From Afipia felis ATCC 53690 (lineage in GTDB: Bacteria > Pseudomonadota > Alphaproteobacteria > Rhizobiales > Xanthobacteraceae), in NCBI RefSeq assembly GCF_000314735.2, contig NZ_KB375270.1, positions 3,602,001-3,666,000 of the forward strand: a DNA stretch of 64,000 nucleotides. The letters run 5' to 3'. A program made the translations under genes and the position numbers. Below, in pieces: positions 1 to 64,000 of this stretch (position 1 is its first letter; each line of letters begins with the position of its first letter). Under the pieces are notes generated by a model. The model did no database searches. It was not told the DNA's origin and worked only from the letters and a program-made list of their open reading frames with translations.

Positions 1-272
1 TGCGCTATGCCATTTACCCACGGCAGCAATTCCAGATCTCGATCATAAGTTATCCGCCGCAGGTGAACGGCCAGGAGCGTTTCCTGCACAAGATCCTCAA
101 CTTCAGAGAGCGCGCTGCCATAGATGCGCCGCGCGAAGTAAGATTTCAGAAATCGTGACAGTTTGTTGAGAAGCGCCCTGTAAGGCGCTTCCTCGCCCTC
201 CAGTGCCAGCAGCATCAAGGCTTTTAACCTTTCTTCGTTTGAAGGGGGCAGCGTGTGTTGTCTCTCATTCAT
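1..272 (-). CDS. sigF: ECF RNA polymerase sigma factor (SigF/ECF16-like), partial
   Basis: The first 90 residues are visible and the gene runs off the left edge. The protein starts MNERQHTLPP and contains region-2 type sequence EVEDLVQETLLAVH, typical of ECF sigma factors, where it binds the -10 element and core polymerase. The start ATG at 272 lies about 8 nt below the -10 element of a promoter of the type this sigma group uses, so the message may be nearly leaderless; I see no good ribosome binding site. It diverges from an MXKDX-repeat/molybdoenzyme operon that carries the same promoter. In Caulobacter SigF and Bradyrhizobium EcfF systems the sigma gene is autoregulated and paired with a membrane anti-sigma factor, which would lie beyond the edge. 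The ECF assignment is firm; the SigF group rests mainly on the promoters. Confidence 0.85.
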   Translation of the reverse strand, partial: MNERQHTLPPSNEERLKALMLLALEGEEAPYRALLNKLSRFLKSYFARRIYGSALSEVEDLVQETLLAVHLRRITYDRDLELLPWVNGIA

Positions 273-279
273 CGGAGTC

Positions 280-305
280 TTCGCCGGGAGAATGGATAAG
301 GTTAC
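280..305 (-). promoter_or_regulatory. SigF-type promoter for the sigma gene
   Basis: On the minus strand GTAACC (305-300) is followed by exactly 16 nt and CGAA (283-280). This matches the GTAACC-N16-CGAA consensus described for Caulobacter SigF. It points into the ECF sigma gene, indicating autoregulation. Confidence 0.75.
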
Positions 306-340
306 ATGCACACCGGGACGATCACATGGGCGTGATCGAT

Positions 341-366
341 GTAACCATTTTTCTGCTTCAGCCGAA
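341..366 (+). promoter_or_regulatory. SigF-type promoter for the MXKDX/molybdoenzyme operon
   Basis: GTAACC (341-346), 16 nt, CGAA (363-366): an exact SigF consensus pointing right. With the mirror copy at 280-305 it forms an inverted pair (GGTTACAT at 300-307, ATGTAACC at 339-346). Between them lies a second inverted repeat, GATCAC at 320-325 and GTGATC at 332-337. Confidence 0.75.
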
Positions 367-414
367 TTCTCTCAGGTTAGCGCAGCAAGCGCCAGAACAA
401 ACAGGAGTATCGCA

Positions 415-672
415 ATGACCATCAGCAAAAACGTCGTTTTCCTGCCGGCCCTCGCCCTACTGGCCGGCATTGTCCTGACACCGGCGGCGTTCGCACAGGA
501 GACGACGAAGCATGACACCATGAAGCCCGATACGATGAAGTCGGACGCCATGAAAGGCGATGCGATGAAGAACGACGCCATGAAGGGCGGCGCCGTGAAG
601 GGTGACGCTATGAAGGGTGATGCGATGAAGCATGACACCATGAAATCCAACGGAACGAAGGCCGCTCATTAA
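415..672 (+). CDS. Secreted MXKDX pentapeptide-repeat protein
   Basis: An 85-residue protein with a signal peptide (MTISKNVVFLPALALLAG, cleaved after AFA at about residue 26). The mature part is almost entirely a degenerate pentapeptide repeat of the form D-x-M-K-x (DTMKP, DTMKS, DAMKG, DAMKN and so on), the family annotated as MXKDX repeat. It is rich in Met, Lys and Asp and has no cysteine. The start at 415 is chosen over upstream in-frame codons because AGGAG at 403-407 precedes it and the signal peptide begins there. It is the first gene after a SigF-type promoter. Function is unknown; a Met-rich periplasmic protein beside a YedY-like enzyme could act as an oxidant sink or bind metal, which is inference. 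Confidence 0.85.
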   Translation: MTISKNVVFLPALALLAGIVLTPAAFAQETTKHDTMKPDTMKSDAMKGDAMKNDAMKGGAVKGDAMKGDAMKHDTMKSNGTKAAH

Positions 673-680
673 GCTAACAG

Positions 681-704
681 CCCGCCGGTTTTCAAACTGG
701 CGGG
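681..704 (+). terminator. Hairpin after the MXKDX gene
   Basis: CCCGCC (681-686) pairs with GGCGGG (699-704), extended by GTTT/AAAC and one G-T wobble around a two-base loop. The T-rich run TCGTCTTCCTTTC follows. It may terminate or attenuate transcription before the cytochrome b gene, letting the small secreted protein be made in excess. Confidence 0.5.
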
Positions 705-734
705 TCGTCTTCCTTTCATAGGGAGGGAACGATC

Positions 735-1550
735 ATGGGGCGGCTGATCTATCGTCAATCGTTCTGGACGCGGCTGACCCATTGGCTGTGGGCATTCGCA
801 TTATTCTTCATGCTTCTGTCGGGCCTGCAGATATTCAATGCCCGGCCACAACTCTATGTTGGCAAGGAATCCGGTTTTGGCTACGACAACACCATCCTCC
901 AGATTGGGGCTGAAGACACCAAGAGCGGCCCGCGTGGCTTCACGAGAATCTTCGGCCACACCTTCGACACGACGGGCGTGCTCGGCTGGTCGGGACCGGC
1001 CGGTCGGGAAAGCGCCCGCGCATTTCCGTCGTGGGCGACGATCCCGTCGTATTATGATCTCGGCACGGCGCGGGTGATCCACTTTTTCTTCGCCTGGGTG
1101 TTGAGCGCAACGCTGCTGACATGGCTCCTGGCCGGTTTCATCAACGGCCATATTCGCCGCGATCTTATCCCTCGTGGCACTGATATCCGCAATCTGCCCC
1201 GCGATGTGGCCGCCCATTTGCGTCTGAAATTCCACCACGCGCGCGAGTACAATACGCTGCAAAAGCTTGCTTATGCCGGCGTTCTTTTTCTTGCCCTGCC
1301 GCTCATGATCCTCACCGGTCTTGCCATGTCGCCGTCGATGGATTCGATCTTGCCATGGCTCAACGAGGTGCTTGGCGGGCGGCAGACGGCGCGCACCATC
1401 CATTTCTCCGTGATGGTGCTTCTGGTGTTGTTCTTCATTGTTCATATGCTGATGATTCTGGCGGCGGGGCCAATCAATGAGCTGCGCTCGATCATCACCG
1501 GCTGGTATCGTGCCGACCAACCCAGCGGCGATGGGGAAAGGAGCACCTGA
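735..1550 (+). CDS. Cytochrome b561-type membrane subunit of a molybdoenzyme
   Basis: A 271-residue integral membrane protein with about four hydrophobic helices (roughly residues 15-35, 112-136, 175-198, 222-246). Histidines H16, H116, H223 and H237 lie in or at the ends of these helices and are candidate heme b ligands, as in the thiosulfate reductase/formate dehydrogenase cytochrome b family. It sits directly before a YedY-like molybdopterin protein (stop 1550, next start 1552), so it probably links that enzyme to the quinone pool, as YedZ (MsrQ) does for YedY (MsrP), although it is not a close YedZ match. It belongs to the operon behind the SigF-type promoter. Confidence 0.8.
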   Translation: MGRLIYRQSFWTRLTHWLWAFALFFMLLSGLQIFNARPQLYVGKESGFGYDNTILQIGAEDTKSGPRGFTRIFGHTFDTTGVLGWSGPAGRESARAFPSWATIPSYYDLGTARVIHFFFAWVLSATLLTWLLAGFINGHIRRDLIPRGTDIRNLPRDVAAHLRLKFHHAREYNTLQKLAYAGVLFLALPLMILTGLAMSPSMDSILPWLNEVLGGRQTARTIHFSVMVLLVLFFIVHMLMILAAGPINELRSIITGWYRADQPSGDGERST

Positions 1551-1551
1551 C

Positions 1552-2340
1552 ATGGCAAAAGTCCTCATCAACCGCCGCAAATTCCTTACCGCAGCCAGCA
1601 TCGGCGCTTCCGGTTTTCTGCTTGGTGGCTGCGATGCCTTCGACGACCATCTTGGCGTCGGCAACGGATTGCGTTCGTTCCTCGAAGGAGCGAACAGCCT
1701 CACGCATCGCGCCCAGCGCCTGCTGACGCGCGACGCCTTGGCGCCGGAATTTTCCGAAAGCGACATCCGGCAACCAATGCGGCCGAACGGCGTCACCGCG
1801 CCGGACGACGATACGTACAAGTCTCTGCTGTCTAATGCCTTCGCCGATTGGCGATTGGAAGTGACGGGACTGGTGGAGAAGCCGTTATCGCTGAGCCTCC
1901 GTCAGCTTCAGGCCATGCCCGCTCGCACTCAGATCACTCGCCACGATTGTGTGGAAGGCTGGAGTTGTATTGCCAAATGGACCGGTACGCCACTGGTGTT
2001 GGTGCTCGATCAGGCAAAGGTGAAGCCTGAGGCCCGTTATGTCGTGTTTCATTGTCTCGACACGATGGACCGTGACCAATCAGGAGACATCAAATATTAC
2101 GGCTCCATCGATCTGATCGATGCTCGTCATCCTCAAACCATCCTGGCTTATGGGCTGAACGGCAAACCGCTGCCGGTCGAGAACGGTGCGCCGCTGCGTG
2201 CGCGCGTTGAACGTCAACTTGGCTACAAGATGCCGAAGTACCTCGCGAGGATCGAACTGGTATCTTCTTTCGCGATGATCGGGGGTGGCCGTGGCGGCTA
2301 TGGGGAAGACAGTGGCTACGACTGGTATGGCGGTATCTGA
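1552..2340 (+). CDS. YedY/sulfite-oxidase-family molybdopterin oxidoreductase, Tat lipoprotein
   Basis: A 262-residue protein. The N-terminus carries a twin-arginine motif (NRRKFLTAA, residues 7-15) and a lipobox LLGGC ending at C27, so it is probably exported folded and anchored by lipid. The molybdopterin domain follows; C133 in HDCVEGWS is the expected molybdenum-ligating cysteine of the sulfite oxidase fold. The C-terminus is Gly/Tyr-rich. An upstream in-frame codon is rejected because AAGGAG precedes ATG 1552 and the Tat motif starts there. YedY-type proteins reduce oxidised methionines or S/N-oxides in the periplasm. The Caulobacter SigF regulon is reported to include a YedY-like gene, which fits the promoter here. 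The exact substrate is unknown. Confidence 0.85.
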   Translation: MAKVLINRRKFLTAASIGASGFLLGGCDAFDDHLGVGNGLRSFLEGANSLTHRAQRLLTRDALAPEFSESDIRQPMRPNGVTAPDDDTYKSLLSNAFADWRLEVTGLVEKPLSLSLRQLQAMPARTQITRHDCVEGWSCIAKWTGTPLVLVLDQAKVKPEARYVVFHCLDTMDRDQSGDIKYYGSIDLIDARHPQTILAYGLNGKPLPVENGAPLRARVERQLGYKMPKYLARIELVSSFAMIGGGRGGYGEDSGYDWYGGI

Positions 2341-2457
2341 AGAAGCGCAGATTTTGGCGGAGTCTTTCACCAGAGGCATCGGAATCACAAGAAAACAATT
2401 ACTTCAGCTTGATCCCGGGCGATGTCAGACTTGTTGCCCCTTAAATTGTAACACCCG

Positions 2458-2801
2458 GTGAGTCCATATGGTGATGCCGAGGTCGACCACATGGACTTCT
2501 CGCGCTTCGCCGTGCCTGATTGCCGATCATATGGCGGCATCTTGAAGCCGGACGTCGTGTTTTTCGGCGAAAGCGTCCCTCGAGACCATGTGACGCGGGT
2601 TATTGAAAGCCTGAAGCAGGCTGATGCTATGCTGGTCGTGGGATCGTCTTTGATGGTCTATTCAGGCTTTCGGTTTGCCAGGCGGCCGCTCAACTCAGCA
2701 TTCCGATCGCTGCCGTCAATCTCGGCCGAACACGCGCTGACGACCTGCTAACGATGAAGGTCGAGGACCGCTGCGAGGTGGCGCTTTCGTTTCTTTTGTA
2801 A
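2458..2801 (+). pseudogene. Sirtuin (Sir2) deacetylase C-terminal remnant
   Basis: The first part reads as sirtuin sequence: GGILKPDVVFFGESVPRD, then ADAMLVVGSSLMVYSGF. The reading frame breaks near 2680, and the correct C-terminus (LSIPIAAVNLGRTRADDLL) continues in another frame to TAA at 2799-2801. The N-terminal NAD-binding half is absent, and a second zinc-site cysteine appears replaced (PDCRSYGG). It is a truncated, frameshifted relic. No other gene is seen in 2341-2822. Confidence 0.8.
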
Positions 2802-2822
2802 CCGATTTCGATGAAGCTCAAC

Positions 2823-4130
2823 CTAAGGGCGGGGCATCTCAATCACACCTGCGATCGACAACGCCTGACCTAGCAGCGTAGCGTCGGTCGCCGGCCGGCT
2901 GCAGAGCATGACGCCGAGTGGCAATCCGGATGGCGCCAGCCCTACAGGTACGGTGGCGATCGGCCCGCCAAGCGCGGTAAAGGGAATGATGTAGCGCGGA
3001 TCGCCGGTTTTCATGCCTTCGGGCGCAATATCCGGAGCAGCCGGGGCGATCACGACGTCGATATCGGTACAGGCGTCCCAGAATGTGAGTTGCATCTGCA
3101 GAATGCGATGCAGCGCGTCGGCATAAGTGCCGTCCCTTATCGTCTTTCCGCGAATAATGGCGGCAAGCCAGGCTTCCGACACCTTGTCGGGATGCGTGGT
3201 CTCCAGCCCGCCGTAGATGTGGGACAACTCGTACTCGAGAACGGTCTGATGTAGTGATAGGGACGTCGCCAGATCGACGGCGGACTTGTGGGATGTCATC
3301 TGGTGTCCGGCCTCGCAGAGCTGCGTGCTGATCTTGCCGAGACTCTCACGTACCGCGGCATCCGCGTCCGTGAACAATGGGTCTTCTAGCATCGCAATGC
3401 GTAGCGGGTGGGGAGTGCGCGTATGCTTATAACGCTGCGGTTGAAGCGCGGTGCTCATAGTGGCGACATCGTTCATCCGATAGCCAAACCACCCGACAGT
3501 GTCGAAGCTCGGTGCAAGCTGGGTCAGGCCCGCAGTAGAAAGGTCTTGCGTGGTCGGCTTGAATGCTGCGATTCCGCAATAGGCGGCGGGGCGCACCACG
3601 GAGCCAGCCGTTTGAGTGCCGATACTGCAAACGGCCGTGCCGGACGCGACCGCGGCAGCTGAGCCTGCGCTAGATCCGCCAGGGGTATGAGAAGCGTGCC
3701 ACGGATTGCGTGTCGGAGGCGGGCCTTCGAAATAGGCGTACTCGGTTGTATGCACCTTGCCCATTATAATGGCGCCTGCCGCACGCAGCATCGCCACGAT
3801 ATTCGCGTCCAGGGTGGCCGGCGCGCTGTTCTCGCGGCTTGCCGTCCCCGCCCGGGTTTGTTGCCCTTCGATATCGACGACGTCCTTAATCGCCACAGGA
3901 ACGCCGTGCAGCGGGCCGCGATTGATGCCCTGCTGCATTTCGTCGCTACACGCGCGTGCCTGACACCGCGCAGCCTCTACGTCCAGCGACAGCCAGGCAT
4001 GAATATGTGGCTCGACCGCCTCCGCGCGCTGCAGAATCGTTTCAAGAAAGCGCACCGGATCGGAAGCGCCCGATACAAAGCTGGATCGGATCGCGCTTAT
4101 ATCGCCTGGGTCATGGACGAACTGAGACAC
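2823..4130 (-). CDS. Amidase-signature family hydrolase
   Basis: A 435-residue amidase related to GatA and aryl-acylamidases, which hydrolyse carboxamides through a Ser-cisSer-Lys triad. The triad is visible: K82 in VAIKDVVD, the GGSSAG loop at 151-156, and S177 in QTAGSVVRPA. The start is GTG at 4130, immediately after the TGA of the upstream MarR gene, so the two form an operon. There are no gatB/gatC neighbours, so this is a catabolic amidase rather than a tRNA amidotransferase subunit. The substrate is not evident. Confidence 0.85.
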   Translation of the reverse strand: MSQFVHDPGDISAIRSSFVSGASDPVRFLETILQRAEAVEPHIHAWLSLDVEAARCQARACSDEMQQGINRGPLHGVPVAIKDVVDIEGQQTRAGTASRENSAPATLDANIVAMLRAAGAIIMGKVHTTEYAYFEGPPPTRNPWHASHTPGGSSAGSAAAVASGTAVCSIGTQTAGSVVRPAAYCGIAAFKPTTQDLSTAGLTQLAPSFDTVGWFGYRMNDVATMSTALQPQRYKHTRTPHPLRIAMLEDPLFTDADAAVRESLGKISTQLCEAGHQMTSHKSAVDLATSLSLHQTVLEYELSHIYGGLETTHPDKVSEAWLAAIIRGKTIRDGTYADALHRILQMQLTFWDACTDIDVVIAPAAPDIAPEGMKTGDPRYIIPFTALGGPIATVPVGLAPSGLPLGVMLCSRPATDATLLGQALSIAGVIEMPRP

Positions 4131-4616
4131 TCAATCTGTTCCTTCTTTACGACTGACGCGGGCCGGTTTGACGTCGTGAAGCTTATTGAGGAGCTTGATG
4201 AATTGAGCCTGCTCCTTCTCATTCAGGCGGCCATAGATGCTGCGTTCCACAACCAGCAGGCGAGGCATCATCTTCGTGTAAAAACGCTTCCCCTTCGCGG
4301 TTAAGGCAAGCACCTGAACACGCGCATCGGCCTGGTGCGATGTCCGCGAAATAAGCCCCATTTTCTGCAGCTTATGCACGGCCCGGCTGATCGTGTTCTT
4401 CGGTCGTCCTATCGCATGACTGATGTCAGTGGCGGTCCATCCCTCCCGTAGCTCGATACAGAACACCACCACCCATTCGTGCCATTGGAGCCCGTATTCC
4501 TTTTCGAGCATCGCCCCCAGCGTGGTGACGTAGCGGTTGGTGAGAACGTTCACGCGGATCGCAAACGGTGTCGGATTATCTATGAAGATCATCGGATGGG
4601 GCATGGGCTTGACCAA
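4131..4616 (-). CDS. MarR-family transcriptional regulator
   Basis: About 161 residues with a winged helix: WTATDISHAIGRPKNTISRAVHKL is the DNA-recognition region and ADARVQVLALTAKGK the wing. These proteins are dimeric repressors that respond to small ligands. It is co-transcribed with the amidase downstream and lies divergent to the ABC importer starting at 4777, so it may control both. The start is uncertain: TTG at 4616 gives the longest form, and ATG at 4604 is an alternative. The 160-nt gap to 4777 has imperfect inverted segments such as GGAACTAATT that could be the operator. Confidence 0.8.
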   Translation of the reverse strand: MVKPMPHPMIFIDNPTPFAIRVNVLTNRYVTTLGAMLEKEYGLQWHEWVVVFCIELREGWTATDISHAIGRPKNTISRAVHKLQKMGLISRTSHQADARVQVLALTAKGKRFYTKMMPRLLVVERSIYGRLNEKEQAQFIKLLNKLHDVKPARVSRKEGTD

Positions 4617-4776
4617 ATTGATAACATGATATCGAATTAGTTCACAATGGAACTAATTAGGTGGAGCTACGAAAAATCAAACAAGTCCCATTCGGAACTA
4701 AATGGTTAGGGGCTGGCACAAGAATTGCTTCGTTAAGGGTGTAAACGCAAGGTCTATACGAGGGGAAATAACAACC

Positions 4777-6291
4777 ATGATTGCTTTTAATAAGTGGATG
4801 GCCTGTTTGGGCCTCGCTGCCATGACGCTTGCCCCGCTCAGTGCTTCGGCGGGCCCGGATGGCCGTGTCGTGGTAGCGCAAGGCGTCTACCCGGTGAGTT
4901 TCGACCCTCATCGGGATGTCACCGTGCCGACCATCAACGCCAATGCCAACATCTATGACGCGCTTCTTGCGCGCGATTCCGATCTGAAGATTGTTCCCGC
5001 ACTCGCCGAATCGCAGAACCGCATCAGCGATACGGTGCTCGAGCTGAAGCTTCGCAAGAATGTGAAATTCCACAATGGCGATGCGTTCAGTGCAAAAGAC
5101 GTCAAGTTCTCTCTCGATCGCGTGCTCAACAAGGAAGAACGTTCGCCGCAGCGTGGCTGGATCAACACGGTGTCGTCCGTCGATATCGTTGACGATTACA
5201 CCGTCCGGCTGACGACGTCGGTGCCGGATCCTGTTCTGCCCGCGCGCCTAACGCTGATCAACATTGTCTCGAAGACTTACTTCGACAAGGTCGGGCTTGA
5301 GGGCATTGCTGCTAATCCGGTGGGAACCGGTGCCTATAAGGTCGGTAAATGGGTGCGGGGTGATTTTCTTGACCTCGATGCGAACGAAAACTACTGGGCT
5401 GGCGCGCCACAGGTCAAGAAAGCGCAGTTCCGCGCCATTCCAGATGTTGCCGCACGTATTGCTGCTCTGCAGGCAAAGAATGTCGACATCATCACAAACT
5501 TGCCGCCGGATTATATCGCTGTGATCAAGAAGGCTTCGGGCCTACAGGTTGCGAGTGTTCCGAGCGCCCGCGTGCTGTTTTTTGGCCTTGTGAATACTGC
5601 TCCCGGTCCGCTGCAGGATCAGCGCGTCCGGCAGGCGATCAATCATGCCGTCAATGTCGACGAAATCGTCAAGAGCTTGTTGCTCGACAACGGAATCCGC
5701 GCTGGCGATGTCAATGGCCATATCTTGCGTCTGCTCGGCGTGGACTTCAAATCGAAGCTTTATGACTATAACCCGAAAAAGGCCAAGCAACTGCTCGCGG
5801 AAGCCGGCTTCCCGAATGGCTTTTCCATCGACATGGACACGCCGAACGGCCGTTACCTGATGGATCGTGACATTTCGCAAATCGTTGCGGCTCAACTCGG
5901 TGAGGTTGGCATCAAGGTCAATCTGAAGGTCCATGAGTGGGGCAACTACGCCCAGATGTTCACTACACATAAGGTGTCGCCAATATACATGTTGGGCTGG
6001 GCGCTCCCCAGCATGGACCCCGATCAGTGGGCGACGCCGCAGTTCGGCGCAGGCGAGCCAGTGTCGAACTTCGACGACAAGGAAATCCAGGCTCTTGTTG
6101 TCGAAGCGCGCCAGGAAATGGACGCTGACAAGCGCAACAAGCTCTACGAGAAGCTGAACAACATGGTGCATGACAAGGCCGCCTGGCTCTTCATGCATCA
6201 GCAGATCGACCTCTATGGTGTGAACGCCAAGCTGGACTGGAAGCCGCGCGCCGACGAAAGTTTGCGGCTTGCCGACGTCAAGCTTCGTTGA
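4777..6291 (+). CDS. ABC transporter substrate-binding protein, peptide/opine type (family 5)
   Basis: A 504-residue periplasmic binding protein. The signal peptide is MIAFNKWMACLGLAAM... with cleavage after SASA at about residue 25. Family hallmarks include LRKNVKFHNGDAFSAKDVKFSLDR split over residues about 95-120, and the long two-lobed SBP_bac_5 architecture. ATG 4777 is preferred because the signal peptide starts there. It is followed by two permeases and two ATPases in the usual dpp/opp order, so the five genes make one importer. The downstream amidohydrolase and the divergent amidase suggest an amide or peptide-like solute. Confidence 0.9.
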   Translation: MIAFNKWMACLGLAAMTLAPLSASAGPDGRVVVAQGVYPVSFDPHRDVTVPTINANANIYDALLARDSDLKIVPALAESQNRISDTVLELKLRKNVKFHNGDAFSAKDVKFSLDRVLNKEERSPQRGWINTVSSVDIVDDYTVRLTTSVPDPVLPARLTLINIVSKTYFDKVGLEGIAANPVGTGAYKVGKWVRGDFLDLDANENYWAGAPQVKKAQFRAIPDVAARIAALQAKNVDIITNLPPDYIAVIKKASGLQVASVPSARVLFFGLVNTAPGPLQDQRVRQAINHAVNVDEIVKSLLLDNGIRAGDVNGHILRLLGVDFKSKLYDYNPKKAKQLLAEAGFPNGFSIDMDTPNGRYLMDRDISQIVAAQLGEVGIKVNLKVHEWGNYAQMFTTHKVSPIYMLGWALPSMDPDQWATPQFGAGEPVSNFDDKEIQALVVEARQEMDADKRNKLYEKLNNMVHDKAAWLFMHQQIDLYGVNAKLDWKPRADESLRLADVKLR

Positions 6292-6302
6292 TCCGGCTCT
6301 GA

Positions 6303-6329
6303 CAGGGCCGTCCATTCCGGGCGGCCCTG
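6303..6329 (+). terminator. Hairpin between binding protein and permease genes
   Basis: CAGGGCCG (6303-6310) pairs perfectly with CGGCCCTG (6322-6329) around an 11-nt loop. Such intercistronic stems often stabilise the binding-protein message and reduce read-through into the permease genes. Confidence 0.5.
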
Positions 6330-6348
6330 CCTCTGGAGACCTACTTCG

Positions 6349-7278
6349 ATGATCAGTTACCTGGCGAAGCGCCTCCTTCAGGCTCTGCTTGTTCTGCTTG
6401 GGGTGATGACACTCGTTTTTTTTCTGCTGCATCTGTCCGGCGACCCGACGCAATTGCTTTTGCCGATGGACGCAAGCGCAGAGGAGCGCGCTGCATTTCG
6501 TCTGCGTATGGGATTCAACGACCCGCTACCGTTGCAGTACATTCGCTTCGCGTTCGACGTCATTACCGGGAATCTCGGGTTTTCTTATCGGCATAGTGAG
6601 CCAGCCGTGCGTATGGTGCTCGATCATTTACCGGCAACCTTCCAGCTCACCGGCACGGCGTTGCTGATTGCCACGTTTCTGGCCGTCCCGATCGGGGTGA
6701 TTGCCGCCGTCAAACGCGGCAGCGCCCTGGATTCGATCGCGATGGGCTTTGCTCTTTTGGGACAGGCGATGCCGGTTTACTGGCTTGGACTGATGCTGAT
6801 CCTGTTGTTCTCCGTCCAGTTGCAATGGCTGCCTTCCGGCGGGCGTTCGGGTTGGGAAACGCTGATAATGCCAGCCGCAACGCTTGCGGTGTTCTCTATG
6901 GCAAGAATCGCGCGCATGACGCGTTCAGGCATGCTGGATGTTCTCAGTCAGGATTATATCCGCACCGCGCGCGCGGTAGGCATCCCGACTCAGACGATCA
7001 TTTTTAAATTCGGCCTGCGGAATGCGGCGATTCCGCTCATTACGGTGATCGGTCTTGAATTCGGCGTGCTGCTCGGCGGTGCCGTCATCACCGAGACCAT
7101 CTTCGCTTGGCCGGGCGTCGGCCGCCTTGCTGTCGATTCGATTTTCGCGCGTGATTATCCCGTAGTTCAGGCCGTAGTGCTCGTGCTTGCGTCGATCTTC
7201 GTGCTGATCAACATCACGATCGATGTTCTCTACACCTATATGGATCCGCGCATTCGCGAAGGCGGAGGTTTCAAATGA
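6349..7278 (+). CDS. Peptide-type ABC transporter permease (DppB-like)
   Basis: A 309-residue inner-membrane permease starting MISYLAKRLLQALLVLLG, typical of DppB/OppB. It has about six membrane helices. The cytoplasmic coupling loop carries the family motif region AARAVGIPTQTIIFKFGLRNA and ends LLGGAVITETIFAWPGVGRL. It overlaps the next permease by 4 nt (ATGA), indicating translational coupling. Confidence 0.9.
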   Translation: MISYLAKRLLQALLVLLGVMTLVFFLLHLSGDPTQLLLPMDASAEERAAFRLRMGFNDPLPLQYIRFAFDVITGNLGFSYRHSEPAVRMVLDHLPATFQLTGTALLIATFLAVPIGVIAAVKRGSALDSIAMGFALLGQAMPVYWLGLMLILLFSVQLQWLPSGGRSGWETLIMPAATLAVFSMARIARMTRSGMLDVLSQDYIRTARAVGIPTQTIIFKFGLRNAAIPLITVIGLEFGVLLGGAVITETIFAWPGVGRLAVDSIFARDYPVVQAVVLVLASIFVLINITIDVLYTYMDPRIREGGGFK

Positions 7279-8174
7279 GCTCATCCGCCAGTTCGATGTC
7301 GGCATTGTCCGGGGTCTTTGCTTGGTGCAGGAAGTCGGCGCTGTGCCGTATTCTTCGGCGTAGCAGCGGAGCTATCGGCCTTTCGATTCTCTTCGTCATG
7401 ATTGTGATGGCTGTGCTGGCACCGGTACTCGCACCTCATGATCCGAATGCGCAGAGCCTTTTGATGCGCATGAAGCCGCCGGTTTTTGCCGGCGGCACCT
7501 GGAATCACATTCTGGGCACCGACCATCTCGGCCGCGATCTGCTCAGCCGGGTGATGTATGGCGCGCGTGTTTCGCTCTTTATTGGCTTTTCGACATCTCT
7601 GATCGCCTGCGTGATCGGGACTGTAGTGGGAATCGCCTCGGGCTTTTATCCCGGAATGATCCGCTCCGCGCTGATGCGGATCGTCGATGTGTTTCTGGCG
7701 ATTCCCTATATTCTGTTTGCTGTGGCCGTGGTTGGCGCACTTGGTGCGGGCATCACTAATTTGATCATGGTGCTTGCCTGCACGCGCTGGGTACAGTTTG
7801 CCCGTATTGTTTATGGCCAGACGCTGTCGGTGCGCGAGAAGGAGTATGTTGAAGCGGCGCGTGTGCGTGGTAACAGCCAGTTTCGCATTCTCGCCGTACA
7901 CATCCTGCCGAACGTGTCTACGCCGGTCATTGTCGTGATGACCCTCGAATTCGCTTTCATGATCATTATGGAATCGGCGTTGACCTTCCTTGGCCTTGGT
8001 GTGTCGCCGAGCACGCCGACATGGGGTTGGATGCTCGCCGAAGGCAAGGACTACATGAGCATCGCCTGGTGGCTCTCCGTTGTGCCGGGCATTGCCATTG
8101 TCGCGACCGTGCTCGGCATCAATCTGTTCGGCGATGCTTTACGCGACACGCTCGACCCCCGTTTGAAGCTTTGA
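7275..8174 (+). CDS. Peptide-type ABC transporter permease (DppC-like)
   Basis: A 299-residue permease. An N-terminal helix (about residues 37-60) is followed by LGTDHLGRDLLSRVMYGAR, the signature of DppC/OppC proteins. Five further helices and an EAA loop (EAARVRGNSQFRILAVHILPN, split over about 195-215) follow. It forms a heterodimer with the preceding DppB-like subunit. Confidence 0.9.
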   Translation: MSSSASSMSALSGVFAWCRKSALCRILRRSSGAIGLSILFVMIVMAVLAPVLAPHDPNAQSLLMRMKPPVFAGGTWNHILGTDHLGRDLLSRVMYGARVSLFIGFSTSLIACVIGTVVGIASGFYPGMIRSALMRIVDVFLAIPYILFAVAVVGALGAGITNLIMVLACTRWVQFARIVYGQTLSVREKEYVEAARVRGNSQFRILAVHILPNVSTPVIVVMTLEFAFMIIMESALTFLGLGVSPSTPTWGWMLAEGKDYMSIAWWLSVVPGIAIVATVLGINLFGDALRDTLDPRLKL

Positions 8175-8183
8175 GGTCGGATC

Positions 8184-9176
8184 ATGAGCAATCAAGATAA
8201 TATTCTGCTTAATGTCGAAGATCTCAGTGTTGCGTTCCGCACCGATCATGGGTCGGCGAACGTGGTGCAGGGCGTGTCTTTCAAGATGCGCCGCGGCGAG
8301 ATCATGGGACTGGTGGGCGAATCCGGGTCGGGAAAGAGCGTTACTGCTCTGGTCATCATGGGTCTCTTGCCGAAGGCCGTTGCGAAGGTCAGTAGCGGTC
8401 GTGTTTTGCTCGACGGGCAGGATCTGACCAAAATGTCGGATCGCGACATGCGCAAGCTGCGCGGCCCGCGGGTCGGAATGATCTTTCAGGAGCCACTCAC
8501 GGCGCTCAATCCAGTTTTTACGGTCGGTTCGCAGATTATCGCCGGCATTCGTGCGCATGAGCCTGTGACTAAGCGGGAAGCCCATGCGCGTGCGGTTCAG
8601 CTGCTTCAGCGCGTCGGCATCCCTGAACCTGCTCAACGCATGGAAGCCTATCCTTTCCAGATGAGCGGCGGCATGCGCCAGCGAGCCATGATCGCAATGG
8701 CGATTGCCTGTTCACCTGACCTTCTGATCGCCGATGAACCTACCACCGCGCTGGATGTCACTATACAGGCGCAGATTCTTGATCTGTTGCGAGAAATCCG
8801 TGACGAGATGGGAATTTCGATCCTGTTCATTACGCACGACCTCGCGATCATTTCCGAGCTCTGCGATTCCGTCGCTGTGTTCTACGCGGGCGAGATGCAG
8901 GAGCGCGGATCGGTCCGGAAAGTCTTCGCAGCACCGCACCACCCCTACACCAGCGGCCTTCTCTCTTGCATTCCGGACGTCGCGCGGGGCGAGCGCCTGA
9001 AAGCCATTGAGGGCCACCCACCGGCGCGGCTAAGCGATGTGCCGGGCTGCCGGTTCGCGCCGCGATGCCCGAACGCAATCGATCTTTGCTCTCAGGTTCA
9101 TCCGTCGATCGAGCGCCTGCCCGATGGCGCGGAGACGCGGTGCTTCCGGTGGAAGGAGATTCAGGCATGCAACTGA
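8184..9176 (+). CDS. Peptide-type ABC transporter ATPase (DppD-like)
   Basis: A 330-residue ATP-binding subunit. Walker A is GESGSGKS at residues 45-52, the signature is MSGGMRQR, and Walker B is [12 protein letters not shown]. The C-terminal oligopeptide-transporter extension has the cysteine cluster [15 protein letters not shown]. It overlaps the next ATPase gene by 10 nt and is part of the importer operon. Confidence 0.9.
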
Positions 9177-10150
9177 GCATCCGCCATCTGAAGAAGTCAT
9201 TTATGCTGCCGCAGCGAAACGGTTGGGGCGTGGAGCGCAAATATGTGCACGCGGTCAACGACGTTTCGCTCTCGATCGGCAATGGTGAAAGCTTCGGCAT
9301 TGTCGGCGAGTCCGGTTCGGGAAAATCGACTCTGGCGCGGCTCATTCTTGGACTCGAACAGCCGACGGACGGCAGCATCGAGCTCGATGGACGCGACGTC
9401 GCGAATCTCAGCGACAAGGAGCGCCGGAGCTACTGGAAACGAGTGCAAATTATCTTTCAGGACCCGTTCAGTTCGCTGAACCCGCGGATGCGGATCGGCG
9501 ACATTCTGGCGGAGCCGATCCGCAATTACGATGTGGTGACCGGAGATCTCACCGGGCAGGTTGAGGATCTGCTCAATCTGGTCGGCCTGCCGTCGACCGC
9601 AACGAACCGCTATCCGCATGAGTTGAGTGGCGGGCAACGTCAGCGCGTGGCGATTGCCGCGGCGCTGGCCGTCAAGCCCGACATCCTTCTTGCGGACGAA
9701 GCCGTGTCGGCGCTCGACGTGTCTGTGCAGGCGCAGATCATCAATCTGCTCTCGGACCTGAAGAAACAATTTGGCCTGACTTACATCTTTATCACCCATG
9801 ACCTCAATCTCAGCTCCTATTTCTGCGACCGCGTTGCGGTGCTGTATCTAGGGCAGATCATGGAGGTCTGCGCGTCAGATGTGCTGCTAGGGAGTCCGGC
9901 GCATCCGTATACGCAGGCCTTGATCTCGGCGGTTCCGGCGGTCGATCCGGCTAAGCGCAAGAACCGGACGAAACTGACGGGCGAGATACCAAGCCCCATC
10001 AATCCGCCGAAGGGCTGTCCTTTCCACCCGCGTTGTCCGCTCACGATTGCAAAGTGCAGCGAGGCGCGACCTCCCGTTGTCGATATCGGCGGGGGACATC
10101 TCGCCGCCTGCCACGTCGTCAGCGAACGCCTCGCGCAAGGCGCGATCTAA
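9167..10150 (+). CDS. Peptide-type ABC transporter ATPase (DppF-like)
   Basis: A 327-residue second ATPase. Walker A is GESGSGKST (47-55), the signature is LSGGQRQR, and Walker B reads ILLADEAVSALD with Ala where Pro is usual (DEPVSALD). The C-terminal extension has CPFHPRCPLTIAKC. ATG 9167 is chosen because GGAAGGAGAT precedes it and family homology starts at [12 protein letters not shown]; the longer frame upstream only overlaps the previous gene. Confidence 0.88.
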   Translation: MQLSIRHLKKSFMLPQRNGWGVERKYVHAVNDVSLSIGNGESFGIVGESGSGKSTLARLILGLEQPTDGSIELDGRDVANLSDKERRSYWKRVQIIFQDPFSSLNPRMRIGDILAEPIRNYDVVTGDLTGQVEDLLNLVGLPSTATNRYPHELSGGQRQRVAIAAALAVKPDILLADEAVSALDVSVQAQIINLLSDLKKQFGLTYIFITHDLNLSSYFCDRVAVLYLGQIMEVCASDVLLGSPAHPYTQALISAVPAVDPAKRKNRTKLTGEIPSPINPPKGCPFHPRCPLTIAKCSEARPPVVDIGGGHLAACHVVSERLAQGAI

Positions 10151-10164
10151 AGTACGAGATTATC

Positions 10165-11397
10165 ATGAAGATCAAGAATGCACAGGTCTGGCTGGGCGGC
10201 AACGAACTCAAGCAGGTGGATATCTGTATCGAAGACGAGTACTTTGTCGATCTCGCGGAATTCGATCCCACGACCGAGGTGGTCGATGCGAAGGGGCTGA
10301 CGATTCTTCCCGGCCTCATCAATGCTCATGTCCATTTTTGTCTCGACGGCAGCAACGACAGTGTTCCGCGTCTCGCCGCCGAGCCACATCTTACCACCGC
10401 CTATCGTGCGGCGGCGGCGGCCGAGGCAACGTTGCGCGCGGGAACGACAACGGTGCGTGACGTCGGCTGCTCCGGCCAGATCGGCATCTATCTGAAGAAG
10501 GCCATTGATGCAGGGTTTGTCCGCGGGCCGCGAATGCTCGCCTCGGGCCCATGCATCGTCATGACCGGAGGTCACAACCGTTTCATCGGTGTCGAAGTCG
10601 ACGGTGTTGATGAAGCACGCAAGGTCGCGCGCCAAAATCTGAAAGCGGGTGCCGATTTGATCAAGGTCGTCTCCACCGGCGGTGTGATTACCTCCGGTGT
10701 AGAACCTGAACATGTCCAGCTCAGCGCCGAGGAAATGCAGGCGGCGGTCGATGAAGCGCATAATTGCGGCAAGCATGCTGCCTCTCACGCTCAAGGCGAA
10801 CAAGGCATTGCCAATTCGCTGAAAGCCGGCGTCGACACCATCGAGCATGGAATTTATCTGACGCCCGCGCTGATCGAGACCATGCTGAAGCAGGGTTCGG
10901 CGCTGGTCCCGACCCTCACGCCGATGCGGCGCATCCTGCTCGGGTGCGGCCAGGAGCGGTTGCCCGATTACGCCGTCGAAAAAATGCGCCGGACATCGGA
11001 GCCGTGGCTCGACAGTTTCCGCGCGGCCATTGCGGCGGGCGTTCCCATTGTCGCCGGGACCGATGCCGGTACGCCTGGTAATCCGCACGGTTCTGTCGCG
11101 GTGGAAGTGAAATTCATGGTCGAGGCCGGAATGACAGAGGAACTGGCGCTCAAGAGCGCCACCAGCGTCGCGGCGAAGGCGATCGGCCTTGGCGACAAGG
11201 TAGGACAGATTCGTCCTGGCTTTCACGCCGACCTGATCTTCGTGCGTGGCAACCCGCTCGAGGATATCCGCGCGTTGGATAATCTCTGTGGCGTTATGAA
11301 AGACGGCGAGATGATCTGGTTCAATCCGGATGCGTCTGATGGATCGATCGCGAAGGGCTGGCTGGACGTCGAAGCTTTAGTAGTATCCATCTTGTAG
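10165..11397 (+). CDS. Metal-dependent amidohydrolase (Xaa-Pro/imidazolonepropionase-like)
   Basis: A 410-residue amidohydrolase-superfamily enzyme. Visible metal-site elements are NAHVHFC (HxH), the probable carboxylated lysine in ADLIKVVSTGG, the histidines in HAASHAQG and TIEHGIYL, and the aspartate of GTDAGTPG. This set matches the subgroup of microbial dipeptidases/carboxypeptidases related to prolidase and imidazolonepropionase. It begins 14 nt after the ABC operon and probably acts on the imported solute. ATG 10165 is preferred because the metal-hydrolase N-terminus (MKIKNAQVWLGG) starts there. The substrate is not determined. Confidence 0.85.
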   Translation: MKIKNAQVWLGGNELKQVDICIEDEYFVDLAEFDPTTEVVDAKGLTILPGLINAHVHFCLDGSNDSVPRLAAEPHLTTAYRAAAAAEATLRAGTTTVRDVGCSGQIGIYLKKAIDAGFVRGPRMLASGPCIVMTGGHNRFIGVEVDGVDEARKVARQNLKAGADLIKVVSTGGVITSGVEPEHVQLSAEEMQAAVDEAHNCGKHAASHAQGEQGIANSLKAGVDTIEHGIYLTPALIETMLKQGSALVPTLTPMRRILLGCGQERLPDYAVEKMRRTSEPWLDSFRAAIAAGVPIVAGTDAGTPGNPHGSVAVEVKFMVEAGMTEELALKSATSVAAKAIGLGDKVGQIRPGFHADLIFVRGNPLEDIRALDNLCGVMKDGEMIWFNPDASDGSIAKGWLDVEALVVSIL

Positions 11398-12281
11398 ATT
11401 AGCGGGCCAATTTATACGAAGCGACTTGAGCGCCTAGCCGGCGTCGATAGATCGATCGATGATTTGAAGGGCCTTAGGGAAGGAGTACTCACTCAAGATG
11501 ATCTGAAAGGAATGCAGGCGAGCGTTGTGTTTGCTTCAGCCGAATAAGAGTTCGCTTTGGCCGGGTAGCCTTTGGATGTTTCTTAGTTGGAATGGGTGCA
11601 TGCTTTCGCGTATCAGCACAAATAAGCAATCCGCGCTCAACGCGAAGCTGCCGCGCCTTTGTCTTTCGCGGCTGCAAGGTGATCTGGATCTGCCCCCTTT
11701 GAAGTGGTCCTCCCTGAAGTATATGTTTCGGATGGAGGATAAGATCGATGGTGTGGGAGAGAAATACAGCGGAAGAGATCGTTCCGAAGCTGCGACAGGT
11801 TGATGTGCTGATGACGCAAGGTCGACAGCATTCTCAACAAGAAATCCCTGTTTTCTCTTGTTGCTTCCCTGATCCGTAGAGCCGTAAATTTGCTTCAACA
11901 CAATGAAATTGTTATCTTTTTCGGTAGTCGCTTGATCGGATTTGGGCTGTTCTGATAGAATTCCCTGTTAGTGCCCATATGGCTGTGAATTAGGGCTTAG
12001 AGACTGGTTCGAATAGGACTGTCGCGTCCACCATCTTTTTCAAGATGTTAGCCGGTTGGGGCCATTCGCCCGTCGGGGCGATTTCCACTCGGCCTCCACG
12101 CCGGAACGGCGCAAATATCCCATGCGGATAAGCTGTCATTATCCGGCACACGGCTTCCCCACGTTACTCCGAAGATAACGCTGATGGGCGCACAACCGTT
12201 GACATTGCCCGCTGCAATCATCCCGGACGAGCGCAATCTTCTTTGCAGTGCCCGTGCGGCTGTGCCCCGCATCTACGGATT
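11398..12281. other. Decayed gene-poor region
   Basis: About 880 bp without a convincing gene and with lower GC than its flanks. Short open frames on both strands have no recognisable family. A 43-residue frame ends at 11545-11547 (DDLKGLREGVLTQDDLKGMQ) and may be a gene relic. An IS3-like fragment is annotated separately. The segment 12010-12042 has a GGTTCGAAT...CCACCA look that resembles a tRNA/tmRNA 3' end, but the arms do not pair. Confidence 0.5.
11748..11836 (+). mobile_element. IS3-family transposase OrfA N-terminal remnant
   Basis: The frame from ATG 11748 reads MVWERNTAEEIVPKLRQ then VDVLMTQGRQ, matching the N-terminus of IS3-family OrfA helix-turn-helix proteins (form: KxxxEEIVAKLRQVDVL). 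It breaks off after about 28 residues. The preceding sequence TTGAAGTGGTCCTCCCTGA (from about 11699) could be an eroded terminal inverted repeat. No OrfB or right end is seen. Confidence 0.5.
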
Positions 12282-12947
12282 TTATTTGTCGTCTGGCGAA
12301 TTGTTTTTCGCGCGCTGCTGCGCCGAAAGATAAGCGATGGGCAGATGCCAGCCGTGTCTGATGGCCATATAGCGTAATCCCAGGCACAAAGTTCCGCCGA
12401 CGATAGCAGAGGTGCCGTAAGGAAGGCCAAGCATGTGGCCGATGACAACAACCCCAGCGGCGGCGAGAGCCGCAACGGCATAAAGATCGGAGCGTAAAAC
12501 CTGAGGGATTTCCATCAGAAGGAGATCACGTGTCATGCCGCCGCCGATACCTGTCAACATTCCGAGGAGTGCTGACATAACAGGGCTCAGTCCAAATGAG
12601 ATCGCCTTTTGCGCTCCTGCGACAGCAAAGAAAGAGAGCCCGATCGCATCAAACAATAGCACTGGCGTACGAAGGCGGTCGACGCCGGAATAGAGGAAGA
12701 AGGTAATAAGCCCGGCCAGAACTGACACGAGCAAATATGGGCTAGCAGTCAAGGCGGCTGGCGGCACAGCGCCGATCAGCACATCGCGCGTGATGCCGCC
12801 GAAATTTCCCGCGACGAAAGACAGAACGAGAATGCCAAAAATATCCAAACGGCGATTGACCGCGGCGACTGCCCCACTGATCGCGAAAACGAACGTGCCT
12901 CCAAGATCAAGAATGTGAACGAAAGTCTCAATCGTGATCATCAACAT
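12282..12947 (-). CDS. TRIC/UPF0126 (YadS-like) membrane protein
   Basis: A 221-residue membrane protein built of two related three-helix halves. Each half carries the family motif: NFGGITRDVLIG in the first and GIGGGMTRDLLLMEIP in the second. Prokaryotic members are homologous to trimeric intracellular cation channels; some are annotated as glycine transporters. It stands alone with no operon partner. The start could be ATG 12947 or the nearby in-frame ATG at 12941. Confidence 0.85.
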   Translation of the reverse strand: MLMITIETFVHILDLGGTFVFAISGAVAAVNRRLDIFGILVLSFVAGNFGGITRDVLIGAVPPAALTASPYLLVSVLAGLITFFLYSGVDRLRTPVLLFDAIGLSFFAVAGAQKAISFGLSPVMSALLGMLTGIGGGMTRDLLLMEIPQVLRSDLYAVAALAAAGVVVIGHMLGLPYGTSAIVGGTLCLGLRYMAIRHGWHLPIAYLSAQQRAKNNSPDDK

Positions 12948-13061
12948 CCTGTCGGGAAAGGCTTAACGAGACGAGCCAAAGGCAGGCGCTCCGGCAAACC
13001 AATGGATATGCAGCCTCGGTACAAGCTTACAAACAATGTAATCCCAAAGCATCCCTCGGCG

Positions 13062-14324
13062 TTAGTTCGGCCGAAGCCACGCCAGTGCGCCCACAACGAG
13101 CGCCTCAACTCCGGTCTCCAGGGTAGGGTGCAAGACTGGCGCGAATTTCGGGCTGTGATTGACCGGAAGCTCGTTCAGTTGGCCTGCGGCTTTGGCCTTG
13201 GCGTAGACTTGAGGATCGTTGCCGCCCACGAACCAGAAGACGGATGGCACCTGCCAGGCGGTGCCGAAGCAGCCGAAGTCCTCGCTGGCTGGGGCAGGTC
13301 CGGTATGTTTGACCCGTTCAGGTGAGAAATAGCCGCGAAACGCTTCAGCGATGCGATTGCTCGCGGCTTCGTCGTTGACGTTGAGCGGGTAACGGTCGAG
13401 CGGCGTGATTTCGGGCTTTCGTGGCGCACCCGATGCTTCAGCCTCGGCATTGACGATCCGTTCGATCGCCGCAAGCACATGCTTGCGCACACCGGCATCG
13501 AATGTTCTCACATTGAGCTTGATAATGGCTTCATCGGGAATGACGTTCTCTTTTGTGCCTGCTTGAAGCACGCCGACGGTAATTACTGCCGCGTCGGCTG
13601 CTGCAACTTCGCGGGAGACGACGGTCTGGAGTCGCAACACCACGGACGCCGCCATTACGACCGGATCGATGCTTGCTTGCGGCATGGAGCCATGGGCGCC
13701 GCGACCGAACAGGCGGATTTGCAGGCTGTCCGCTGCAGACGTGATCGGTCCAGCGCTTCCGGCGAGGGTCCCTGCGGGACCGACCATGACGTGCTGGCCG
13801 AGCACGACTTCAGGCATCGGGAAGCGCTGCAGCAGGCCGTCGTTGATCATGGCCTGGGCGCCTTGCGCAGTTTCTTCGCCGGGCTGGAAGAGGGCCATCA
13901 ACGTGCCTTGCCAAGCATTCCGAGTCTGCGAGAGCAATGTGGCCGCGCCCACCAGCCAGGCGACGTGCATATCATGCCCGCACATATGCCCGACCGCGAC
14001 GGTGTTTCCCTCGGCGTCTGTCGCGGAAACTCTGCTGGCATAGTCGAGGCCGGTGTTCTCGGCGATCGGTAATGCATCCATGTCGGCGCGCAGCATCACG
14101 GTTGGCCCCTCGCCATTCCGGAGCAAGCCGACCACGCCTGTTTTGCCGACACCAGTTGTCACTTCAAAGCCAGCTTTGCGCAGCCGGTCTGCGGCGATGC
14201 TCGCCGTTCGTATCTCCTGCATCGACAATTCGGGATGGGAGTGGACGTCTTTGTAGAGTGCCTCCAGATCGGGGAGCAGCTTGTTCAGATTCGACAGAAC
14301 GATGGATGCGGTACCTTGAGCCAT
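13062..14324 (-). CDS. M20-family amidohydrolase (hippurate hydrolase type)
   Basis: A 420-residue di-metal peptidase M20D enzyme that removes acyl groups from amino acids such as hippurate or N-acetyl amino acids. Metal-site motifs are GHMCGHDMHVA (Cys, His), RADMDALPI, FQPGEETAQGA with the catalytic glutamates, and a C-terminal histidine in NHSPKF. Its lid domain is of normal length. It is monocistronic, with about 440 nt upstream before the next (divergent) gene. Substrate specificity cannot be read from sequence. Confidence 0.88.
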   Translation of the reverse strand: MAQGTASIVLSNLNKLLPDLEALYKDVHSHPELSMQEIRTASIAADRLRKAGFEVTTGVGKTGVVGLLRNGEGPTVMLRADMDALPIAENTGLDYASRVSATDAEGNTVAVGHMCGHDMHVAWLVGAATLLSQTRNAWQGTLMALFQPGEETAQGAQAMINDGLLQRFPMPEVVLGQHVMVGPAGTLAGSAGPITSAADSLQIRLFGRGAHGSMPQASIDPVVMAASVVLRLQTVVSREVAAADAAVITVGVLQAGTKENVIPDEAIIKLNVRTFDAGVRKHVLAAIERIVNAEAEASGAPRKPEITPLDRYPLNVNDEAASNRIAEAFRGYFSPERVKHTGPAPASEDFGCFGTAWQVPSVFWFVGGNDPQVYAKAKAAGQLNELPVNHSPKFAPVLHPTLETGVEALVVGALAWLRPN

Positions 14325-14705
14325 GATGATCTGCTCCCGCTTGCGTAACCAGATAGGGGAACTCGGCTCGTTACAAAAAGTTCTTTTGCCCGCTGGTGGC
14401 GTGAGTCTTGTGGCAGGCGGGATTGTCGTGCCCGCTTCTGCGGCCCGCGGGGCTGTTCAGTGCTGCACCATCGGTTGCGGGTGACATTGGACTGGTGCCC
14501 CAGAAAAGGGACCTGACTATGTGAGCGCGGAAGCCCAGGCGATGGTATTTGCCGGCGTTGGCCCTGCCCCACACGACGAGATTCTTTCGCCATATACGCC
14601 GCTGCTAAGAGCGCATCCGGGGAACGGACATCGCTCCAGGCCTCTCGTATTTCATATTCCGGATTGCTGCCGCAGATTTTACTGCAACCGCGAATGCGGG
14701 ACGGC
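14325..14705. other. Intergenic region without recognisable gene
   Basis: Open frames here, including a 147-codon one on the minus strand, have no recognisable motif, and codon bias does not favour any of them. I see only the promoter and operator at the right-hand end, annotated separately. Confidence 0.5.
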
Positions 14706-14735
14706 TTGACAATCAGAATAGCTACCAATTATCGT
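14706..14735 (+). promoter_or_regulatory. Sigma-70 promoter of the DJ-1/ABC operon
   Basis: TTGACA (14706-14711), an 18-nt spacer, then TATCGT (14730-14735). The layout, with a palindromic operator starting one base later, matches the promoter at 18235. Confidence 0.5.
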
Positions 14736-14736
14736 A

Positions 14737-14759
14737 CTCATACGTATGACACGTATGAG
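14737..14759 (+). promoter_or_regulatory. GntR-type operator, copy 1
   Basis: A 23-bp inverted element with ends CTCATACGTATG and ACGTATGAG. It overlaps the expected transcription start of the DJ-1/transporter operon. It is nearly identical to the element at 18268-18290, and both are candidates for binding by the GntR protein encoded at 20986. Confidence 0.65.
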
Positions 14760-14767
14760 AGATAATC

Positions 14768-15298
14768 ATGACACCCAGCTCGTCGACTTGCGACGTGGGC
14801 TTGTTCATTGAGAACGTCCACAACGATCATGAAGTCTGGTACCCGATTTACCGGCTCCGCGAAGCGGGGATGAAAGTTACGGTCATCGGTCCGGAGCGAA
14901 AGGACTATGTTTCCAAGCTCGGCCAGGTTCTGCCTGCAGATATCGCCGCGAAAGATGCGGTTGCCACTCTTTACGATGCACTGATTATTCCGGGCGGATA
15001 TGCGCCGGACATGATGCGTCTTTGTCCGGAGATGATCGCCCTTACGGCGAAGCACCACCAGCACGGCAAGCCAATTGCCGCCATCTGCCACGGCAGTTGG
15101 CTTCTGGCGTCCGCGAACATCATTCGGGGCAAGCGTGTGACGGGTGCGCCGTCTATCAAGGATGATCTCGTCAATGCCGGTGGCCAGTTCGAGGACGCCG
15201 AAGTCGTGGTTGATGGATCGATCATTACGTCCCGCAAACCGGCGGACTTGCCCGCTTTCTGTCGCGAAATTCTGCGGCTGCTTCAGCCGGGACTCTGA
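14768..15298 (+). CDS. DJ-1/PfpI-family protein
   Basis: A 176-residue class I glutamine-amidotransferase-like protein. The nucleophile elbow is AAICHGSWLL with C107 and an adjacent H108, as in PfpI proteases and DJ-1 chaperones/hydratases. The N-terminus (FIENVHNDHEVWYPIYRL) is typical of the PfpI branch used in small-molecule catabolism, for example isocyanide hydratase relatives. It is the first gene behind the shared operator and precedes ABC transporter genes, so it probably acts on the same substrate pathway. Its chemistry is unknown. Confidence 0.85.
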   Translation: MTPSSSTCDVGLFIENVHNDHEVWYPIYRLREAGMKVTVIGPERKDYVSKLGQVLPADIAAKDAVATLYDALIIPGGYAPDMMRLCPEMIALTAKHHQHGKPIAAICHGSWLLASANIIRGKRVTGAPSIKDDLVNAGGQFEDAEVVVDGSIITSRKPADLPAFCREILRLLQPGL

Positions 15299-15319
15299 AA
15301 GCAGATACCTAACTAAAAA

Positions 15320-15337
15320 ACGGCCGGTTACGGCCGT
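15320..15337. terminator. Short GC hairpin
   Basis: ACGGCCG (15320-15326) and CGGCCGT (15331-15337) with loop GTTA, preceded by A6 and followed by AT-rich sequence. On the minus strand it has the form stem plus T-run. It lies between the DJ-1 and binding-protein genes and may act as an attenuator. Confidence 0.4.
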
Positions 15338-15361
15338 CATAAAATTTGAGGGGAGGGATAA

Positions 15362-16366
15362 ATGAAAAAGCTACTAGCGTATATCTTTGCCTTGATCGCC
15401 ACAGTCACCTCATTTCTTCCAAGTAGTCCTGCTCGAGCGGAAGTAAGTGAAGTGCGGCTCGCACAACAATTCGGAATCAACTATCTGCCGCTTACCATCA
15501 TGCGGACCGAAAATCTGATCGAGAAACACGCAGCCGCGTTGGGTCTGGGTAAGATTAAGGTCACGTGGCTGAAGTTCGGTGGAAGCAACTCCATCAACGA
15601 TGCCCTTCTCTCCGGCCAGCTCGATTTCGGCTCTGGCGGCGTTGCTCCGCTTTTGACGGTCTGGGACAAGACAAAAGGCATTTTCGATGTGCGCGGCGTC
15701 GCCGCACTTGGCTCAATGCCGTTCTACCTGAACTCTAGTAATCCCAACGTCAAAACCCTCGCTGACTTCACCAGTAAAGACAAGATCGCGTTGCCGGCGG
15801 TCGAAGTTTCGATTCAGGCGGTTGTTCTTCAAATGGCTGCCGCAAAGGCATTCGGCATGGCGAACTACAAAAAGCTCGATCGGCTCACTGTGGGGATGAA
15901 GCATCCTGATGCCATGGCGGCGCTGCTCTCCGGCACTGAAGTCACCGCGCACTTTGCTAATTCACCGTTTCAGTAACAGGAGCTGCAGAATCCGGCGGTT
16001 CATCGTGTCCTGAGTTCGTACGAAGTGCTCGGCGAACCCACGACTCTGAATTCCGTCTATACGACCAAAAAATTTCACGACAACAATCCCAAGACCTATC
16101 AGGCGGTCCTCAATGCGCTGAAAGAAGCCATGCAATTTATAAATGACGACAAGGCGCGCGCAGCCAAAATCTACGTCGAAAGTGAGAAAAGCAAACTGTC
16201 GGCAGAATTCGTTCAGAAGATTTTGGAAGATCCGGATTTTATCGTCACGAGCGAGCCGAAGGGGATCATGAAGTACGCGGAATTCATGCATGCCGCGAAG
16301 AAAATGAAGAACCTGCCAAAGAGTGCGAAGGATATCTACTTTCCCGAACTCTATCAGGGCAAGTGA
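15362..16366 (+). pseudogene. ABC substrate-binding protein (NMT1/TauA type) broken by a nonsense codon
   Basis: The signal peptide and first 204 codons are normal (MKKLLAYIFALIATVTSF...). TAA at 15974-15976 then interrupts the frame after NSPFQ. The same frame continues without further damage to a stop at 16366, giving about 334 codons in all. The paralogue at 26088 has SPYQEAELKHPGVHRVF where this reads SPFQ-stop-QELQNPAVHRVL, so a single G-to-T change of a GAA codon explains the break. The mutation looks recent, or it could be a base-calling error. If real, the intact paralogue probably serves the importer. Confidence 0.75.
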
Positions 16367-16440
16367 ACAGGTTCGGGTAAAATTAAGGCCACCCAAAAAA
16401 CAGATCTGCGCAATCAGCGGACGTAAGGGAGGAGGGACCG

Positions 16441-17208
16441 ATGACGACAGCGCCACTATTGGAAGTCAAGGGCGTCACGTTGCAGTACAAGACGCCGAGT
16501 TACCTTATCACTGCGACCTACCGGGTCGATTTCAGCGTTTTTCAGGGCGATCGTTTCATTTTGCTGGGGCCTTCGGGCTGCGGCAAGTCGACGTTGCTGA
16601 AGGCCGTCGGCGGCTACATGACGCCGACTGAAGGTGAGATGAAGCTCAAGAGCAATGTGATCCGTCATCCCGGCCCTGACCGAATGATGGTGTTTCAGGA
16701 GTTCGATCAGCTGCTGCCCTGGAAGAGCGTCAAGGAAAACGTGATGTTTCCCTTGCAGTGCACCAACAAGCTCGGCGTCCGCGAGGCCGAAGAAAAGGCC
16801 ATGCACTATATCCGCAAGGTCAACCTGGAGAAGTTCGCGGAGAGCTACCCGCATATGCTCTCGGGCGGCATGAAGCAGCGCGTGGCAATCGCACGCGGCA
16901 TGGCGATGGAGCCGGATATTCTCCTGATGGACGAGCCGTTCGCCGCACTCGACGCGCTGACGCGCCGCAAGATGCAGGACGAGCTGATGATGTTGTGGGA
17001 CGAAACTCGTTTCACCGTTCTGTTTGTCACACACTCCATTCCCGAGGCGATCAAGATCGGCAACCGCATCCTGCTGCTGTCGCCGCATCCGGGGCAGGTG
17101 AAAGCCGAATTGAACGGCGGCGTGCAAGGCGAGGAAGCCGCCGAACTCGAAAAACGAATTCAGGCCATGCTGTTTGCCGACACCATCGAGGAGGCCGAAA
17201 ATGTCTGA
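16441..17208 (+). CDS. ABC transporter ATPase, taurine/nitrate type
   Basis: A 255-residue ATPase of the SsuB/TauB/NrtD class. Walker A is GPSGCGKST, the signature is LSGGMKQRVAIARG, and Walker B is ILLMDEPFAALD. The start has GGGAGGAGGG upstream. It overlaps the permease gene by 8 nt. With the permease and an NMT1-type binding protein it forms an importer for an unidentified small anion or ring compound used by the surrounding catabolic genes. Confidence 0.9.
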   Translation: MTTAPLLEVKGVTLQYKTPSYLITATYRVDFSVFQGDRFILLGPSGCGKSTLLKAVGGYMTPTEGEMKLKSNVIRHPGPDRMMVFQEFDQLLPWKSVKENVMFPLQCTNKLGVREAEEKAMHYIRKVNLEKFAESYPHMLSGGMKQRVAIARGMAMEPDILLMDEPFAALDALTRRKMQDELMMLWDETRFTVLFVTHSIPEAIKIGNRILLLSPHPGQVKAELNGGVQGEEAAELEKRIQAMLFADTIEEAENV

Positions 17209-18097
17209 TGCATCGCTCGCCATGAAGGCCTTCACAACCCCGGTCCGCCCGGAGTTCGTGTGCGACGCAAGAACCACCGATCGGGCGCCCGAAGTGCTGG
17301 AAAAGCCTCTTTCGCTGGCCGTTCGACTCTACAATCAAACTTGGCTGCGCAAGGTCATCATCCTCGTCATTCTCGCTCTCGTTTGGGAAGCCTATGGCCG
17401 TTATCTGAACAACAGCCTGCTGTTCCCGACCTTCGGCGAAACGATGAGCGCGTTTTTCACCAATATCGGGAACGGCGTTCTGCCGTCACGTGCGTGGGCT
17501 TCCATTGAAGTGCTGTTGATGGGGTACGCGGTCGGTGTGGTGCTGGCGGCGCTGCTGACGGCATTGGCGATCACGACGCGGATCGGCACCGACTTCCTCG
17601 AGACACTGACCTCGATGTTCAACCCGCTGCCGGCGATCGCGCTGCTGCCGCTGGCGTTGATCTGGTTCGGGCTCGGCAACGGCTCGCTGGTGTTTGTGCT
17701 GGTGCACTCGGTGACCTGGGCCATCGCGCTGAACACGCACTCCGGCTTTTTGTCGGTCAGCCGCACGCTGAAGATGGTCGGGCGCAATTACGGGCTCGGC
17801 GGCTTCCGCTACATCGGCAAGATCCTGATCCCTGCAGCGTTTCCAAGTATTCTCACCGGTCTCAAGATCGGCTGGGCGTTCGCCTGGCGTACGCTGATCG
17901 CGGCCGAACTGGTGTTCGGCGTCTCGTCGGGCTCGGGCGGTCTCGGGTGGTTCATCTTTGAGAACAAGAACAGTCTCGACATCCCGACGGTGTTCGCCGG
18001 TCTGTTGACCGTCATCATCATCGGTCTTGTGGTCGAGAACATCCTCTTTCGTGCCATCGAGGCCAACACGGTCGACCGCTGGGGTATGCAATCTTAG
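17201..18097 (+). CDS. ABC transporter permease, taurine/nitrate type
   Basis: A 298-residue permease with six predicted helices after an N-terminal cytoplasmic stretch of about 55 residues. The coupling loop RYIGKILIPAAFPSILTGLK and the segment FNPLPAIALLPLALIWFGLG are typical of SsuC/TauC. ATG 17201 lies inside the end of the ATPase gene, indicating translational coupling. The next 230 nt hold only the promoter and operator of the P450 operon. Confidence 0.9.
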   Translation: MSDASLAMKAFTTPVRPEFVCDARTTDRAPEVLEKPLSLAVRLYNQTWLRKVIILVILALVWEAYGRYLNNSLLFPTFGETMSAFFTNIGNGVLPSRAWASIEVLLMGYAVGVVLAALLTALAITTRIGTDFLETLTSMFNPLPAIALLPLALIWFGLGNGSLVFVLVHSVTWAIALNTHSGFLSVSRTLKMVGRNYGLGGFRYIGKILIPAAFPSILTGLKIGWAFAWRTLIAAELVFGVSSGSGGLGWFIFENKNSLDIPTVFAGLLTVIIIGLVVENILFRAIEANTVDRWGMQS

Positions 18098-18234
18098 GTG
18101 GCGGCGTCTGAAGCGAGGTGAGGCCGAGTTCGTCGCAAGCTCTGTCGCGGCGGTGGTGGAACTCTCACAGCGTTGAGTTTGATGCGTGTAGCTGAAAACG
18201 CATCGCTGCCTTTCCCCTCGCGGATAGCTGAAGA

Positions 18235-18264
18235 TTGACAATTATCGCTCTCCTCCTACATAAT
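18235..18264 (+). promoter_or_regulatory. Sigma-70 promoter of the P450 operon
   Basis: TTGACA (18235-18240), an 18-nt spacer, CATAAT (18259-18264): a strong match. The operator begins 4 nt downstream, so a bound repressor would block initiation. Confidence 0.65.
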
Positions 18265-18267
18265 CTA

Positions 18268-18290
18268 CTCATACGTATGAGTAGTATGAG
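18268..18290 (+). promoter_or_regulatory. GntR-type operator, copy 2
   Basis: A 23-bp element starting CTCATACGTATGA and ending GTATGAG. The first 13 and last 7 bases are identical to the operator at 14737-14759. It sits over the likely start site of the P450 operon. Confidence 0.65.
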
Positions 18291-18330
18291 CAGATCGAAA
18301 CTTGACGAAGAATGAGAAAGGTTGAGGCAC

Positions 18331-19569
18331 ATGAACTGTCCCGTTGCTCACGTCACCGGAGATCTGATGTCGCCCGAGGCGATTGCGGATCCTGAGTCCT
18401 ATTTCGGCCGGTTGCGGGACGAAGACCCGGTTCACTGGAACGAACAGCGGAAAATGTGGATTGTGACGCGCTATGACGATGTGGTCTGGGCGTGCAGGCA
18501 GCCACAGCTGTTTTCGTCGGACAAGCTTGGATTCAACGTCAAGGAACTGCCGGAAAAGGACAGGGCGCGGTACGAACAGAAGTTCTCGCCCATCTATAAG
18601 GCTTATGCGAACTGGCTAAGCGCGGTGGACAACCCGCTGCACGACCATATTCGCCTGATCGTCAATCAGGTCTGGACTCCGGCGCAGGTCGAAAAGCGCC
18701 GCGCGAGCATCCGCCAGCTGGTTCACGGCCTTCTCGACGAGATTGAGAGTAAGGATGACATCGACTTCATCAGGGATTTCACCCTGCCGCTTCCTATCAA
18801 GGTGATTCTTGATTTCCTGGGTTTTCCCCACCAGGACTGGAAGGAGATCAAAAAACACTCGGATAGCTGGCTCTTTTATCATTTCGGCGGCGGTACGGAT
18901 GAAGCGCGTTGGCAATCAGGTATGGACGGCATTGAAGGCCTGACTCGTTATGCCGAGCCCCGGGTAAAGGAACGGCGAGCCAACCCGACGGACGACTACA
19001 TCTCGGGGTTGATAAAAGCCGAGTGGAAGGGCGATCGCCTGACCGACGAGGAGATCATCGTCCACTGTGCAAACCTGCTGTTCTCCGGTCATGAGACGAC
19101 AACGAACCTGCTGGCGAATGGTCTGCATCTGCTGCTGTCGAACCGCGATCAGTGGGATCGCCTCTGCGCAAACCAGTCACTGATCCCGACTGCAGTCGAG
19201 GAAATCATCAGGATGGAGGGCGCGATCAAGAGTATGCTTCGCTACGCCCTTGAGGACGTGGAACTGAAGGGCAAGAAGATTCATAAAGGGGACTTGGTCC
19301 TGCTTGTGAACGCGGCGGCCAATAGAGACGCCGCCAAATACGCAAACCCTCAACAGATGGATGTCGGTCGTCGCCCGAACGCTCATCTCGGCTTCGGTCA
19401 AGGCATTCACATTTGCCTGGGTGCCCCCCTTGTGCGGGTTGAAGCCCACGAAGCCTATTCGGCGCTCACTCAGCGCTTTCCTCAGATGAAACTGGCCGCG
19501 GATACGTTTGAGTACCACGCCATTTTGCGAGGACGGGCGCTGAAAAAACTTCCGGTGAAACTGAAATGA
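18331..19569 (+). CDS. Cytochrome P450
   Basis: A 412-residue class I bacterial P450. The I-helix oxygen-activation motif is FSGHETTTN, the K-helix ExxR is EEIIR, and the heme loop is LGFGQGIHICLGAPL with the proximal cysteine. It would hydroxylate or dealkylate an organic substrate in the cytoplasm using electrons from the ferredoxin gene that overlaps its stop codon (ATGA) and the reductase next to it. ATG 18331 is chosen; TTG at 18322 is an in-frame alternative. The CYP family cannot be assigned by eye. Confidence 0.92.
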   Translation: MNCPVAHVTGDLMSPEAIADPESYFGRLRDEDPVHWNEQRKMWIVTRYDDVVWACRQPQLFSSDKLGFNVKELPEKDRARYEQKFSPIYKAYANWLSAVDNPLHDHIRLIVNQVWTPAQVEKRRASIRQLVHGLLDEIESKDDIDFIRDFTLPLPIKVILDFLGFPHQDWKEIKKHSDSWLFYHFGGGTDEARWQSGMDGIEGLTRYAEPRVKERRANPTDDYISGLIKAEWKGDRLTDEEIIVHCANLLFSGHETTTNLLANGLHLLLSNRDQWDRLCANQSLIPTAVEEIIRMEGAIKSMLRYALEDVELKGKKIHKGDLVLLVNAAANRDAAKYANPQQMDVGRRPNAHLGFGQGIHICLGAPLVRVEAHEAYSALTQRFPQMKLAADTFEYHAILRGRALKKLPVKLK

Positions 19570-19778
19570 AGAACGGTTGTCGTGTTCGCATATCGATCGA
19601 CTATGACAAGTGTGTGGGCTCCCGCATCTGCACGGCTGTCGCACCGAACGTCTTCACTCTGAACGAGGACTCGCAGGCAGCGGTGATAGATGCTGAAGGC
19701 GACACGCTGGAAACAATAAAAATGGCGGCGGAGGCCTGTCCGGTCAGTGCAATCACGATCGGGGAAAAGGCTGAGTAA
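19566..19778 (+). CDS. P450-associated ferredoxin with three cluster cysteines
   Basis: A 70-residue ferredoxin with cysteines C16 and C22 (CVGSRIC) and C58 in ACPVSAI. The position normally holding the extra cysteine of a 4Fe-4S site (residue 19) is serine, so a [3Fe-4S] cluster, or an atypical 4Fe-4S one, is expected. It overlaps the P450 gene by 4 nt, and such ferredoxins are the usual direct electron donors to bacterial P450s. Confidence 0.88.
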   Translation: MKNGCRVRISIDYDKCVGSRICTAVAPNVFTLNEDSQAAVIDAEGDTLETIKMAAEACPVSAITIGEKAE

Positions 19779-19832
19779 CCGGCAAGGATATCGGGCCTCG
19801 TGGTGAAAAGCTGTACTGGTGAGGAGAGTGAA

Positions 19833-20882
19833 ATGGTTGGCTCTGCCGCAAGGAAATTGGTGGATGATATGGTCGATGCAATTCCGAAAACGCTCCAGGT
19901 GAGCGTGCGATCAATCACGCCGTATGGTGAAAACATCAGATGCTTCGAGGTGGCCGATCCGAATGGCCGGCCGCTTCCCGCATGGGGGGCCGGAAGCCAC
20001 ATCGATCTTCATTTGCCCGGTGAAGGCGGCGGTATCCGGCAATACTCTCTTTGCGGTGATCCGGCCGACCGCATGAGCTATAGATTTGCCGTACAAAGGG
20101 AAGAAGCCGGACGCGGCGGCTCGAAAAGAGTTTTTGAAGAGATACGTCTCGGCAGCGTGCTGACGATCGGCGCGCCGCGTAACAATTTTGCCATCGTCAA
20201 TGGAGTGCAACGGCATCTGCTGCTGGCAGGCGGCATCGGCATCACGCCGATGATGTCGATGATCCATGATCTTGAACGCGAGAAATGTGATTATGCGCTT
20301 CACTATTGCACGCGCTCGCCGGAGAGAACGGCGTTCCTCGATCGGTTGGCTCCGCTTCAGTCCGACGGCAAGGTCTTTGTGCATTGGGATTATGGCGACC
20401 CATCCAATGGTCTCGATCTAAAAGCCTTGCTGAAGGATTATGCCGAAGGGACTCATTTATACTATTGCGGGCCTCCCGGATTTATGGGGGCAGTCGCGTC
20501 GGCTTCCGCGCATTGGCCGAAAGGCACGGTCCATCGCGAATTCTTCACGCCTTCGGCGAACGATCCGGCTATTGCCGCGGCCCATCCGCCCAAAGAAGAC
20601 GAAGTTGCCGAAGGCATGGGCAAACCTTTTCAGGTCAAGATTGCCAGCACTGGCCAAGTCTACGACATACCGAGCGACCGAACCGTGCTTGATGTTCTGA
20701 GAGAGAATGGCTTTGTAATCGAGACGGCCTGCGAACTCGGTGTTTGCGGTACATGCCGGACCCGAGTTCTCGAGGGTGAGGTCGACCACAAGGATTTTGT
20801 TTTGGAGGAGCGCGAACAGGAGCACGAAATGACGGTTTGCTGCTCGCGCGCCAAATCATCCCTGCTGGTGCTGGATTTATAG
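19833..20882 (+). CDS. Phthalate-dioxygenase-reductase-type flavoprotein with 2Fe-2S domain
   Basis: A 349-residue reductase. The flavin-binding segment is RQYSLCGDP, the NAD-binding segments are LAGGIGITPMMSM and YYCGPPGFM, and the C-terminal plant-type ferredoxin domain has CELGVCGTC plus a distal cysteine (TVCCSR). This is the PDR/VanB architecture. The start at ATG 19833 is preferred because GAGGAG at 19821-19826 precedes it. It is encoded with the P450 and a separate ferredoxin, so the system has two possible one-electron carriers. Confidence 0.9.
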   Translation: MVGSAARKLVDDMVDAIPKTLQVSVRSITPYGENIRCFEVADPNGRPLPAWGAGSHIDLHLPGEGGGIRQYSLCGDPADRMSYRFAVQREEAGRGGSKRVFEEIRLGSVLTIGAPRNNFAIVNGVQRHLLLAGGIGITPMMSMIHDLEREKCDYALHYCTRSPERTAFLDRLAPLQSDGKVFVHWDYGDPSNGLDLKALLKDYAEGTHLYYCGPPGFMGAVASASAHWPKGTVHREFFTPSANDPAIAAAHPPKEDEVAEGMGKPFQVKIASTGQVYDIPSDRTVLDVLRENGFVIETACELGVCGTCRTRVLEGEVDHKDFVLEEREQEHEMTVCCSRAKSSLLVLDL

Positions 20883-20985
20883 AGTCTCCGAAGGTCGTCT
20901 GGGCAATTGATGGTGGCAATCGTCGATTTATAGGGCCTTTCACGTGTCATTCGGCCTGGATTCGGCTAAAAAGGCAGGGATTCCC

Positions 20986-21777
20986 ATGCCGTTGGTGAGC
21001 CGAGATTCGGACGTTCATATGCAAAAGGCGATAGTCAGCGCCCCCCTTTCCGGGGTGGAGCCGCTCTACAAGCAGGTCAAAAACAAGATCATCCAGAACC
21101 TCACTTCCGACGAATGGAAGCCGGGATCGGTCATCCCCAGCGAAACCAGGCTGGCTGAAACTTACGGAGTTGGAGTTTCAACGATCCGTATGGCGATCGG
21201 TGAACTCGTAGCAGCGCGGATTCTCATCCGGCGGCAGGGGAAGGGGACTTTCGTATCCTCGCGCGCGGACCAGCACAGCGTCTATCAGTTCTTTCACGTT
21301 GTAAAAGACGGCGCGGACCGGGAAGCCCCCGTCAGTGAACTGCTCTCGTTCAAGCGCGGTCAGGCTGACGACAAGGTTGCGGATATTCTCAACCTGCCGC
21401 GCTCGTCGAAAGACAGTGAAGTTTTCAAGCTTCGCAACTTGTTGCGTATCTCCGGCAGCCCGGTCGCTCTGTACGATATCGTGATTCCATGCGCCTTGTT
21501 CAAAGGCCTGAGCGAAAACGTCATTCGAAATTTCGGTAGAACGCTGTACGGCGTTTATCAGAGTCGTTACGGCATAACCATCGTATCGACCACCGAAGAA
21601 TTGCGAGCCGTTAAGGCGGACTCAACCGTGGCTCGCAGTCTCAAAATTCAAACTGGTGACCCTGTCATTGAAGTAACGCGCGTTGCCAGTACATTCGATT
21701 CAAAGCCGGTCGAGGTCCGTCGCGGCTGGGTGAACACCAAGGGTTTTCATTACTTCATCACGCAAGGTGGCGAGTAA
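20986..21777 (+). CDS. GntR/HutC-family regulator with UTRA domain
   Basis: About 263 residues. The N-terminal winged helix has TRLAETYGVGVSTIRMAIGEL, and the C-terminal half is a UTRA ligand-binding fold ending RRGWVNTKGFHYFI. HutC-type GntR proteins bind short palindromes and release on binding pathway metabolites. It is the only regulator inside the 14.7-29.2 kb region and is the natural candidate to bind the repeated operators. Start choice is uncertain: GTG 20944, ATG 20986 and ATG 21019 are all in frame. Confidence 0.85.
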   Translation: MPLVSRDSDVHMQKAIVSAPLSGVEPLYKQVKNKIIQNLTSDEWKPGSVIPSETRLAETYGVGVSTIRMAIGELVAARILIRRQGKGTFVSSRADQHSVYQFFHVVKDGADREAPVSELLSFKRGQADDKVADILNLPRSSKDSEVFKLRNLLRISGSPVALYDIVIPCALFKGLSENVIRNFGRTLYGVYQSRYGITIVSTTEELRAVKADSTVARSLKIQTGDPVIEVTRVASTFDSKPVEVRRGWVNTKGFHYFITQGGE

Positions 21778-22378
21778 TGACCGGGTTGTTTTCTTCCCGT
21801 CATGCCATCAGCGCCTCAGATGGAATTTCTTTCTGAGCGAGTTGCGCAGTATGCCTTCCAGCGTCTTACGATAAGAATTGATCTTCACCAGGGGCCACAA
21901 ACATGGCGGCCGCGAAATCGAGCGCAGTCGCGATGGTCCCGATGACCAAGCTGACATGCGCGGGATTGGCAATCGCGAGGCCCTGCTCAAACGCATTCAC
22001 TGAAATTCCCGCCGCGTAGTCTGCGTCTGACGCCGCCTGTCATGTTGTCGAGACATCGAAGTTGTTGCTTCAGATAACGGAGCGTTCTCGACTGGTGAAT
22101 GGCGCGCCTGTTTTCATGACCTGACACTTCATGAACTGGAATTTTTATGTCGGATCGTTGGCCAATATCAGAGTGAATATGCTGGCTGGGTCTTTACGTG
22201 TTGACTCCCTTATTTGGCGCGCTCAAAATTTAATACGTAGTATCAGCATATGATACGCGCTTTAAACAAGATGGATTGAAGGCCAAAGATCATTCGAGCG
22301 CTGTCGCTGTGTCGGCGTGTCATTCGATCTTAGGTTGGAAATGAATGGCGGGACAAAACACGCCACCGGGGAAGTTGG
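21778..22378. other. 600-bp intergenic region, possible gene relic plus ligase promoter
   Basis: On the minus strand 21808-22020 the frames read as a protein fragment (AIANPAHVSLVIGTIATALD in one frame, LRNSLRKKFHLRR in another), suggesting a frameshifted relic of an unrecognised gene. The right part holds the promoter region of the ligase/lar operon. Confidence 0.4.
22231..22257 (+). promoter_or_regulatory. Candidate third operator upstream of the ligase/lar operon
   Basis: AT-rich element containing ATACGTA and, 9 nt later, TATGATACG, with the inverted pair GTATCA/TGATAC. It shares ATACGTA and TATGA with the two 23-bp operators but the spacing is 2 bp longer, so binding by the same regulator is only plausible. 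TTGACT at 22201-22206 could be the -35 element. Confidence 0.4.
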
Positions 22379-23914
22379 ATGCTAAAAGTACAGCTCGGCG
22401 AAATGCTCAGCAAACATAACCAAGTTTCGACGGCGCTATTGTATGAGGACCGGACGTATTCCTACGGAGAACTGGAAGCTCTTTCGAACCGTTTCGCGCA
22501 CATGCTCCTCTCCTTGGGAGTGAAGGCTGGAGAGAGCGTTTCCTATTTGCTGGGGAACGATCCGCTCTTGGTGGCGGGCTATATCGCCGGGTTCAAGACA
22601 GGCATCGTCACCAATCCTCTCCACGACCGGCTCACAGCGGATGAAATCGCCTATATCGTCAATCACGCCGGCAGCAAGATCGTGGTGGTCGGCGAATCAT
22701 ACGCGGCGACCTTAGCGGAAGCGCTGAAGACCCTCATCGATGTTCGTGTGGTCTGCTTCGGCAATCCGGGCCCCTTGCAGGGCGCGACCGTTCCCGATAT
22801 CGATTCGTTTTCGTCTGCGGCGCTGAGTCCGAGCATGAAGCCGGATGATGTTGCGTTGCTTCTCTATACATCCGGTACGACGGGGCGGCCGAAAGGCGTG
22901 ATGTTGACGCACGGCAATGTCGCGGAAGGCATCACGGCGGTTGCGGGCGGATTCGATCTCAAGCCATCCGATCGAACGCTGTGCATCATGTCGCTCTCGC
23001 ACACCAATGCGCTGATGTTCAGCACGCTGCCTTACCTGCTGTCCGGCGCATCGGTGGCGTTGTGCAAGCGGTTCAGTGCCTCGAATCTATGGGCGCTCTG
23101 CGAGCGTTACGACGTCAACAGTATGAGTGCCTCGCCCACCATTCTGAGCATTCTGCTGGAAGATGAGACGGGAAAGGCCGGCTATCCGAAGCTCGAGTTC
23201 GTCAAGGTGGCGTCCGCGCCGACCTCGGTCGATCTGTCGAACCGTTTCCATGCTCGTTTTGGACAGAACCTGCTGCTCGAGACATACGGCCTCACCGAAA
23301 CTACATCCATCAATGTCATGAACCCGCTCCGTGGTCCGCGTAAGCCGGGTTCGATCGGAAAGCCGCTTGCGCCGAACGAAATTCGCATCGTCGATGGCGA
23401 TGGCAGGGAACTGCCGGTGGGCGCGGTCGGTGAAATCGAAATTCGTGGTCCGACTGTGATGAAGGGCTATTACAAGGACCCCGATGCGACCGCTGCGACC
23501 ATACGGAACGGTTGGGTGCGTTCCGGCGATCTGGCGCGGTTCGATGATGAGGGTTACATTTTCATCGTTGGTCGAAAGAAGGAAACGATCATTCGCGGTG
23601 GTGAAAACATCTCGCCGCTCGAGGTCGAGCAGATCATCGCGCGCCATCCGGCGGTACGGGAAGCGGCTGCGGTCGGAATTCCTGATCGCATCTACGGCGA
23701 GGTTGTCGCGGCCTGTGTCGTCAAGCGCGAAGATGTGACGGAAAACGAACTGATCCAGCACTGCGCCGAATATCTTGCGTCGTTCAAGGTGCCGGCTCGC
23801 ATTGCTTTCGTCGATGAGCTGCCGCGCAATCCGATCGGGAAGTTCGTTCGCCGGGCTTTGCTGCCGTATTTCGAAGGTGAGAGTACGTCGGTTGCCAGCA
23901 AGAGGAATGCATGA
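22379..23914 (+). CDS. AMP-dependent acyl-CoA synthetase/ligase
   Basis: A 511-residue ANL-superfamily adenylating enzyme that activates a carboxylic acid as acyl-AMP and then usually acyl-CoA. The phosphate loop is LLYTSGTTGRPKGVMLTH, the hinge region is VGRKKETIIRGGENISP, and the catalytic lysine is in NPIGKFVRRALL near the C-terminus. It overlaps the LarA-like gene by 4 nt. It probably activates the acid made or interconverted by neighbouring enzymes; the substrate is unknown. Confidence 0.9.
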   Translation: MLKVQLGEMLSKHNQVSTALLYEDRTYSYGELEALSNRFAHMLLSLGVKAGESVSYLLGNDPLLVAGYIAGFKTGIVTNPLHDRLTADEIAYIVNHAGSKIVVVGESYAATLAEALKTLIDVRVVCFGNPGPLQGATVPDIDSFSSAALSPSMKPDDVALLLYTSGTTGRPKGVMLTHGNVAEGITAVAGGFDLKPSDRTLCIMSLSHTNALMFSTLPYLLSGASVALCKRFSASNLWALCERYDVNSMSASPTILSILLEDETGKAGYPKLEFVKVASAPTSVDLSNRFHARFGQNLLLETYGLTETTSINVMNPLRGPRKPGSIGKPLAPNEIRIVDGDGRELPVGAVGEIEIRGPTVMKGYYKDPDATAATIRNGWVRSGDLARFDDEGYIFIVGRKKETIIRGGENISPLEVEQIIARHPAVREAAAVGIPDRIYGEVVAACVVKREDVTENELIQHCAEYLASFKVPARIAFVDELPRNPIGKFVRRALLPYFEGESTSVASKRNA

Positions 23915-25326
23915 GCACGAAAAAAGTAGCCGTCGATTTCGGCGACAAGAAACTCGATATCGACGTTCCGGATCATGCCTCGGTCGTCGAGTTCGAGGAT
24001 CCGCCCTTCCTGCAGGACCCTGCCGCTTCGGTGCGCGAAACGCTGGCGAAGCCCTATGGCTCCCCTCCATTGGCCGAACTGGTCAAGCCCGGCATGCGGG
24101 TTGCGATTGGCTTTGACGACATCACCCGGCCGAACACGCCGCCGCGGACCATCCTGCCGATCATCGTCGAGGAGTTGCTCGCCAAAGGCGTGAAGCAGCG
24201 AGATATTCTTTTCGTCAACGCGTGCAGCAATCATCGCAAGAATACGCGTGCGGAACTTGCCAACCATCTCGGGCCGGAGATTTTTGGAACGTTCTGGGGG
24301 ACAGGGCAAATTCTCAACCACGACTGCACCGATCAGGAGCAGTTGCAGTATTTCGGCATTACCGACGGCGGCCGTTATGTCGAAATGAACAAGCATTTCG
24401 TCAATGCGGACCTGATGATCTATCAGGGCAACGTCGCCGCCGGTGCGTGGCGCAGCTACACCGGCACGGGCGTCGCGATCGGCCTCGCATCGACGCGCAG
24501 CATCGCCTCTCACCACAGCTTCCACGGCATCCCCGAGCCTGCGGTGAAGGTCAATGCCGAAAAAAAGGCCGCAGCTTCACCGCGTAAACGTATTCCAAGC
24601 GTGAAGGAGGAGATGACCGACTTCCTCGACAATGCGCTTGGACGGAAGGTTTTCTACATCAACTCCTTCAATGGCAGTGGCGGGCGCATGGCCGGTGTGT
24701 TTGCCGGTTACGCGGATGGCGTGAAGCCGCCGGCGTGGGAGCTTGCGGAAAAATATGTGCGCCGCCCGACGCCGGAAGCGGACGTTTTGATCGTAGGCCT
24801 TCCCGCGAGCTATTCTTACGGCAGTTCCAACAACACGTTGATCGCAACCGTTGGTGCGACGGTGCCGCCGCGCTACTGCCCCGAAGCACCCGTCCTGCGG
24901 GAAGGTGGTGTTGTCATTGCCTGCTCGCCGGCAAATGGCCATATCGATGCCGATCGCTTTCCATCCTATCAGCCGGCCATCGATCTTTATGCGCGCTATT
25001 TTAGCTCGCGTGACATGGTTGACCATGAAGATGAATTCGATCATCGCCCCGACTTCCGGCACAAATACACGCACGGCTACGGTTATCCGCCGCTGCACGC
25101 GTTCTGGCTGTTCTATGAAAACGAGTACCTTCTGAAGCGAGCGGGTGCTGTCATCATGGCGGGTACGCCAAATCCGGGCGCGTTTCGTGCGCTCGGTCTT
25201 ACCCCGGCGCGGAATTTCGACGAAGCGTGGCAGATCGCAAAGAAGTATGTCGGCGCCAATCCCCGCACCGTGGTTGCGCCGACCTTCTGGAGCAAGCCCC
25301 GCATCAAGTTCGACGTGCCGCGATGA
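23911..25326 (+). CDS. Divergent LarA-family (DUF2088) nickel-pincer enzyme candidate
   Basis: A 471-residue protein of the lactate racemase family. Retained features by eye alignment are FDDITRP (D70, R73), H108 in CSNHRKN, and H201/H202 in ASHHSF where LarA has its nickel-ligating H200. Where LarA has the catalytic H174 and the cofactor-bearing K184, this protein reads NVAAGAW and YTGTGVAIG, without His or Lys. The Tyr/Gln/Lys substrate-site group near residue 295 also seems replaced (NNTLIATVGAT). It is followed directly by larB and lies with larC and larE, so use of the nickel-pincer nucleotide is likely, perhaps without covalent attachment. The reaction may be a racemisation, epimerisation or other hydride transfer on a hydroxy acid. 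Confidence 0.8.
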   Translation: MSTKKVAVDFGDKKLDIDVPDHASVVEFEDPPFLQDPAASVRETLAKPYGSPPLAELVKPGMRVAIGFDDITRPNTPPRTILPIIVEELLAKGVKQRDILFVNACSNHRKNTRAELANHLGPEIFGTFWGTGQILNHDCTDQEQLQYFGITDGGRYVEMNKHFVNADLMIYQGNVAAGAWRSYTGTGVAIGLASTRSIASHHSFHGIPEPAVKVNAEKKAAASPRKRIPSVKEEMTDFLDNALGRKVFYINSFNGSGGRMAGVFAGYADGVKPPAWELAEKYVRRPTPEADVLIVGLPASYSYGSSNNTLIATVGATVPPRYCPEAPVLREGGVVIACSPANGHIDADRFPSYQPAIDLYARYFSSRDMVDHEDEFDHRPDFRHKYTHGYGYPPLHAFWLFYENEYLLKRAGAVIMAGTPNPGAFRALGLTPARNFDEAWQIAKKYVGANPRTVVAPTFWSKPRIKFDVPR

Positions 25327-25346
25327 TCCGCTAACGGAGAGGTCCC

Positions 25347-26060
25347 ATGCTGTCGGATCAGGTCAAACTGGATTTTCAGCGACGCGAGCGGATCGGATTC
25401 GACGAGGCAGTGCTCTGCGAATGGAAAAGCGTGGAGCAGATTGCCTATATTCTGCAAACAGCTCGCGACGCGGAACGTCCGCTTCTTTTGACGCGCCTCG
25501 CAGATGATAAGCTCGCCGCTTTGCCGGAGGCGCTGCGGAAAAACGTCGACTACGATCCGGTTTCTCGCACCGGTTTCTTTGCCTCCGAAATCTTCGTTCC
25601 ATCTCATGCCGATGTGAGCGTGGTGAGTGCCGGGAGTTCGGACATTCCGGTCGCGCATGAGGCGATCCGCACATTGCAATATTTCGGCATCGGGGCCTCT
25701 GAAATCTCGGACGTCGGCGTGGCGGGTCTCTGGCGGCTGATGGAGCGGATCGATGGGATCCGTGCAAGCAAAGTCGTCATTGTCGCAGCCGGGATGGACG
25801 GCGCGTTGCCGAGTGTAGTCGGCGGGCTAGTGCCGGGTGTCGTGATCGCGGTGCCAACCTCGGTTGGTTACGGCGCGTCCGACGGTGGTCGTACCGCGAT
25901 GAGCGCCTGTCTGGCGAGCTGTGCCGCAGGCCTCGCCGTCGTCAATATCGATAACGGCTTCGGAGCTGCCTGTGTTGCGTTGCGTGTGCTGCGCGACACC
26001 AAAGCTCCGCAATATCGAATGCTGCTCGAAGCAGCTCAGGGAGTGAACTTGTCAAAATAA
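25347..26060 (+). CDS. larB: Nickel-pincer cofactor biosynthesis protein LarB
   Basis: A 237-residue protein with the AIR-carboxylase-like (PurE) domain in the C-terminal half: VVSAGSSDIPVAHEAI, then ILxxAAGMDGALPSVVGGL-type sequence and PTSVGYGAS. LarB carboxylates and hydrolyses nicotinic acid adenine dinucleotide as the first step in making the nickel-pincer nucleotide. GGAGAGG precedes ATG 25347. It sits 20 nt after the LarA-like gene. Confidence 0.92.
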   Translation: MLSDQVKLDFQRRERIGFDEAVLCEWKSVEQIAYILQTARDAERPLLLTRLADDKLAALPEALRKNVDYDPVSRTGFFASEIFVPSHADVSVVSAGSSDIPVAHEAIRTLQYFGIGASEISDVGVAGLWRLMERIDGIRASKVVIVAAGMDGALPSVVGGLVPGVVIAVPTSVGYGASDGGRTAMSACLASCAAGLAVVNIDNGFGAACVALRVLRDTKAPQYRMLLEAAQGVNLSK

Positions 26061-26087
26061 TCAAAGCGACAAATGGGAGGAGGGGCC

Positions 26088-27107
26088 ATGTTTCGAGGAA
26101 AGGTTGTTACCGGGTTGAGTGGGTTCATATTCGCGGGCGCGTTCTTGCTGGGAGCTGTTACGACGCCAGCGGTGGCGGAAGTCAGCGAAGTCAAGATCGC
26201 CATGCAATATGGTCTTGGACATCTGCCGGTCATGGTGATGCGCGACAAAAAACTCGTCGAGAAGCATCTCAAGGAAGAAGGTCTCGGCAACACCACCACT
26301 AAATATTTCCAGCTTGCCGGTTCGGCCGCGATGAACGACGCGCTGCTGTCAGGGAGCGTCGATTTCACGAGTGGCGGCCTGACCGGCATTGCCACATTGT
26401 GGGGAGCTTCCAAGGGGCGTGTGAAGGCGCTGTCTGCCGTCAACGCTTTCCCGATGTACCTCAACACGATCAATCCGAAGATCAAGTCGCTGAAGGATTT
26501 TACGCCGGCCGACAAGATCGCCCTGCCGGCCGTTCGTGTTTCGCCGCAGGCAATCGTGCTCGGCATGGCGGCCCAGAAGGAGTTGGGGGACGCCACCAAG
26601 CTCGATTCGCTGACCGTGACGATGAACCATCCCGACGCGATGGCCGCGCTGCTGTCGAAATCCGGCGCGGTGAACAGCCATCTCGGCTTCTCGCCGTATC
26701 AGGAAGCTGAGTTGAAGCATCCCGGCGTGCACCGGGTTTTCAGTTCGTATGACGTCATGGGCGGTCCGGCGACCATCGTCGTGATCGGCACGCGCCAGGA
26801 TTTTTACGATCAGAATCCAAAAACTGTGAAAGCCGTGCTCGCGGCGCTCAACGATGCGCTTGCCTTCATTAATAAAGACAAGGAAGGGGCGGCGAAGTTC
26901 TACATCGAGAACAGTGGCGACAAGAGTTCGACCTATGATGAGGTGTTGGGCCTTTTGAAGAACCCGGAAATCATCTTCTCCAACGTGCCGTCGGGGACCA
27001 TGAAGTTCGTGTCTTTCATGTACGAACGTGGCATCGTCAAGCAGAAGCCGGAATCGTGGAAGGATCTTTATTTCCCGACGGCCTATAACATCAAGGGTGC
27101 AAACTGA
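26088..27107 (+). CDS. ABC substrate-binding protein, NMT1/TauA type
   Basis: A 339-residue periplasmic protein with a signal peptide cleaved after VAEV/AVA (about residue 28). It is closely similar to the broken gene at 15362 (shared EVSEVxxAxQxGxxxLPxxxMR and MNHPDAMAALLS). ATG 26088 is chosen because GGAGGAGGGG lies just before it, inside the longer frame. It is placed between larB and larC and is followed without gap by larC, which ties import of the substrate to the Lar genes. It presumably works with the ATPase and permease at 16.4-18.1 kb. Confidence 0.9.
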   Translation: MFRGKVVTGLSGFIFAGAFLLGAVTTPAVAEVSEVKIAMQYGLGHLPVMVMRDKKLVEKHLKEEGLGNTTTKYFQLAGSAAMNDALLSGSVDFTSGGLTGIATLWGASKGRVKALSAVNAFPMYLNTINPKIKSLKDFTPADKIALPAVRVSPQAIVLGMAAQKELGDATKLDSLTVTMNHPDAMAALLSKSGAVNSHLGFSPYQEAELKHPGVHRVFSSYDVMGGPATIVVIGTRQDFYDQNPKTVKAVLAALNDALAFINKDKEGAAKFYIENSGDKSSTYDEVLGLLKNPEIIFSNVPSGTMKFVSFMYERGIVKQKPESWKDLYFPTAYNIKGAN

Positions 27108-28442
27108 GTGTCTGAAAGGCTCCATATTCACCTCGATGTCGTCGGCGGTATCGCCGGCGACATCTTCGTTGCAGGAATGGTCGATGCTTTCCCGAAGCTG
27201 AAGGACGCCGTACTCAGGAATACGTCGGCCGTTCTGCCAACGCATTGCGGAACACCTGCTTTTGCTGAGGGGAAGAGCGGCGCGATCAGGGCGCTACGAT
27301 TTGCGCTCGCTTCATCCGATGCAAAGCCCGCTCATTCTCACGGCCATACCCACCACCACCACCACCATCACGACCATGCGCATGGTCACGAGCATAAGCA
27401 TGCTCACCATCACGCCTCCGCTCATCAGGCCGAGACGCTGCATCGCCATGACGCTGCGACGGACCATCATCATGAGCACGATCATGGCGCAGGCTCCTAT
27501 CGTGAAATTGTTGGTCTGATCGAAGCGGCCGATCTCGCTCCGAACGTTCGGACCCATGCTCTGGGAGTCTTGCGTCTTCTCGCCGAAGCCGAAGCCCATA
27601 TCCACCAGGTCGATATCGACCATGTGCATTTCCATGAAATCGCCGGCTGGGATTCGATCATGGATGTCGTCGCGGCAGGAACGATCATCGCCGCCCTCGA
27701 TGGTGCGCGCTGGTCGGTTTCGAGCCTTCCTCTGGGAGGCGGCCTGATCCAGACTCAACACGGGCTACTCCCGGTACCGGCGCCTGCGACGGCAACGCTG
27801 CTCAAGGATTTTCAGTGGCGCAACGACGGCGTTTCCGGCGAACGTATTACACCCACGGGCGCAGCCATTCTGAAGCATCTGATCGGCAGGTCGACGAGCC
27901 AGTTGCCGGAAGGGCGCTTGATGTCGACCGGGACCGGGGCAGGCACACGCGAATTCGAGCAACTGCCGAACATCTTGCGCGTTCTTGTCTTTGAAACGGG
28001 CGCCCAGGCAGAGAGCATGGTGGTCGCGACGATCAACTTCGATGTCGACGACATGACGGGAGAGGAAATTCAGGTTGCGGCTGACCGGATTCGTCAAGCC
28101 GACGGGGTGATTGACGTCACCACGGGGCAGCGAACCGGGAAAAAGGGGCGCGTGGCGACCTCATTCCGCGTCTTGGCTCGGCCTGACAGGCTGGACGAGA
28201 TCAATCCGCTGATCTTCACTGAAACTTCGACGATCGGTCTGCGTTGGCATCTCGAGCAGCGCGCGTGCCTGTTTCGCAAGCCCGATACCGTCGCGCACGA
28301 GAACGGGGTCTTGCGTGTCAAGGAGGTCAGCCGCCCTGACGGGTCGTTTAGTCGCAAGATAGAGAGCGACGATGTGGCGTTTCAACCCGGGCTTGAAAGG
28401 CGCCGGGCGCTCAAGGCCAAAGCGGAGCGGAACGAGACATGA
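27108..28442 (+). CDS. larC: Nickel insertion protein LarC with histidine-rich segment
   Basis: A 444-residue single-chain LarC, which inserts nickel into the pincer nucleotide at the cost of CTP. It starts MSERLHIHLDVVGGIAGDIF (GTG, directly after the preceding TGA). A long His/Asp-rich tract lies at about residues 75-125, with repeated HHHHHHHDHAHGHEH-type sequence, likely to store or deliver nickel. The core motifs VDIDHVHFHEIAGWDSIMD and ETNIDDMTGE-like NFDVDDMTGEEI follow. In Lactiplantibacillus larC needs a programmed frameshift; here it is one open frame. Confidence 0.92.
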   Translation: MSERLHIHLDVVGGIAGDIFVAGMVDAFPKLKDAVLRNTSAVLPTHCGTPAFAEGKSGAIRALRFALASSDAKPAHSHGHTHHHHHHHDHAHGHEHKHAHHHASAHQAETLHRHDAATDHHHEHDHGAGSYREIVGLIEAADLAPNVRTHALGVLRLLAEAEAHIHQVDIDHVHFHEIAGWDSIMDVVAAGTIIAALDGARWSVSSLPLGGGLIQTQHGLLPVPAPATATLLKDFQWRNDGVSGERITPTGAAILKHLIGRSTSQLPEGRLMSTGTGAGTREFEQLPNILRVLVFETGAQAESMVVATINFDVDDMTGEEIQVAADRIRQADGVIDVTTGQRTGKKGRVATSFRVLARPDRLDEINPLIFTETSTIGLRWHLEQRACLFRKPDTVAHENGVLRVKEVSRPDGSFSRKIESDDVAFQPGLERRRALKAKAERNET

Positions 28443-29230
28443 AAACTTTCTCGAGCGAAGAAGCCGCCTTGGTATCCGTGCTGGATGGTTATGATGACAT
28501 CGCGATTGCGGTCAGCGGTGGCGTCGACAGCATGGTGCTGGCTTACATCGCTCATCGCTTTTCGCGCACTACGGCGACGATGTTGCATGCGATTTCACCC
28601 GCCGTGCCGCAGGCCGCGACCGCGCGTGTCAGGCGTTACGCCGAGAGTGAAGGGTGGCGGATCACTTGGCTCGATGCTGGTGAATTCGAGGATCCGAACT
28701 ATCGCGCCAACCCCGTCAACCGTTGCTATTATTGCAAGTCCAATCTCTATGACCGGATTCGCGATGCGACGTCTTCGCAGATCGCATCGGGGACGAACAT
28801 GGACGATCTCGGCGATTTCCGTCCGGGTTTGAAGGCTGCGTCAGAGCGCGCGGTGGTTCACCCTTATGTCGAAGCGGGTCTTGGCAAAAGGAACATCTAT
28901 CGGTTGGCAGAACTTCATGGACTGACCGATCTTGCCGAGCTTCCGGCGCAGCCATGCCTTGCCAGTCGCGTCGAGACCGGAATTGCGATTGATCCGAAAG
29001 ATCTTGCTTTCATCGAATTGATGGAAGGCAGGGCCGCTTCGCTCGCACCCGTATCCGCGGATATCCGCTGCCGTACGACTGCCGCAGGCATCATCATTGA
29101 AGTCGGCGCGGCGTTTCCGCAATCCCAGCGCGGGGTGCTGGCAGATGATGCCGCCAGATTGTGCGCGGCTCACGGGCGCGCTTTTGCCGGAGTACGGGAC
29201 TATCGTCGTGGGTCCGCCTTTCTTCGCTGA
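28439..29230 (+). CDS. larE: Sulfur transferase LarE
   Basis: A 263-residue PP-loop ATPase. SGGVDS is at residues 26-31, followed by NRCYYCKSNLYD (95-104) and AQPCLASR with C173. C173 aligns with the cysteine that LarE of the sacrificial type donates to the pincer precursor, losing its own sulfur. It overlaps larC by 4 nt and ends the operon; about 260 nt without a recognised gene or FNR box separate it from napE. Confidence 0.92.
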   Translation: MKTFSSEEAALVSVLDGYDDIAIAVSGGVDSMVLAYIAHRFSRTTATMLHAISPAVPQAATARVRRYAESEGWRITWLDAGEFEDPNYRANPVNRCYYCKSNLYDRIRDATSSQIASGTNMDDLGDFRPGLKAASERAVVHPYVEAGLGKRNIYRLAELHGLTDLAELPAQPCLASRVETGIAIDPKDLAFIELMEGRAASLAPVSADIRCRTTAAGIIIEVGAAFPQSQRGVLADDAARLCAAHGRAFAGVRDYRRGSAFLR

Positions 29231-29490
29231 CCGTGTTGTGAGGCGCTGACCTCGGGGGGCGATGTTTGGAATTTTGACGCTAGGATTTCTGCTCGGGACT
29301 ACCTCAGTGATCCCGTGCTGGGTGACCAAAAAATCGAATTTTCAGTGAATTGTCCTTTTTCCGTTCGTGTTCCGGATCTGCCAGTTAGGCAACATAGTTG
29401 CATCTGATTTGAACTCTTTGTTCTTGTCGCGCTAATCCAATCCAGCTAGTCTTCCTGCACTTTGGATGCCCCTTCGCGAGAGGCGCAACC

Positions 29491-29682
29491 ATGGACACGG
29501 TGACAGACCCGTCCGAATCCAGAGATGCCGCGCCACCGCAGAGCAGGCGCGACGAATTCATTGTATTCATCACAATCGCAGCATTGATTTGGCCGATCGT
29601 CGCCGTTGGCGTGGTCGGCGGCTATGGCTTTTTGGTCTGGATGTCGCAATTGATTTTGGGGCCACCCGGCCCACCGCATTGA
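29491..29682 (+). CDS. napE: Periplasmic nitrate reductase small membrane protein NapE
   Basis: A 63-residue protein with one membrane helix (about residues 27-52, FITIAALIWPIVAVGVVGGYG) after a charged N-terminus containing RRDEFIVF, typical of NapE. It is the first gene of napEDABC. Its role in the Nap system is not well defined. No TTG-N8-CAA box of convincing form is seen upstream. Confidence 0.85.
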   Translation: MDTVTDPSESRDAAPPQSRRDEFIVFITIAALIWPIVAVGVVGGYGFLVWMSQLILGPPGPPH

Positions 29683-29706
29683 CGTTACAGTCAGTAAGGA
29701 ACGGTC

Positions 29707-30018
29707 ATGAAAGAGTCAGGGCTTTCGAGGCGAACGTTTCTTTCCGGGCAGCTTCAGCCACCGACCATCCATATTTCGAGCGCCGTTGTTTCGGTCCTGC
29801 CGCGCTACCTGGACGATGTGGCACGGCAATTGTCCGCGCTGCCTGAAGTCGAAATCCACCATCGCAGCACATCGAAGCTCGTCATCGTCCTGGAAGGGCC
29901 GGACAGCGGCATGCTTGGCGCGCGGCTCGCCGAGATTTCCGGATGGACCGGCGTGCTGTCCGCCAACATGGTCTACGAGCAATTCGACGAAGTTGCTGGG
30001 CATGGAGAGGAACGATGA
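29707..30018 (+). CDS. napD: NapA maturation chaperone NapD
   Basis: A 103-residue protein with [17 protein letters not shown], the NapD fold that binds the Tat signal of NapA during cofactor loading. The N-terminus is extended by about 20 residues and carries SRRTFLSG, which itself looks like a twin-arginine motif but has no hydrophobic core after it. It overlaps napA by 4 nt. Confidence 0.88.
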
Positions 30019-32510
30019 GTCTTTCGCGACGCGACATGCTCAAGGCCCAAGCGGCCGCGATTGCGGCAACCGCTGCCAATATTGCTTTGCCCGCTGCCGC
30101 GCAGCCGGTGGCGCAAGGCATCGGTTCGCTTGAGATTAAATGGTCGAAGGCGCCATGCCGTTTCTGCGGCACTGGATGTGGTGTCATGGTCGGCGTGAAG
30201 GGCGGCAAAGTCGTCGCGACCCATGGCGATACGCTGGCGGAGGTGAATCGCGGTCTCAATTGCATCAAGGGCTATTTCCTGTCGAAGATCATGTATGGCG
30301 GCGACCGCCTGACCACGCCGCTGATGCGCAAGAAAAACGGTGTCTATGACAAGAACGGCGACTTCACGCCGGTAAGCTGGGATGAAGCATTCGGCGTGAT
30401 GGCCGATCGTCTCAAGGCCGTTCTCAAGGCGAAGGGTCCAACCGCAGTCGGCATGTTCGGCTCGGGCCAGTGGACGGTTTGGGAAGGATACGCAGCGACA
30501 AAATTGATGCGCGCCGGCTTTCGCTCCAACAACCTCGATCCCAATGCGCGCCACTGCATGGCGTCAGCTGCCTACGCTTTCACACGCACCTTCGGTTCGG
30601 ATGAACCGATGGGCTGTTACGACGATTTCGAAGCCGCGGATGCGTTCGTGCTGTGGGGCTCGAACATGGCGGAGATGCATCCGATTCTGTGGACGCGTCT
30701 GACCGACCGCCGGCTCAGCCATCCGCATGTCAAGGTCGCAGTGCTCTCGACCTTCACGCACCGCAGTTCTGATCTCGCGGATATCCCGATCGTATTCAAG
30801 CCGGGCACCGATCTTGCGATCCTCAACTACATCGCCAATCACATCATCACCACCGGCCGGGTGAATAAGGACTTCGTCAAGGATCACACGACCTTCGTGA
30901 AAGGCGTGGCCGATATCGGGTATGGCCTACGCTCGGACAATCCGCTTGAGATAAATGCCAAGGGAGCAGGTAATCCGGCGGCCATGGAGCCGATCGACTT
31001 CGATGCCTATGCGAAGTTCGTCAAGGATTACACGGTCGAAAAAGTCTCGGAGCTGACTGGCGTCGAGCGCGGCTTCCTTCAGGAGCTTGCCGAGCTTTAT
31101 GCTGATCCCTCGCGCAAGGTGATGTCGCTCTGGACCATGGGCTGCAATCAGCATGTGCGTGGTGTCTGGGCCAATCAACTCATCTACAACATCCATTTGC
31201 TGACGGGAAAAATCTCTGAGCCTGGCAACTCGCCGTTCTCGCTGACAGGACAGCCCTCGGCTTGTGGCACTGCGCGCGAGGTCGGCACCTTCGCGCATCG
31301 GCTGCCGGCGGATATGACCGTGGTCAATCCCGAGCACCGCAAGCACGCCGAGGAAATCTGGCGTGTACCGCAAGGGCTTATTCCCGCAAAGCCCGGTTAT
31401 CATGCGGTCGAACAGGACCGCATGCTGCGCGACGGCAAGCTCAATTTCTACTGGATACAGGTCAACAACAACCTGCAGGCCGCCCCGAACAATACGCGCG
31501 AAACCTATCCGGGCTATCGCAACCCCGACAATTTCATCGTGGTGTCGGATGCCTATCCCACCGTCACCGCGCTGGCGGCGGACGTCATCCTGCCAGCCGC
31601 GATGTGGGTGGAGAAAGAGGGCGCCTACGGCAACGCGGAGCGGCGGACGCATTTCTGGCGCCAGCTCGTGAAGGCGCCGGGGGAGGCGCGCTCCGACCTG
31701 TGGCAGCTTATGGAGTTTTCCAAGCGCTTCACCACCGACGAAGTTTGGCCGGCGGAGATTTTGCAGACCAATCCGAATTATCGCGGAAAGACGTTGTTCG
31801 AGGTTCTTTACAAGAATGGCAATGTCGATCGCTTTGCAGCCAGCGAGATTCCAGCCGAGTACGAGAATCAGGAATCAAAGGCGTTCGGCTTCTATGTCCA
31901 GAAAGGTCTGTTCGAGGAATATGCCACTTTCGGGCGCGGCCATGGCCACGATTTGGGGCCGTTCGATCTCTATCACGAGGTACGCGGCTTACGCTGGCCA
32001 GTGGTCGACAAGAAGGAAACGCGCTGGCGCTATCGCGAAGGTCTCGACCCATATGTGAAGCCTGGGAAAGGCATCGAGTTTTACGGTCAGCCGGACGGGC
32101 GCGCGAAGATCATCGCGGTGCCTTACGAGCCGCCGGCCGAGTCGCCGGATAAAGAGTACGATATCTGGCTAGTGACCGGGCGTGTGCTGGAGCATTGGCA
32201 CTCGGGGTCGATGACCATGCGGGTGCCCGAGCTTTACAAGGCGTTTCCCGGCGCGGTCTGCTTCATGCATGCTGAGGATGCCCGGGAGCGCGGCATCAAC
32301 CAGGGCGCTGAAATCAAGCTCGCTTCGCGAAGGGGCGAGATCAGAACGCGAGTCGACATCCGCGGCCGCAACCGCATGCCGCGCGGCGTTGTTTTCGTGC
32401 CGTGGTTCGACGCCAGCGAGCTTATCAACAAGACCACACTCGACGCGACAGATCCGATTTCCAAACAGACGGATTTCAAAAAATGCGCGGTCAAAATCAG
32501 CCCCGTTTGA
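30015..32510 (+). CDS. napA: Periplasmic nitrate reductase catalytic subunit NapA
   Basis: An 831-residue molybdoenzyme reducing nitrate to nitrite in the periplasm. The Tat signal [20 protein letters not shown] precedes the [4Fe-4S] ligands C48, C51, C55 and C83 ([14 protein letters not shown]). C181 in NARHCMASA is the molybdenum ligand. ATG 30015 is set by the signal peptide and the overlap with napD. Length is normal. The last 28 nt overlap napB. Confidence 0.95.
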
Positions 32511-32980
32511 ACCCGCTGGCGCGTTCGCTGCTCGGGGCGATGCTGGCAGGGTCGGTTGTCCTGTTTACCGGCGCGATCTACGCGCAGAACGCGCCGCAGA
32601 TCGTGCCGCGCGTCACCGGCAATGCCGATCCCATGAGTGAACCGCCGATTCCGCCGATCTCGCGCCCGATCACCGACGACAAACGGGTAATGCGTAACTA
32701 TCCCGAGCAGCCGCCGGTGATTCCGCATTCCATTGACAACTATCAGCTCACATTGAAAGCCAATCGCTGCCTCGATTGTCACCGCCGCCAGTACACGGAA
32801 GGGTCCGGTGCACCGATGATCAGCGTCACGCACTTCATGGATCGCGATGGCCAGGTTCTCGCCGACGTTACGCCGCGGCGTTACTTCTGTACGGCCTGTC
32901 ATGTTCAGCAGACCGATGCCAAGCCGCTGGTGCCAAGTACATTCGAGGATATGGTTCTGATCCACGATCCCAAGCAATGA
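32483..32980 (+). CDS. napB: Diheme cytochrome c NapB
   Basis: A 165-residue exported protein with signal helix [19 protein letters not shown] and two heme c motifs, CLDCH and CTACH. It passes electrons from NapC to NapA. The start at ATG 32483 lies inside napA; an upstream frame is spurious. Confidence 0.92.
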
Positions 32981-32987
32981 GCGCGAC

Positions 32988-33683
32988 ATGGCGAAACTGA
33001 AAGCCCTGCTGCTGTGGTTCTGGCGAATCGTCAGCCGGCCGAGCATGTATTTCAGCCTCGGTTTTCTGACCCTGGGCGGTTTCTTTTGTGGCGTGATGTT
33101 CTGGGGTGCATTCAATACGGCGCTCGAATTGACCAACACGGAGAAATTCTGTGTGTCGTGCCATGAGATGCATGACAACGTTTATCAGGAGCTGCAGCAC
33201 ACCGTTCATTTCTCCAATCGCTCGGGAGTTCGCGCCACCTGTCCGGACTGCCATGTGCCGCACAACTGGACCGACAAGATCGCGCGCAAGATGCAGGCCT
33301 CGAAGGAAGTCTGGGGCAAGATTTTCGGCACCATCTCAACCCGCAAGAAGTTTCTCGATATGCGTCTTGAGCTTGCCAAGCACGAATGGGAACGGCTCAA
33401 GGCTAACGATTCCCTGGAATGCCGAAACTGCCATTCCTCGATTGCAATGGATTTTGCAAAACAGACGCCGCGCGCGGCCGAAATCCACACCCGCTATCTG
33501 GTCTCGGGTGAGCGAACCTGTATTGACTGCCATAAGGGCATCGCGCATGAGCTCCCGGACATGACCGGAATAGAGCCCGGCTGGAGCGCTCCGCCCGAAC
33601 TGCGGGATCGGCACAGCTTCAGAGAGCAGCGGCAATCGCTGCAGGATTTTATTACTTTGGCAAACGTATCCGGTGGCGATTGA
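32988..33683 (+). CDS. napC: Membrane-anchored tetraheme cytochrome c NapC
   Basis: A 231-residue quinol dehydrogenase with one N-terminal membrane anchor (about residues 22-45) and four CxxCH motifs: CVSCH, CPDCH, CRNCH and CIDCH. It oxidises quinol and feeds NapB. It is the last gene of napEDABC and converges on the oxidase subunit gene; the 92-nt gap shows no clear terminator. Confidence 0.94.
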
Positions 33684-33775
33684 TAACAGTTTTCTATGCC
33701 ACCCTTGCTCGGTTACAAACAGAGCAGTCTGCGAGAGCGTGAACATGGGCGCGAGAGTCGCGTCATGCTAAGAGT

Positions 33776-35395
33776 TCACGAAATGAGTGGCAGTTTCTCA
33801 AATTGATGGAATGGCGGTGGGGACGACAGACTCCATTCCAGAGTCGTTGCCCCATCACCCCACGGATTGGCAGCCGCCTTTTCCCGGCGGAGAAGTGAAT
33901 AGATCATTCCGATTAGAAAGACCACTAGGCCCACGCCAGAGATATAGGCGCCAATCGACGATATCTCGTTGAAGCGCGCAAACGCGTTGGGATAGTCGGC
34001 AACACGGCGCGGCATTCCTGCGTTACCAAGAAAATGCATCGGGAAAAATGCGAGATTGACGCCAACGAAAGTCAGCCAGAAATGCAGCTTTCCGAAGAAC
34101 GCTGAATACATGTATCCGGTGATCTTTGGGAACCAATAGTACCAGCCTGCGAAGATCGCAAACACTGCGCCAAGCGATAGAACGTAGTGGAAGTGCGCAA
34201 CGACGTAATAGGTGTCCTGCAAAACGCGGTCGACTCCCGGGTTAGCGAGAACGACGCCGGTTACTCCACCGATCGTAAAGACGAAAATGAAGCCAACTGC
34301 CCAGAGCATCGGCACCTTGAACGTTATCGATCCACCCCACATAGTCGCAATCCAGGAGAAAACCTTCACGCCCGTTGGCACGGCAATGACCATGCTGGCT
34401 GCGGCAAAATAGGCTTGCGCTGAACTCGTCATTCCGACGGTGTACATATGGTGCGCCCACACGACGAAGCCGATGCCACCAATGGCCACCAGCGCATAGA
34501 CCATGCCGAGATAGCCGAAGATCGGTTTGCGGCTGAAGGTCGAGATCACGTGGCTGATGATTCCGAAGCCGGGCAGGATCATGATGTAGACTTCGGGGTG
34601 GCCGAAGAACCAGAACAGGTGCTGGTACAAGATCGGGTCGCCGCCACCTTCTGGTGCAAAGAAAGTCGTGCCAAAATTACGATCGGTCAGCAGCATGGTG
34701 ATGGCTCCGGCAAGAACCGGAAGCGACAAAAGCAACATAAACGCGGTGACCAGCACCGACCAGACGAACAGCGGCATCTTGTGCATCGTCATGCCGGGTG
34801 CACGCATATTGAAGATCGTGGTGATAAAGTTGATGGCGCCGAGAATGGAGGACGCGCCAGCCAGATGCAGGGACAAAATAAGGAAATCGACTGCTGGGCC
34901 CGGATGGCCGGCAGTCGAAAGCGGCGCATAGAGCGTCCAGCCGGTGCCAGCTCCGCTTGAGCCGGGCTCTCCATCCATGAACATCGACATGATGAGCAGG
35001 GTGAAGGAGGAAGGTAGCAACCAGAATGAGACGTTGTTCATTCGTGGGAATGCCATGTCCGGAGCGCCGATCATTAGCGGCACCATCCAGTTGCCGAATC
35101 CGCCCATCATTGCCGGCATTAACGCGAAGAAAATCATCACCAGCCCGTGGCCGGTTACGAACACATTATAGGTGTGCGGATTGCTGAATATCTGCAGGCC
35201 AGGAAATTCAAGCTCGGCCCGGATCACGATGGAAAAGAAGACACCGACGGTACCGGCAACAATCGAGAACACAAAATACATTGTTCCGATGTCTTTGTGA
35301 TTTGTCGAGTAAAGATAGCGTTGCCAGCCGGTTGGATGATCCTGGATCAGAGCAAGACTGTCTGCTGGAGGAACGTCGCTGACGCCCTTGGCCAT
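33776..35395 (-). CDS. Orphan aa3-type cytochrome oxidase subunit I
   Basis: A 539-residue heme-copper oxidase subunit I with twelve helices. GHPEVY and AHHMYTVG (CuB/heme a3 region) and [11 protein letters not shown] (K-channel Thr and Lys) are present, so it is an A-type enzyme. Where most family members read VDTRAYF after TVGM, this reads SSAQAYF. TAAGGAGG precedes ATG 35395, which sets the start; a longer frame to 35509 is not used. No subunit II or III gene is adjacent, so partners must come from elsewhere. An NsrR-like palindrome lies 33 nt upstream, suggesting induction by nitric oxide. Confidence 0.9.
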
Positions 35396-35427
35396 GGCTG
35401 CCTCCTTACGGTGGCTAAGCGATGTTA

Positions 35428-35456
35428 CATAAGATGTACAAGTAATACATCTTATG
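35428..35456 (-). promoter_or_regulatory. NsrR-like palindrome upstream of the oxidase gene
   Basis: Perfect 11-bp arms CATAAGATGTA (35428-35438) and TACATCTTATG (35446-35456) around CAAGTAA. The inner part has the AAGATGTA/TACATCTT half-sites spaced as in the 11-1-11 NsrR motif. NsrR is a nitric-oxide-sensing Rrf2-family repressor; none is encoded in this window. Confidence 0.6.
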
Positions 35457-35754
35457 AGATAGCGTGGCAACTTCGAATTTGTAACAAGTCGTTTACCCTC
35501 GCCGGCCATGCCATCTCAATCGTGTGCTCTGCGTCGAGCGCTGCAACGAAGAGCACGTCGCCATCGCATTCGGTGCTCATGCTCTGTTCAAGCCGATGCT
35601 TAACTCTTGGCAGAAAATCGATGCTTCTTGGCGGTTTCTAGAGGCCAAGTCTAAGCAGACAGTTGCGATGTGTACCGCTGCCTGGTGATAGCCGAGCGCT
35701 CGTTCTTTAACGCCCCTTACCAGTTTTCTTGACCGGGAGAGGAACGTTTCGCAA
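35457..35754. other. Intergenic region, possible gene relic
   Basis: A plus-strand frame ending at TGA 35686-35688 reads RCNEEHVAIAFGAHALF then KPMLNSWQKIDASWRFLEAK, which looks protein-like but has no start or family I recognise. It may be the tail of a lost gene. Confidence 0.3.
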
Positions 35755-36762
35755 CTAGCGGAACGCGGCCGTCGATTGGCGTACGACAAGTTCGATCGGC
35801 AGTTCGGTAATGCGCTCGACAGCCTTTCCGTCGAGTCGGGCCATCAGCTTGTCGGCGGCGCATTTGCCGATTGACCCTGTCGAAATATGAACGGTCGTCA
35901 GCGCCGGTGACATATGCGCCGACATCTCAAGATCGTCGATTCCGACGAGTGACAGGCGCTCCGGCACGCTGATGCCGCGGGAATGCGCCTCGACGAGACA
36001 ACCGAATGCCTGAATATCGATGCCGCAGATGATTGCGGTTGGCGCATCGGCCAACGACAGAAGCGTTGTGCAGCCCGCGCGGCCGCCTGCAAGTGAGTAG
36101 GGCTGCTGGCTGATCCGCCAATCCGGAAGCGATAGTCCGGCCTCGACGAGTTCGGCGCGAATGCCTTCGACGCGCAATTGTTGCCGATCATTGTTGGCCA
36201 GCCGACCTGTCACGACACCGATGCGCGTATGGCCAAGCTCAACAAGGTGCCGCGCGGCGAGGCGTCCCGCCAGAACGTTGTCGATCGCGACGGCATCGAA
36301 GCGATCGTCGGCAACCCACGTCAGAACGACAGGCGCATCTGTCTCTTCGAGCAGGCGAATGGTCTCCGGCAGGCGTGCTGCGCCGACCAGCATGATGCCG
36401 TCTACGCCGCGGGCCAGGAGCGAGCGCAACGCTTCGGCTTCGGCCGCAGAACTGTAGCCTGTGGTCGCCACGAGCAACTGACAGCCTGACTGGGCGAGGC
36501 TGGCCTGCATCGCCTCAACGGCGTGCGCGAAAGTGGCGTTATCGAGGGTCGGGACGATGGCTCCGATGAAGCGTGCGCTCGAGCGCGTCATCGATACTGC
36601 GCGCGGCACCAGATAGCCCAATCGTTCGGCGCTCGCGAGAACACGCTTCAGCGTCGCTCCATTGACCAACTCCGGCTGAGCGAGCGCGCGCGAGACGGTT
36701 GCCAGCGATACTTTTGAGTCTCGCGCCACATCGACCAATCGGGGGCGGGCCGGCCGTGCCAT
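35755..36762 (-). CDS. LacI-family transcriptional regulator
   Basis: A 335-residue repressor. The N-terminal helix-turn-helix is RLVDVARDSKVSLATVSRAL, and the rest is a periplasmic-binding-protein-like sensor domain. It is divergent from the ABC importer and dehydrogenase genes beginning at 36923, and palindromes between them are probable operators, so it should control the sulfonate-type pathway in response to substrate or an intermediate. Confidence 0.9.
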   Translation of the reverse strand: MARPARPRLVDVARDSKVSLATVSRALAQPELVNGATLKRVLASAERLGYLVPRAVSMTRSSARFIGAIVPTLDNATFAHAVEAMQASLAQSGCQLLVATTGYSSAAEAEALRSLLARGVDGIMLVGAARLPETIRLLEETDAPVVLTWVADDRFDAVAIDNVLAGRLAARHLVELGHTRIGVVTGRLANNDRQQLRVEGIRAELVEAGLSLPDWRISQQPYSLAGGRAGCTTLLSLADAPTAIICGIDIQAFGCLVEAHSRGISVPERLSLVGIDDLEMSAHMSPALTTVHISTGSIGKCAADKLMARLDGKAVERITELPIELVVRQSTAAFR

Positions 36763-36774
36763 GTGATCCTCTTA

Positions 36775-36789
36775 TGAAAATAATTTTCA
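36775..36789. promoter_or_regulatory. LacI-type operator, copy 1
   Basis: Perfect 15-bp palindrome TGAAAATAATTTTCA, 13 nt upstream of the lacI-type gene. It has the general form of LacI-family operators and suggests autorepression. Confidence 0.55.
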
Positions 36790-36874
36790 GTACATATGAG
36801 GCCTCTCGAAACGACAACGCAAGCGGAATATCGAAAATCAAGACTTAATGGCTGTTGACATCGACCATTCGTCA

Positions 36875-36886
36875 TGAAACGTTTTC
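36875..36886. promoter_or_regulatory. LacI-type operator, copy 2
   Basis: TGAAACGTTTTC with a central CG, the commonest LacI-family operator form, followed by TGAAAATAAT, which repeats the left half of copy 1. It lies 36 nt before the permease gene; TTGACA at 36855-36860 may be the -35 element. Confidence 0.55.
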
Positions 36887-36922
36887 TGAAAATAATGAAA
36901 AATATTTTAGGGAGCGAAACTG

Positions 36923-37699
36923 GTGCGGAGTCGCAAGACTGTCATCGGCCTGGGCGCGATCCTTGGGGTCATCGTGCTGTGGTTCGCATTGACGAACTGG
37001 TTCGGCATTATCCCTGTAGGTCGTTTCCCGACGCCCGCAGCTTTTTGGAATGCGCTCAAGCAGATCGAATTGCGTGGGTATGCGGGCAGCCTTCTGCACG
37101 AACACGCCTGGCATAGCCTGCGGCTCATCATCATCAGTTTTATCGTGGCAGTCGGTACCGGCGTTCCGCTCGGTTTGTTGATGGGATGGAATCGCAAGGC
37201 CGAAGCATTAATCAATCCGGTGTTCACGTTAATCCGCCCGATTCCGCCGCTTGCCTGGATTCCGCTGGCGATCCTGTGGCTCGGTCTCGGTGACGCGGCA
37301 AAGGTGATGGTGATCTGGTTCGCCGCCTTCGTCCCCTCGGTCATCAATGCGCATGCGGGTGTGCGCAATATCGACAAGTCGGTGATCGAGGCGGCGAGGA
37401 TGCTCGGAACGCCGTCGTTCCGGCTTGTCACGGAAGTGATCCTGCCCGGCGCGCTGCCGATGATCTTCACCGGACTGCGGCTGTCGCTGCAGGCATCATG
37501 GACGACATTGGTTGCGGCCGAACTTGTCGGCGCGCTGGTCGGCATCGGCTTCGTCCTCAACGTGGCGCAGCAGGATATTTATCCGGCGATGATCCTCGTC
37601 GGCATGCTGACCGCGGGCGCACTCGGCTGGTTCACGACGTTCATTCTCGGCCTTGTCGAGAAGTCCGTCCTGTCCTGGTCGGTGCGGGGGAGGGCCTGA
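36923..37699 (+). CDS. ABC transporter permease, taurine/sulfonate type
   Basis: A 258-residue SsuC/TauC-type permease starting at GTG 36923. It has six predicted helices and the coupling loop EAARMLGTPSFRLVTEVILPGA. It is followed by a second permease 1 nt later, so the importer has two different membrane subunits, unlike the usual homodimer. Confidence 0.88.
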   Translation: MRSRKTVIGLGAILGVIVLWFALTNWFGIIPVGRFPTPAAFWNALKQIELRGYAGSLLHEHAWHSLRLIIISFIVAVGTGVPLGLLMGWNRKAEALINPVFTLIRPIPPLAWIPLAILWLGLGDAAKVMVIWFAAFVPSVINAHAGVRNIDKSVIEAARMLGTPSFRLVTEVILPGALPMIFTGLRLSLQASWTTLVAAELVGALVGIGFVLNVAQQDIYPAMILVGMLTAGALGWFTTFILGLVEKSVLSWSVRGRA

Positions 37700-37700
37700 G

Positions 37701-38486
37701 ATGCAGCGGCGGCTCTCCTTCGTTGAAACGGTCGTGTACGGCTTTATCGGCCTCGTTGCCTTCCTCGGCATTTGGTACCTGCTGCCCGCAACGGGTCTTG
37801 TGCCGCAGCAGTTTCTACCGGGTCCCGTCACGGTCGTTGAGCGCATTGTTACGTTGACGATGCAACCGTTCGCCGGCGCGACGCTGCCCGCTCATATCGC
37901 CTACAGCTTCAGTCGCTTCATTTCCGGTTTTCTGCTCGCTGCGCTGATCGGTATCCCGCTTGGCCTCATCATGGGCTGGTTTCGCGTCGTCGACGAAATC
38001 GTTGCGCCGATTTTCGATGGGCTGCGTTTTATCGCACCGATCGCGTGGGTGCCGTTCGCAGCTCTCTGGTTCGGGACGGGTGTGGGCGGTCCGATCATGA
38101 TTATCTTCGCCGGCGCCTTCCCGCCTTGCGTCATCAACGCCTATCGCGGTGCCAAGCAGGTCGATCCGCAACTGATCGAAGCGGCCGAGATGCTCGGGAC
38201 GGGCCATCTGCGCATGATGAAGGACATCCTGTTGCCGGCCTCCGTTCCTTCGATCGTCGCGGGCCTGCGGGTGGCGGCTGGCCTTGGGTGGCAATCGCTC
38301 GTCGGTGCAGAGCTGATTGTCGCATCGACAGGCGTGGGTTTCATGATGGTGCAGGCGCAGGCCAACGTCGCGACATCAACCGTCATGAGCGGCATGGTCG
38401 CAATTGGCATCGTTGGACTCATCATCGACATACTGCTTCGCCGTGGCGAAGCAGTCATTCGCCGCCGTCGCGGACTCGCTGAGTAG
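37701..38486 (+). CDS. ABC transporter permease, taurine/sulfonate type (second)
   Basis: A 261-residue permease of the same family as the preceding one, with EAAEMLGTGHLRMMKDILLPAS as the coupling loop. ATG 37701 follows the previous stop directly. It probably pairs with the upstream permease as a heterodimer. Confidence 0.88.
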   Translation: MQRRLSFVETVVYGFIGLVAFLGIWYLLPATGLVPQQFLPGPVTVVERIVTLTMQPFAGATLPAHIAYSFSRFISGFLLAALIGIPLGLIMGWFRVVDEIVAPIFDGLRFIAPIAWVPFAALWFGTGVGGPIMIIFAGAFPPCVINAYRGAKQVDPQLIEAAEMLGTGHLRMMKDILLPASVPSIVAGLRVAAGLGWQSLVGAELIVASTGVGFMMVQAQANVATSTVMSGMVAIGIVGLIIDILLRRGEAVIRRRRGLAE

Positions 38487-38498
38487 AGGAGAGAGAAG

Positions 38499-39296
38499 GT
38501 GGGTTCGATCCGTTTTGAGAACGTCGGCAAGGTCTACGGTCACGCAAAGACTGGCTTCAAGGCGCTCGATGGCGTCTCACTCGAGATTTCCGAGAAGGAG
38601 TTCGTTGCCATCGTCGGACCGTCGGGATGCGGCAAGACCACCTGCCTTCGCATGGTTGCCGGATTCGAGAGCGTGTCGAGCGGCAAGGTTCTGGTCAACG
38701 ATCAGGCCGTCACGGCGCCGGGCGCTGATCGCGCGGTGGTGTTTCAGCAGTTCGCGCTCTTCCCCTGGAAGACGGTGCGGCAAAATATCGAGTTTGGCCT
38801 GCGCAACAAAGGCATCGCCAAGGCCGAGCGCGATCATCTTGTCGCGAATGCGCTGAAGTTGATGACGCTGGAAAGCCACGGCGATGCTTATCCGCATCAG
38901 TTGTCCGGCGGCATGCAGCAGCGCGTTGCGATCGCACGTGCATATGTTCTCGATCCCAGCGTCCTTTTGATGGACGAGCCGTTCGGCGCGCTCGACGCTC
39001 AAACCCGTGTCGTGATGCAGGAAGAACTGGTTCGCCTTGCGCGGGTCAACCCCCGCACGGTGTTGTTCATCACCCACGGCGTCGAGGAAGCCGTTTATCT
39101 CGCCGACCGCGTCGCGATCATGACTCGCCGGCCGGGCACGATCAAGGAAGTGATCGACGTCAAATCCATCCGGACCCAGGAGAACTGGGGCGGCTACGAG
39201 AAGATCGAGGATGTGATGGACCTCGAATCCTTCGTCCACCTGCGGACGCGAATCTGGAAATCACTGCGTGAAGAAAAAATCGCTGCGGCCACGTAG
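38499..39296 (+). CDS. ABC transporter ATPase, taurine/sulfonate type
   Basis: A 265-residue ATPase. Walker A is GPSGCGKTT, the signature is LSGGMQQRVAIARA, and Walker B is VLLMDEPFGALD. GTG 38499 is preceded by GAGGAGAGAG. It energises the importer formed with the two permeases and the binding protein downstream. Confidence 0.9.
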   Translation: MGSIRFENVGKVYGHAKTGFKALDGVSLEISEKEFVAIVGPSGCGKTTCLRMVAGFESVSSGKVLVNDQAVTAPGADRAVVFQQFALFPWKTVRQNIEFGLRNKGIAKAERDHLVANALKLMTLESHGDAYPHQLSGGMQQRVAIARAYVLDPSVLLMDEPFGALDAQTRVVMQEELVRLARVNPRTVLFITHGVEEAVYLADRVAIMTRRPGTIKEVIDVKSIRTQENWGGYEKIEDVMDLESFVHLRTRIWKSLREEKIAAAT

Positions 39297-39337
39297 TTGC
39301 AGCGGGTGATGTGTCGAATTTTGAAAGGGAGGAAACG

Positions 39338-40396
39338 ATGAAAGGCTTTCGACGACTCGGAATGACTTTGGTTGCGGGATTCACCGCCGCGGCCCTCTCG
39401 TCCGGCGGTGTCCGCGCAGCCGATCAGATCGGCGTCAGTTATCAGCCCTCACTCTATTGGGCGCTGCCGTTCTACTACGCCACGCAAAAGGGATGGTGGA
39501 AGGAAGTTGGCCTGTCTCCGAACTTCTCGACGTTTCCCGCCGGCGCGCCGCAAATCGCGGCGGGTGCATCGGGCTCCTGGGACGTTGGAGGCACAGGCTC
39601 TGTGCCGGCCGTGCTTGGTGCGGCTCGCTTCAACATTGAGACGATCGGTATTACCAACGACGAATCGAAAGCCAACGCGCTGATGGCGACTCCAAAGGAG
39701 TATCAGGCGATCAAGGCCGATCCGACGAAGCTCAAGGGGCAGCGCATCCTGCTGACGACCAACTCGACGGTCGATTACGCCGCCCGCAACTGCCTCGACA
39801 AGATGGGTGTGAAACAGAGCGACGTGCAGTTCGTCAATCTTGGCCAGGCGCAGATCATTACCGCCGTCACGTCAGGCAACGGCAATATTGCAGGTGTCTG
39901 GGCGCCGAACACTTACACGCTTCAGGATAGAGCCAAGGCCGAATATCTGTGTAGCGGCGCGGACACCGGCGCGATGGTTCCGGGCGCGCTGGTCGTGACT
40001 GCCGACTATGCCAAGAAGAGTCCGGAAAACGTCGCTAAATTCCTCGCCGTCTATCTGCGCGGCTGGTCATGGGCGAAGTCGCATCAGGCCGAAGCGAAGA
40101 AGATGGCTCTCGCATTCTATAAGGAAGGCGGTCTGGAGGCCACGCCCGAGGCAATGGATCAGGAATTCAAGCTCCGTCCGGTGTTCTCGCTGGATGAGCA
40201 GCTAAAGCTGATGGACAATTCGAAGGGGCCGTCGGAGGTCGATATCTGGTTCTCCAACATCGGCAAGTACATGACGAGCGTCAACACGCTGTCGTCCAAT
40301 CCTGATCCCAAGAGCTACATCACTGACAAATACATGAAGATGGTCGCGGCTGATCCGAAGCTGCGCGCCTTCGCCACCGAATTTGACCAGAAATAG
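39338..40396 (+). CDS. ABC substrate-binding protein, taurine/sulfonate type
   Basis: A 352-residue periplasmic protein with signal peptide MKGFRRLGMTLVAGFTAAAL and cleavage after VRA at about residue 33. The domain matches NMT1/SsuA-like binding proteins. GGGAGGAAA precedes ATG 39338. A hairpin follows the gene. Given the HpsN-like dehydrogenase next to it, a C3 sulfonate is the likely ligand. Confidence 0.88.
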   Translation: MKGFRRLGMTLVAGFTAAALSSGGVRAADQIGVSYQPSLYWALPFYYATQKGWWKEVGLSPNFSTFPAGAPQIAAGASGSWDVGGTGSVPAVLGAARFNIETIGITNDESKANALMATPKEYQAIKADPTKLKGQRILLTTNSTVDYAARNCLDKMGVKQSDVQFVNLGQAQIITAVTSGNGNIAGVWAPNTYTLQDRAKAEYLCSGADTGAMVPGALVVTADYAKKSPENVAKFLAVYLRGWSWAKSHQAEAKKMALAFYKEGGLEATPEAMDQEFKLRPVFSLDEQLKLMDNSKGPSEVDIWFSNIGKYMTSVNTLSSNPDPKSYITDKYMKMVAADPKLRAFATEFDQK

Positions 40397-41770
<1,374 letters not shown>

Positions 41771-41773
41771 GCC

Positions 41774-42538
41774 ATGTTCAAACCTGTCGATCTGTTCGAT
41801 CTAACCGGACGCACCGCGCTCGTCACAGGCGGCAACAGCGGCATTGGTCTGGCTATGGCCCGGGCGCTGGCGCTGGCCGGAGCGGCGATCGTTCTGGTCG
41901 CCCGCCGGACGGACGAATTGGAGAACGCGGCGGCTACGCTGAGCGATGAGGGTTTCGACGCCAGCGCCGCGGCTGCAGATCTGGCCGATGCCGCGGCCAT
42001 CTGTGCGCTTTCCGACGCGCTATCGGACAAGAACATCGACATCATCGTCAATGCGGCTGGCGTGAATCTGCGCCAGCCGTTCCGCACGGTGTCTGCCGAG
42101 GCGTTCGACCTGCATATGGCGCTTCATCTGCGCGCGCCGTTTCTTCTCACTCAGGCCTTCGCGCCGAAAATGGCAGAACGCAAGTGGGGACGTATCATCA
42201 ACATCGCATCGTTGCAGAGCACGCGCGCTTTTCCTGATTCTGCACCCTATGGCGCGGCCAAGGGCGGAATCGTCCAACTGACGCGGGCGATTGCGGAGGA
42301 GTGGTCGCGTCATGGCGTGACCTGCAACGCGATCGCGCCGGGATTCTTCCCAACGCCGCTGACAGCTCCCGTGTTTGGCGACACGGAACGCGCTAATCGG
42401 ATGGCGGCGCAGACCGCAATCGGCCGTAACGGCGAGCTTGCGGATTTGCACGGCGTGACGATCTTTTTCGCGTCCGATGCATCGGCCTACATCACCGGCC
42501 AGACGCTGGCGGTCGATGGCGGCTTTACCGCCAAGTAG
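41774..42538 (+). CDS. Short-chain dehydrogenase/reductase
   Basis: A 254-residue classical SDR. The nucleotide-binding motif is [11 protein letters not shown], the structural NAG is NAAG, and the catalytic residues are Ser in IASLQST and Tyr/Lys in SAPYGAAKG. It is 3 nt after hpsN and is a candidate for the dihydroxypropanesulfonate 2-dehydrogenase step (HpsO-like), converting between the 2-hydroxyl and 2-keto forms. Confidence 0.88.
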
Positions 42539-42547
42539 GAAGTGAAC

Positions 42548-43543
42548 ATGAAAGCGCTTGTATATCTAGGTCCGAACTCGCTTGTTTACCGCGATGAACC
42601 GGAGCCTGTGCCGGGCAACGATGAAGCGGTCGTCAAGGTTGAGGCGGTGGGCATCTGTGGTTCCGATATGCATGCTTATCATGGTCTCGACACGCGCCGT
42701 CCCGCACCGCTGATCCTCGGGCATGAAGCTGCAGGCACGATTGTTACAGGACCACGCACCGGCGAGCGCATCACGGTCAATCCGCTCGTCGTCGACCCGC
42801 TCTGCCCTTATGCGGTTCGAGGATTGCCGCATTTGTCGCCGACCCGGCAAATCCTGTCGATGCCGCCGCGCCCCGGTGCCTTCGCCAGCTATGTTAGCGT
42901 TCCCGAGCGCAATTTGCTGCCAATTTCGCCGGACTTGCCGATCTTCGAGGCTGCACTGGCGGAGCCGATTGCGGTGTCGTGGCATGCCGTTCGCGTCGGC
43001 GCGGAGAAGCTGCAACAACCAATTGCGACGGCTCGTGTCGCCGTACTTGGTGGCGGCGCGATCGGGCTTGCGGCCGCATTGGTGGCAAAGTTGTTCGCGG
43101 CGGCTGAGGTTTATGTCGGCGAAACCAATGCAGGCCGACGCGAGACGCTTCAGGCGATTGGAGGCCTGACGGTCTACGATCCGTCAAACGGCGGTGGTCC
43201 GCAGGCTGACAGTATGGACCTCGTCATTGATGCCGTGGGAGCTGGTGCGACAAGAGCAGCCGCAAGCCGCATGGTGCGTCCGGGCGGCGTCATCGTTCAT
43301 ATCGGCTTGTTGCCGGGGATGGATGGTCTCGACATCCGCAAGATCACCTTACAGGAAGTTACCTTCACCGGCTCGTACTGTTACACGCCGCAGGATTTCG
43401 CCGACACCGTTCATGCACTGGAGCATCGCCGCTTTGGCTCAATTGGCTGGATCGAGCAGCGCAGCCTCGCCGACGGCGCACAGGCTTTCCGCGATATCGA
43501 TCAAGGCTCCGTGTCAGCGGCCAAGATCGTGCTGAGAGTTTAG
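42548..43543 (+). CDS. Zinc-type alcohol dehydrogenase lacking structural zinc ligands
   Basis: A 331-residue medium-chain dehydrogenase. Catalytic zinc ligands are present (GICGSD, LGHEAAG), as is the Rossmann motif VAVLGGGAIGLAA. In the structural zinc lobe, where relatives have four cysteines, this has VVDPLCPYAVRGLPHLSP, keeping only one. It may thus lack the second zinc. It is a candidate for the partner 2-dehydrogenase (HpsP-like). ATG 42548 is preferred to GTG 42542. Confidence 0.85.
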   Translation: MKALVYLGPNSLVYRDEPEPVPGNDEAVVKVEAVGICGSDMHAYHGLDTRRPAPLILGHEAAGTIVTGPRTGERITVNPLVVDPLCPYAVRGLPHLSPTRQILSMPPRPGAFASYVSVPERNLLPISPDLPIFEAALAEPIAVSWHAVRVGAEKLQQPIATARVAVLGGGAIGLAAALVAKLFAAAEVYVGETNAGRRETLQAIGGLTVYDPSNGGGPQADSMDLVIDAVGAGATRAAASRMVRPGGVIVHIGLLPGMDGLDIRKITLQEVTFTGSYCYTPQDFADTVHALEHRRFGSIGWIEQRSLADGAQAFRDIDQGSVSAAKIVLRV

Positions 43544-43637
43544 TTCAGGCGACCAACCGTGTTTGCCATTGATGCAGCTTTAATGAGCGCGCAAGTGGAG
43601 GCCGCAAAGGTCGCGGCGGTTCGTCCGCAATGAGTGA

Positions 43638-44513
43638 TTAGTGCAGCGGCATTGGTGGTCTAGGCGCGGTGCTGTCGCCGGGTTGTGGTGGAAGTTGCGT
43701 GGGCACCGGGGGCGGATTGTAAGTTGCTCGTGGTGCGGTGCTCTGCGGATAGATTTGCCGTTGCGGCTGTGTTTGTGGCGGCGAATAGGGTGCAACAGGA
43801 CGCGAAGCCACGGCTGGCGTTGGCGCATGCCGTGGTCGTGAAGCTGGCTTGGCGACAGGCTTTTGACGTGCCGTGTGCTCGCTGATTTTCGCGACATCGT
43901 CGCTCAACTGCTGCTGACTGACCCGCAACTGTTCTACTGTTTGCTTCAACGAAGCAATTTCTTGCGCCATTGTTTCAAGAGACTGTGTAACTTCAGGCGG
44001 CAGCGCGGCCTGCGCCGGAGGAGCCTCCGCCGCCGGTATGGCGGGAGCCGGTTCAGGTGGCAATGCTGGCGTTGTGGATGCCGCGTTGCTGCCCTCTTGC
44101 GTAGGTGCCGGGGTGGCAACCGGTTGAGGTGCCGCGGTTTGGGAGGCTACGTCCTGTGGCTCGGCGACGCTGGTGTTTGGCGTTGAAGCTGGCGCAGTTA
44201 CGTGAAATTGCGGCACCAGGTCTGAAAACCGCTGCTTCGCCTGGTCACCATAGAAATGCCATGCCGCTGCGGCGGTGCCAGCGCAGATGGCCAGGAAGAC
44301 AACGTTTCGACCAGATCGCGCGCGCGATATCGGGATGCGCATGTCACCGGCGTTGTCGTTTAATGGTGTGGCTTGGACCGGTGGCTCGTTCGCCGGTTCA
44401 GGCGACGCTGCAGGCGTGACGCTGGGACCGGGGAGATCGTCCGTGCGAGGCGTTGCCAAGGCGCGCAGTTGCGCGGCGATGGTGTCGTGCGGATCTGCAT
44501 GCTGCGATTGCAT
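43638..44513 (-). CDS. Proline/alanine-rich membrane protein of unknown function
   Basis: A 291-residue protein. A cytoplasmic N-terminus (MQSQHADPHDTIAAQLRALA) is followed by one membrane helix (about residues 70-90, NVVFLAICAGTAAAAWHFYG), a Pro/Ala/Thr/Gln-rich linker, a short coiled coil (TMAQEIASLKQTVEQLRVSQ) and a Pro/Gln-rich tail. GGAG precedes ATG 44513. Such single-pass proteins are common in this bacterial group; function is unknown. The 262 nt upstream hold no recognisable gene. Confidence 0.7.
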   Translation of the reverse strand: MQSQHADPHDTIAAQLRALATPRTDDLPGPSVTPAASPEPANEPPVQATPLNDNAGDMRIPISRARSGRNVVFLAICAGTAAAAWHFYGDQAKQRFSDLVPQFHVTAPASTPNTSVAEPQDVASQTAAPQPVATPAPTQEGSNAASTTPALPPEPAPAIPAAEAPPAQAALPPEVTQSLETMAQEIASLKQTVEQLRVSQQQLSDDVAKISEHTARQKPVAKPASRPRHAPTPAVASRPVAPYSPPQTQPQRQIYPQSTAPRATYNPPPVPTQLPPQPGDSTAPRPPMPLH

Positions 44514-44775
44514 TAGCGCTCCGTGATCGCGCGCGGTGTGTTGCGCGGGAGAAATTCCGACCAATGCGCGTGCGAAATGATGGACGCATCGCGCTTTGAC
44601 TAAACCAAGGCAGCACGGTGAAAAGTATGAGGCAGGGGAACCGAGTCTTGGTGGCACGCGGCTGGCGGGAATAGCAAGGTCGACGTTGTGCCGCCGCGGG
44701 CGAAGCGGTGCTTGCCGTGTCGATCTTCAGGAGTAGCGTCTATGTCGACATTGGTACCGTACAGTAGGGGAGGGA

Positions 44776-45258
44776 TTATGAGATCGAAATGATCTCAAGG
44801 TTCTGACCGGATGCAGCGACTTCTTCTCCAACGGTCTTGCCCAGCAGGAGTCTCGCGACCGGGGATGCGAAGGAAATGGTGCCAGCCTTTGGATCGGCTT
44901 CATCCTCTCCGACGATGCGATATGTCTGCACCCGCCCGTCGTCGCGCCTGAAGGTCACCGTGTTACCAAAGGCGACCGCGTCGGTTGATGTTGGATCGGC
45001 GATGACCTGCGCCGTCCGTACCCGCGCGGCGAAATAGCGCGCGTCGCGCAGGGGAATTGCGGCTTGTCGTCGTCGCTCGTTGATGTCTTCGATCTTTTGC
45101 GCTGCCTCATAAGCCGTGTGTGCTTGATGCAGCTGAAGTTCGAGAGCCTTCAGGCCGGATTCTGTAACAAGGTTGGGATGTGATGAAATCGGGCGATCGG
45201 GCAGAAAGGTCTCCGATGCAGTTTCGGCACTCTCTTCCTTGGTAAAAGCAACACTCAT
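44776..45258 (-). CDS. GreA/GreB-family transcription factor
   Basis: A 160-residue protein with the N-terminal coiled coil ([20 protein letters not shown]) and C-terminal FKBP-like domain ([32 protein letters not shown]) of transcript-cleavage factors that rescue stalled RNA polymerase. It begins MSVAFTKEE; the much longer open frame upstream runs through a decayed gene and is not coding. It is probably a paralogue of the housekeeping greA. Confidence 0.82.
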
Positions 45259-45261
45259 GTC

Positions 45262-45494
45262 AGGCTCATTCCAGGTGGGCCAAAACTCCTTATAGCCCTT
45301 TAGGTTGATATAATCCTGCATCCCGTTGATGGGAATAGGTAGCTGTGGGCCCACGCCAGCCACATGAGACCTGAAGTCGCCAAGAACGGCGCCGGTGCCG
45401 CTGTCGCTGTCGCCTTCTGAAAGTAGTAGCCGACCAGGCCAACCATCCATTGTTTGGTGACGAAATGCGACGCTCCGAAATCCAGAGGCGGCAT
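45262..45494 (-). pseudogene. Outer-membrane transporter remnant (phenol MetA-pathway type)
   Basis: From 45494 one frame reads [20 protein letters not shown]. After a break near 45420 a second frame reads [19 protein letters not shown] and [12 protein letters not shown]. Together these match the C-terminal third of SphA/MetA-pathway outer-membrane proteins (form GYYxxQ...GDFxSRVAGIGPQIG...LNLKGYxEF). The N-terminal two thirds are missing and the frame is shifted, so it is a relic. Confidence 0.6.
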
Positions 45495-45495
45495 T

Positions 45496-45530
45496 CCTTA
45501 AAACATATATTGACAATATATCTTTTAAGG
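45496..45530. promoter_or_regulatory. 35-bp near-perfect palindrome, NsrR-like
   Basis: Outer arms CCTTAAAA and TTTTAAGG and inner arms ATATATTG and CAATATAT give 16 of 17 base pairs matched around a single central A. The central 23 bp agree with the NsrR motif at most positions. It lies 140 nt before the DUF2249/NnrS-like operon and probably controls it in response to nitric oxide or redox stress. Confidence 0.6.
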
Positions 45531-45669
45531 ATAATGCTCCCTCGTATCTGAAGACGGCAGGCCGCAGAAATCGACGTCGCAGTGGTCTTCGGGAGACGAC
45601 GTTCCGCGCGGACGCGGTGCGGCGCAAGCGCCACCCGATTGAGATCAATCCCATGGTAGGAGCCTGACT

Positions 45670-45930
45670 ATGACCGATGCCACCAAGAATTCGAACGTCA
45701 CCAAGGTTGATGTGCGCAGCCTGATCCCGGCGCAGCGTCACGCGAAAATCTTTGAACTCGTCAACAAGCTGACGCCCGGCGGAAGCTTCATCCTGGTCAA
45801 CGATCACGATCCGAAGCCGCTCTACTATCAGCTCGAGGCTGAATATCCGAAGCAGTTCTCCTGGACCTATGTCGAGCGCGGACCGGAGGTCTGGCAGGTG
45901 GAGATCGGCAAGCTCGCAAAGGCTGCCTGA
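45670..45930 (+). CDS. DUF2249 domain protein
   Basis: An 86-residue protein consisting of one DUF2249 domain ([19 protein letters not shown], then [19 protein letters not shown], ending EVWQVEIGK). The fold is related to TusA-like proteins. Such proteins cluster with nitric oxide and denitrification genes, but their biochemical role is unsettled. AGGAG lies upstream. It is the first gene of an operon with a membrane protein, a second DUF2249 protein and an Fe-S assembly factor. Confidence 0.88.
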
Positions 45931-45997
45931 GTCTTTCCCGCGAGGCTCGCGCCGGAATTCTCCATGCACCGGTGCGGGCTTCGATAAGGAGGTCCGC

Positions 45998-47347
45998 ATG
46001 GTCGGCGTTTCACTGTCGAGATGGACGATGTCCTATTTTGCCGCGGCGCTCGTTGCGTTGCTCGCGGCGGAAATCATGATGGCCACGGGCTTCGGCTTTC
46101 CGGCTGTGGCGGCCGCATCGCCCGATACGCTGATCCTCGTTCATGTCGTCGCCATCGGCTGGCTCAGCCTTTTGATGTGCGGCGCACTTTTTCAGTTTCT
46201 GCCGGTTCTTGTGGTGCAACCGCTTCATAGCAATGCGCTTGCAGTGCCTGCGCTTGTTTCGCTGGTCGCGGGTCTTGCGGCATTGATTCTCGCGTTCTTG
46301 CAATTCGGCGGGCGTATCGACCTTGGCGTTCCGTTCTTCACCGCAGCCGCCGTCCTGTTGAGCCTCGGTTTCTCGCTCGTGTTGTATAATCTCGTGCGGA
46401 CGATGATTGCGTCGAAGACCGTGCCGCTGCCGGCGTGGTTCGTCGCGGCGGGCCTTGCGAGCGTCGTATCGACGGTCGCGCTGGGGGCGATCTTCTCTCT
46501 CGTGTTGGGGGGCGTGATCGAATCCAGGCCGCTTCTGGCGTTGACCGGGGCGGGGCTCCCCATTCATGCGATCGCGGGCCTCGGCGGCTGGCTCACCTTC
46601 ACGGCGGTCGGCGTGAGCTATCGGTTGCTCGCGATGTTCATGCTGGCGCCGGAGCTTGACGGCGCGAGGCCGAAAAGCGCGTTCTATCTGGGCACGGCGG
46701 CGCTCGCGATCGTGATTGTCGGCGGGGTCGTCACGGTTCTTCTTGAAGGCAACCTGTTGCTGACGTTTCTTGCCGCGCTGGCCGTGGCACTTCCGGCACT
46801 CGCATTTTATGGTGCCGATGCCATTCATCTCTATCGCGCACGCAAGCGCCGCAATATCGAACTCAACAGCCGCACGGCCGGGATCGCTCTTGGTTACCTT
46901 GCGGCTTCGGTCGCGCTCATCGTGGTTCTTCTGGCGTTGGGGCGCCTGAGCGATCACGTCGGCGCCGTGGTCTTCCTGGTCGCGTTCGGCTGGTTGACGG
47001 GGCTCGGCCTCTCCCAGCTCTACAAGATCGTGGCATTTCTCACATGGCTTGAATGTTATGGGCCGGTGCTCGGCAAGATCCAGACGCCACGCGTGCAGGA
47101 CCTTGTGGTGGAGGCACGCGCGATCAAGTGGTTCGCTCTCTATTTCGCCGCGGTCGGAGTTGGCGCTGTTGCGCTTCTTGCGGACGCGCCGACTGCTTTC
47201 CGGTTCGCGGCCGTTGCGATGGCCGTCGGGACCACAGGCATTGCCGCGCAACTGATACGGACACGCCGTCTGGCGGATGTGAAGGCGGAGGCCCGCCTGC
47301 CGCAGGGCGTCCGGCTCCCGCATCTTCTGCTGTCGTGCCACACCTGA
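45998..47347 (+). CDS. NnrS-like / heme-copper-oxidase-like polytopic membrane protein
   Basis: A 449-residue membrane protein with about twelve helices. It has conserved histidines in [20 protein letters not shown] and [16 protein letters not shown], and [13 protein letters not shown] near the end, resembling the NnrS and subunit-I-like proteins found in denitrifiers. AAGGAGGT precedes ATG 45998. NnrS proteins protect against nitric-oxide-derived iron complexes; with Fe-S repair genes beside it, that role is plausible here. Assignment to NnrS proper is not certain. Confidence 0.7.
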
Positions 47348-47367
47348 TCAAAAGAGGAGATTATGCG

Positions 47368-47901
47368 ATGACAACATCGTTCGTTGAACTGGATGTCCGG
47401 CCGATCCTCCGGAATGGCGGCGAACCTTTTGGAGAAATCATGGGCGCGATAACCGGGCTCCAGCCGGGGCAGGGGCTGAAATTGCTCGCGACCTTCAAGC
47501 CGACGCCGCTGTTCAGCGTGCTCGGCTCGAAGGGATTCAGTCATGAAGCGCGCGAGATCGGCGGCGGGGATTGGGAGGTTCTTTTCCGTCCGGCCGAGGG
47601 AGCGACAAAATCGGAACCTCCTTTGGATGCACCCGCGCAGGACACAGCGGAGTGGCCCGACCCCGCTCAACATCTCGACAACCGCGATCTCGATCCGCCG
47701 GAACCGATGGTGCGCATTCTTGCGGCCACGGAAGAATTGAAGAAGGGCGAGGTGCTGTCCGCCTTGTTGTGCCGCGAGCCGATCTTCCTGCTTCCGGAGC
47801 TTGCGAAGCGCGGTCATGCCTGGCGTGGCGGCTTCGAGAGCGACGGCAAGACTTACAAGATCCTAGTACGGGTCGGCGTGGCCGATATGGCTGCTGTATG
47901 A
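47368..47901 (+). CDS. Double DUF2249 domain protein
   Basis: A 177-residue protein with two DUF2249-like halves: LDVRPILRNGGEPFGEIM...GLKLLATFKPTPLFSVL and, after a Pro/Asp-rich linker, MVRILAATEELKKGEVL...REPIFLLPELAKRGHAW. AGAGGAGA precedes ATG 47368; the longer upstream frame is antisense-like noise over the previous gene. It is in the operon with the single-domain homologue. Confidence 0.85.
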   Translation: MTTSFVELDVRPILRNGGEPFGEIMGAITGLQPGQGLKLLATFKPTPLFSVLGSKGFSHEAREIGGGDWEVLFRPAEGATKSEPPLDAPAQDTAEWPDPAQHLDNRDLDPPEPMVRILAATEELKKGEVLSALLCREPIFLLPELAKRGHAWRGGFESDGKTYKILVRVGVADMAAV

Positions 47902-47963
47902 GCGCACGGTTTTCGTAGCCACTGTTTCACCGCGGCTGCGAGGTCTCACGCAGGAGGTGTGCG

Positions 47964-48605
47964 ATGTTCATTCAGACGGAAGAGACGCAGGATTCCGAGC
48001 GGCTGAGATTTCTCCCGGGTCGTGAGGTGTTGCCCGAGGGAACGCTCAATCTCAAGACAAAGGAACAGGCCGCTTCGTCGCCGCTCGCCGAGCAGCTTTT
48101 CACAATTCCCGGCGTCGCCGGCGTGTTGCTCAACAAGGATTCGATCGTCGTGACGCGGTCGGGTTCGGACTGGCAGCATCTCAAGCCTGCGATCCTTGGA
48201 ACTATCATGGAGCACTTCATGTCCGGCGCGCCGGTGTTGCGGACGCCGCCCGGCGCCTCCGCCCACGCTAGCGCATCAGGCGAGGAGGACGACGCGACCG
48301 CCGCCGGACAGATCCGCGAAGCATTGCGGCGGGTGATCGATCCGGAGCTCGGCTACAACATTGTCGATCTCGGCCTCGTTTACGATGTCGCGGTCGAGGA
48401 CGGCGGCGTCACCATTGTAACGATGACGACGACCACGCCGGGATGTCCGGCAACGAATTATCTGAAGACTGGCGCGGGCGAGGCGGCGAGCTCTGTCGAC
48501 GGGGTGGAGTTTGTCGATGTCAGACTGACCTATGAACCGCGCTGGACGCCGGACATGATGACGCCCGAGGCGAAAGCACATCTGGGTATCGGGAGCCAAT
48601 GGTGA
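47964..48605 (+). CDS. Nfu N-terminal domain fused to DUF59 (MIP18/PaaD) Fe-S assembly factor
   Basis: A 213-residue two-domain protein. Residues about 1-95 form an Nfu/NifU N-terminal domain (RFLPGREVLPEGTLNLKT, IPGVAGVLLNKDSIVVTR). Residues about 110-213 form a DUF59 domain (IREALRRVIDPELGYNIVDLGLVY, split, and MTTTTPGCPATNYL with the conserved cysteine). DUF59 proteins load or repair Fe-S clusters. Placement beside NO-related genes suggests repair of nitrosylated clusters. AGGAGGT precedes the start. Confidence 0.85.
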   Translation: MFIQTEETQDSERLRFLPGREVLPEGTLNLKTKEQAASSPLAEQLFTIPGVAGVLLNKDSIVVTRSGSDWQHLKPAILGTIMEHFMSGAPVLRTPPGASAHASASGEEDDATAAGQIREALRRVIDPELGYNIVDLGLVYDVAVEDGGVTIVTMTTTTPGCPATNYLKTGAGEAASSVDGVEFVDVRLTYEPRWTPDMMTPEAKAHLGIGSQW

Positions 48606-48838
48606 GTGAAGCCACGGCGCCAGCACGCCGTCCGGGCGAGGATGAGGCGACCGCAGGGGTCATGCGCTTGCCCGAAATTCTCCTGACAAGCCTGACGGCT
48701 CTCGCTGCCGCCGGAGAAGTCGAGCAGGCGTGCCGTCTCGCCGGGCAAGCCTGTGTGATGCTGCGCGCCAGTGATCCCGCCGCGTCACGCCGTTTCGACG
48801 TTCTTCTTCATCGCCTGACGCGCAAGCTCAGTTGGTGA
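48599..48838 (+). CDS. Small conserved-looking protein of unknown function
   Basis: A 79-residue protein overlapping the DUF59 gene by 7 nt, so translationally coupled. It has a mostly helical C-terminus (LPEILLTSLTALAAAGEVEQACRLAGQ, given in two parts: up to AAAGEVEQ and then ACRLAGQACVML) resembling a single helical-hairpin repeat with two cysteines. I do not recognise a family. It ends 16 nt before the convergent TDT gene. Confidence 0.65.
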   Translation: MVSEATAPARRPGEDEATAGVMRLPEILLTSLTALAAAGEVEQACRLAGQACVMLRASDPAASRRFDVLLHRLTRKLSW

Positions 48839-48853
48839 GGGTATCGTGGGCCG

Positions 48854-49903
48854 TTAGTGCCGCAACCCGCGCGCCAGCGTGCGCAACATTCCGATGAACG
48901 TGATCGTCCACGCCACCAGCGCGACATAGAAAAATACGCGTGGGAGTCCGGCCAGAAAACCGAATTCCATGGCCCGGTCCATTTGCCAGGTACAAGCCGC
49001 ATACATGCCGAGCGGGAACACCGCGCCCCAGTAAAGCGGATCGTATTCGAACGGAAATCTCTCATAACCGTAACGCCAGATGCCGAGCAGAAGTAGCATC
49101 GGTATCCACCATGTCCCGGTCGCCCAGTAGAATACCGTGAAGCCTTTCAGGAACGGCAACAGCGACGCCAGATAGGGTGCGTGCGGCGCGTTCAGAATGA
49201 GCAGGGAGCCGGCCAGTGTTGAAATCGCCATTGCCCCCATATTGATCCAGTAGGGTGGCGCGAGATCTCCGGGTGAAAATTCGAAGAACGCATAGCGATA
49301 GAAGATCAGCGACATCATCCAGATGTACAGCATGCCGCCCCATAGCCACATCGACAGAGCCATCAGATTGAGCTCAAGCCGATAGGGCTGACCCATGCGC
49401 GCGGCAAGCAATGCGCTGGATATGGAAAGAGCTTGTGTCGCGACGACTGCCAGCAGCCAGCCGCCATTGATGCCCTTGTCGAGCGTCGGCTTGCTGCGCT
49501 TCACGGTGAAGGCGGTAAAGATGGTGTAGGTCAGGCCGACCCAAAGCAGGATGGCGAACATCCATAATATCAAGCCAGCTGTGGTGTTCTCGTGGAGCAC
49601 CATGAATTGGCTGGCCAGAATACCGGTGCCGGCAACTGTTGTGAAATAGCCGGGTCCGCGGAGATGGGCGACCATGTCGCCGAAGAAGCGACGCGGATAA
49701 CGCCACGCCCTCAGGCCATAGAGCAAGCACAGGACGATGTATTGCGCGATGTTCAGATAAAACAGCGCGGTGGCGATGCTCGGATGCTCCATCATGAAGG
49801 CAGCCAGGGACACGATGCCTGTGGCCATCACCAGCCCGAAATAGGCGGGAGACAAATCTTCAAGATTTAAGACCAAGCCCCCTTTGCGAGGGGTGACGGT
49901 CAT
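48854..49903 (-). CDS. TDT-family (TehA-like) voltage-dependent anion channel/exporter
   Basis: A 349-residue membrane protein with ten predicted helices. The first helix region SPAYFGLVMATGIVSLAAF is characteristic of the tellurite-resistance/dicarboxylate (TDT) family, which includes TehA and SLAC1 channels. GGAGATCGTC precedes ATG 49903; the longer frame to 50164 is rejected. A TTG-N8-CAA box lies 84 nt upstream, suggesting low-oxygen expression. The anion carried is unknown. Confidence 0.85.
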   Translation of the reverse strand: MTVTPRKGGLVLNLEDLSPAYFGLVMATGIVSLAAFMMEHPSIATALFYLNIAQYIVLCLLYGLRAWRYPRRFFGDMVAHLRGPGYFTTVAGTGILASQFMVLHENTTAGLILWMFAILLWVGLTYTIFTAFTVKRSKPTLDKGINGGWLLAVVATQALSISSALLAARMGQPYRLELNLMALSMWLWGGMLYIWMMSLIFYRYAFFEFSPGDLAPPYWINMGAMAISTLAGSLLILNAPHAPYLASLLPFLKGFTVFYWATGTWWIPMLLLLGIWRYGYERFPFEYDPLYWGAVFPLGMYAACTWQMDRAMEFGFLAGLPRVFFYVALVAWTITFIGMLRTLARGLRH

Positions 49904-49986
49904 TGACGATCTCCTGGCTTTCGACGGATGGGTCCGCGCCCGCTGTTGGGTAGTATGAACTATACGACAATGGCATCGATGGGAAT

Positions 49987-50000
49987 TTGTGTATGCGCAA
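49987..50000. promoter_or_regulatory. FNR/FixK2-like box upstream of the TDT gene
   Basis: TTGTGTATGCGCAA fits TTG-N8-CAA. It is 84 nt upstream of the TDT start and 118 nt upstream of the divergent FAD oxidase gene. Confidence 0.45.
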
Positions 50001-50117
50001 AGAACGGTTTGTCGTCGTGATGTAGGTTGGACCAATGTTCGTGATCCGGTCGGATGAAAAAAGCGATCACCAATGCGAAGTGGAGGCGGTAACCGAGGTA
50101 TCCGGTTCGGGACAGAG

Positions 50118-51164
50118 ATGACGTTGAAAGAACCGCCTTCCCCGAAGGGAGTGTCTTCCGTCACCGTGATCGGCGCCGGTGTCGCGGGGAGCTGGCAGGC
50201 GCTGCTGTTTGCGTGTGCAGGCTATGATGTCACGCTGCTTGATCGCGACGACATCAAGATGACCTATGCGACCAGTCACTGGGCGGGGGGCATGCTGGCG
50301 CCGTGGTGTGAAGGCGAGGTATCCGAGCCGCTCATTACGGATCTCGGGACACGCTCGCTGGAGCTCTGGCGCCAGCATCTTCCCGACACGTCGTTTAATG
50401 GCTCGCTTGTCGTGGCACAGCCGCGTGATCGCTCGGATTTCGAGCGCTTCGCGCGACTGACGACAGGACATGATCGTCTCGACGCGAATGGCGTCGGCGA
50501 GCTTGAACCGGCGCTGTACGGACGGTTTCACGCGGGTCTGTTTTTTGCGGGGGAGGGGCATGTGGAGCCACGTGCCGTGCTGCCGCAACTGCATGCAAGG
50601 TTCGTGGCGGCTGGCGGTATCATCCGGTTTCAGTCGGAATGCGATCTCGATGAGCTTGCCCTTGAAACCGAAGGTATCGTGATTGACTGTCGCGGTCTTT
50701 CCGCCAGAGACAAGTTTTCAGATCTGCGCGGCGTCAAGGGCGAGATGGTTGTCGTCGAGGTGCAGGACTTCACGCTGTCGCGCCCAGTGCGCCTGCTTCA
50801 TCCGCGCTGGCCGATTTATGTCATTCCGCGCGAAAATAACTGTTTCATGATCGGTGCGACCAGCATCGAAAGCGAAGATACGGCCGTCAGCTTGCGCTCA
50901 GTCGTTGAACTTCTGACGGCAGCCTCCACCGTTCATCCTGCGTTCGGGGACGCTTATATCCTTGAGATCGGTGCGGGGCTTCGGCCTGCGTTTCCGGATC
51001 ATCTGCCGCGCATCGTCGTGAGCCGCCGAAAGATATCGGTGAATGGACTCTACCGCCACGGCTTCCTGTTAGCGCCAGCTCTTGCAGAGATGACGCTTTC
51101 TTATGTGCAGCGCGGATTCATCCATAACGAGGTGATGCGGTCTTCCTTCGAGGTGATATCGTGA
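50118..51164 (+). CDS. FAD-dependent amine oxidase, ThiO (glycine oxidase)-like
   Basis: A 348-residue DAO-family flavoprotein. The FAD-binding motif is VTVIGAGVAGSWQALLFA, followed by TSHWAGGMLAPWCEGE. The C-terminal substrate region has IYVIPRENNCFMIGATSIES and the late FAD-contact GAGLRPAFPDHLPRI. ThiO makes dehydroglycine for thiamine thiazole synthesis, but no other thi genes are here, so a different amine substrate is possible. ATG 50118 is set by family alignment. Confidence 0.78.
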   Translation: MTLKEPPSPKGVSSVTVIGAGVAGSWQALLFACAGYDVTLLDRDDIKMTYATSHWAGGMLAPWCEGEVSEPLITDLGTRSLELWRQHLPDTSFNGSLVVAQPRDRSDFERFARLTTGHDRLDANGVGELEPALYGRFHAGLFFAGEGHVEPRAVLPQLHARFVAAGGIIRFQSECDLDELALETEGIVIDCRGLSARDKFSDLRGVKGEMVVVEVQDFTLSRPVRLLHPRWPIYVIPRENNCFMIGATSIESEDTAVSLRSVVELLTAASTVHPAFGDAYILEIGAGLRPAFPDHLPRIVVSRRKISVNGLYRHGFLLAPALAEMTLSYVQRGFIHNEVMRSSFEVIS

Positions 51165-51193
51165 TGGGAAAGAGGTCCGTTCGCGCCTGAGGG

Positions 51194-52708
51194 TCAGTTA
51201 AGGCCGAGACGCTGCCAAAGCTCGTTCACGCGGGCGACGACGGCTTCATCTATGTCGAGGGCCCGTCCCCATTCGCGGTCCGTTTCGGGAGGCATTTTCG
51301 TGGTTGCATCGATGCCGACCTTGCCGCCGAGGCCAGGCTTGGGCGATGCGAAGTCGAGATAATCGATCGGCGTATCAGTCAGCGTGACGAGGTCGCGCGA
51401 GGGATCGGAGCGCGTGGCAACCGCCCACATCACATCGGACCAGTTGCGGACATTGATGTCCGGATCGACGAGGATCAGAAATTTTGTGTAAGTGAGCTGT
51501 GGCAGCATCGACCACAATGCGAGCATGACCCGACGCGCCTGCCCCGGATAGCGCTTTGAGATGGATGCAATGGCGATCCGGTACGAGCATGCTTCGGGAG
51601 GAAGCCACAGGTCCACGATCTCCGGAATCTTCTTCCTGAGCAGCGGGACAAGGAGCTCGTTAAAGACTTCGCCGATCCGGGATGGCTCGTCCGGCGGACG
51701 TCCAGTGAACGTCGAAATATAGATTGGCTTCCATCGCATGGTGATGGCGGACACGCGCATCACCGGGAAATTCTCGACGGCATTATAATAGCCGGTGTGG
51801 TCGCCGAACGGTCCTTCGGGAGCCGTTTCGTCGGGAGAGACGGTGCCTTCGATGACGATCTCGGCCTCCGCAGGAACCATCAGCGGAACGCTGATGCAGC
51901 GCGCGAGCGGCAGGCGCGCTCCACGCAGGAGACCCGCAAAACGAAATTCCGAGAGCGTTTCCGGCAGCGGAAGCGCCGCCGTAAGCATGGCAGCCGGATC
52001 GGCACCGATGGCGATCGCGACCGGCATGTCGAGACCGCGTGACTTCCACAGATGATGATGCCGGGCGCCGCCGCGATGAGCAAGCCAGCGCAGGATCAGA
52101 CGATTGCGGTCAAGCACCTGCATTCTGTAGATGCCGACATTGATGTTGGCGTCCGTCTCATCATCGGGCGGTCTGGTGATGACCATCGGCCATGTGACGA
52201 GCGGAGCCGGTTCGCGTGGCCAGCAGATCTGGATCGGCAGCCGGCTGAGGTCGACTGAATCGTCCCGCCATACGATGTCGTGTATGGGTGCGGCTTCGAC
52301 ATGCCTGGGGCGCATTGCCATGATTCCGCGAGCAAGCGGCAGTTTAGCCATTGCGTCTGCGAGGCTGCGCGGAGGCTCTGGCTCGCTCAATTCTGCGAGC
52401 GCCTGACCGAGGTTCGGCAAATTCTCAGGATCGACACCGAGTCCCCAGGCAACGCGCTCCCGCGTACCGAACAGATTTACGAGGACAGGTATCTCTGTGG
52501 CCGCACCGTCGGCTTTGATAGGCGTTTCAAACAGCAGCGCCGGGCCATTATTCTGAAGAACGCGTCTGTGAATCTCGGTCATTTCATGGACAACCGAGAC
52601 CGGCTCGCGGATGCGGACAAGTTGGTCTTTTTTCTCAAGGTAGGAGAGAAAGCTGCGCAGGCTTTTGAAAAGTGGCTGGTCTCGGCGCAACAGAGGCGTG
52701 ATCTCCAA
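51194..52708 (-). CDS. UbiD-family decarboxylase (prenylated-FMN dependent)
   Basis: A 504-residue UbiD-type enzyme with RSFLSYLEKKDQLVRI at the N-terminus, the prFMN/metal-binding region NVGIYRMQVLDRNRL and the catalytic acid segment EGPFGDHTGYYN. UbiD removes the carboxyl of 4-hydroxy-3-polyprenylbenzoate in ubiquinone synthesis. It is divergent from ubiT-ubiU-ubiV, which supports a quinone role, although many paralogues act on other aromatic acids. The start is uncertain: TTG 52708 gives the longest form, TTG at 52690 has GGAG upstream. Confidence 0.85.
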   Translation of the reverse strand: MEITPLLRRDQPLFKSLRSFLSYLEKKDQLVRIREPVSVVHEMTEIHRRVLQNNGPALLFETPIKADGAATEIPVLVNLFGTRERVAWGLGVDPENLPNLGQALAELSEPEPPRSLADAMAKLPLARGIMAMRPRHVEAAPIHDIVWRDDSVDLSRLPIQICWPREPAPLVTWPMVITRPPDDETDANINVGIYRMQVLDRNRLILRWLAHRGGARHHHLWKSRGLDMPVAIAIGADPAAMLTAALPLPETLSEFRFAGLLRGARLPLARCISVPLMVPAEAEIVIEGTVSPDETAPEGPFGDHTGYYNAVENFPVMRVSAITMRWKPIYISTFTGRPPDEPSRIGEVFNELLVPLLRKKIPEIVDLWLPPEACSYRIAIASISKRYPGQARRVMLALWSMLPQLTYTKFLILVDPDINVRNWSDVMWAVATRSDPSRDLVTLTDTPIDYLDFASPKPGLGGKVGIDATTKMPPETDREWGRALDIDEAVVARVNELWQRLGLN

Positions 52709-52767
52709 AAACTGTCTTTATGAGAGGCTTCCTGCGCCTTTCCTGAAGCAGAAGCTGCAAACATTCA

Positions 52768-52781
52768 TTGTCCTCGAACAA
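52768..52781. promoter_or_regulatory. FNR/FixK2-like box between ubiD-type and ubiT genes
   Basis: TTGTCCTCGAACAA, a TTG-N8-CAA element with symmetric TTGT/ACAA ends, 61 nt upstream of the ubiT start chosen here and 60 nt upstream of the divergent ubiD-type gene. Confidence 0.4.
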
Positions 52782-52828
52782 GGAATTCACTTGATGCCGA
52801 TGATATGAACACTTCAGAGGAGACTCTG

Positions 52829-53383
52829 ATGCCGGCGTCTGGTCCGTTCATTTCGAGAGTGCCGCCGGTGCTGGCCTTTGTCGGGCAATACCTGCCGCTT
52901 TTGCCGTTGCAGCCGCTGCTTGGCTCATGCCTCCACGGTGTTCAGAAGCGTCATCCGCAGATCTTTGACCGCCTGGGCTCGCACGCTACGAAACGATTTG
53001 GGCTTGATCCGACGGACTTGCCTTTTGTCTTCGTGCTCGAGCCCGCGCGCGTGAATCCGAAAATCGTCGCGCTCAGGTCCTTGCCGCAACAGATCGATGT
53101 CAGGATTACGGGGACCATCGCAACGCTGATCGGCCTCGTCGATGGCTCCTGCGATGGCGACGCACTGTTTTTTTCCCGGAATATTCAGGTCGAGGGCGAC
53201 ATGGAGGCGGCAATCGCATTGCGTAATGCAATTGACGAAGCCGGGATCGACCTCGTCGCGGAATCCGTCGCATGGCTGGGGCCGTTGTCGCCTGTTGCCG
53301 CGCAGCTTCTGCAAGGAATCATCGGCAGGCCGCCCGGTCGGCAACGGAACGGCCTGGAGCGCGAGAGCCGATCATGGAATTGA
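52829..53383 (+). CDS. ubiT: UbiT, SCP2-domain ubiquinone biosynthesis protein
   Basis: A 184-residue protein with an SCP2-type lipid-binding fold (AIATLIGLVDG-like TIATLIGLVDGSCDGDALFF, GDMEAAIALRNAIDEAGID). UbiT helps oxygen-independent ubiquinone synthesis by handling the lipid intermediate. ATG 52829 is favoured because AGAGGAGA lies 5 nt before it; ATG 52805 would add eight residues. It overlaps ubiU by 10 nt. The run ubiT-ubiU-ubiV makes an anaerobic quinone operon. Confidence 0.85.
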   Translation: MPASGPFISRVPPVLAFVGQYLPLLPLQPLLGSCLHGVQKRHPQIFDRLGSHATKRFGLDPTDLPFVFVLEPARVNPKIVALRSLPQQIDVRITGTIATLIGLVDGSCDGDALFFSRNIQVEGDMEAAIALRNAIDEAGIDLVAESVAWLGPLSPVAAQLLQGIIGRPPGRQRNGLERESRSWN

Positions 53384-54351
53384 TCTGCCCTGCCGGGACG
53401 CCTGCTGCACTCAGGGCTGCTGTCGACGCGGGAGCAGATGCAGTGTATTGCGGGTTTCGCGACGAAACCAACGCGCGCAACTTCCCCGGCCTGAATTTTA
53501 GCCACGAAGAGTTGACGGCTGGAATTGCCTATGCCCATCGACACGGCGTCAAGGTTCTCATTGCGATCAATACATTCGCGCGGGCGGGTGCGGTGGATGT
53601 GTGGAAACGAGCGGTGGATGCTGCTGCGGAGGCTGGTGCGGATGCGCTGATCGTTGCCGATATCGGAGTTCTTGATTACGCGGTCCTGCACCACCCCGGT
53701 CAGCGCCTGCATCTGTCGGTCCAGGCGGCTGCTGCCAATCCGGATGCGATCGAGTTTTACGTGGAAGAGTTTGGGGTCCGCCGGGTTGTTCTGCCCCGGG
53801 TGCTGAGTGTGCCTGAGATCGCGGCAATCACGAAGGAGATCAGTTGCGAGACGGAAGTCTTCGTCTTTGGCGGCCTTTGCGTCATGGAGGAGGGGCGCTG
53901 TTCGCTCTCCTCCTACGCCACGGGAGAATCTCCGAACATGAACGGCGTCTGCTCGCCCGCAAGCCATGTTCATTATCGCGAGCTGGATGGGCATCTCATT
54001 TCGCGGCTTGGTGCCTTCACGGTCAACAGATTCTCCGCTGGAGAGTCCGCGGGATATCCGACCCTCTGCAAGGGCCGCTTCCAGACGGAGCACGGTGTTG
54101 GCTACCTTTTCGAGGATCCAGTGAGTCTTGATGCAACCGCCATGTTGCCGGAATTGCAAAGGGCTGGCGTAACGGCGCTCAAAATCGAGGGGCGCCAACG
54201 TGGACGTGCTTATATCGAGCGCGTGGTCCGCAGCTTTCGCCAGACCCTTACCGGACTGAAAGAGGATATTGCCGCTCCAGCCAACGATCTTGTCGCTCTC
54301 ACCGAGGGCCAGTCGACAACGGCCGGAGCCTATCGCAAGAGCTGGCGATGA
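53374..54351 (+). CDS. ubiU: UbiU, U32-family O2-independent hydroxylase subunit
   Basis: A 325-residue U32-peptidase-like protein starting MELICPAGTPAALRAAVDAG. Cysteines in GGLCVMEEGRCSL, NGVCSPA and PTLCKGR match the four ligands of the UbiU [4Fe-4S] cluster. UbiU and UbiV together hydroxylate the quinone ring using prephenate rather than oxygen in characterised systems. The proximal ATG 53374 is set by homology; the longer frame is ubiT sequence in another frame. Confidence 0.9.
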   Translation: MELICPAGTPAALRAAVDAGADAVYCGFRDETNARNFPGLNFSHEELTAGIAYAHRHGVKVLIAINTFARAGAVDVWKRAVDAAAEAGADALIVADIGVLDYAVLHHPGQRLHLSVQAAAANPDAIEFYVEEFGVRRVVLPRVLSVPEIAAITKEISCETEVFVFGGLCVMEEGRCSLSSYATGESPNMNGVCSPASHVHYRELDGHLISRLGAFTVNRFSAGESAGYPTLCKGRFQTEHGVGYLFEDPVSLDATAMLPELQRAGVTALKIEGRQRGRAYIERVVRSFRQTLTGLKEDIAAPANDLVALTEGQSTTAGAYRKSWR

Positions 54352-54400
54352 TATCGTGTCTCCCAACAGTTGACGGCTTATCCCATGAAAGGCCGTGCCT

Positions 54401-55336
54401 ATGCAGTTGACCCTCGGGCCTGTGCTCTACAACTGGCAAGCTGAGCAATGGCGGGATTTCTATTTCCGCATTGCCGAAGAGGCCCCGGTGGATGTGGTCA
54501 TCGTCGGCGAAATTGTCTGTTCGAAACGTACGCCATTTTTCACAGAGCATATGCCTGCGGTGATCGAGCGGCTGGCAGCCTGCGGGAAGCAGGTTGTGCT
54601 CGGGTCCCTCATTCTTGTGTCGCTGCAACGGGAACGCCGGCAGATGGCGGACCTTGCTGCAAATACGGATTTCATGGTGGAGGCAAACGATGTCACTTGC
54701 CTTGGGTCGATTGGGGATCGTCCTCATGCGATCGGGCCGTTCGTGAACGTCTACAACGAGGAGACTGCGGCTTACTTCGCGGGACGAGGAGCTAAACGGA
54801 TTTGCTTGCCGCCGGAATTGCCGATGGAATCGATTCGGACCATTGCAGCCGCTTTGCCTGGCGTGACGACGGAGATATTTGCCTTCGGCCGCGTGCCGCT
54901 TGCAATTTCCGCGCGCTGTTATCATGCCCGCCTTCACAAACTCTCCAAGGATAATTGCCGGTTCGTCTGTGAGAAAGATCCGGACGGGCTGCCCGTGGCA
55001 ACGCTCGACGGCGAACCGTTCCTTGCCATGAACGGTGTTCAGACGATGTCCCATGCTTGCGTGAATTTGCTGGGAGATGTTGACGATCTCGATATGGCCA
55101 GGGTCGGCGCGCTTCGTCTGTCGCCGCAGCGATGCGACATGGTTGCCGTAGCCCGGATTTTTAGGGATGTGCTCGACGGGTGCCGGACCTACGAAGACGG
55201 TATGAGCGAACTCTTGCGCATCTATCCGGATGTGCCGTTCGCAAATGGATTTGTGCACGGACGGCCGGGGGCGGTGCTGTGTCCGCCAGTTGCGGGTAGA
55301 GGGCACAACGCAGAAGACAGGACATTATTATTTTAA
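54401..55336 (+). CDS. ubiV: UbiV, U32-family O2-independent hydroxylase subunit
   Basis: A 311-residue U32-like partner of UbiU, starting MQLTLGPVLYNWQAEQWRDF. The cluster cysteines are visible in VGEIVCSKRTPF and in SARCYHARLHKLSKDNC then FVCEKD. ATG 54401 is preferred to GTG 54395. Start to the preceding ubiU stop is 49 nt. Placement next to nitrate respiration genes fits the known need for UbiTUV during denitrifying growth. Confidence 0.9.
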   Translation: MQLTLGPVLYNWQAEQWRDFYFRIAEEAPVDVVIVGEIVCSKRTPFFTEHMPAVIERLAACGKQVVLGSLILVSLQRERRQMADLAANTDFMVEANDVTCLGSIGDRPHAIGPFVNVYNEETAAYFAGRGAKRICLPPELPMESIRTIAAALPGVTTEIFAFGRVPLAISARCYHARLHKLSKDNCRFVCEKDPDGLPVATLDGEPFLAMNGVQTMSHACVNLLGDVDDLDMARVGALRLSPQRCDMVAVARIFRDVLDGCRTYEDGMSELLRIYPDVPFANGFVHGRPGAVLCPPVAGRGHNAEDRTLLF

Positions 55337-55353
55337 TGTAATTCGGAAGGGAG

Positions 55354-55758
55354 ATGGCTGTGGTTGAGGATAACCATGTCGGAGAAACGCTGGATTTGAT
55401 GGGACGGTTACAGGTTGTCCTGACGCGGATGGATCTCGATTGCAACTGTCGCGAAATTCTAAGCGAGGCTCTGGAGCGTTTCTCGGATCTTGAGTCGCGG
55501 CGTCTTTCGAGGCGATCACTGCTTCGTGCGCGCGACCACAAGGATCGTATCGACGCCCTTCTCATGCTGCTCTCGGATCTCGATCAGCTGACCGAGAACG
55601 AGAAGGATCGCACGGTTTTCGTGGAAATGGCGCTTTTATTTGAAGAGATTGGCCGTTCTGCAGAGGCTGGCGCGGCTGCCTTGCGCAGCATCGATCCGCA
55701 GAATCTGAATTGCCGACGCGATGATCTCGCCCGTGCAGTCAGCGTGCTCCGGCGATAG
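55354..55758 (+). CDS. Small helical protein of unknown function in the ubi operon
   Basis: A 134-residue acidic, predicted all-helical protein with a good ribosome site (GGAAGGGAG) 17 nt after ubiV. Two cysteines lie in DLDCNCREIL. I recognise no family. Its end is 9 nt from the convergent hemN. The operon position suggests a role in anaerobic quinone synthesis or its regulation, which is inference. Confidence 0.65.
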   Translation: MAVVEDNHVGETLDLMGRLQVVLTRMDLDCNCREILSEALERFSDLESRRLSRRSLLRARDHKDRIDALLMLLSDLDQLTENEKDRTVFVEMALLFEEIGRSAEAGAAALRSIDPQNLNCRRDDLARAVSVLRR

Positions 55759-55767
55759 TCGTCGGGT

Positions 55768-57117
55768 TCAGACTGCCCGGCTATAGACCGGGCCGGACGG
55801 CCCGAGATGAGCGTCGAAGGCAGAAGCGACGCTGCGCACGAGATGCCGTGCGTCATCCTTGACCGAAAGCACCGGTCCCTCGAGGCAAGCGACACCGTCG
55901 TCGATCAACATGTGCAGGCGCTCTGAGTGAAGCACAGTCTCCGGCATCGTGCCGTATTTTGTGCAAACCTGTTTCAGATCGACACGAAAATCGCACATGA
56001 TCCGCTCAATGATCTCTGCGCGCAGGCGATCGTCGGCGGTCAGCGTATAACCTTTCCGGATAGCCAGGTTGCCTTCACGGATTTGCGCACAATAGGCCCG
56101 CGGTGCAACCTCGTTCTGGACGTAACCTTGATTCAATCGTCCGATGGCGCTTGCGCCAAAGCCAATCAGGATATCGCTGCTGTCGGTCGTGTAGCCCTGA
56201 AAGTTTCGATGGAGATGCCCCTCCGCCTGTGCCGTTGCAAGGCTGTCGTTCGGAAGGGCAAAATGGTCAAGGCCAATCTGTCGATAGCCCGCGTTGGTCA
56301 AGCAATAGGCAATCATGTTCGCCTGAAGGTAGCGCTTCGTTCCGTCCGGAAGTGCGGCTTCGTCTATCTTGCGCTGATGCTTCTTGAACGTCGGGACGTG
56401 AGCATAACCGAAGACGGAAAGACGATTGGGACGGAGCTGCAGGCATTTTTGGGCGGTATCGAAGCACGATGCGACTGTTTGAAGGGGTAAGCCATATATC
56501 AGATCGAAATTGATGCTGCGGATGCCGGCTGCTCGCAATCCATCGGTCACTGCGGCGGTGTCTTCGAAGCTCTGAATGCGGTTGATGGCTAGCTGTACTG
56601 CGGGGTCGAAACTCTGAACACCGAGGCTGGCCCGCGTGATGCCGCTCGCGCTGAGTTCGAGTGACATTTCGCGGGTGAGCCTGCGCGGGTCGATCTCGAT
56701 GGCGATTTCGGCGCCGGACAGAAAACTGAACTTCTGTCTCAGAAAATCAACGAGTCCTGAGAATTGAGCCGGCGTCATGATCGTCGGTGTTCCGCCGCCG
56801 AAATGGACTGAACCGACCTTCGGTGTCTGTCCGATATGGCTCGCCACCATATCGATTTCTTGCCGCAGCGCTGCGAGATATTCGGCGACGGGCTCATTGC
56901 GCCGAACGATGGTGGTGTTGCAACCGCAATACCAGCACATGGATTGGCAGAACGGGATATGCAGATAGAGCGATATCGTTTTCCCGTGAGGAATTTCTGC
57001 CAGCCAGCGGCCGTAAGTGTGCCGGGTGATCGAATCGGAGAAATGCGGTGCGGTTGGATAGCTCGTATAACGCGGCAGGCGCTCCTCGCCATACCGGCTA
57101 TTCAGGTCGGGTCGCAT
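55768..57117 (-). CDS. hemN: Oxygen-independent coproporphyrinogen III oxidase HemN
   Basis: A 449-residue radical-SAM enzyme making protoporphyrinogen precursor for heme without oxygen. The cluster motif is CQSMCWYCGCNT (CxxxCxxC plus the fourth Cys of HemN), preceded by RYTSYPTAPHF, the typical N-terminal signature. The start at ATG 57117 is set by family alignment; the frame extends upstream to 57204. It lies downstream of moeA, probably in one operon behind the box at 58578. Confidence 0.9.
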   Translation of the reverse strand: MRPDLNSRYGEERLPRYTSYPTAPHFSDSITRHTYGRWLAEIPHGKTISLYLHIPFCQSMCWYCGCNTTIVRRNEPVAEYLAALRQEIDMVASHIGQTPKVGSVHFGGGTPTIMTPAQFSGLVDFLRQKFSFLSGAEIAIEIDPRRLTREMSLELSASGITRASLGVQSFDPAVQLAINRIQSFEDTAAVTDGLRAAGIRSINFDLIYGLPLQTVASCFDTAQKCLQLRPNRLSVFGYAHVPTFKKHQRKIDEAALPDGTKRYLQANMIAYCLTNAGYRQIGLDHFALPNDSLATAQAEGHLHRNFQGYTTDSSDILIGFGASAIGRLNQGYVQNEVAPRAYCAQIREGNLAIRKGYTLTADDRLRAEIIERIMCDFRVDLKQVCTKYGTMPETVLHSERLHMLIDDGVACLEGPVLSVKDDARHLVRSVASAFDAHLGPSGPVYSRAV

Positions 57118-57169
57118 ATGGATGATGGAGGGAAGGGTCACGTGCGGGCCTCGCCATGCACAACTGAAA

Positions 57170-58486
57170 TCAGTGTTTTGTGAGGGGAAACCATTCGACG
57201 GCATCGCCGCGCTTGATGTCTGCGCGATGAGGACCGATCACGACAAATCCTTCGGCCCTGCTCAGAAGAGCGAGTTTTCCGGAATTGGCTTTTGGCAGCA
57301 AATCCACGATTGGGGCTCCATTGGCACTGTAGCCGGTGAGAATGGCGGGCAGATAGGTTGACCGGCCAGGATGCGATGGCCAGACAAAATTCGCGATCGC
57401 AGGAGATGCAGGTTCTATCGGCTGCCTCAGGCCGGCCCACGTTCCCAACAGTCCCTCAACCACGGCACAAAACGTGGTGAAGACCGCGCCGGGATTGCCC
57501 GGGAGGCCGATATAAGCGGCTTGGCCGACCCGGCCGAGCGTGAGTGGTTTTCCTGGTTTGATCGCAACGCCGGAGACTACGATAGCCCCTTCGCACTGGC
57601 GAACAACGTCAGCCATATGGTCTTCGTCACCGACAGAAACGCCGCCCGTGGTAATCACCACGTCGGCATTCGCAATTGCATCACGCATGCGGGCGGACAA
57701 GGCTTTCGGGTCGTCATGGCAGGACCCAAGGTCGACAACGCTGATCCAGGCTTTATCCAACAGGCCGCGCAGAATGTAGCGATTGGAATTATAGATTTCG
57801 CCCAACGCGATGGTTTCACCGGGCTGGCGCAATTCTGACCCCGTCGAAAAGATGGCGACGCGGAGTTTCCTGAACACCTCGATCTTTGCTAGTCCAGCTG
57901 ATGCAGTGACGCCCATTGCGCGCGGGTCCATCAGGCTGCCGCGAGTTATCAATGTAGCGCCAGCTTGAACGTCCTCGCCGCGAAGCCTGATATTTTCACC
58001 GCGCTGCGGAAGCCGAGAGATGACGATTGTATCACCCTCACGCTTGATCTCCTCCTGAGCGATAACAGTGTTCGCCCCGGGCGGAATTGGTGCTCCGGTT
58101 AGAATCCGGATCGCAGTGCCAGCCTGCACGGCAATTTCTTTTTCCGTTCGGCTGGCGGCGACCCGTCCGATGACAGTCAGTCGGACTGGCAGAAAGCCAT
58201 TGAGATCGTCGACGTTGACTGCATAGCCATCCATCGCGCTGTGATCGAAACGGGGCAGCGGCGTCGGGGCCGTGAGAGGTTGCGCAAGAACCCGTCCGGA
58301 GGCGTCCTGCAAATCCACGGTTTCCACCTCTATCGGAAGCCTCAGCCTCATTCCTTTCTGGATCGCGAGATCCACCGGAATCAACCTGTCGTTCTTTCGA
58401 TCGGCCGGCTGAGTAAGGCTTTCGTGCGGGTCAGAGCGGCGCTGTGGAGCGGCCGAAATCTCCGGCGATTCGTAAGGATGCTCCAT
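57170..58486 (-). CDS. moeA: Molybdopterin molybdenumtransferase MoeA
   Basis: A 438-residue MoeA that inserts molybdenum into adenylated molybdopterin. Signature regions are PRFDHSAMDGYAV, GVSVGDEDHMAD and GLPGNPGAVF. It has an unusual N-terminal extension of about 35 charged residues. ATG 58486 is preferred over GTG 58492 because GGAG lies 8 nt before it. It supplies cofactor for the Nar and Nap reductases encoded nearby and is probably a second, anaerobic copy. Confidence 0.9.
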   Translation of the reverse strand: MEHPYESPEISAAPQRRSDPHESLTQPADRKNDRLIPVDLAIQKGMRLRLPIEVETVDLQDASGRVLAQPLTAPTPLPRFDHSAMDGYAVNVDDLNGFLPVRLTVIGRVAASRTEKEIAVQAGTAIRILTGAPIPPGANTVIAQEEIKREGDTIVISRLPQRGENIRLRGEDVQAGATLITRGSLMDPRAMGVTASAGLAKIEVFRKLRVAIFSTGSELRQPGETIALGEIYNSNRYILRGLLDKAWISVVDLGSCHDDPKALSARMRDAIANADVVITTGGVSVGDEDHMADVVRQCEGAIVVSGVAIKPGKPLTLGRVGQAAYIGLPGNPGAVFTTFCAVVEGLLGTWAGLRQPIEPASPAIANFVWPSHPGRSTYLPAILTGYSANGAPIVDLLPKANSGKLALLSRAEGFVVIGPHRADIKRGDAVEWFPLTKH

Positions 58487-58577
58487 CTGCACGCTCCATA
58501 TGTCTTGCAGAGAGCGTAGCTCGATCCCGCAAGAGACTGCCGCGGGACAGCATTTAGCAGGCCTCCCGCCGCGTGCC

Positions 58578-58591
58578 TTGCGTTAGCGCAA
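58578..58591. promoter_or_regulatory. FNR/FixK2-type box upstream of moeA-hemN
   Basis: TTGCGTTAGCGCAA: a perfect palindrome TTGCG-N4-CGCAA, matching the Bradyrhizobium FixK2 form TTG(A/C)-N6-(T/G)CAA. It is 92 nt upstream of the moeA start. Confidence 0.65.
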
Positions 58592-58707
58592 AATCGTCCT
58601 GCCATTTCGCAATGGCCGGGCGACCGGATATCAATTCAGGCGCCGTTCGGAGGAGGCAGTGTCATGACGCAGGAATTGCCCCGAATTTCTCGAGGATTCT
58701 CGGCGGT

Positions 58708-59406
58708 TCATGATGTTGGATCGTCGATGAGCCGTTGAGGGCGCGCGAAGAGAATGAGTTGTTCTTTATCGTCGATGACGATTTCACGCCCTCTAATTCG
58801 CACGCCGTGTTCCGTCAGACAGGCAAGGCTTCGCGACAGATTTTCCCGCGTGGTGCCGATATGCGATGCCAGCGTGCTGCGGTCGAAGGGGACGACGACG
58901 TTTTTCTGCGGAGTATTTTTTTGGGCTTCAGTCAGGATCCAATTGGCCAGCCGCTCGACGCTGGACCTTGCCATATATCCTTTGAGCTTCTTGACGGAGC
59001 CGCGGTAGGCGAGTGCAAGTTCGGTAGCGATCATGCGGGCGAAGGCGACATCCTGATCGAAAACCTCGCGGATGCGCTTCGCCGGAATCAGCAAAACGCG
59101 CGATTCGACCAGCGTTCTTACCGAACTCAAATAGGGCTGTTCGCTGACAATGGCTGCGGGAATGAACGTGGAGACCGGGTGGACTAATGAGATTCCACAT
59201 TCGCCGCCATCCTGTTCGGTATAGATTTCGGCGAGGCCATCGATCAGCACATGCAGGAAGTCAGCCTGGGTACCTTCATGTGTCAAAACGACCCCGGCTG
59301 GAAACTTCTGCAGCAAAGCAGCATCCAGCAATCGCTCCAGGTTCTCCGGACGCATTCCGGAAAACAGCGATAGCTCTTTCAGCTGTTCGATATCTTGATG
59401 GCGCAA
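58708..59406 (-). CDS. Crp/Fnr-family transcriptional regulator
   Basis: A 232-residue regulator with a cyclic-nucleotide-like sensor domain and a C-terminal helix-turn-helix (STLASHIGTTRENLSRSL). The recognition helix has E-x-x-S-R, the FNR-type specificity for TTGAT half-sites. It lacks the N-terminal cysteine cluster of oxygen-sensing FNR, so it resembles the NnrR/DNR/NarR type that responds to nitrogen oxides, or FixK. It is divergent from narK and has a candidate box of its own. Confidence 0.88.
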   Translation of the reverse strand: MRHQDIEQLKELSLFSGMRPENLERLLDAALLQKFPAGVVLTHEGTQADFLHVLIDGLAEIYTEQDGGECGISLVHPVSTFIPAAIVSEQPYLSSVRTLVESRVLLIPAKRIREVFDQDVAFARMIATELALAYRGSVKKLKGYMARSSVERLANWILTEAQKNTPQKNVVVPFDRSTLASHIGTTRENLSRSLACLTEHGVRIRGREIVIDDKEQLILFARPQRLIDDPTS

Positions 59407-59437
59407 CGCCAGTGCTCCGCTTCATGATGGATGAAGT

Positions 59438-59451
59438 GTGATTTTTATCAA
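59438..59451. promoter_or_regulatory. FNR-like box upstream of the Crp/Fnr gene
   Basis: GTGATTTTTATCAA on the plus strand (TTGAT-N4-ATCAC on the other) differs from the FNR consensus by one base. It is 32 nt upstream of the regulator start, suggesting auto- or cross-regulation. Confidence 0.5.
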
Positions 59452-59540
59452 TTTCAAGTACGGCAAGCGTCACGTTTCTAAGAGTATAGGATCACACAAG
59501 GGTGTGTACTTTCATATAAGTCAGGGCCGATGATCTTGGC

Positions 59541-59554
59541 TTGATCCAACGCAA
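59541..59554. promoter_or_regulatory. FixK2-like box upstream of narK
   Basis: TTGATCCAACGCAA fits TTG(A/C)-N6-(T/G)CAA. It is 57 nt upstream of the narK start codon and could place narK-narG under low-oxygen control. Confidence 0.5.
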
Positions 59555-59610
59555 ATCAATTCCATGGCCCGGAAAGCAATCTCCGATCGAAACTGATTTG
59601 GAGATGCTCT

Positions 59611-62352
59611 GTGGGTGGACCCAGTCAAGGTAGCGCAACGCGAGGGCGGGCGCTTTGGCTTTCAACGATCTCGTTCACGATCTGCTTTGCGGTCTGGACG
59701 ATCTTTTCCATCATCGGCATCAGCATCAAGCAGAAGCTCGGTCTCAACGAGACTGAGTTCGGCCTGTTGGTTGGCTTGCCGATCCTGAGCGGATCGCTTA
59801 TTCGCCTCGTCCTCGGAGCGTGGACCGATCAGTATGGCGGGCGCCGCGTCAATACCATCGTGATGCTTGCGGCTGCGGTGGCGACTTACTTCCTCACCTG
59901 GGCGCACACCTATCCGCAATTTTTGATCGCCGCGTTCTTCGTCGGTATTGCGGGCGGCTCGTTCGCGGTCGGCGTCGCCTATGTCTCCCGGTTCTATCCG
60001 GCTGGGAAGCAGGGCACTGCGCTTGGCATTTTTGGCGCAGGCAATGTTGGTTCCGCGGTCACCAAGCTCCTTGCGCCGTTCGTCATGGTCGCGTTCGGCT
60101 GGCAGGCGGTCGCGCAGGTCTGGGCTGTGGTTCTTGCGGTGATGGCGGTCATCTTCTGGATCTTCGCGGAGGAAGATCCGGTGATGCGCGAACGGCGCGC
60201 GCGCGGCGAAAAGCCGAAGAGCATGTGGCTCGAATTCGCCCCGCTCAAGAATATTCAGGTCTGGCGCTTCTCGCTCTATTACTTCTTCGTGTTCGGTGCA
60301 TTCGTGGCGCTCGCACTGTGGCTGCCGCAGTACCTCATCAATGTTTACGGCGTCGATCTCAAGGCCGCCGGCATGATCGCGGCGATGTTTTCGATCCCGG
60401 CGTCGATCTTTCGTGCCTATGGCGGCCATCTCGCTGACCGCTACGGCGCGCGGCGGGTGATGTACTGGTCGCTTCTGGTTGGCGTCGCCTGCACCTTCAT
60501 CCTGTCCTATCCGCCGACGGATTACGTGGTGCGGACCGTGACCGGCTCGATGGGCTTCCATCTCGAAATGGGCGTGGTGCCGTTCACGGTGACGGTGTTC
60601 GTGCTCGGTTTCTTCATGGCGCTGGGCAAGGCGGCGGTGTTCAGGCACATCCCGGTTTATTACCCCAACAATGTTGGCGTGGTCGGCGGCCTTGTCGGCA
60701 TGATCGGCGGCCTCGGTGGTTTCGTGCTGCCGATAGCTTTCGGCGCGCTGAATGATCTGACCGGGTTGTGGACCAGCTGCTTTATGCTGCTGTTCCTTAT
60801 CGTCACCGTCTCGCTGCTCTGGATGCATCTGGCTGTGCGGCAGATGGAGCGCGGCCTCGCCGGCGAGGCGCTGAGGAAGCTGCCGCAATTCCCCGAAATG
60901 GAGGAGATCCACAAGCCCGAGCACATCGGCGCTTTGGCTGGCGTCGTGCTCACCGACTGGCGGCCGGAGGATCGCGAGTTCTGGGAAACCAAGGGGCGCG
61001 CTATCGCGCGGCGCAATCTGTGGATTTCAATTCCGGCGCTGCTGCTGTCGTTCGCCATCTGGCAGGTCTGGTCGGTGGTGGTGGCGAAGCTGCCTTCGGT
61101 CGGGTTCAAGTTCACCACGGCGGAGTTGTTCTGGCTGGCGGCGCTGCCGGGTATCTCCGGCGCGGTGCTGCGCGTGTTCTACTCGTTCATGGTGCCGATT
61201 TTCGGCGGGCGACTATGGACGACGCTGGCGACATGGTCGCTGATGATCCCGGCGGTCGGCATCGGCTATGCGGTGCAGAACCCTTCGACACCTTACGTCG
61301 TGTTCCTGGCACTGGCGCTGTTATGCGGCTTCGGCGGCGGCAACTTTGCGTCCTCGATGGCCAATATCTCCTTTTTCTTCCCGCGTGCCGAGAAAGGCAA
61401 CGCGCTCGCGCTGAATGCCGGCCTCGGCAATCTGGGCGTCAGCGTGGTGCAGTTCGTGGTGCCGCTCGTCATTACGGTTGGCGTACTCGGCTGGTTCGGC
61501 GGCGACCCGGTGATGGTGGCGGACGGCCCACGTCAGGTGCCGATGTGGCTGCAGAACGCCGGGTTCGTCTGGGTGCCCTTCATCGCCGCCAGCGCATTCG
61601 CTGCGTGGTTCGGCATGAACGATATCGCCTCAGCCAAGGCTTCGTTCTCCGATCAGGCGGTGATCTTCCAGCGCAAGCATAACTGGGTGATGTGCTGGCT
61701 CTACACCGGCACGTTCGGCTCCTTCATCGGTTACTCCGCGGGCTTCCCGCTGCTGGCGAAGGTTCTGTTCCCGAACATCAATGTGTTGCCGTTCGTCTTC
61801 CTCGGGCCGCTGGTCGGCGCGCTGTCGCGCTCGGCGACCGGCTGGATCGCGGACAAGTGGGGCGGCGGCCGCGTCACGCTGTGGGTGTTCGTGACGATGA
61901 TGGCGGGCGTACTCGGGATTCTCTACTTCACCGGCATCAGGGAGCAGCCCGGCGCGTTCTGGGGATTCTTCGCGATGTTCCTCCTGATGTTCTTCGCCAC
62001 CGGCGTCGGCAATGCGTCGACCTTCCAGATGATCCCGAACATCATGCGCAAAGAGATGGATCGCCTGATGCCGGAAGCCGACGCTGTCGCTCGCGCACGT
62101 CAGACGGAGAAGGAATCCGCCGCGATTACCGGATTTACCTCGGCGATCGCCGCATTCGGCGCGTTCTTCATCCCGAAGTCGTTCGGTACGTCGATCGACA
62201 TGACCGGCGGCGTGGAAGCGGCGCTGTGGGGATTCTTCATCTTCTACGTCACCTGCGTAGCGATCACCTGGGCTGTCTACACTCGCAAGGGCGGCCTGCT
62301 TCATGACATCGAGCGGCGTGGTGCAACGGCGGTTGCCCAGCCGGCGCAGTAA
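59611..62352 (+). CDS. narK: Fused nitrate/nitrite transporter NarK1-NarK2
   Basis: A 913-residue membrane protein made of two complete MFS transporters of about twelve helices each (roughly residues 15-420 and 465-900). Both halves carry nitrate-porter sequence such as GxGGGxFA: GIAGGSFAVGVAYVS in the first and GFGGGNFASSMANIS in the second. Such fusions, known from Paracoccus, combine a nitrate/proton symporter and a nitrate/nitrite antiporter. GTG 59611 has GGAG 7 nt upstream. It precedes narG by 10 nt. Confidence 0.93.
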   Translation: MGGPSQGSATRGRALWLSTISFTICFAVWTIFSIIGISIKQKLGLNETEFGLLVGLPILSGSLIRLVLGAWTDQYGGRRVNTIVMLAAAVATYFLTWAHTYPQFLIAAFFVGIAGGSFAVGVAYVSRFYPAGKQGTALGIFGAGNVGSAVTKLLAPFVMVAFGWQAVAQVWAVVLAVMAVIFWIFAEEDPVMRERRARGEKPKSMWLEFAPLKNIQVWRFSLYYFFVFGAFVALALWLPQYLINVYGVDLKAAGMIAAMFSIPASIFRAYGGHLADRYGARRVMYWSLLVGVACTFILSYPPTDYVVRTVTGSMGFHLEMGVVPFTVTVFVLGFFMALGKAAVFRHIPVYYPNNVGVVGGLVGMIGGLGGFVLPIAFGALNDLTGLWTSCFMLLFLIVTVSLLWMHLAVRQMERGLAGEALRKLPQFPEMEEIHKPEHIGALAGVVLTDWRPEDREFWETKGRAIARRNLWISIPALLLSFAIWQVWSVVVAKLPSVGFKFTTAELFWLAALPGISGAVLRVFYSFMVPIFGGRLWTTLATWSLMIPAVGIGYAVQNPSTPYVVFLALALLCGFGGGNFASSMANISFFFPRAEKGNALALNAGLGNLGVSVVQFVVPLVITVGVLGWFGGDPVMVADGPRQVPMWLQNAGFVWVPFIAASAFAAWFGMNDIASAKASFSDQAVIFQRKHNWVMCWLYTGTFGSFIGYSAGFPLLAKVLFPNINVLPFVFLGPLVGALSRSATGWIADKWGGGRVTLWVFVTMMAGVLGILYFTGIREQPGAFWGFFAMFLLMFFATGVGNASTFQMIPNIMRKEMDRLMPEADAVARARQTEKESAAITGFTSAIAAFGAFFIPKSFGTSIDMTGGVEAALWGFFIFYVTCVAITWAVYTRKGGLLHDIERRGATAVAQPAQ

Positions 62353-62362
62353 GGAGAGGCTG

Positions 62363-64000
62363 ATGAGCCATTTTCTAGACAGGCTTTCGTTCTTCACGAA
62401 AACCAGAACCGAGTTCGCCGGCGGTCACGGCATCACCACGACGGAAGACAGGTCGTGGGAGGACGGCTACCGCAAGCGCTGGCAGCACGACAAGATCGTG
62501 CGTTCCACGCATGGCGTGAACTGCACGGGCTCCTGCTCGTGGAAGGTCTATGTCAAGGGCGGCATCGTCACCTGGGAAACCCAGCAGACCGACTATCCGC
62601 GCACGCGGCCCGATCTGCCGAACCACGAACCCCGCGGCTGTCCGCGCGGTGCGAGCTATAGCTGGTACCTGTATTCCGGTAACCGCGTGAAATATCCGCT
62701 GGTGCGCTCACGCCTGCTCAAGCTGTGGCGCGCGGCGCGTGCGACGCTGACGCCGGTGGCGGCGTGGAAGTCGATTGTCGAGAATCCAGAAAAACGCGCC
62801 GCCTACACCAAGCGGCGCGGCCTCGGCGGTTTCGTGCGGGCAAACTGGGATGAGGTCAACGAGATCATCGGTGCGGCGAATGCCTACACGGTGAAGGCTC
62901 ATGGTCCGGATCGCGTGTTCGGCTTCTCGCCGATCCCGGCGATGTCGATGGTGAGCTACGCCTCAGGCGCGCGTTACCTGTCGCTGCTCGGCGGCGTCTG
63001 CATGTCATTCTATGACTGGTACTGCGACCTGCCGCCGGCTTCGCCACAGACCTGGGGCGAGCAGACCGACGTTCCGGAAAGCGCCGACTGGTACAATGCG
63101 GGCTTCCTGATCCTGTGGGGCTCCAACGTGCCGCAGACGCGCACGCCGGATGCGCACTTCTACACCGAGGCGCGTTACAAGGGCGCCAAGAGCGTGGTGA
63201 TCTGCCCGGACTATTCCGAGGCGTCGAAATTTGCCGACATGTGGATGTCGCCGAAGCAGGGTACCGATGCGGCGGTGGCGATGGCGATGGGCCATGTCAT
63301 CCTGCGCGAATTCCATATCGACAAGAAGACCGCATATTTTGACGACTATATGCGCCGCTACAGCGACATGCCGATGCTGGTGCGTCTGGTGAAGCAGGGC
63401 GATCATTACATTCCGGATCGCTTCGTGCGCGCGTCGGATTTTGTCGACGGCCTCAACGAGGCCAATAATCCGGAGTGGAAGACAGTCGCCTATGACGAGG
63501 CCAGTGGCGGCATCGTTGCGCCGAATGGCTCGATTGGTTTCCGCTGGGGCGAGAAGGGCAACTGGAATCTCGAGGAGAAGGCAGCGGGCGGCGATACCAG
63601 GCTGCGAATGTCACTGATGGATATTCAGGACGATGTCGCCAAGGTCGGATTCCCGTATTTCGGTAATCGCGAGCATGACCATTTTCGCGGCACGGATCAT
63701 CCGGGCGTGCTGACCCGCAACATTCCGGTGAAGATGCTGCAACTTGCCGATGGCGAGACGCCGGTTGCTTCGGTGTTTGATCTGTTCGTCGCCAATTACG
63801 GTATCGATCGCGGGCTCGGCGGCGAGAACATCGCCAAGGGTTACGACGAGATCGAGCCCTATACGCCGGCCTGGGCGGAGCAGATCAGCGGCGTGCCGCG
63901 CGAGCAGATCATCACGGTGGCGCGCGAGTTCGCGCGCAATGCCGAGAAGACCAACGGCCGTTCGATGGTGATCGTCGGCGCCGGGCTTAATCACTGGTAC
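62363..64000 (+). CDS. narG: Respiratory nitrate reductase alpha subunit NarG, partial
   Basis: The first 546 residues of the membrane-bound nitrate reductase catalytic subunit; the gene continues past the right edge. AAGGAGAGG precedes ATG 62363. The [4Fe-4S] ligands are visible: His in RSTHGVNCTGSCSWK with two cysteines, and Cys in PRGCPRGAS. The molybdenum-region segment FYDWYCDLPPASPQTWGEQ is present. There is no Tat signal, as usual for cytoplasmic NarG. narHJI are expected beyond the window. Confidence 0.95.
   Translation, partial: MSHFLDRLSFFTKTRTEFAGGHGITTTEDRSWEDGYRKRWQHDKIVRSTHGVNCTGSCSWKVYVKGGIVTWETQQTDYPRTRPDLPNHEPRGCPRGASYSWYLYSGNRVKYPLVRSRLLKLWRAARATLTPVAAWKSIVENPEKRAAYTKRRGLGGFVRANWDEVNEIIGAANAYTVKAHGPDRVFGFSPIPAMSMVSYASGARYLSLLGGVCMSFYDWYCDLPPASPQTWGEQTDVPESADWYNAGFLILWGSNVPQTRTPDAHFYTEARYKGAKSVVICPDYSEASKFADMWMSPKQGTDAAVAMAMGHVILREFHIDKKTAYFDDYMRRYSDMPMLVRLVKQGDHYIPDRFVRASDFVDGLNEANNPEWKTVAYDEASGGIVAPNGSIGFRWGEKGNWNLEEKAAGGDTRLRMSLMDIQDDVAKVGFPYFGNREHDHFRGTDHPGVLTRNIPVKMLQLADGETPVASVFDLFVANYGIDRGLGGENIAKGYDEIEPYTPAWAEQISGVPREQIITVAREFARNAEKTNGRSMVIVGAGLNHWY

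Follow-up and report, generated by a model that had tools for sequence, protein, structure and literature searches.

A clade of LarA-family proteins without the cofactor-tethering lysine, encoded with nickel-pincer synthesis genes in Afipia felis

The nickel-pincer cofactor NPN is made by LarB, LarE, and LarC, and lysine-mediated covalent attachment is usually taken as part of the holding of NPN by LarA enzymes. LarA groups without the histidine at position 174 are already in print (PMC12611868 and PMC7583248), and the lysine is kept in a LarA subfamily with a single catalytic histidine that was described in 2025 (PMC12611868). The group 17 proteins LarASp and LarABw (9Q2U, 9Q3K, and 9Q3J), the best solved relatives of the protein described here, carry an invariant Asn185 in place of His174, retain Lys195, which holds NPN covalently in LarASp, and were tied by their authors to sugar metabolism; His401 of LarASp stands at an unidentified ligand density, and LarASp did not racemize lactate (given in PMC12611868 as data not shown). 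Non-covalent NPN binding is described for LarA of T. thermosaccharolyticum in PMC11796402, in which about 15% of genomes are also given as carrying larBCE without larA. Groups 12, 13, and 16, in which catalytic and NPN-binding residues are not conserved, were judged unlikely users of NPN in Desguin 2020 (PMC7583248); they resemble the proteins below by description only.

The window, the whole stretch of 64,000 nucleotides analysed from Afipia felis ATCC 53690 (contig NZ_KB375270.1, positions 3,602,001 to 3,666,000), carries larB, larC, and larE together with a LarA-family gene at 23911-29230, all on the + strand and with the open reading frames listed in the initial annotation. The features are as follows.

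22379..23914, + strand: AMP-dependent acyl-CoA ligase, the conserved upstream partner of larA (PF00501, 292 bits)
23911..25326, + strand: LarA-family protein of 471 aa without Lys184 and His174 (PF09861)
24442..24516, + strand: codons 178-202, GAWRSYTGTGVAIGLASTRSIASHH, with Gly178 aligned to His174, two residues fewer around Lys184, and the Ni-ligand His202 kept
24604..24606, + strand: codon of Lys232, the sole lysine invariant in 200/200 clade members
25096..25098, + strand: codon of the invariant His396 (200/200), which corresponds to His401 of LarASp
25347..26060, + strand: LarB (NF033503, 257.8 bits against a cut-off of 175; PDB 7MJ0, E 1.7e-47)
26073..27107, + strand: periplasmic solute-binding protein, NMT1/SsuA-like (PF13379, 36.4 bits against 24.7)
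27108..28442, + strand: LarC, nickel insertase, one open reading frame with a His-rich stretch (PF01969, 304 bits; PDB 12BI, E 1.3e-35)
28439..29230, + strand: LarE, PP-loop sulfur transferase with a CxxC-C pattern (TIGR00268, 232.2 bits against 150; PDB LarE, E 7.8e-14)

All three Lar synthesis proteins exceeded the NCBIfam cut-offs, LarC with both halves over the equivalog levels (181.2 against 90 and 102.5 against 50; TIGR00299 and NF052512), and the CxxC-C pattern is tied to [4Fe-4S] LarE in PMC9283937. The solute-binding-protein gene sits between larB and larC, and is located within the operon also in two related loci (L005 and L048); its product gave 77.3 bits on TIGR01728, under the cut-off of 163.5, and no solved relative in PDB at E up to 0.1. 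A broken solute-binding gene was also observed; its two pieces share one reading frame and are separated by a stop.

The stop of the CoA-ligase gene overlaps the start of larA by 4 bp (ATGA, 23911-23914). In 10 of the 11 lar-linked proteobacterial loci, that of Afipia felis included, the gene immediately preceding larA encodes a CoA ligase, and this linkage was found in both alpha- and betaproteobacteria, in agreement with the CoA-ligase association proposed in the initial annotation. The closest solved relatives are oxalate-CoA ligases (PDB, E 8.7e-85), which are too distant to name the substrate. The P450 and DJ-1 genes, proposed as partners in the same annotation, were dropped together with those for the reductase and GntR, since none gave a tblastn match (E 1e-8, >45 bits) in 18 related loci, some of them short or ended by contig ends. 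A CoA transferase of two subunits, with 69-72% identity across classes, occurs together with an enoyl-CoA hydratase in four loci (L006, L007, L008, and L010), three of which (L006, L007, and L010) also share a type III CoA transferase. A steroid-like CoA-transferase pathway was rejected, as the three CoA-transferase subunits scanned gave no NCBIfam match at E 1e-20, and the nearest B subunit in the Afipia felis genome is 46% identical and located elsewhere.

In a Pfam profile search, the LarA-family protein matched Lar_N with 148.2 bits (gathering cut-off 23.3), and it is the sole Lar_N match in the Afipia felis genome (4.2 Mb, 99.98% complete). The nearest PDB structures, 9Q2U (E 1.8e-51) and 9Q3J (E 4.9e-51), aligned over the full length. 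The score on NF033504, nickel-dependent lactate racemase, was 118.4 bits, below the equivalog cut-off of 460, and that on the best NCBIfam match, NF052592 (LarAH14/15/16), was 184.7 bits, far under the equivalog cut-off of 740; a lysine-bearing relative (L039) also stayed under this level at 313, and no member over it was found among 398 Pseudomonadota scanned.

Residue columns were assigned on LarALp numbering by two aligners: MAFFT, applied to 222 sequences, and a profile aligner with the profile made solely from lysine-bearing references. By both, D72, T74, and R75 of the DxTR site, H108, and the Ni ligand H200 are present, Asp72 being Asp70 of the Afipia felis protein, the NPN-phosphate Arg75 being Arg73, and His200 being His202. 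Gly178 occupies the His174 column, K184 is missing from a region with a two-residue deletion, and L310, I311, and V314 stand at the Y294, Q295, and K298 columns. The protein thus shares Lar_N, D72, R75, H108, and H200 with the lactate racemase LarA of L. plantarum (5HUQ), but lacks its H174, K184, Y294, Q295, and K298, as had been read by eye from the single sequence. An alignment artefact as the source of the Lys184 loss was dismissed, because the MAFFT alignment and the lysine-reference profile concur.

The same loss is widespread. Both aligners found Lys184 in 0/200 aligned clade members, which come from several phyla with identity reaching down to about 40%, while the Ni ligand His200 is present in 200/200, Arg75 in 199/200, His108 in 198/200, and Asp72 in 191/200. 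Common to the clade and group 17 are the absence of His174 and the presence of Tyr303 (= Tyr307 of LarASp; 187/200 in the clade), the dimer Arg426 (= Arg431; 199/200), and His396. Group 17 differs in its retained Lys195 and in its invariant Asn185, whereas the lysine is deleted in the clade and the His174 column is variable (Gln, Ser, Thr, Ala, Gly, and others; His and Asn in 5/200 each); the clade protein adjoins a CoA ligase in contrast to the sugar link of group 17. In a quick tree that took in 46 of the 200 clade members, the lysine-less proteins formed a branch of their own (SH-aLRT 98), separate from group 17 (SH-aLRT 100) in the same half of the tree. On these alignments and this tree, the loss of Lys184 marks a distinct LarA clade, near but apart from the single-histidine subfamily. 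In 72/200 clade proteins a lysine does occur within columns 165-200, at columns 177 (59) and 194 (36), neither of them conserved.

On balance, we regard the protein as probably an NPN-dependent enzyme of this clade, with the cofactor untethered and with its reaction linked to the breakdown of an imported acid by way of CoA thioesters. NPN would be supplied by LarB, LarE, and LarC of the same operon, and would be bound via Arg73 (phosphate), Asp70, and the Ni-ligating His202. Because the Lys184 thioamide is absent, the cofactor would most likely be kept as the free bis-thiocarboxylate form, held non-covalently. C4 of NPN would then take a hydride from a hydroxy-acid-like substrate with His108 as the base, the partner acid/base would be supplied not by residue 174 but most likely by His396 of the C-terminal domain, and the adjacent CoA ligase would activate the isomerised acid. 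Observed directly are the gene linkage, the pattern of residue losses and retentions, the clade, the co-occurrence, and purifying selection; the earlier proposal of a probable nickel-pincer enzyme, with a cofactor that is unable to attach by the usual lysine, is supported and extends to a family.

Within this explanation, a sub-case is an ordinary two-base hydroxy-acid racemase or epimerase in which His396 replaces His174 and the lysine loss is of little consequence. Since His396 is invariant in the clade and in 11/11 group 17 proteins (it is also present in L039), and since the equivalent His401 stands at ligand density in LarASp (PMC12611868), the C-terminal domain may supply a second acid/base. 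The initial claim of a missing catalytic histidine holds for His174, but the function itself may be replaced. LarASp with the same histidine failed to racemize lactate, however, and the other substrate residues differ, and ordinary racemization is a possibility that we place somewhat on the unlikely side.

A second alternative is that NPN is still held covalently, Lys232 forming the thioamide from another loop. Lys232 follows the Ni ligand at a distance of 30 residues, and its column is Phe in 11/11 group 17 proteins and holds no conserved lysine in 10 canonical ones; being invariant in the clade, it could substitute for Lys184, and its possible re-creation of the covalent bond was counted against an untethered cofactor. 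The attachment predicted to differ from the usual one stands as to Lys184 and is left with a candidate substitute anchor. In group 17, however, the column just preceding that of Lys232 holds an invariant lysine (RHKFD), and yet the bond in the holo structure is made by Lys195 (PMC12611868); the Lys232 region therefore probably serves another purpose, and anchoring by Lys232 appears rather unlikely.

Gene linkage and co-occurrence were counted in favour of the preferred reading, an NPN-dependent enzyme. In 11 alpha- and betaproteobacterial loci, larA stands in direct linkage with larB, larC, and larE; Paralcaligenes ureilyticus DSM 24591 and Variovorax sp. WS11 are two strains that carry the operon. 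In the 10 genomes searched for these loci (all but that of L008) the clade protein is the only Lar_N protein found, as it is in a Dehalococcoidia bin (G073) with larB, larC, and larE on another contig. Among 18 carrier genomes searched, LarB and LarE were each found in 18 and LarC in 17. LarC was present in 11/11 Pseudomonadota carriers against 51/397 others of the phylum (Fisher p 4e-10, kinship ignored), and among 61 relatives LarB exceeded the cut-off in 3/3 carriers against 1/58 others (p 1e-4). Counted on the other side were 8/19 loci without lar genes within the locus sequence covered and six carrier genomes with other Lar_N proteins (G069-G072, G074, and G075); one further genome (G076) gave no Lar_N match, since its clade copy is a fragment.

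NPN has other clients, because larBCE without larA is reported for about 15% of genomes, and a genome of the same genus (G016) carries larC-larE-larB with no LarA found. These same facts fit a third alternative, in which the protein no longer binds NPN and is kept for another function, the larBCE products serving a non-LarA protein, as does the presence of LarC in 52/398 Pseudomonadota against 5/398 matching the LarAH14-16 profile, which may miss some LarA types. The doubt on groups 12, 13, and 16 in Desguin 2020, where similar groups were left out (PMC7583248), was counted likewise. Against this loss are the Ni-ligand histidine, invariant across so divergent a clade, the operon linkage in two proteobacterial classes, and the near-complete co-occurrence, which together make it improbable. 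Decay of a LarA copy, as might be suspected when two residues for catalysis or binding are missing, is practically negligible: the open reading frame is intact, the identical loss is shared by 200 proteins of several phyla, and larA is under purifying selection, with a dN/dS of 0.015 against the L005 and L048 copies and the lowest values within the operon (0.015-0.023), rough as these are with several dS near or above 1 and with two larB pairs giving no estimate.

Returning to the untethered NPN enzyme, about 200 relatives share the loss, so that the mode of holding and using the cofactor is probably new for a whole branch of LarA relatives; no paper describing a LarA homologue without Lys184 yet encoded with larBCE was found in the open-licence PMC literature. 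A bolder proposal, tentative and in itself unlikely, is that NPN serves the whole clade as a coenzyme that is not tethered, may be exchangeable, and has its two thiocarboxylates free. In this proposal, the hydride transfer would be of another kind than two-base racemization (one-way epimerization, migration of the hydride to an adjacent carbon, or net redox in which NPN departs as hydride carrier), and it would feed into a CoA-thioester pathway. Groups of homologues in which the binding residues are missing had been set aside as probable non-users of NPN. As a clade without the lysine is encoded with the NPN synthesis genes, often as the sole LarA-type protein found in the genome, the need for the tether becomes testable, CoA-linked acid catabolism is where the substrate should be sought, and further chemistry of the nickel cofactor is made directly testable in culturable organisms.

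The LarA-like protein is encoded among closely spaced genes, in the following order.

22379-23914, + strand, CoA ligase (Pfam domain match)
23911-25326, + strand, LarA-like protein (Lar_N)
25347-26060, + strand, LarB (over the NCBIfam cut-off)
26073-27107, + strand, NMT1/SsuA-like solute-binding protein (profile matches)
27108-28442, + strand, LarC (over the NCBIfam cut-off)
28439-29230, + strand, LarE (over the NCBIfam cut-off)

Since the CoA ligase and larA genes, and likewise larC and larE, overlap by 4 bp and the remaining gaps are 0 to 20 bp, the arrangement would be compatible with a single transcript. The numbers of promoter-like (5 versus a shuffle mean of 3.3) and terminator-like matches (8 versus 8.7) in this region were near the shuffle level. 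The window LarB, LarC and LarE matched the solved structures of LarB, LarC and LarE, respectively. Downstream of larE, at 29707-33683, are genes for a periplasmic nitrate reductase (NapD, molybdopterin oxidoreductase, NapB and NapC-like). Elsewhere in the window, two same-frame pieces separated by a stop (15362-15976 and 16025-16366) resemble successive parts of the operon solute-binding protein (50% identity over residues 15-210 and 43% over 228-339), and this gene looks broken; it is followed by genes for an ABC ATPase (16441-17208) and a permease (17174-18097).

The LarA-like protein gave a Lar_N match of 148.2 bits, the sole one in the 4.2 Mb Afipia felis genome, and is 97% identical to the copy in the alphaproteobacterium Afipia sp. 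1NLS2, the closest named match at the locus. Its best full-length solved relatives are LarASp and LarABw (9Q2U and 9Q3J; E 1.8e-51 and 4.9e-51), which belong to the single-catalytic-histidine subfamily described in PMC12611868 (herein group 17). Neither the window protein nor seven more scanned members of its lysine-less clade reached the NCBIfam equivalog cut-offs for lactate racemase or LarAH14/15/16.

For comparison of residues (LarALp numbering), 200 clade members were aligned with ten canonical LarA (LarALp and nine others), 11 proteins of group 17 and the lysine-bearing relative L039. The clade set, not de-duplicated, consisted of the window protein, six locus proteins and 193 of the 198 listed homologues, a minimum length of 440 aa having removed the five shorter ones; the listed homologues were the best 120 of 193 and the best 120 of 162 found, two overlapping sets picked by similarity to clade members. 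Asp72 is kept in 191, Arg75 in 199, His108 in 198 (Gln in the other two) and His200 in all 200. Lys184, the residue normally tethering the nickel-pincer nucleotide (NPN), is present in 0/200, with the two preceding columns deleted in every member, and is retained in group 17 (11/11), canonical LarA (10/10) and L039. A profile built from lysine-bearing references only agreed, giving no lysine at position 184 in 200/200. The His174 column holds Gln (68), Ser (49), Thr (37), Ala (16), Gly (12), His (5), Asn (5) and rarer others, and the Tyr294, Gln295 and Lys298 columns are mostly occupied by aliphatic residues; group 17 likewise lacks these three. The five members with His in the His174 column despite the absent lysine are L038 (genome G070), P0075, P0120, P0260 and P0285, while in P0315 and P0318, with Gln for His108, both canonical histidines are gone.

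A quick tree was built from 63 sequences, comprising 46 of the 200 clade members, six group-17 proteins, ten canonical LarA and L039. The lysine-less proteins clustered together in it with an SH-aLRT support of 98, separately from group 17 (100) and canonical LarA (98); L039 was on a long branch of unsure position. Taken together, the column counts, the lysine-bearing-reference profile and the tree indicate that the residue loss was read correctly by eye in the initial annotation, the two alignment routes agreeing, and that it marks a clade. Among the matches listed, members were found in alpha-, beta- and gammaproteobacteria, Rokubacteria and Chloroflexota, and database names among the listed homologues add Clostridia and Deltaproteobacteria.

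In 11 proteobacterial loci (the window, L005-L013 and L048, of which L005 and L048 are of the same genus), larB, larC and larE lie after larA, arranged as larA-larC-larE-larB in the eight loci from other genera. The available DNA of eight further loci (L014-L021), in some cases short or at contig ends, yielded no lar gene. Among the 18 searchable genomes carrying a clade member, LarB and LarE were over the cut-off in 18/18 each and LarC in 17/18, the exception being G075, in which LarE is cut by a contig end. LarC was detected in 11/11 Pseudomonadota carriers versus 51/397 others in the phylum sample (Fisher p 4e-10, ignoring kinship), and the comparison of all 18 carriers, seven from other phyla, with the same sample gave p 1e-13. 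Of 61 near relatives, LarB was over the cut-off in four, three carriers and G016 of the same genus. G016 carries larC-larE-larB (L049, 6205-9091) adjoining a gene that resembles glutathione transferase by eye; neither its 10 kb contig nor a search using the LarA-like protein revealed a LarA, and we read this set as NPN synthesis for another client. Within the Pseudomonadota sample, LarC was present in 52/398 genomes and a LarAH14/15/16 profile match at E 0.001 in only 5/398, which suggests many NPN makers without recognisable LarA, although certain LarA types may escape this profile.

In ten lar-linked genomes and the Dehalococcoidia bin G073, no Lar_N protein other than the lysine-less one was found, and further Lar_N proteins accompany it in G069-G072, G074 and G075; several genomes in these counts are metagenome bins of unstated completeness. 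The Lar_N search of G076, where the clade copy is a C-terminal fragment, gave no match. Among three same-genus copies, larA is the slowest-evolving operon gene (dN/dS 0.015-0.023 versus 0.04-0.15 for the others, several dS being near 1 or above and two larB pairs giving no value). The lar linkage, carrier co-occurrence, sole Lar_N protein and low larA dN/dS together argue, at the level of sequence, for an active NPN enzyme. Non-covalent NPN has a precedent in T. thermosaccharolyticum LarA, from which NPN is lost on purification (PMC11796402).

The alignment points to His396 and Lys232 (window-protein numbering, used also for Arg426) as possible replacements for His174 and Lys184, respectively. 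His396, invariant in the clade (200/200), group 17 (11/11) and L039, aligns with LarASp His401, which lies beside unidentified ligand density above NPN (PMC12611868); the LarASp residue aligned with Arg426 (199/200) is the dimer-forming Arg431. Lys232 is the sole invariant lysine of the clade (200/200); group 17 has its own invariant lysine one column before, but in LarASp the NPN bond is made through Lys195 (PMC12611868).

The constant neighbour is the CoA ligase, located directly upstream of larA in 10 of the 11 lar-linked proteobacterial loci (exception, L009). Orthologous two-subunit CoA transferase and enoyl-CoA hydratase are present in four loci of two classes (L006, L007, L008 and L010), three of which also carry a type III CoA transferase. 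Importer types vary: the NMT1/SsuA-like binding protein within the operon in three same-genus loci, window-like ABC permease and ATPase genes in L014, L016, L018, L019 and L020, TAXI-TRAP in L008 and L010 (73-75% identical), and TctC in L006 and L007. The CoA ligase, CoA transferases, enoyl-CoA hydratase and importers fit the breakdown of an imported acid via CoA esters in the proteobacterial members. Immediately downstream of the lysine-less larA, all five Chloroflexota loci (L016, L017, L018, L020 and L021) encode a pyridine-nucleotide disulfide oxidoreductase with 85-95% identity to the L016 protein, a possible redox partner. The window genes for the P450, its reductase, GntR and DJ-1 had no match in 18 related loci, some of them short or cut by contig ends, and are best excluded from the system.

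According to Gatreddi 2025 (PMC12611868), His174 is missing from groups 14 and 15 and replaced by Asn in group 17. Because both NCBIfam equivalogs were failed and no published account of a larBCE-linked LarA homologue without Lys184 was found among open-licence PMC papers, we class the clade as a LarA-superfamily variant whose members probably act in the manner of an NPN enzyme, with two commonly defining features absent.
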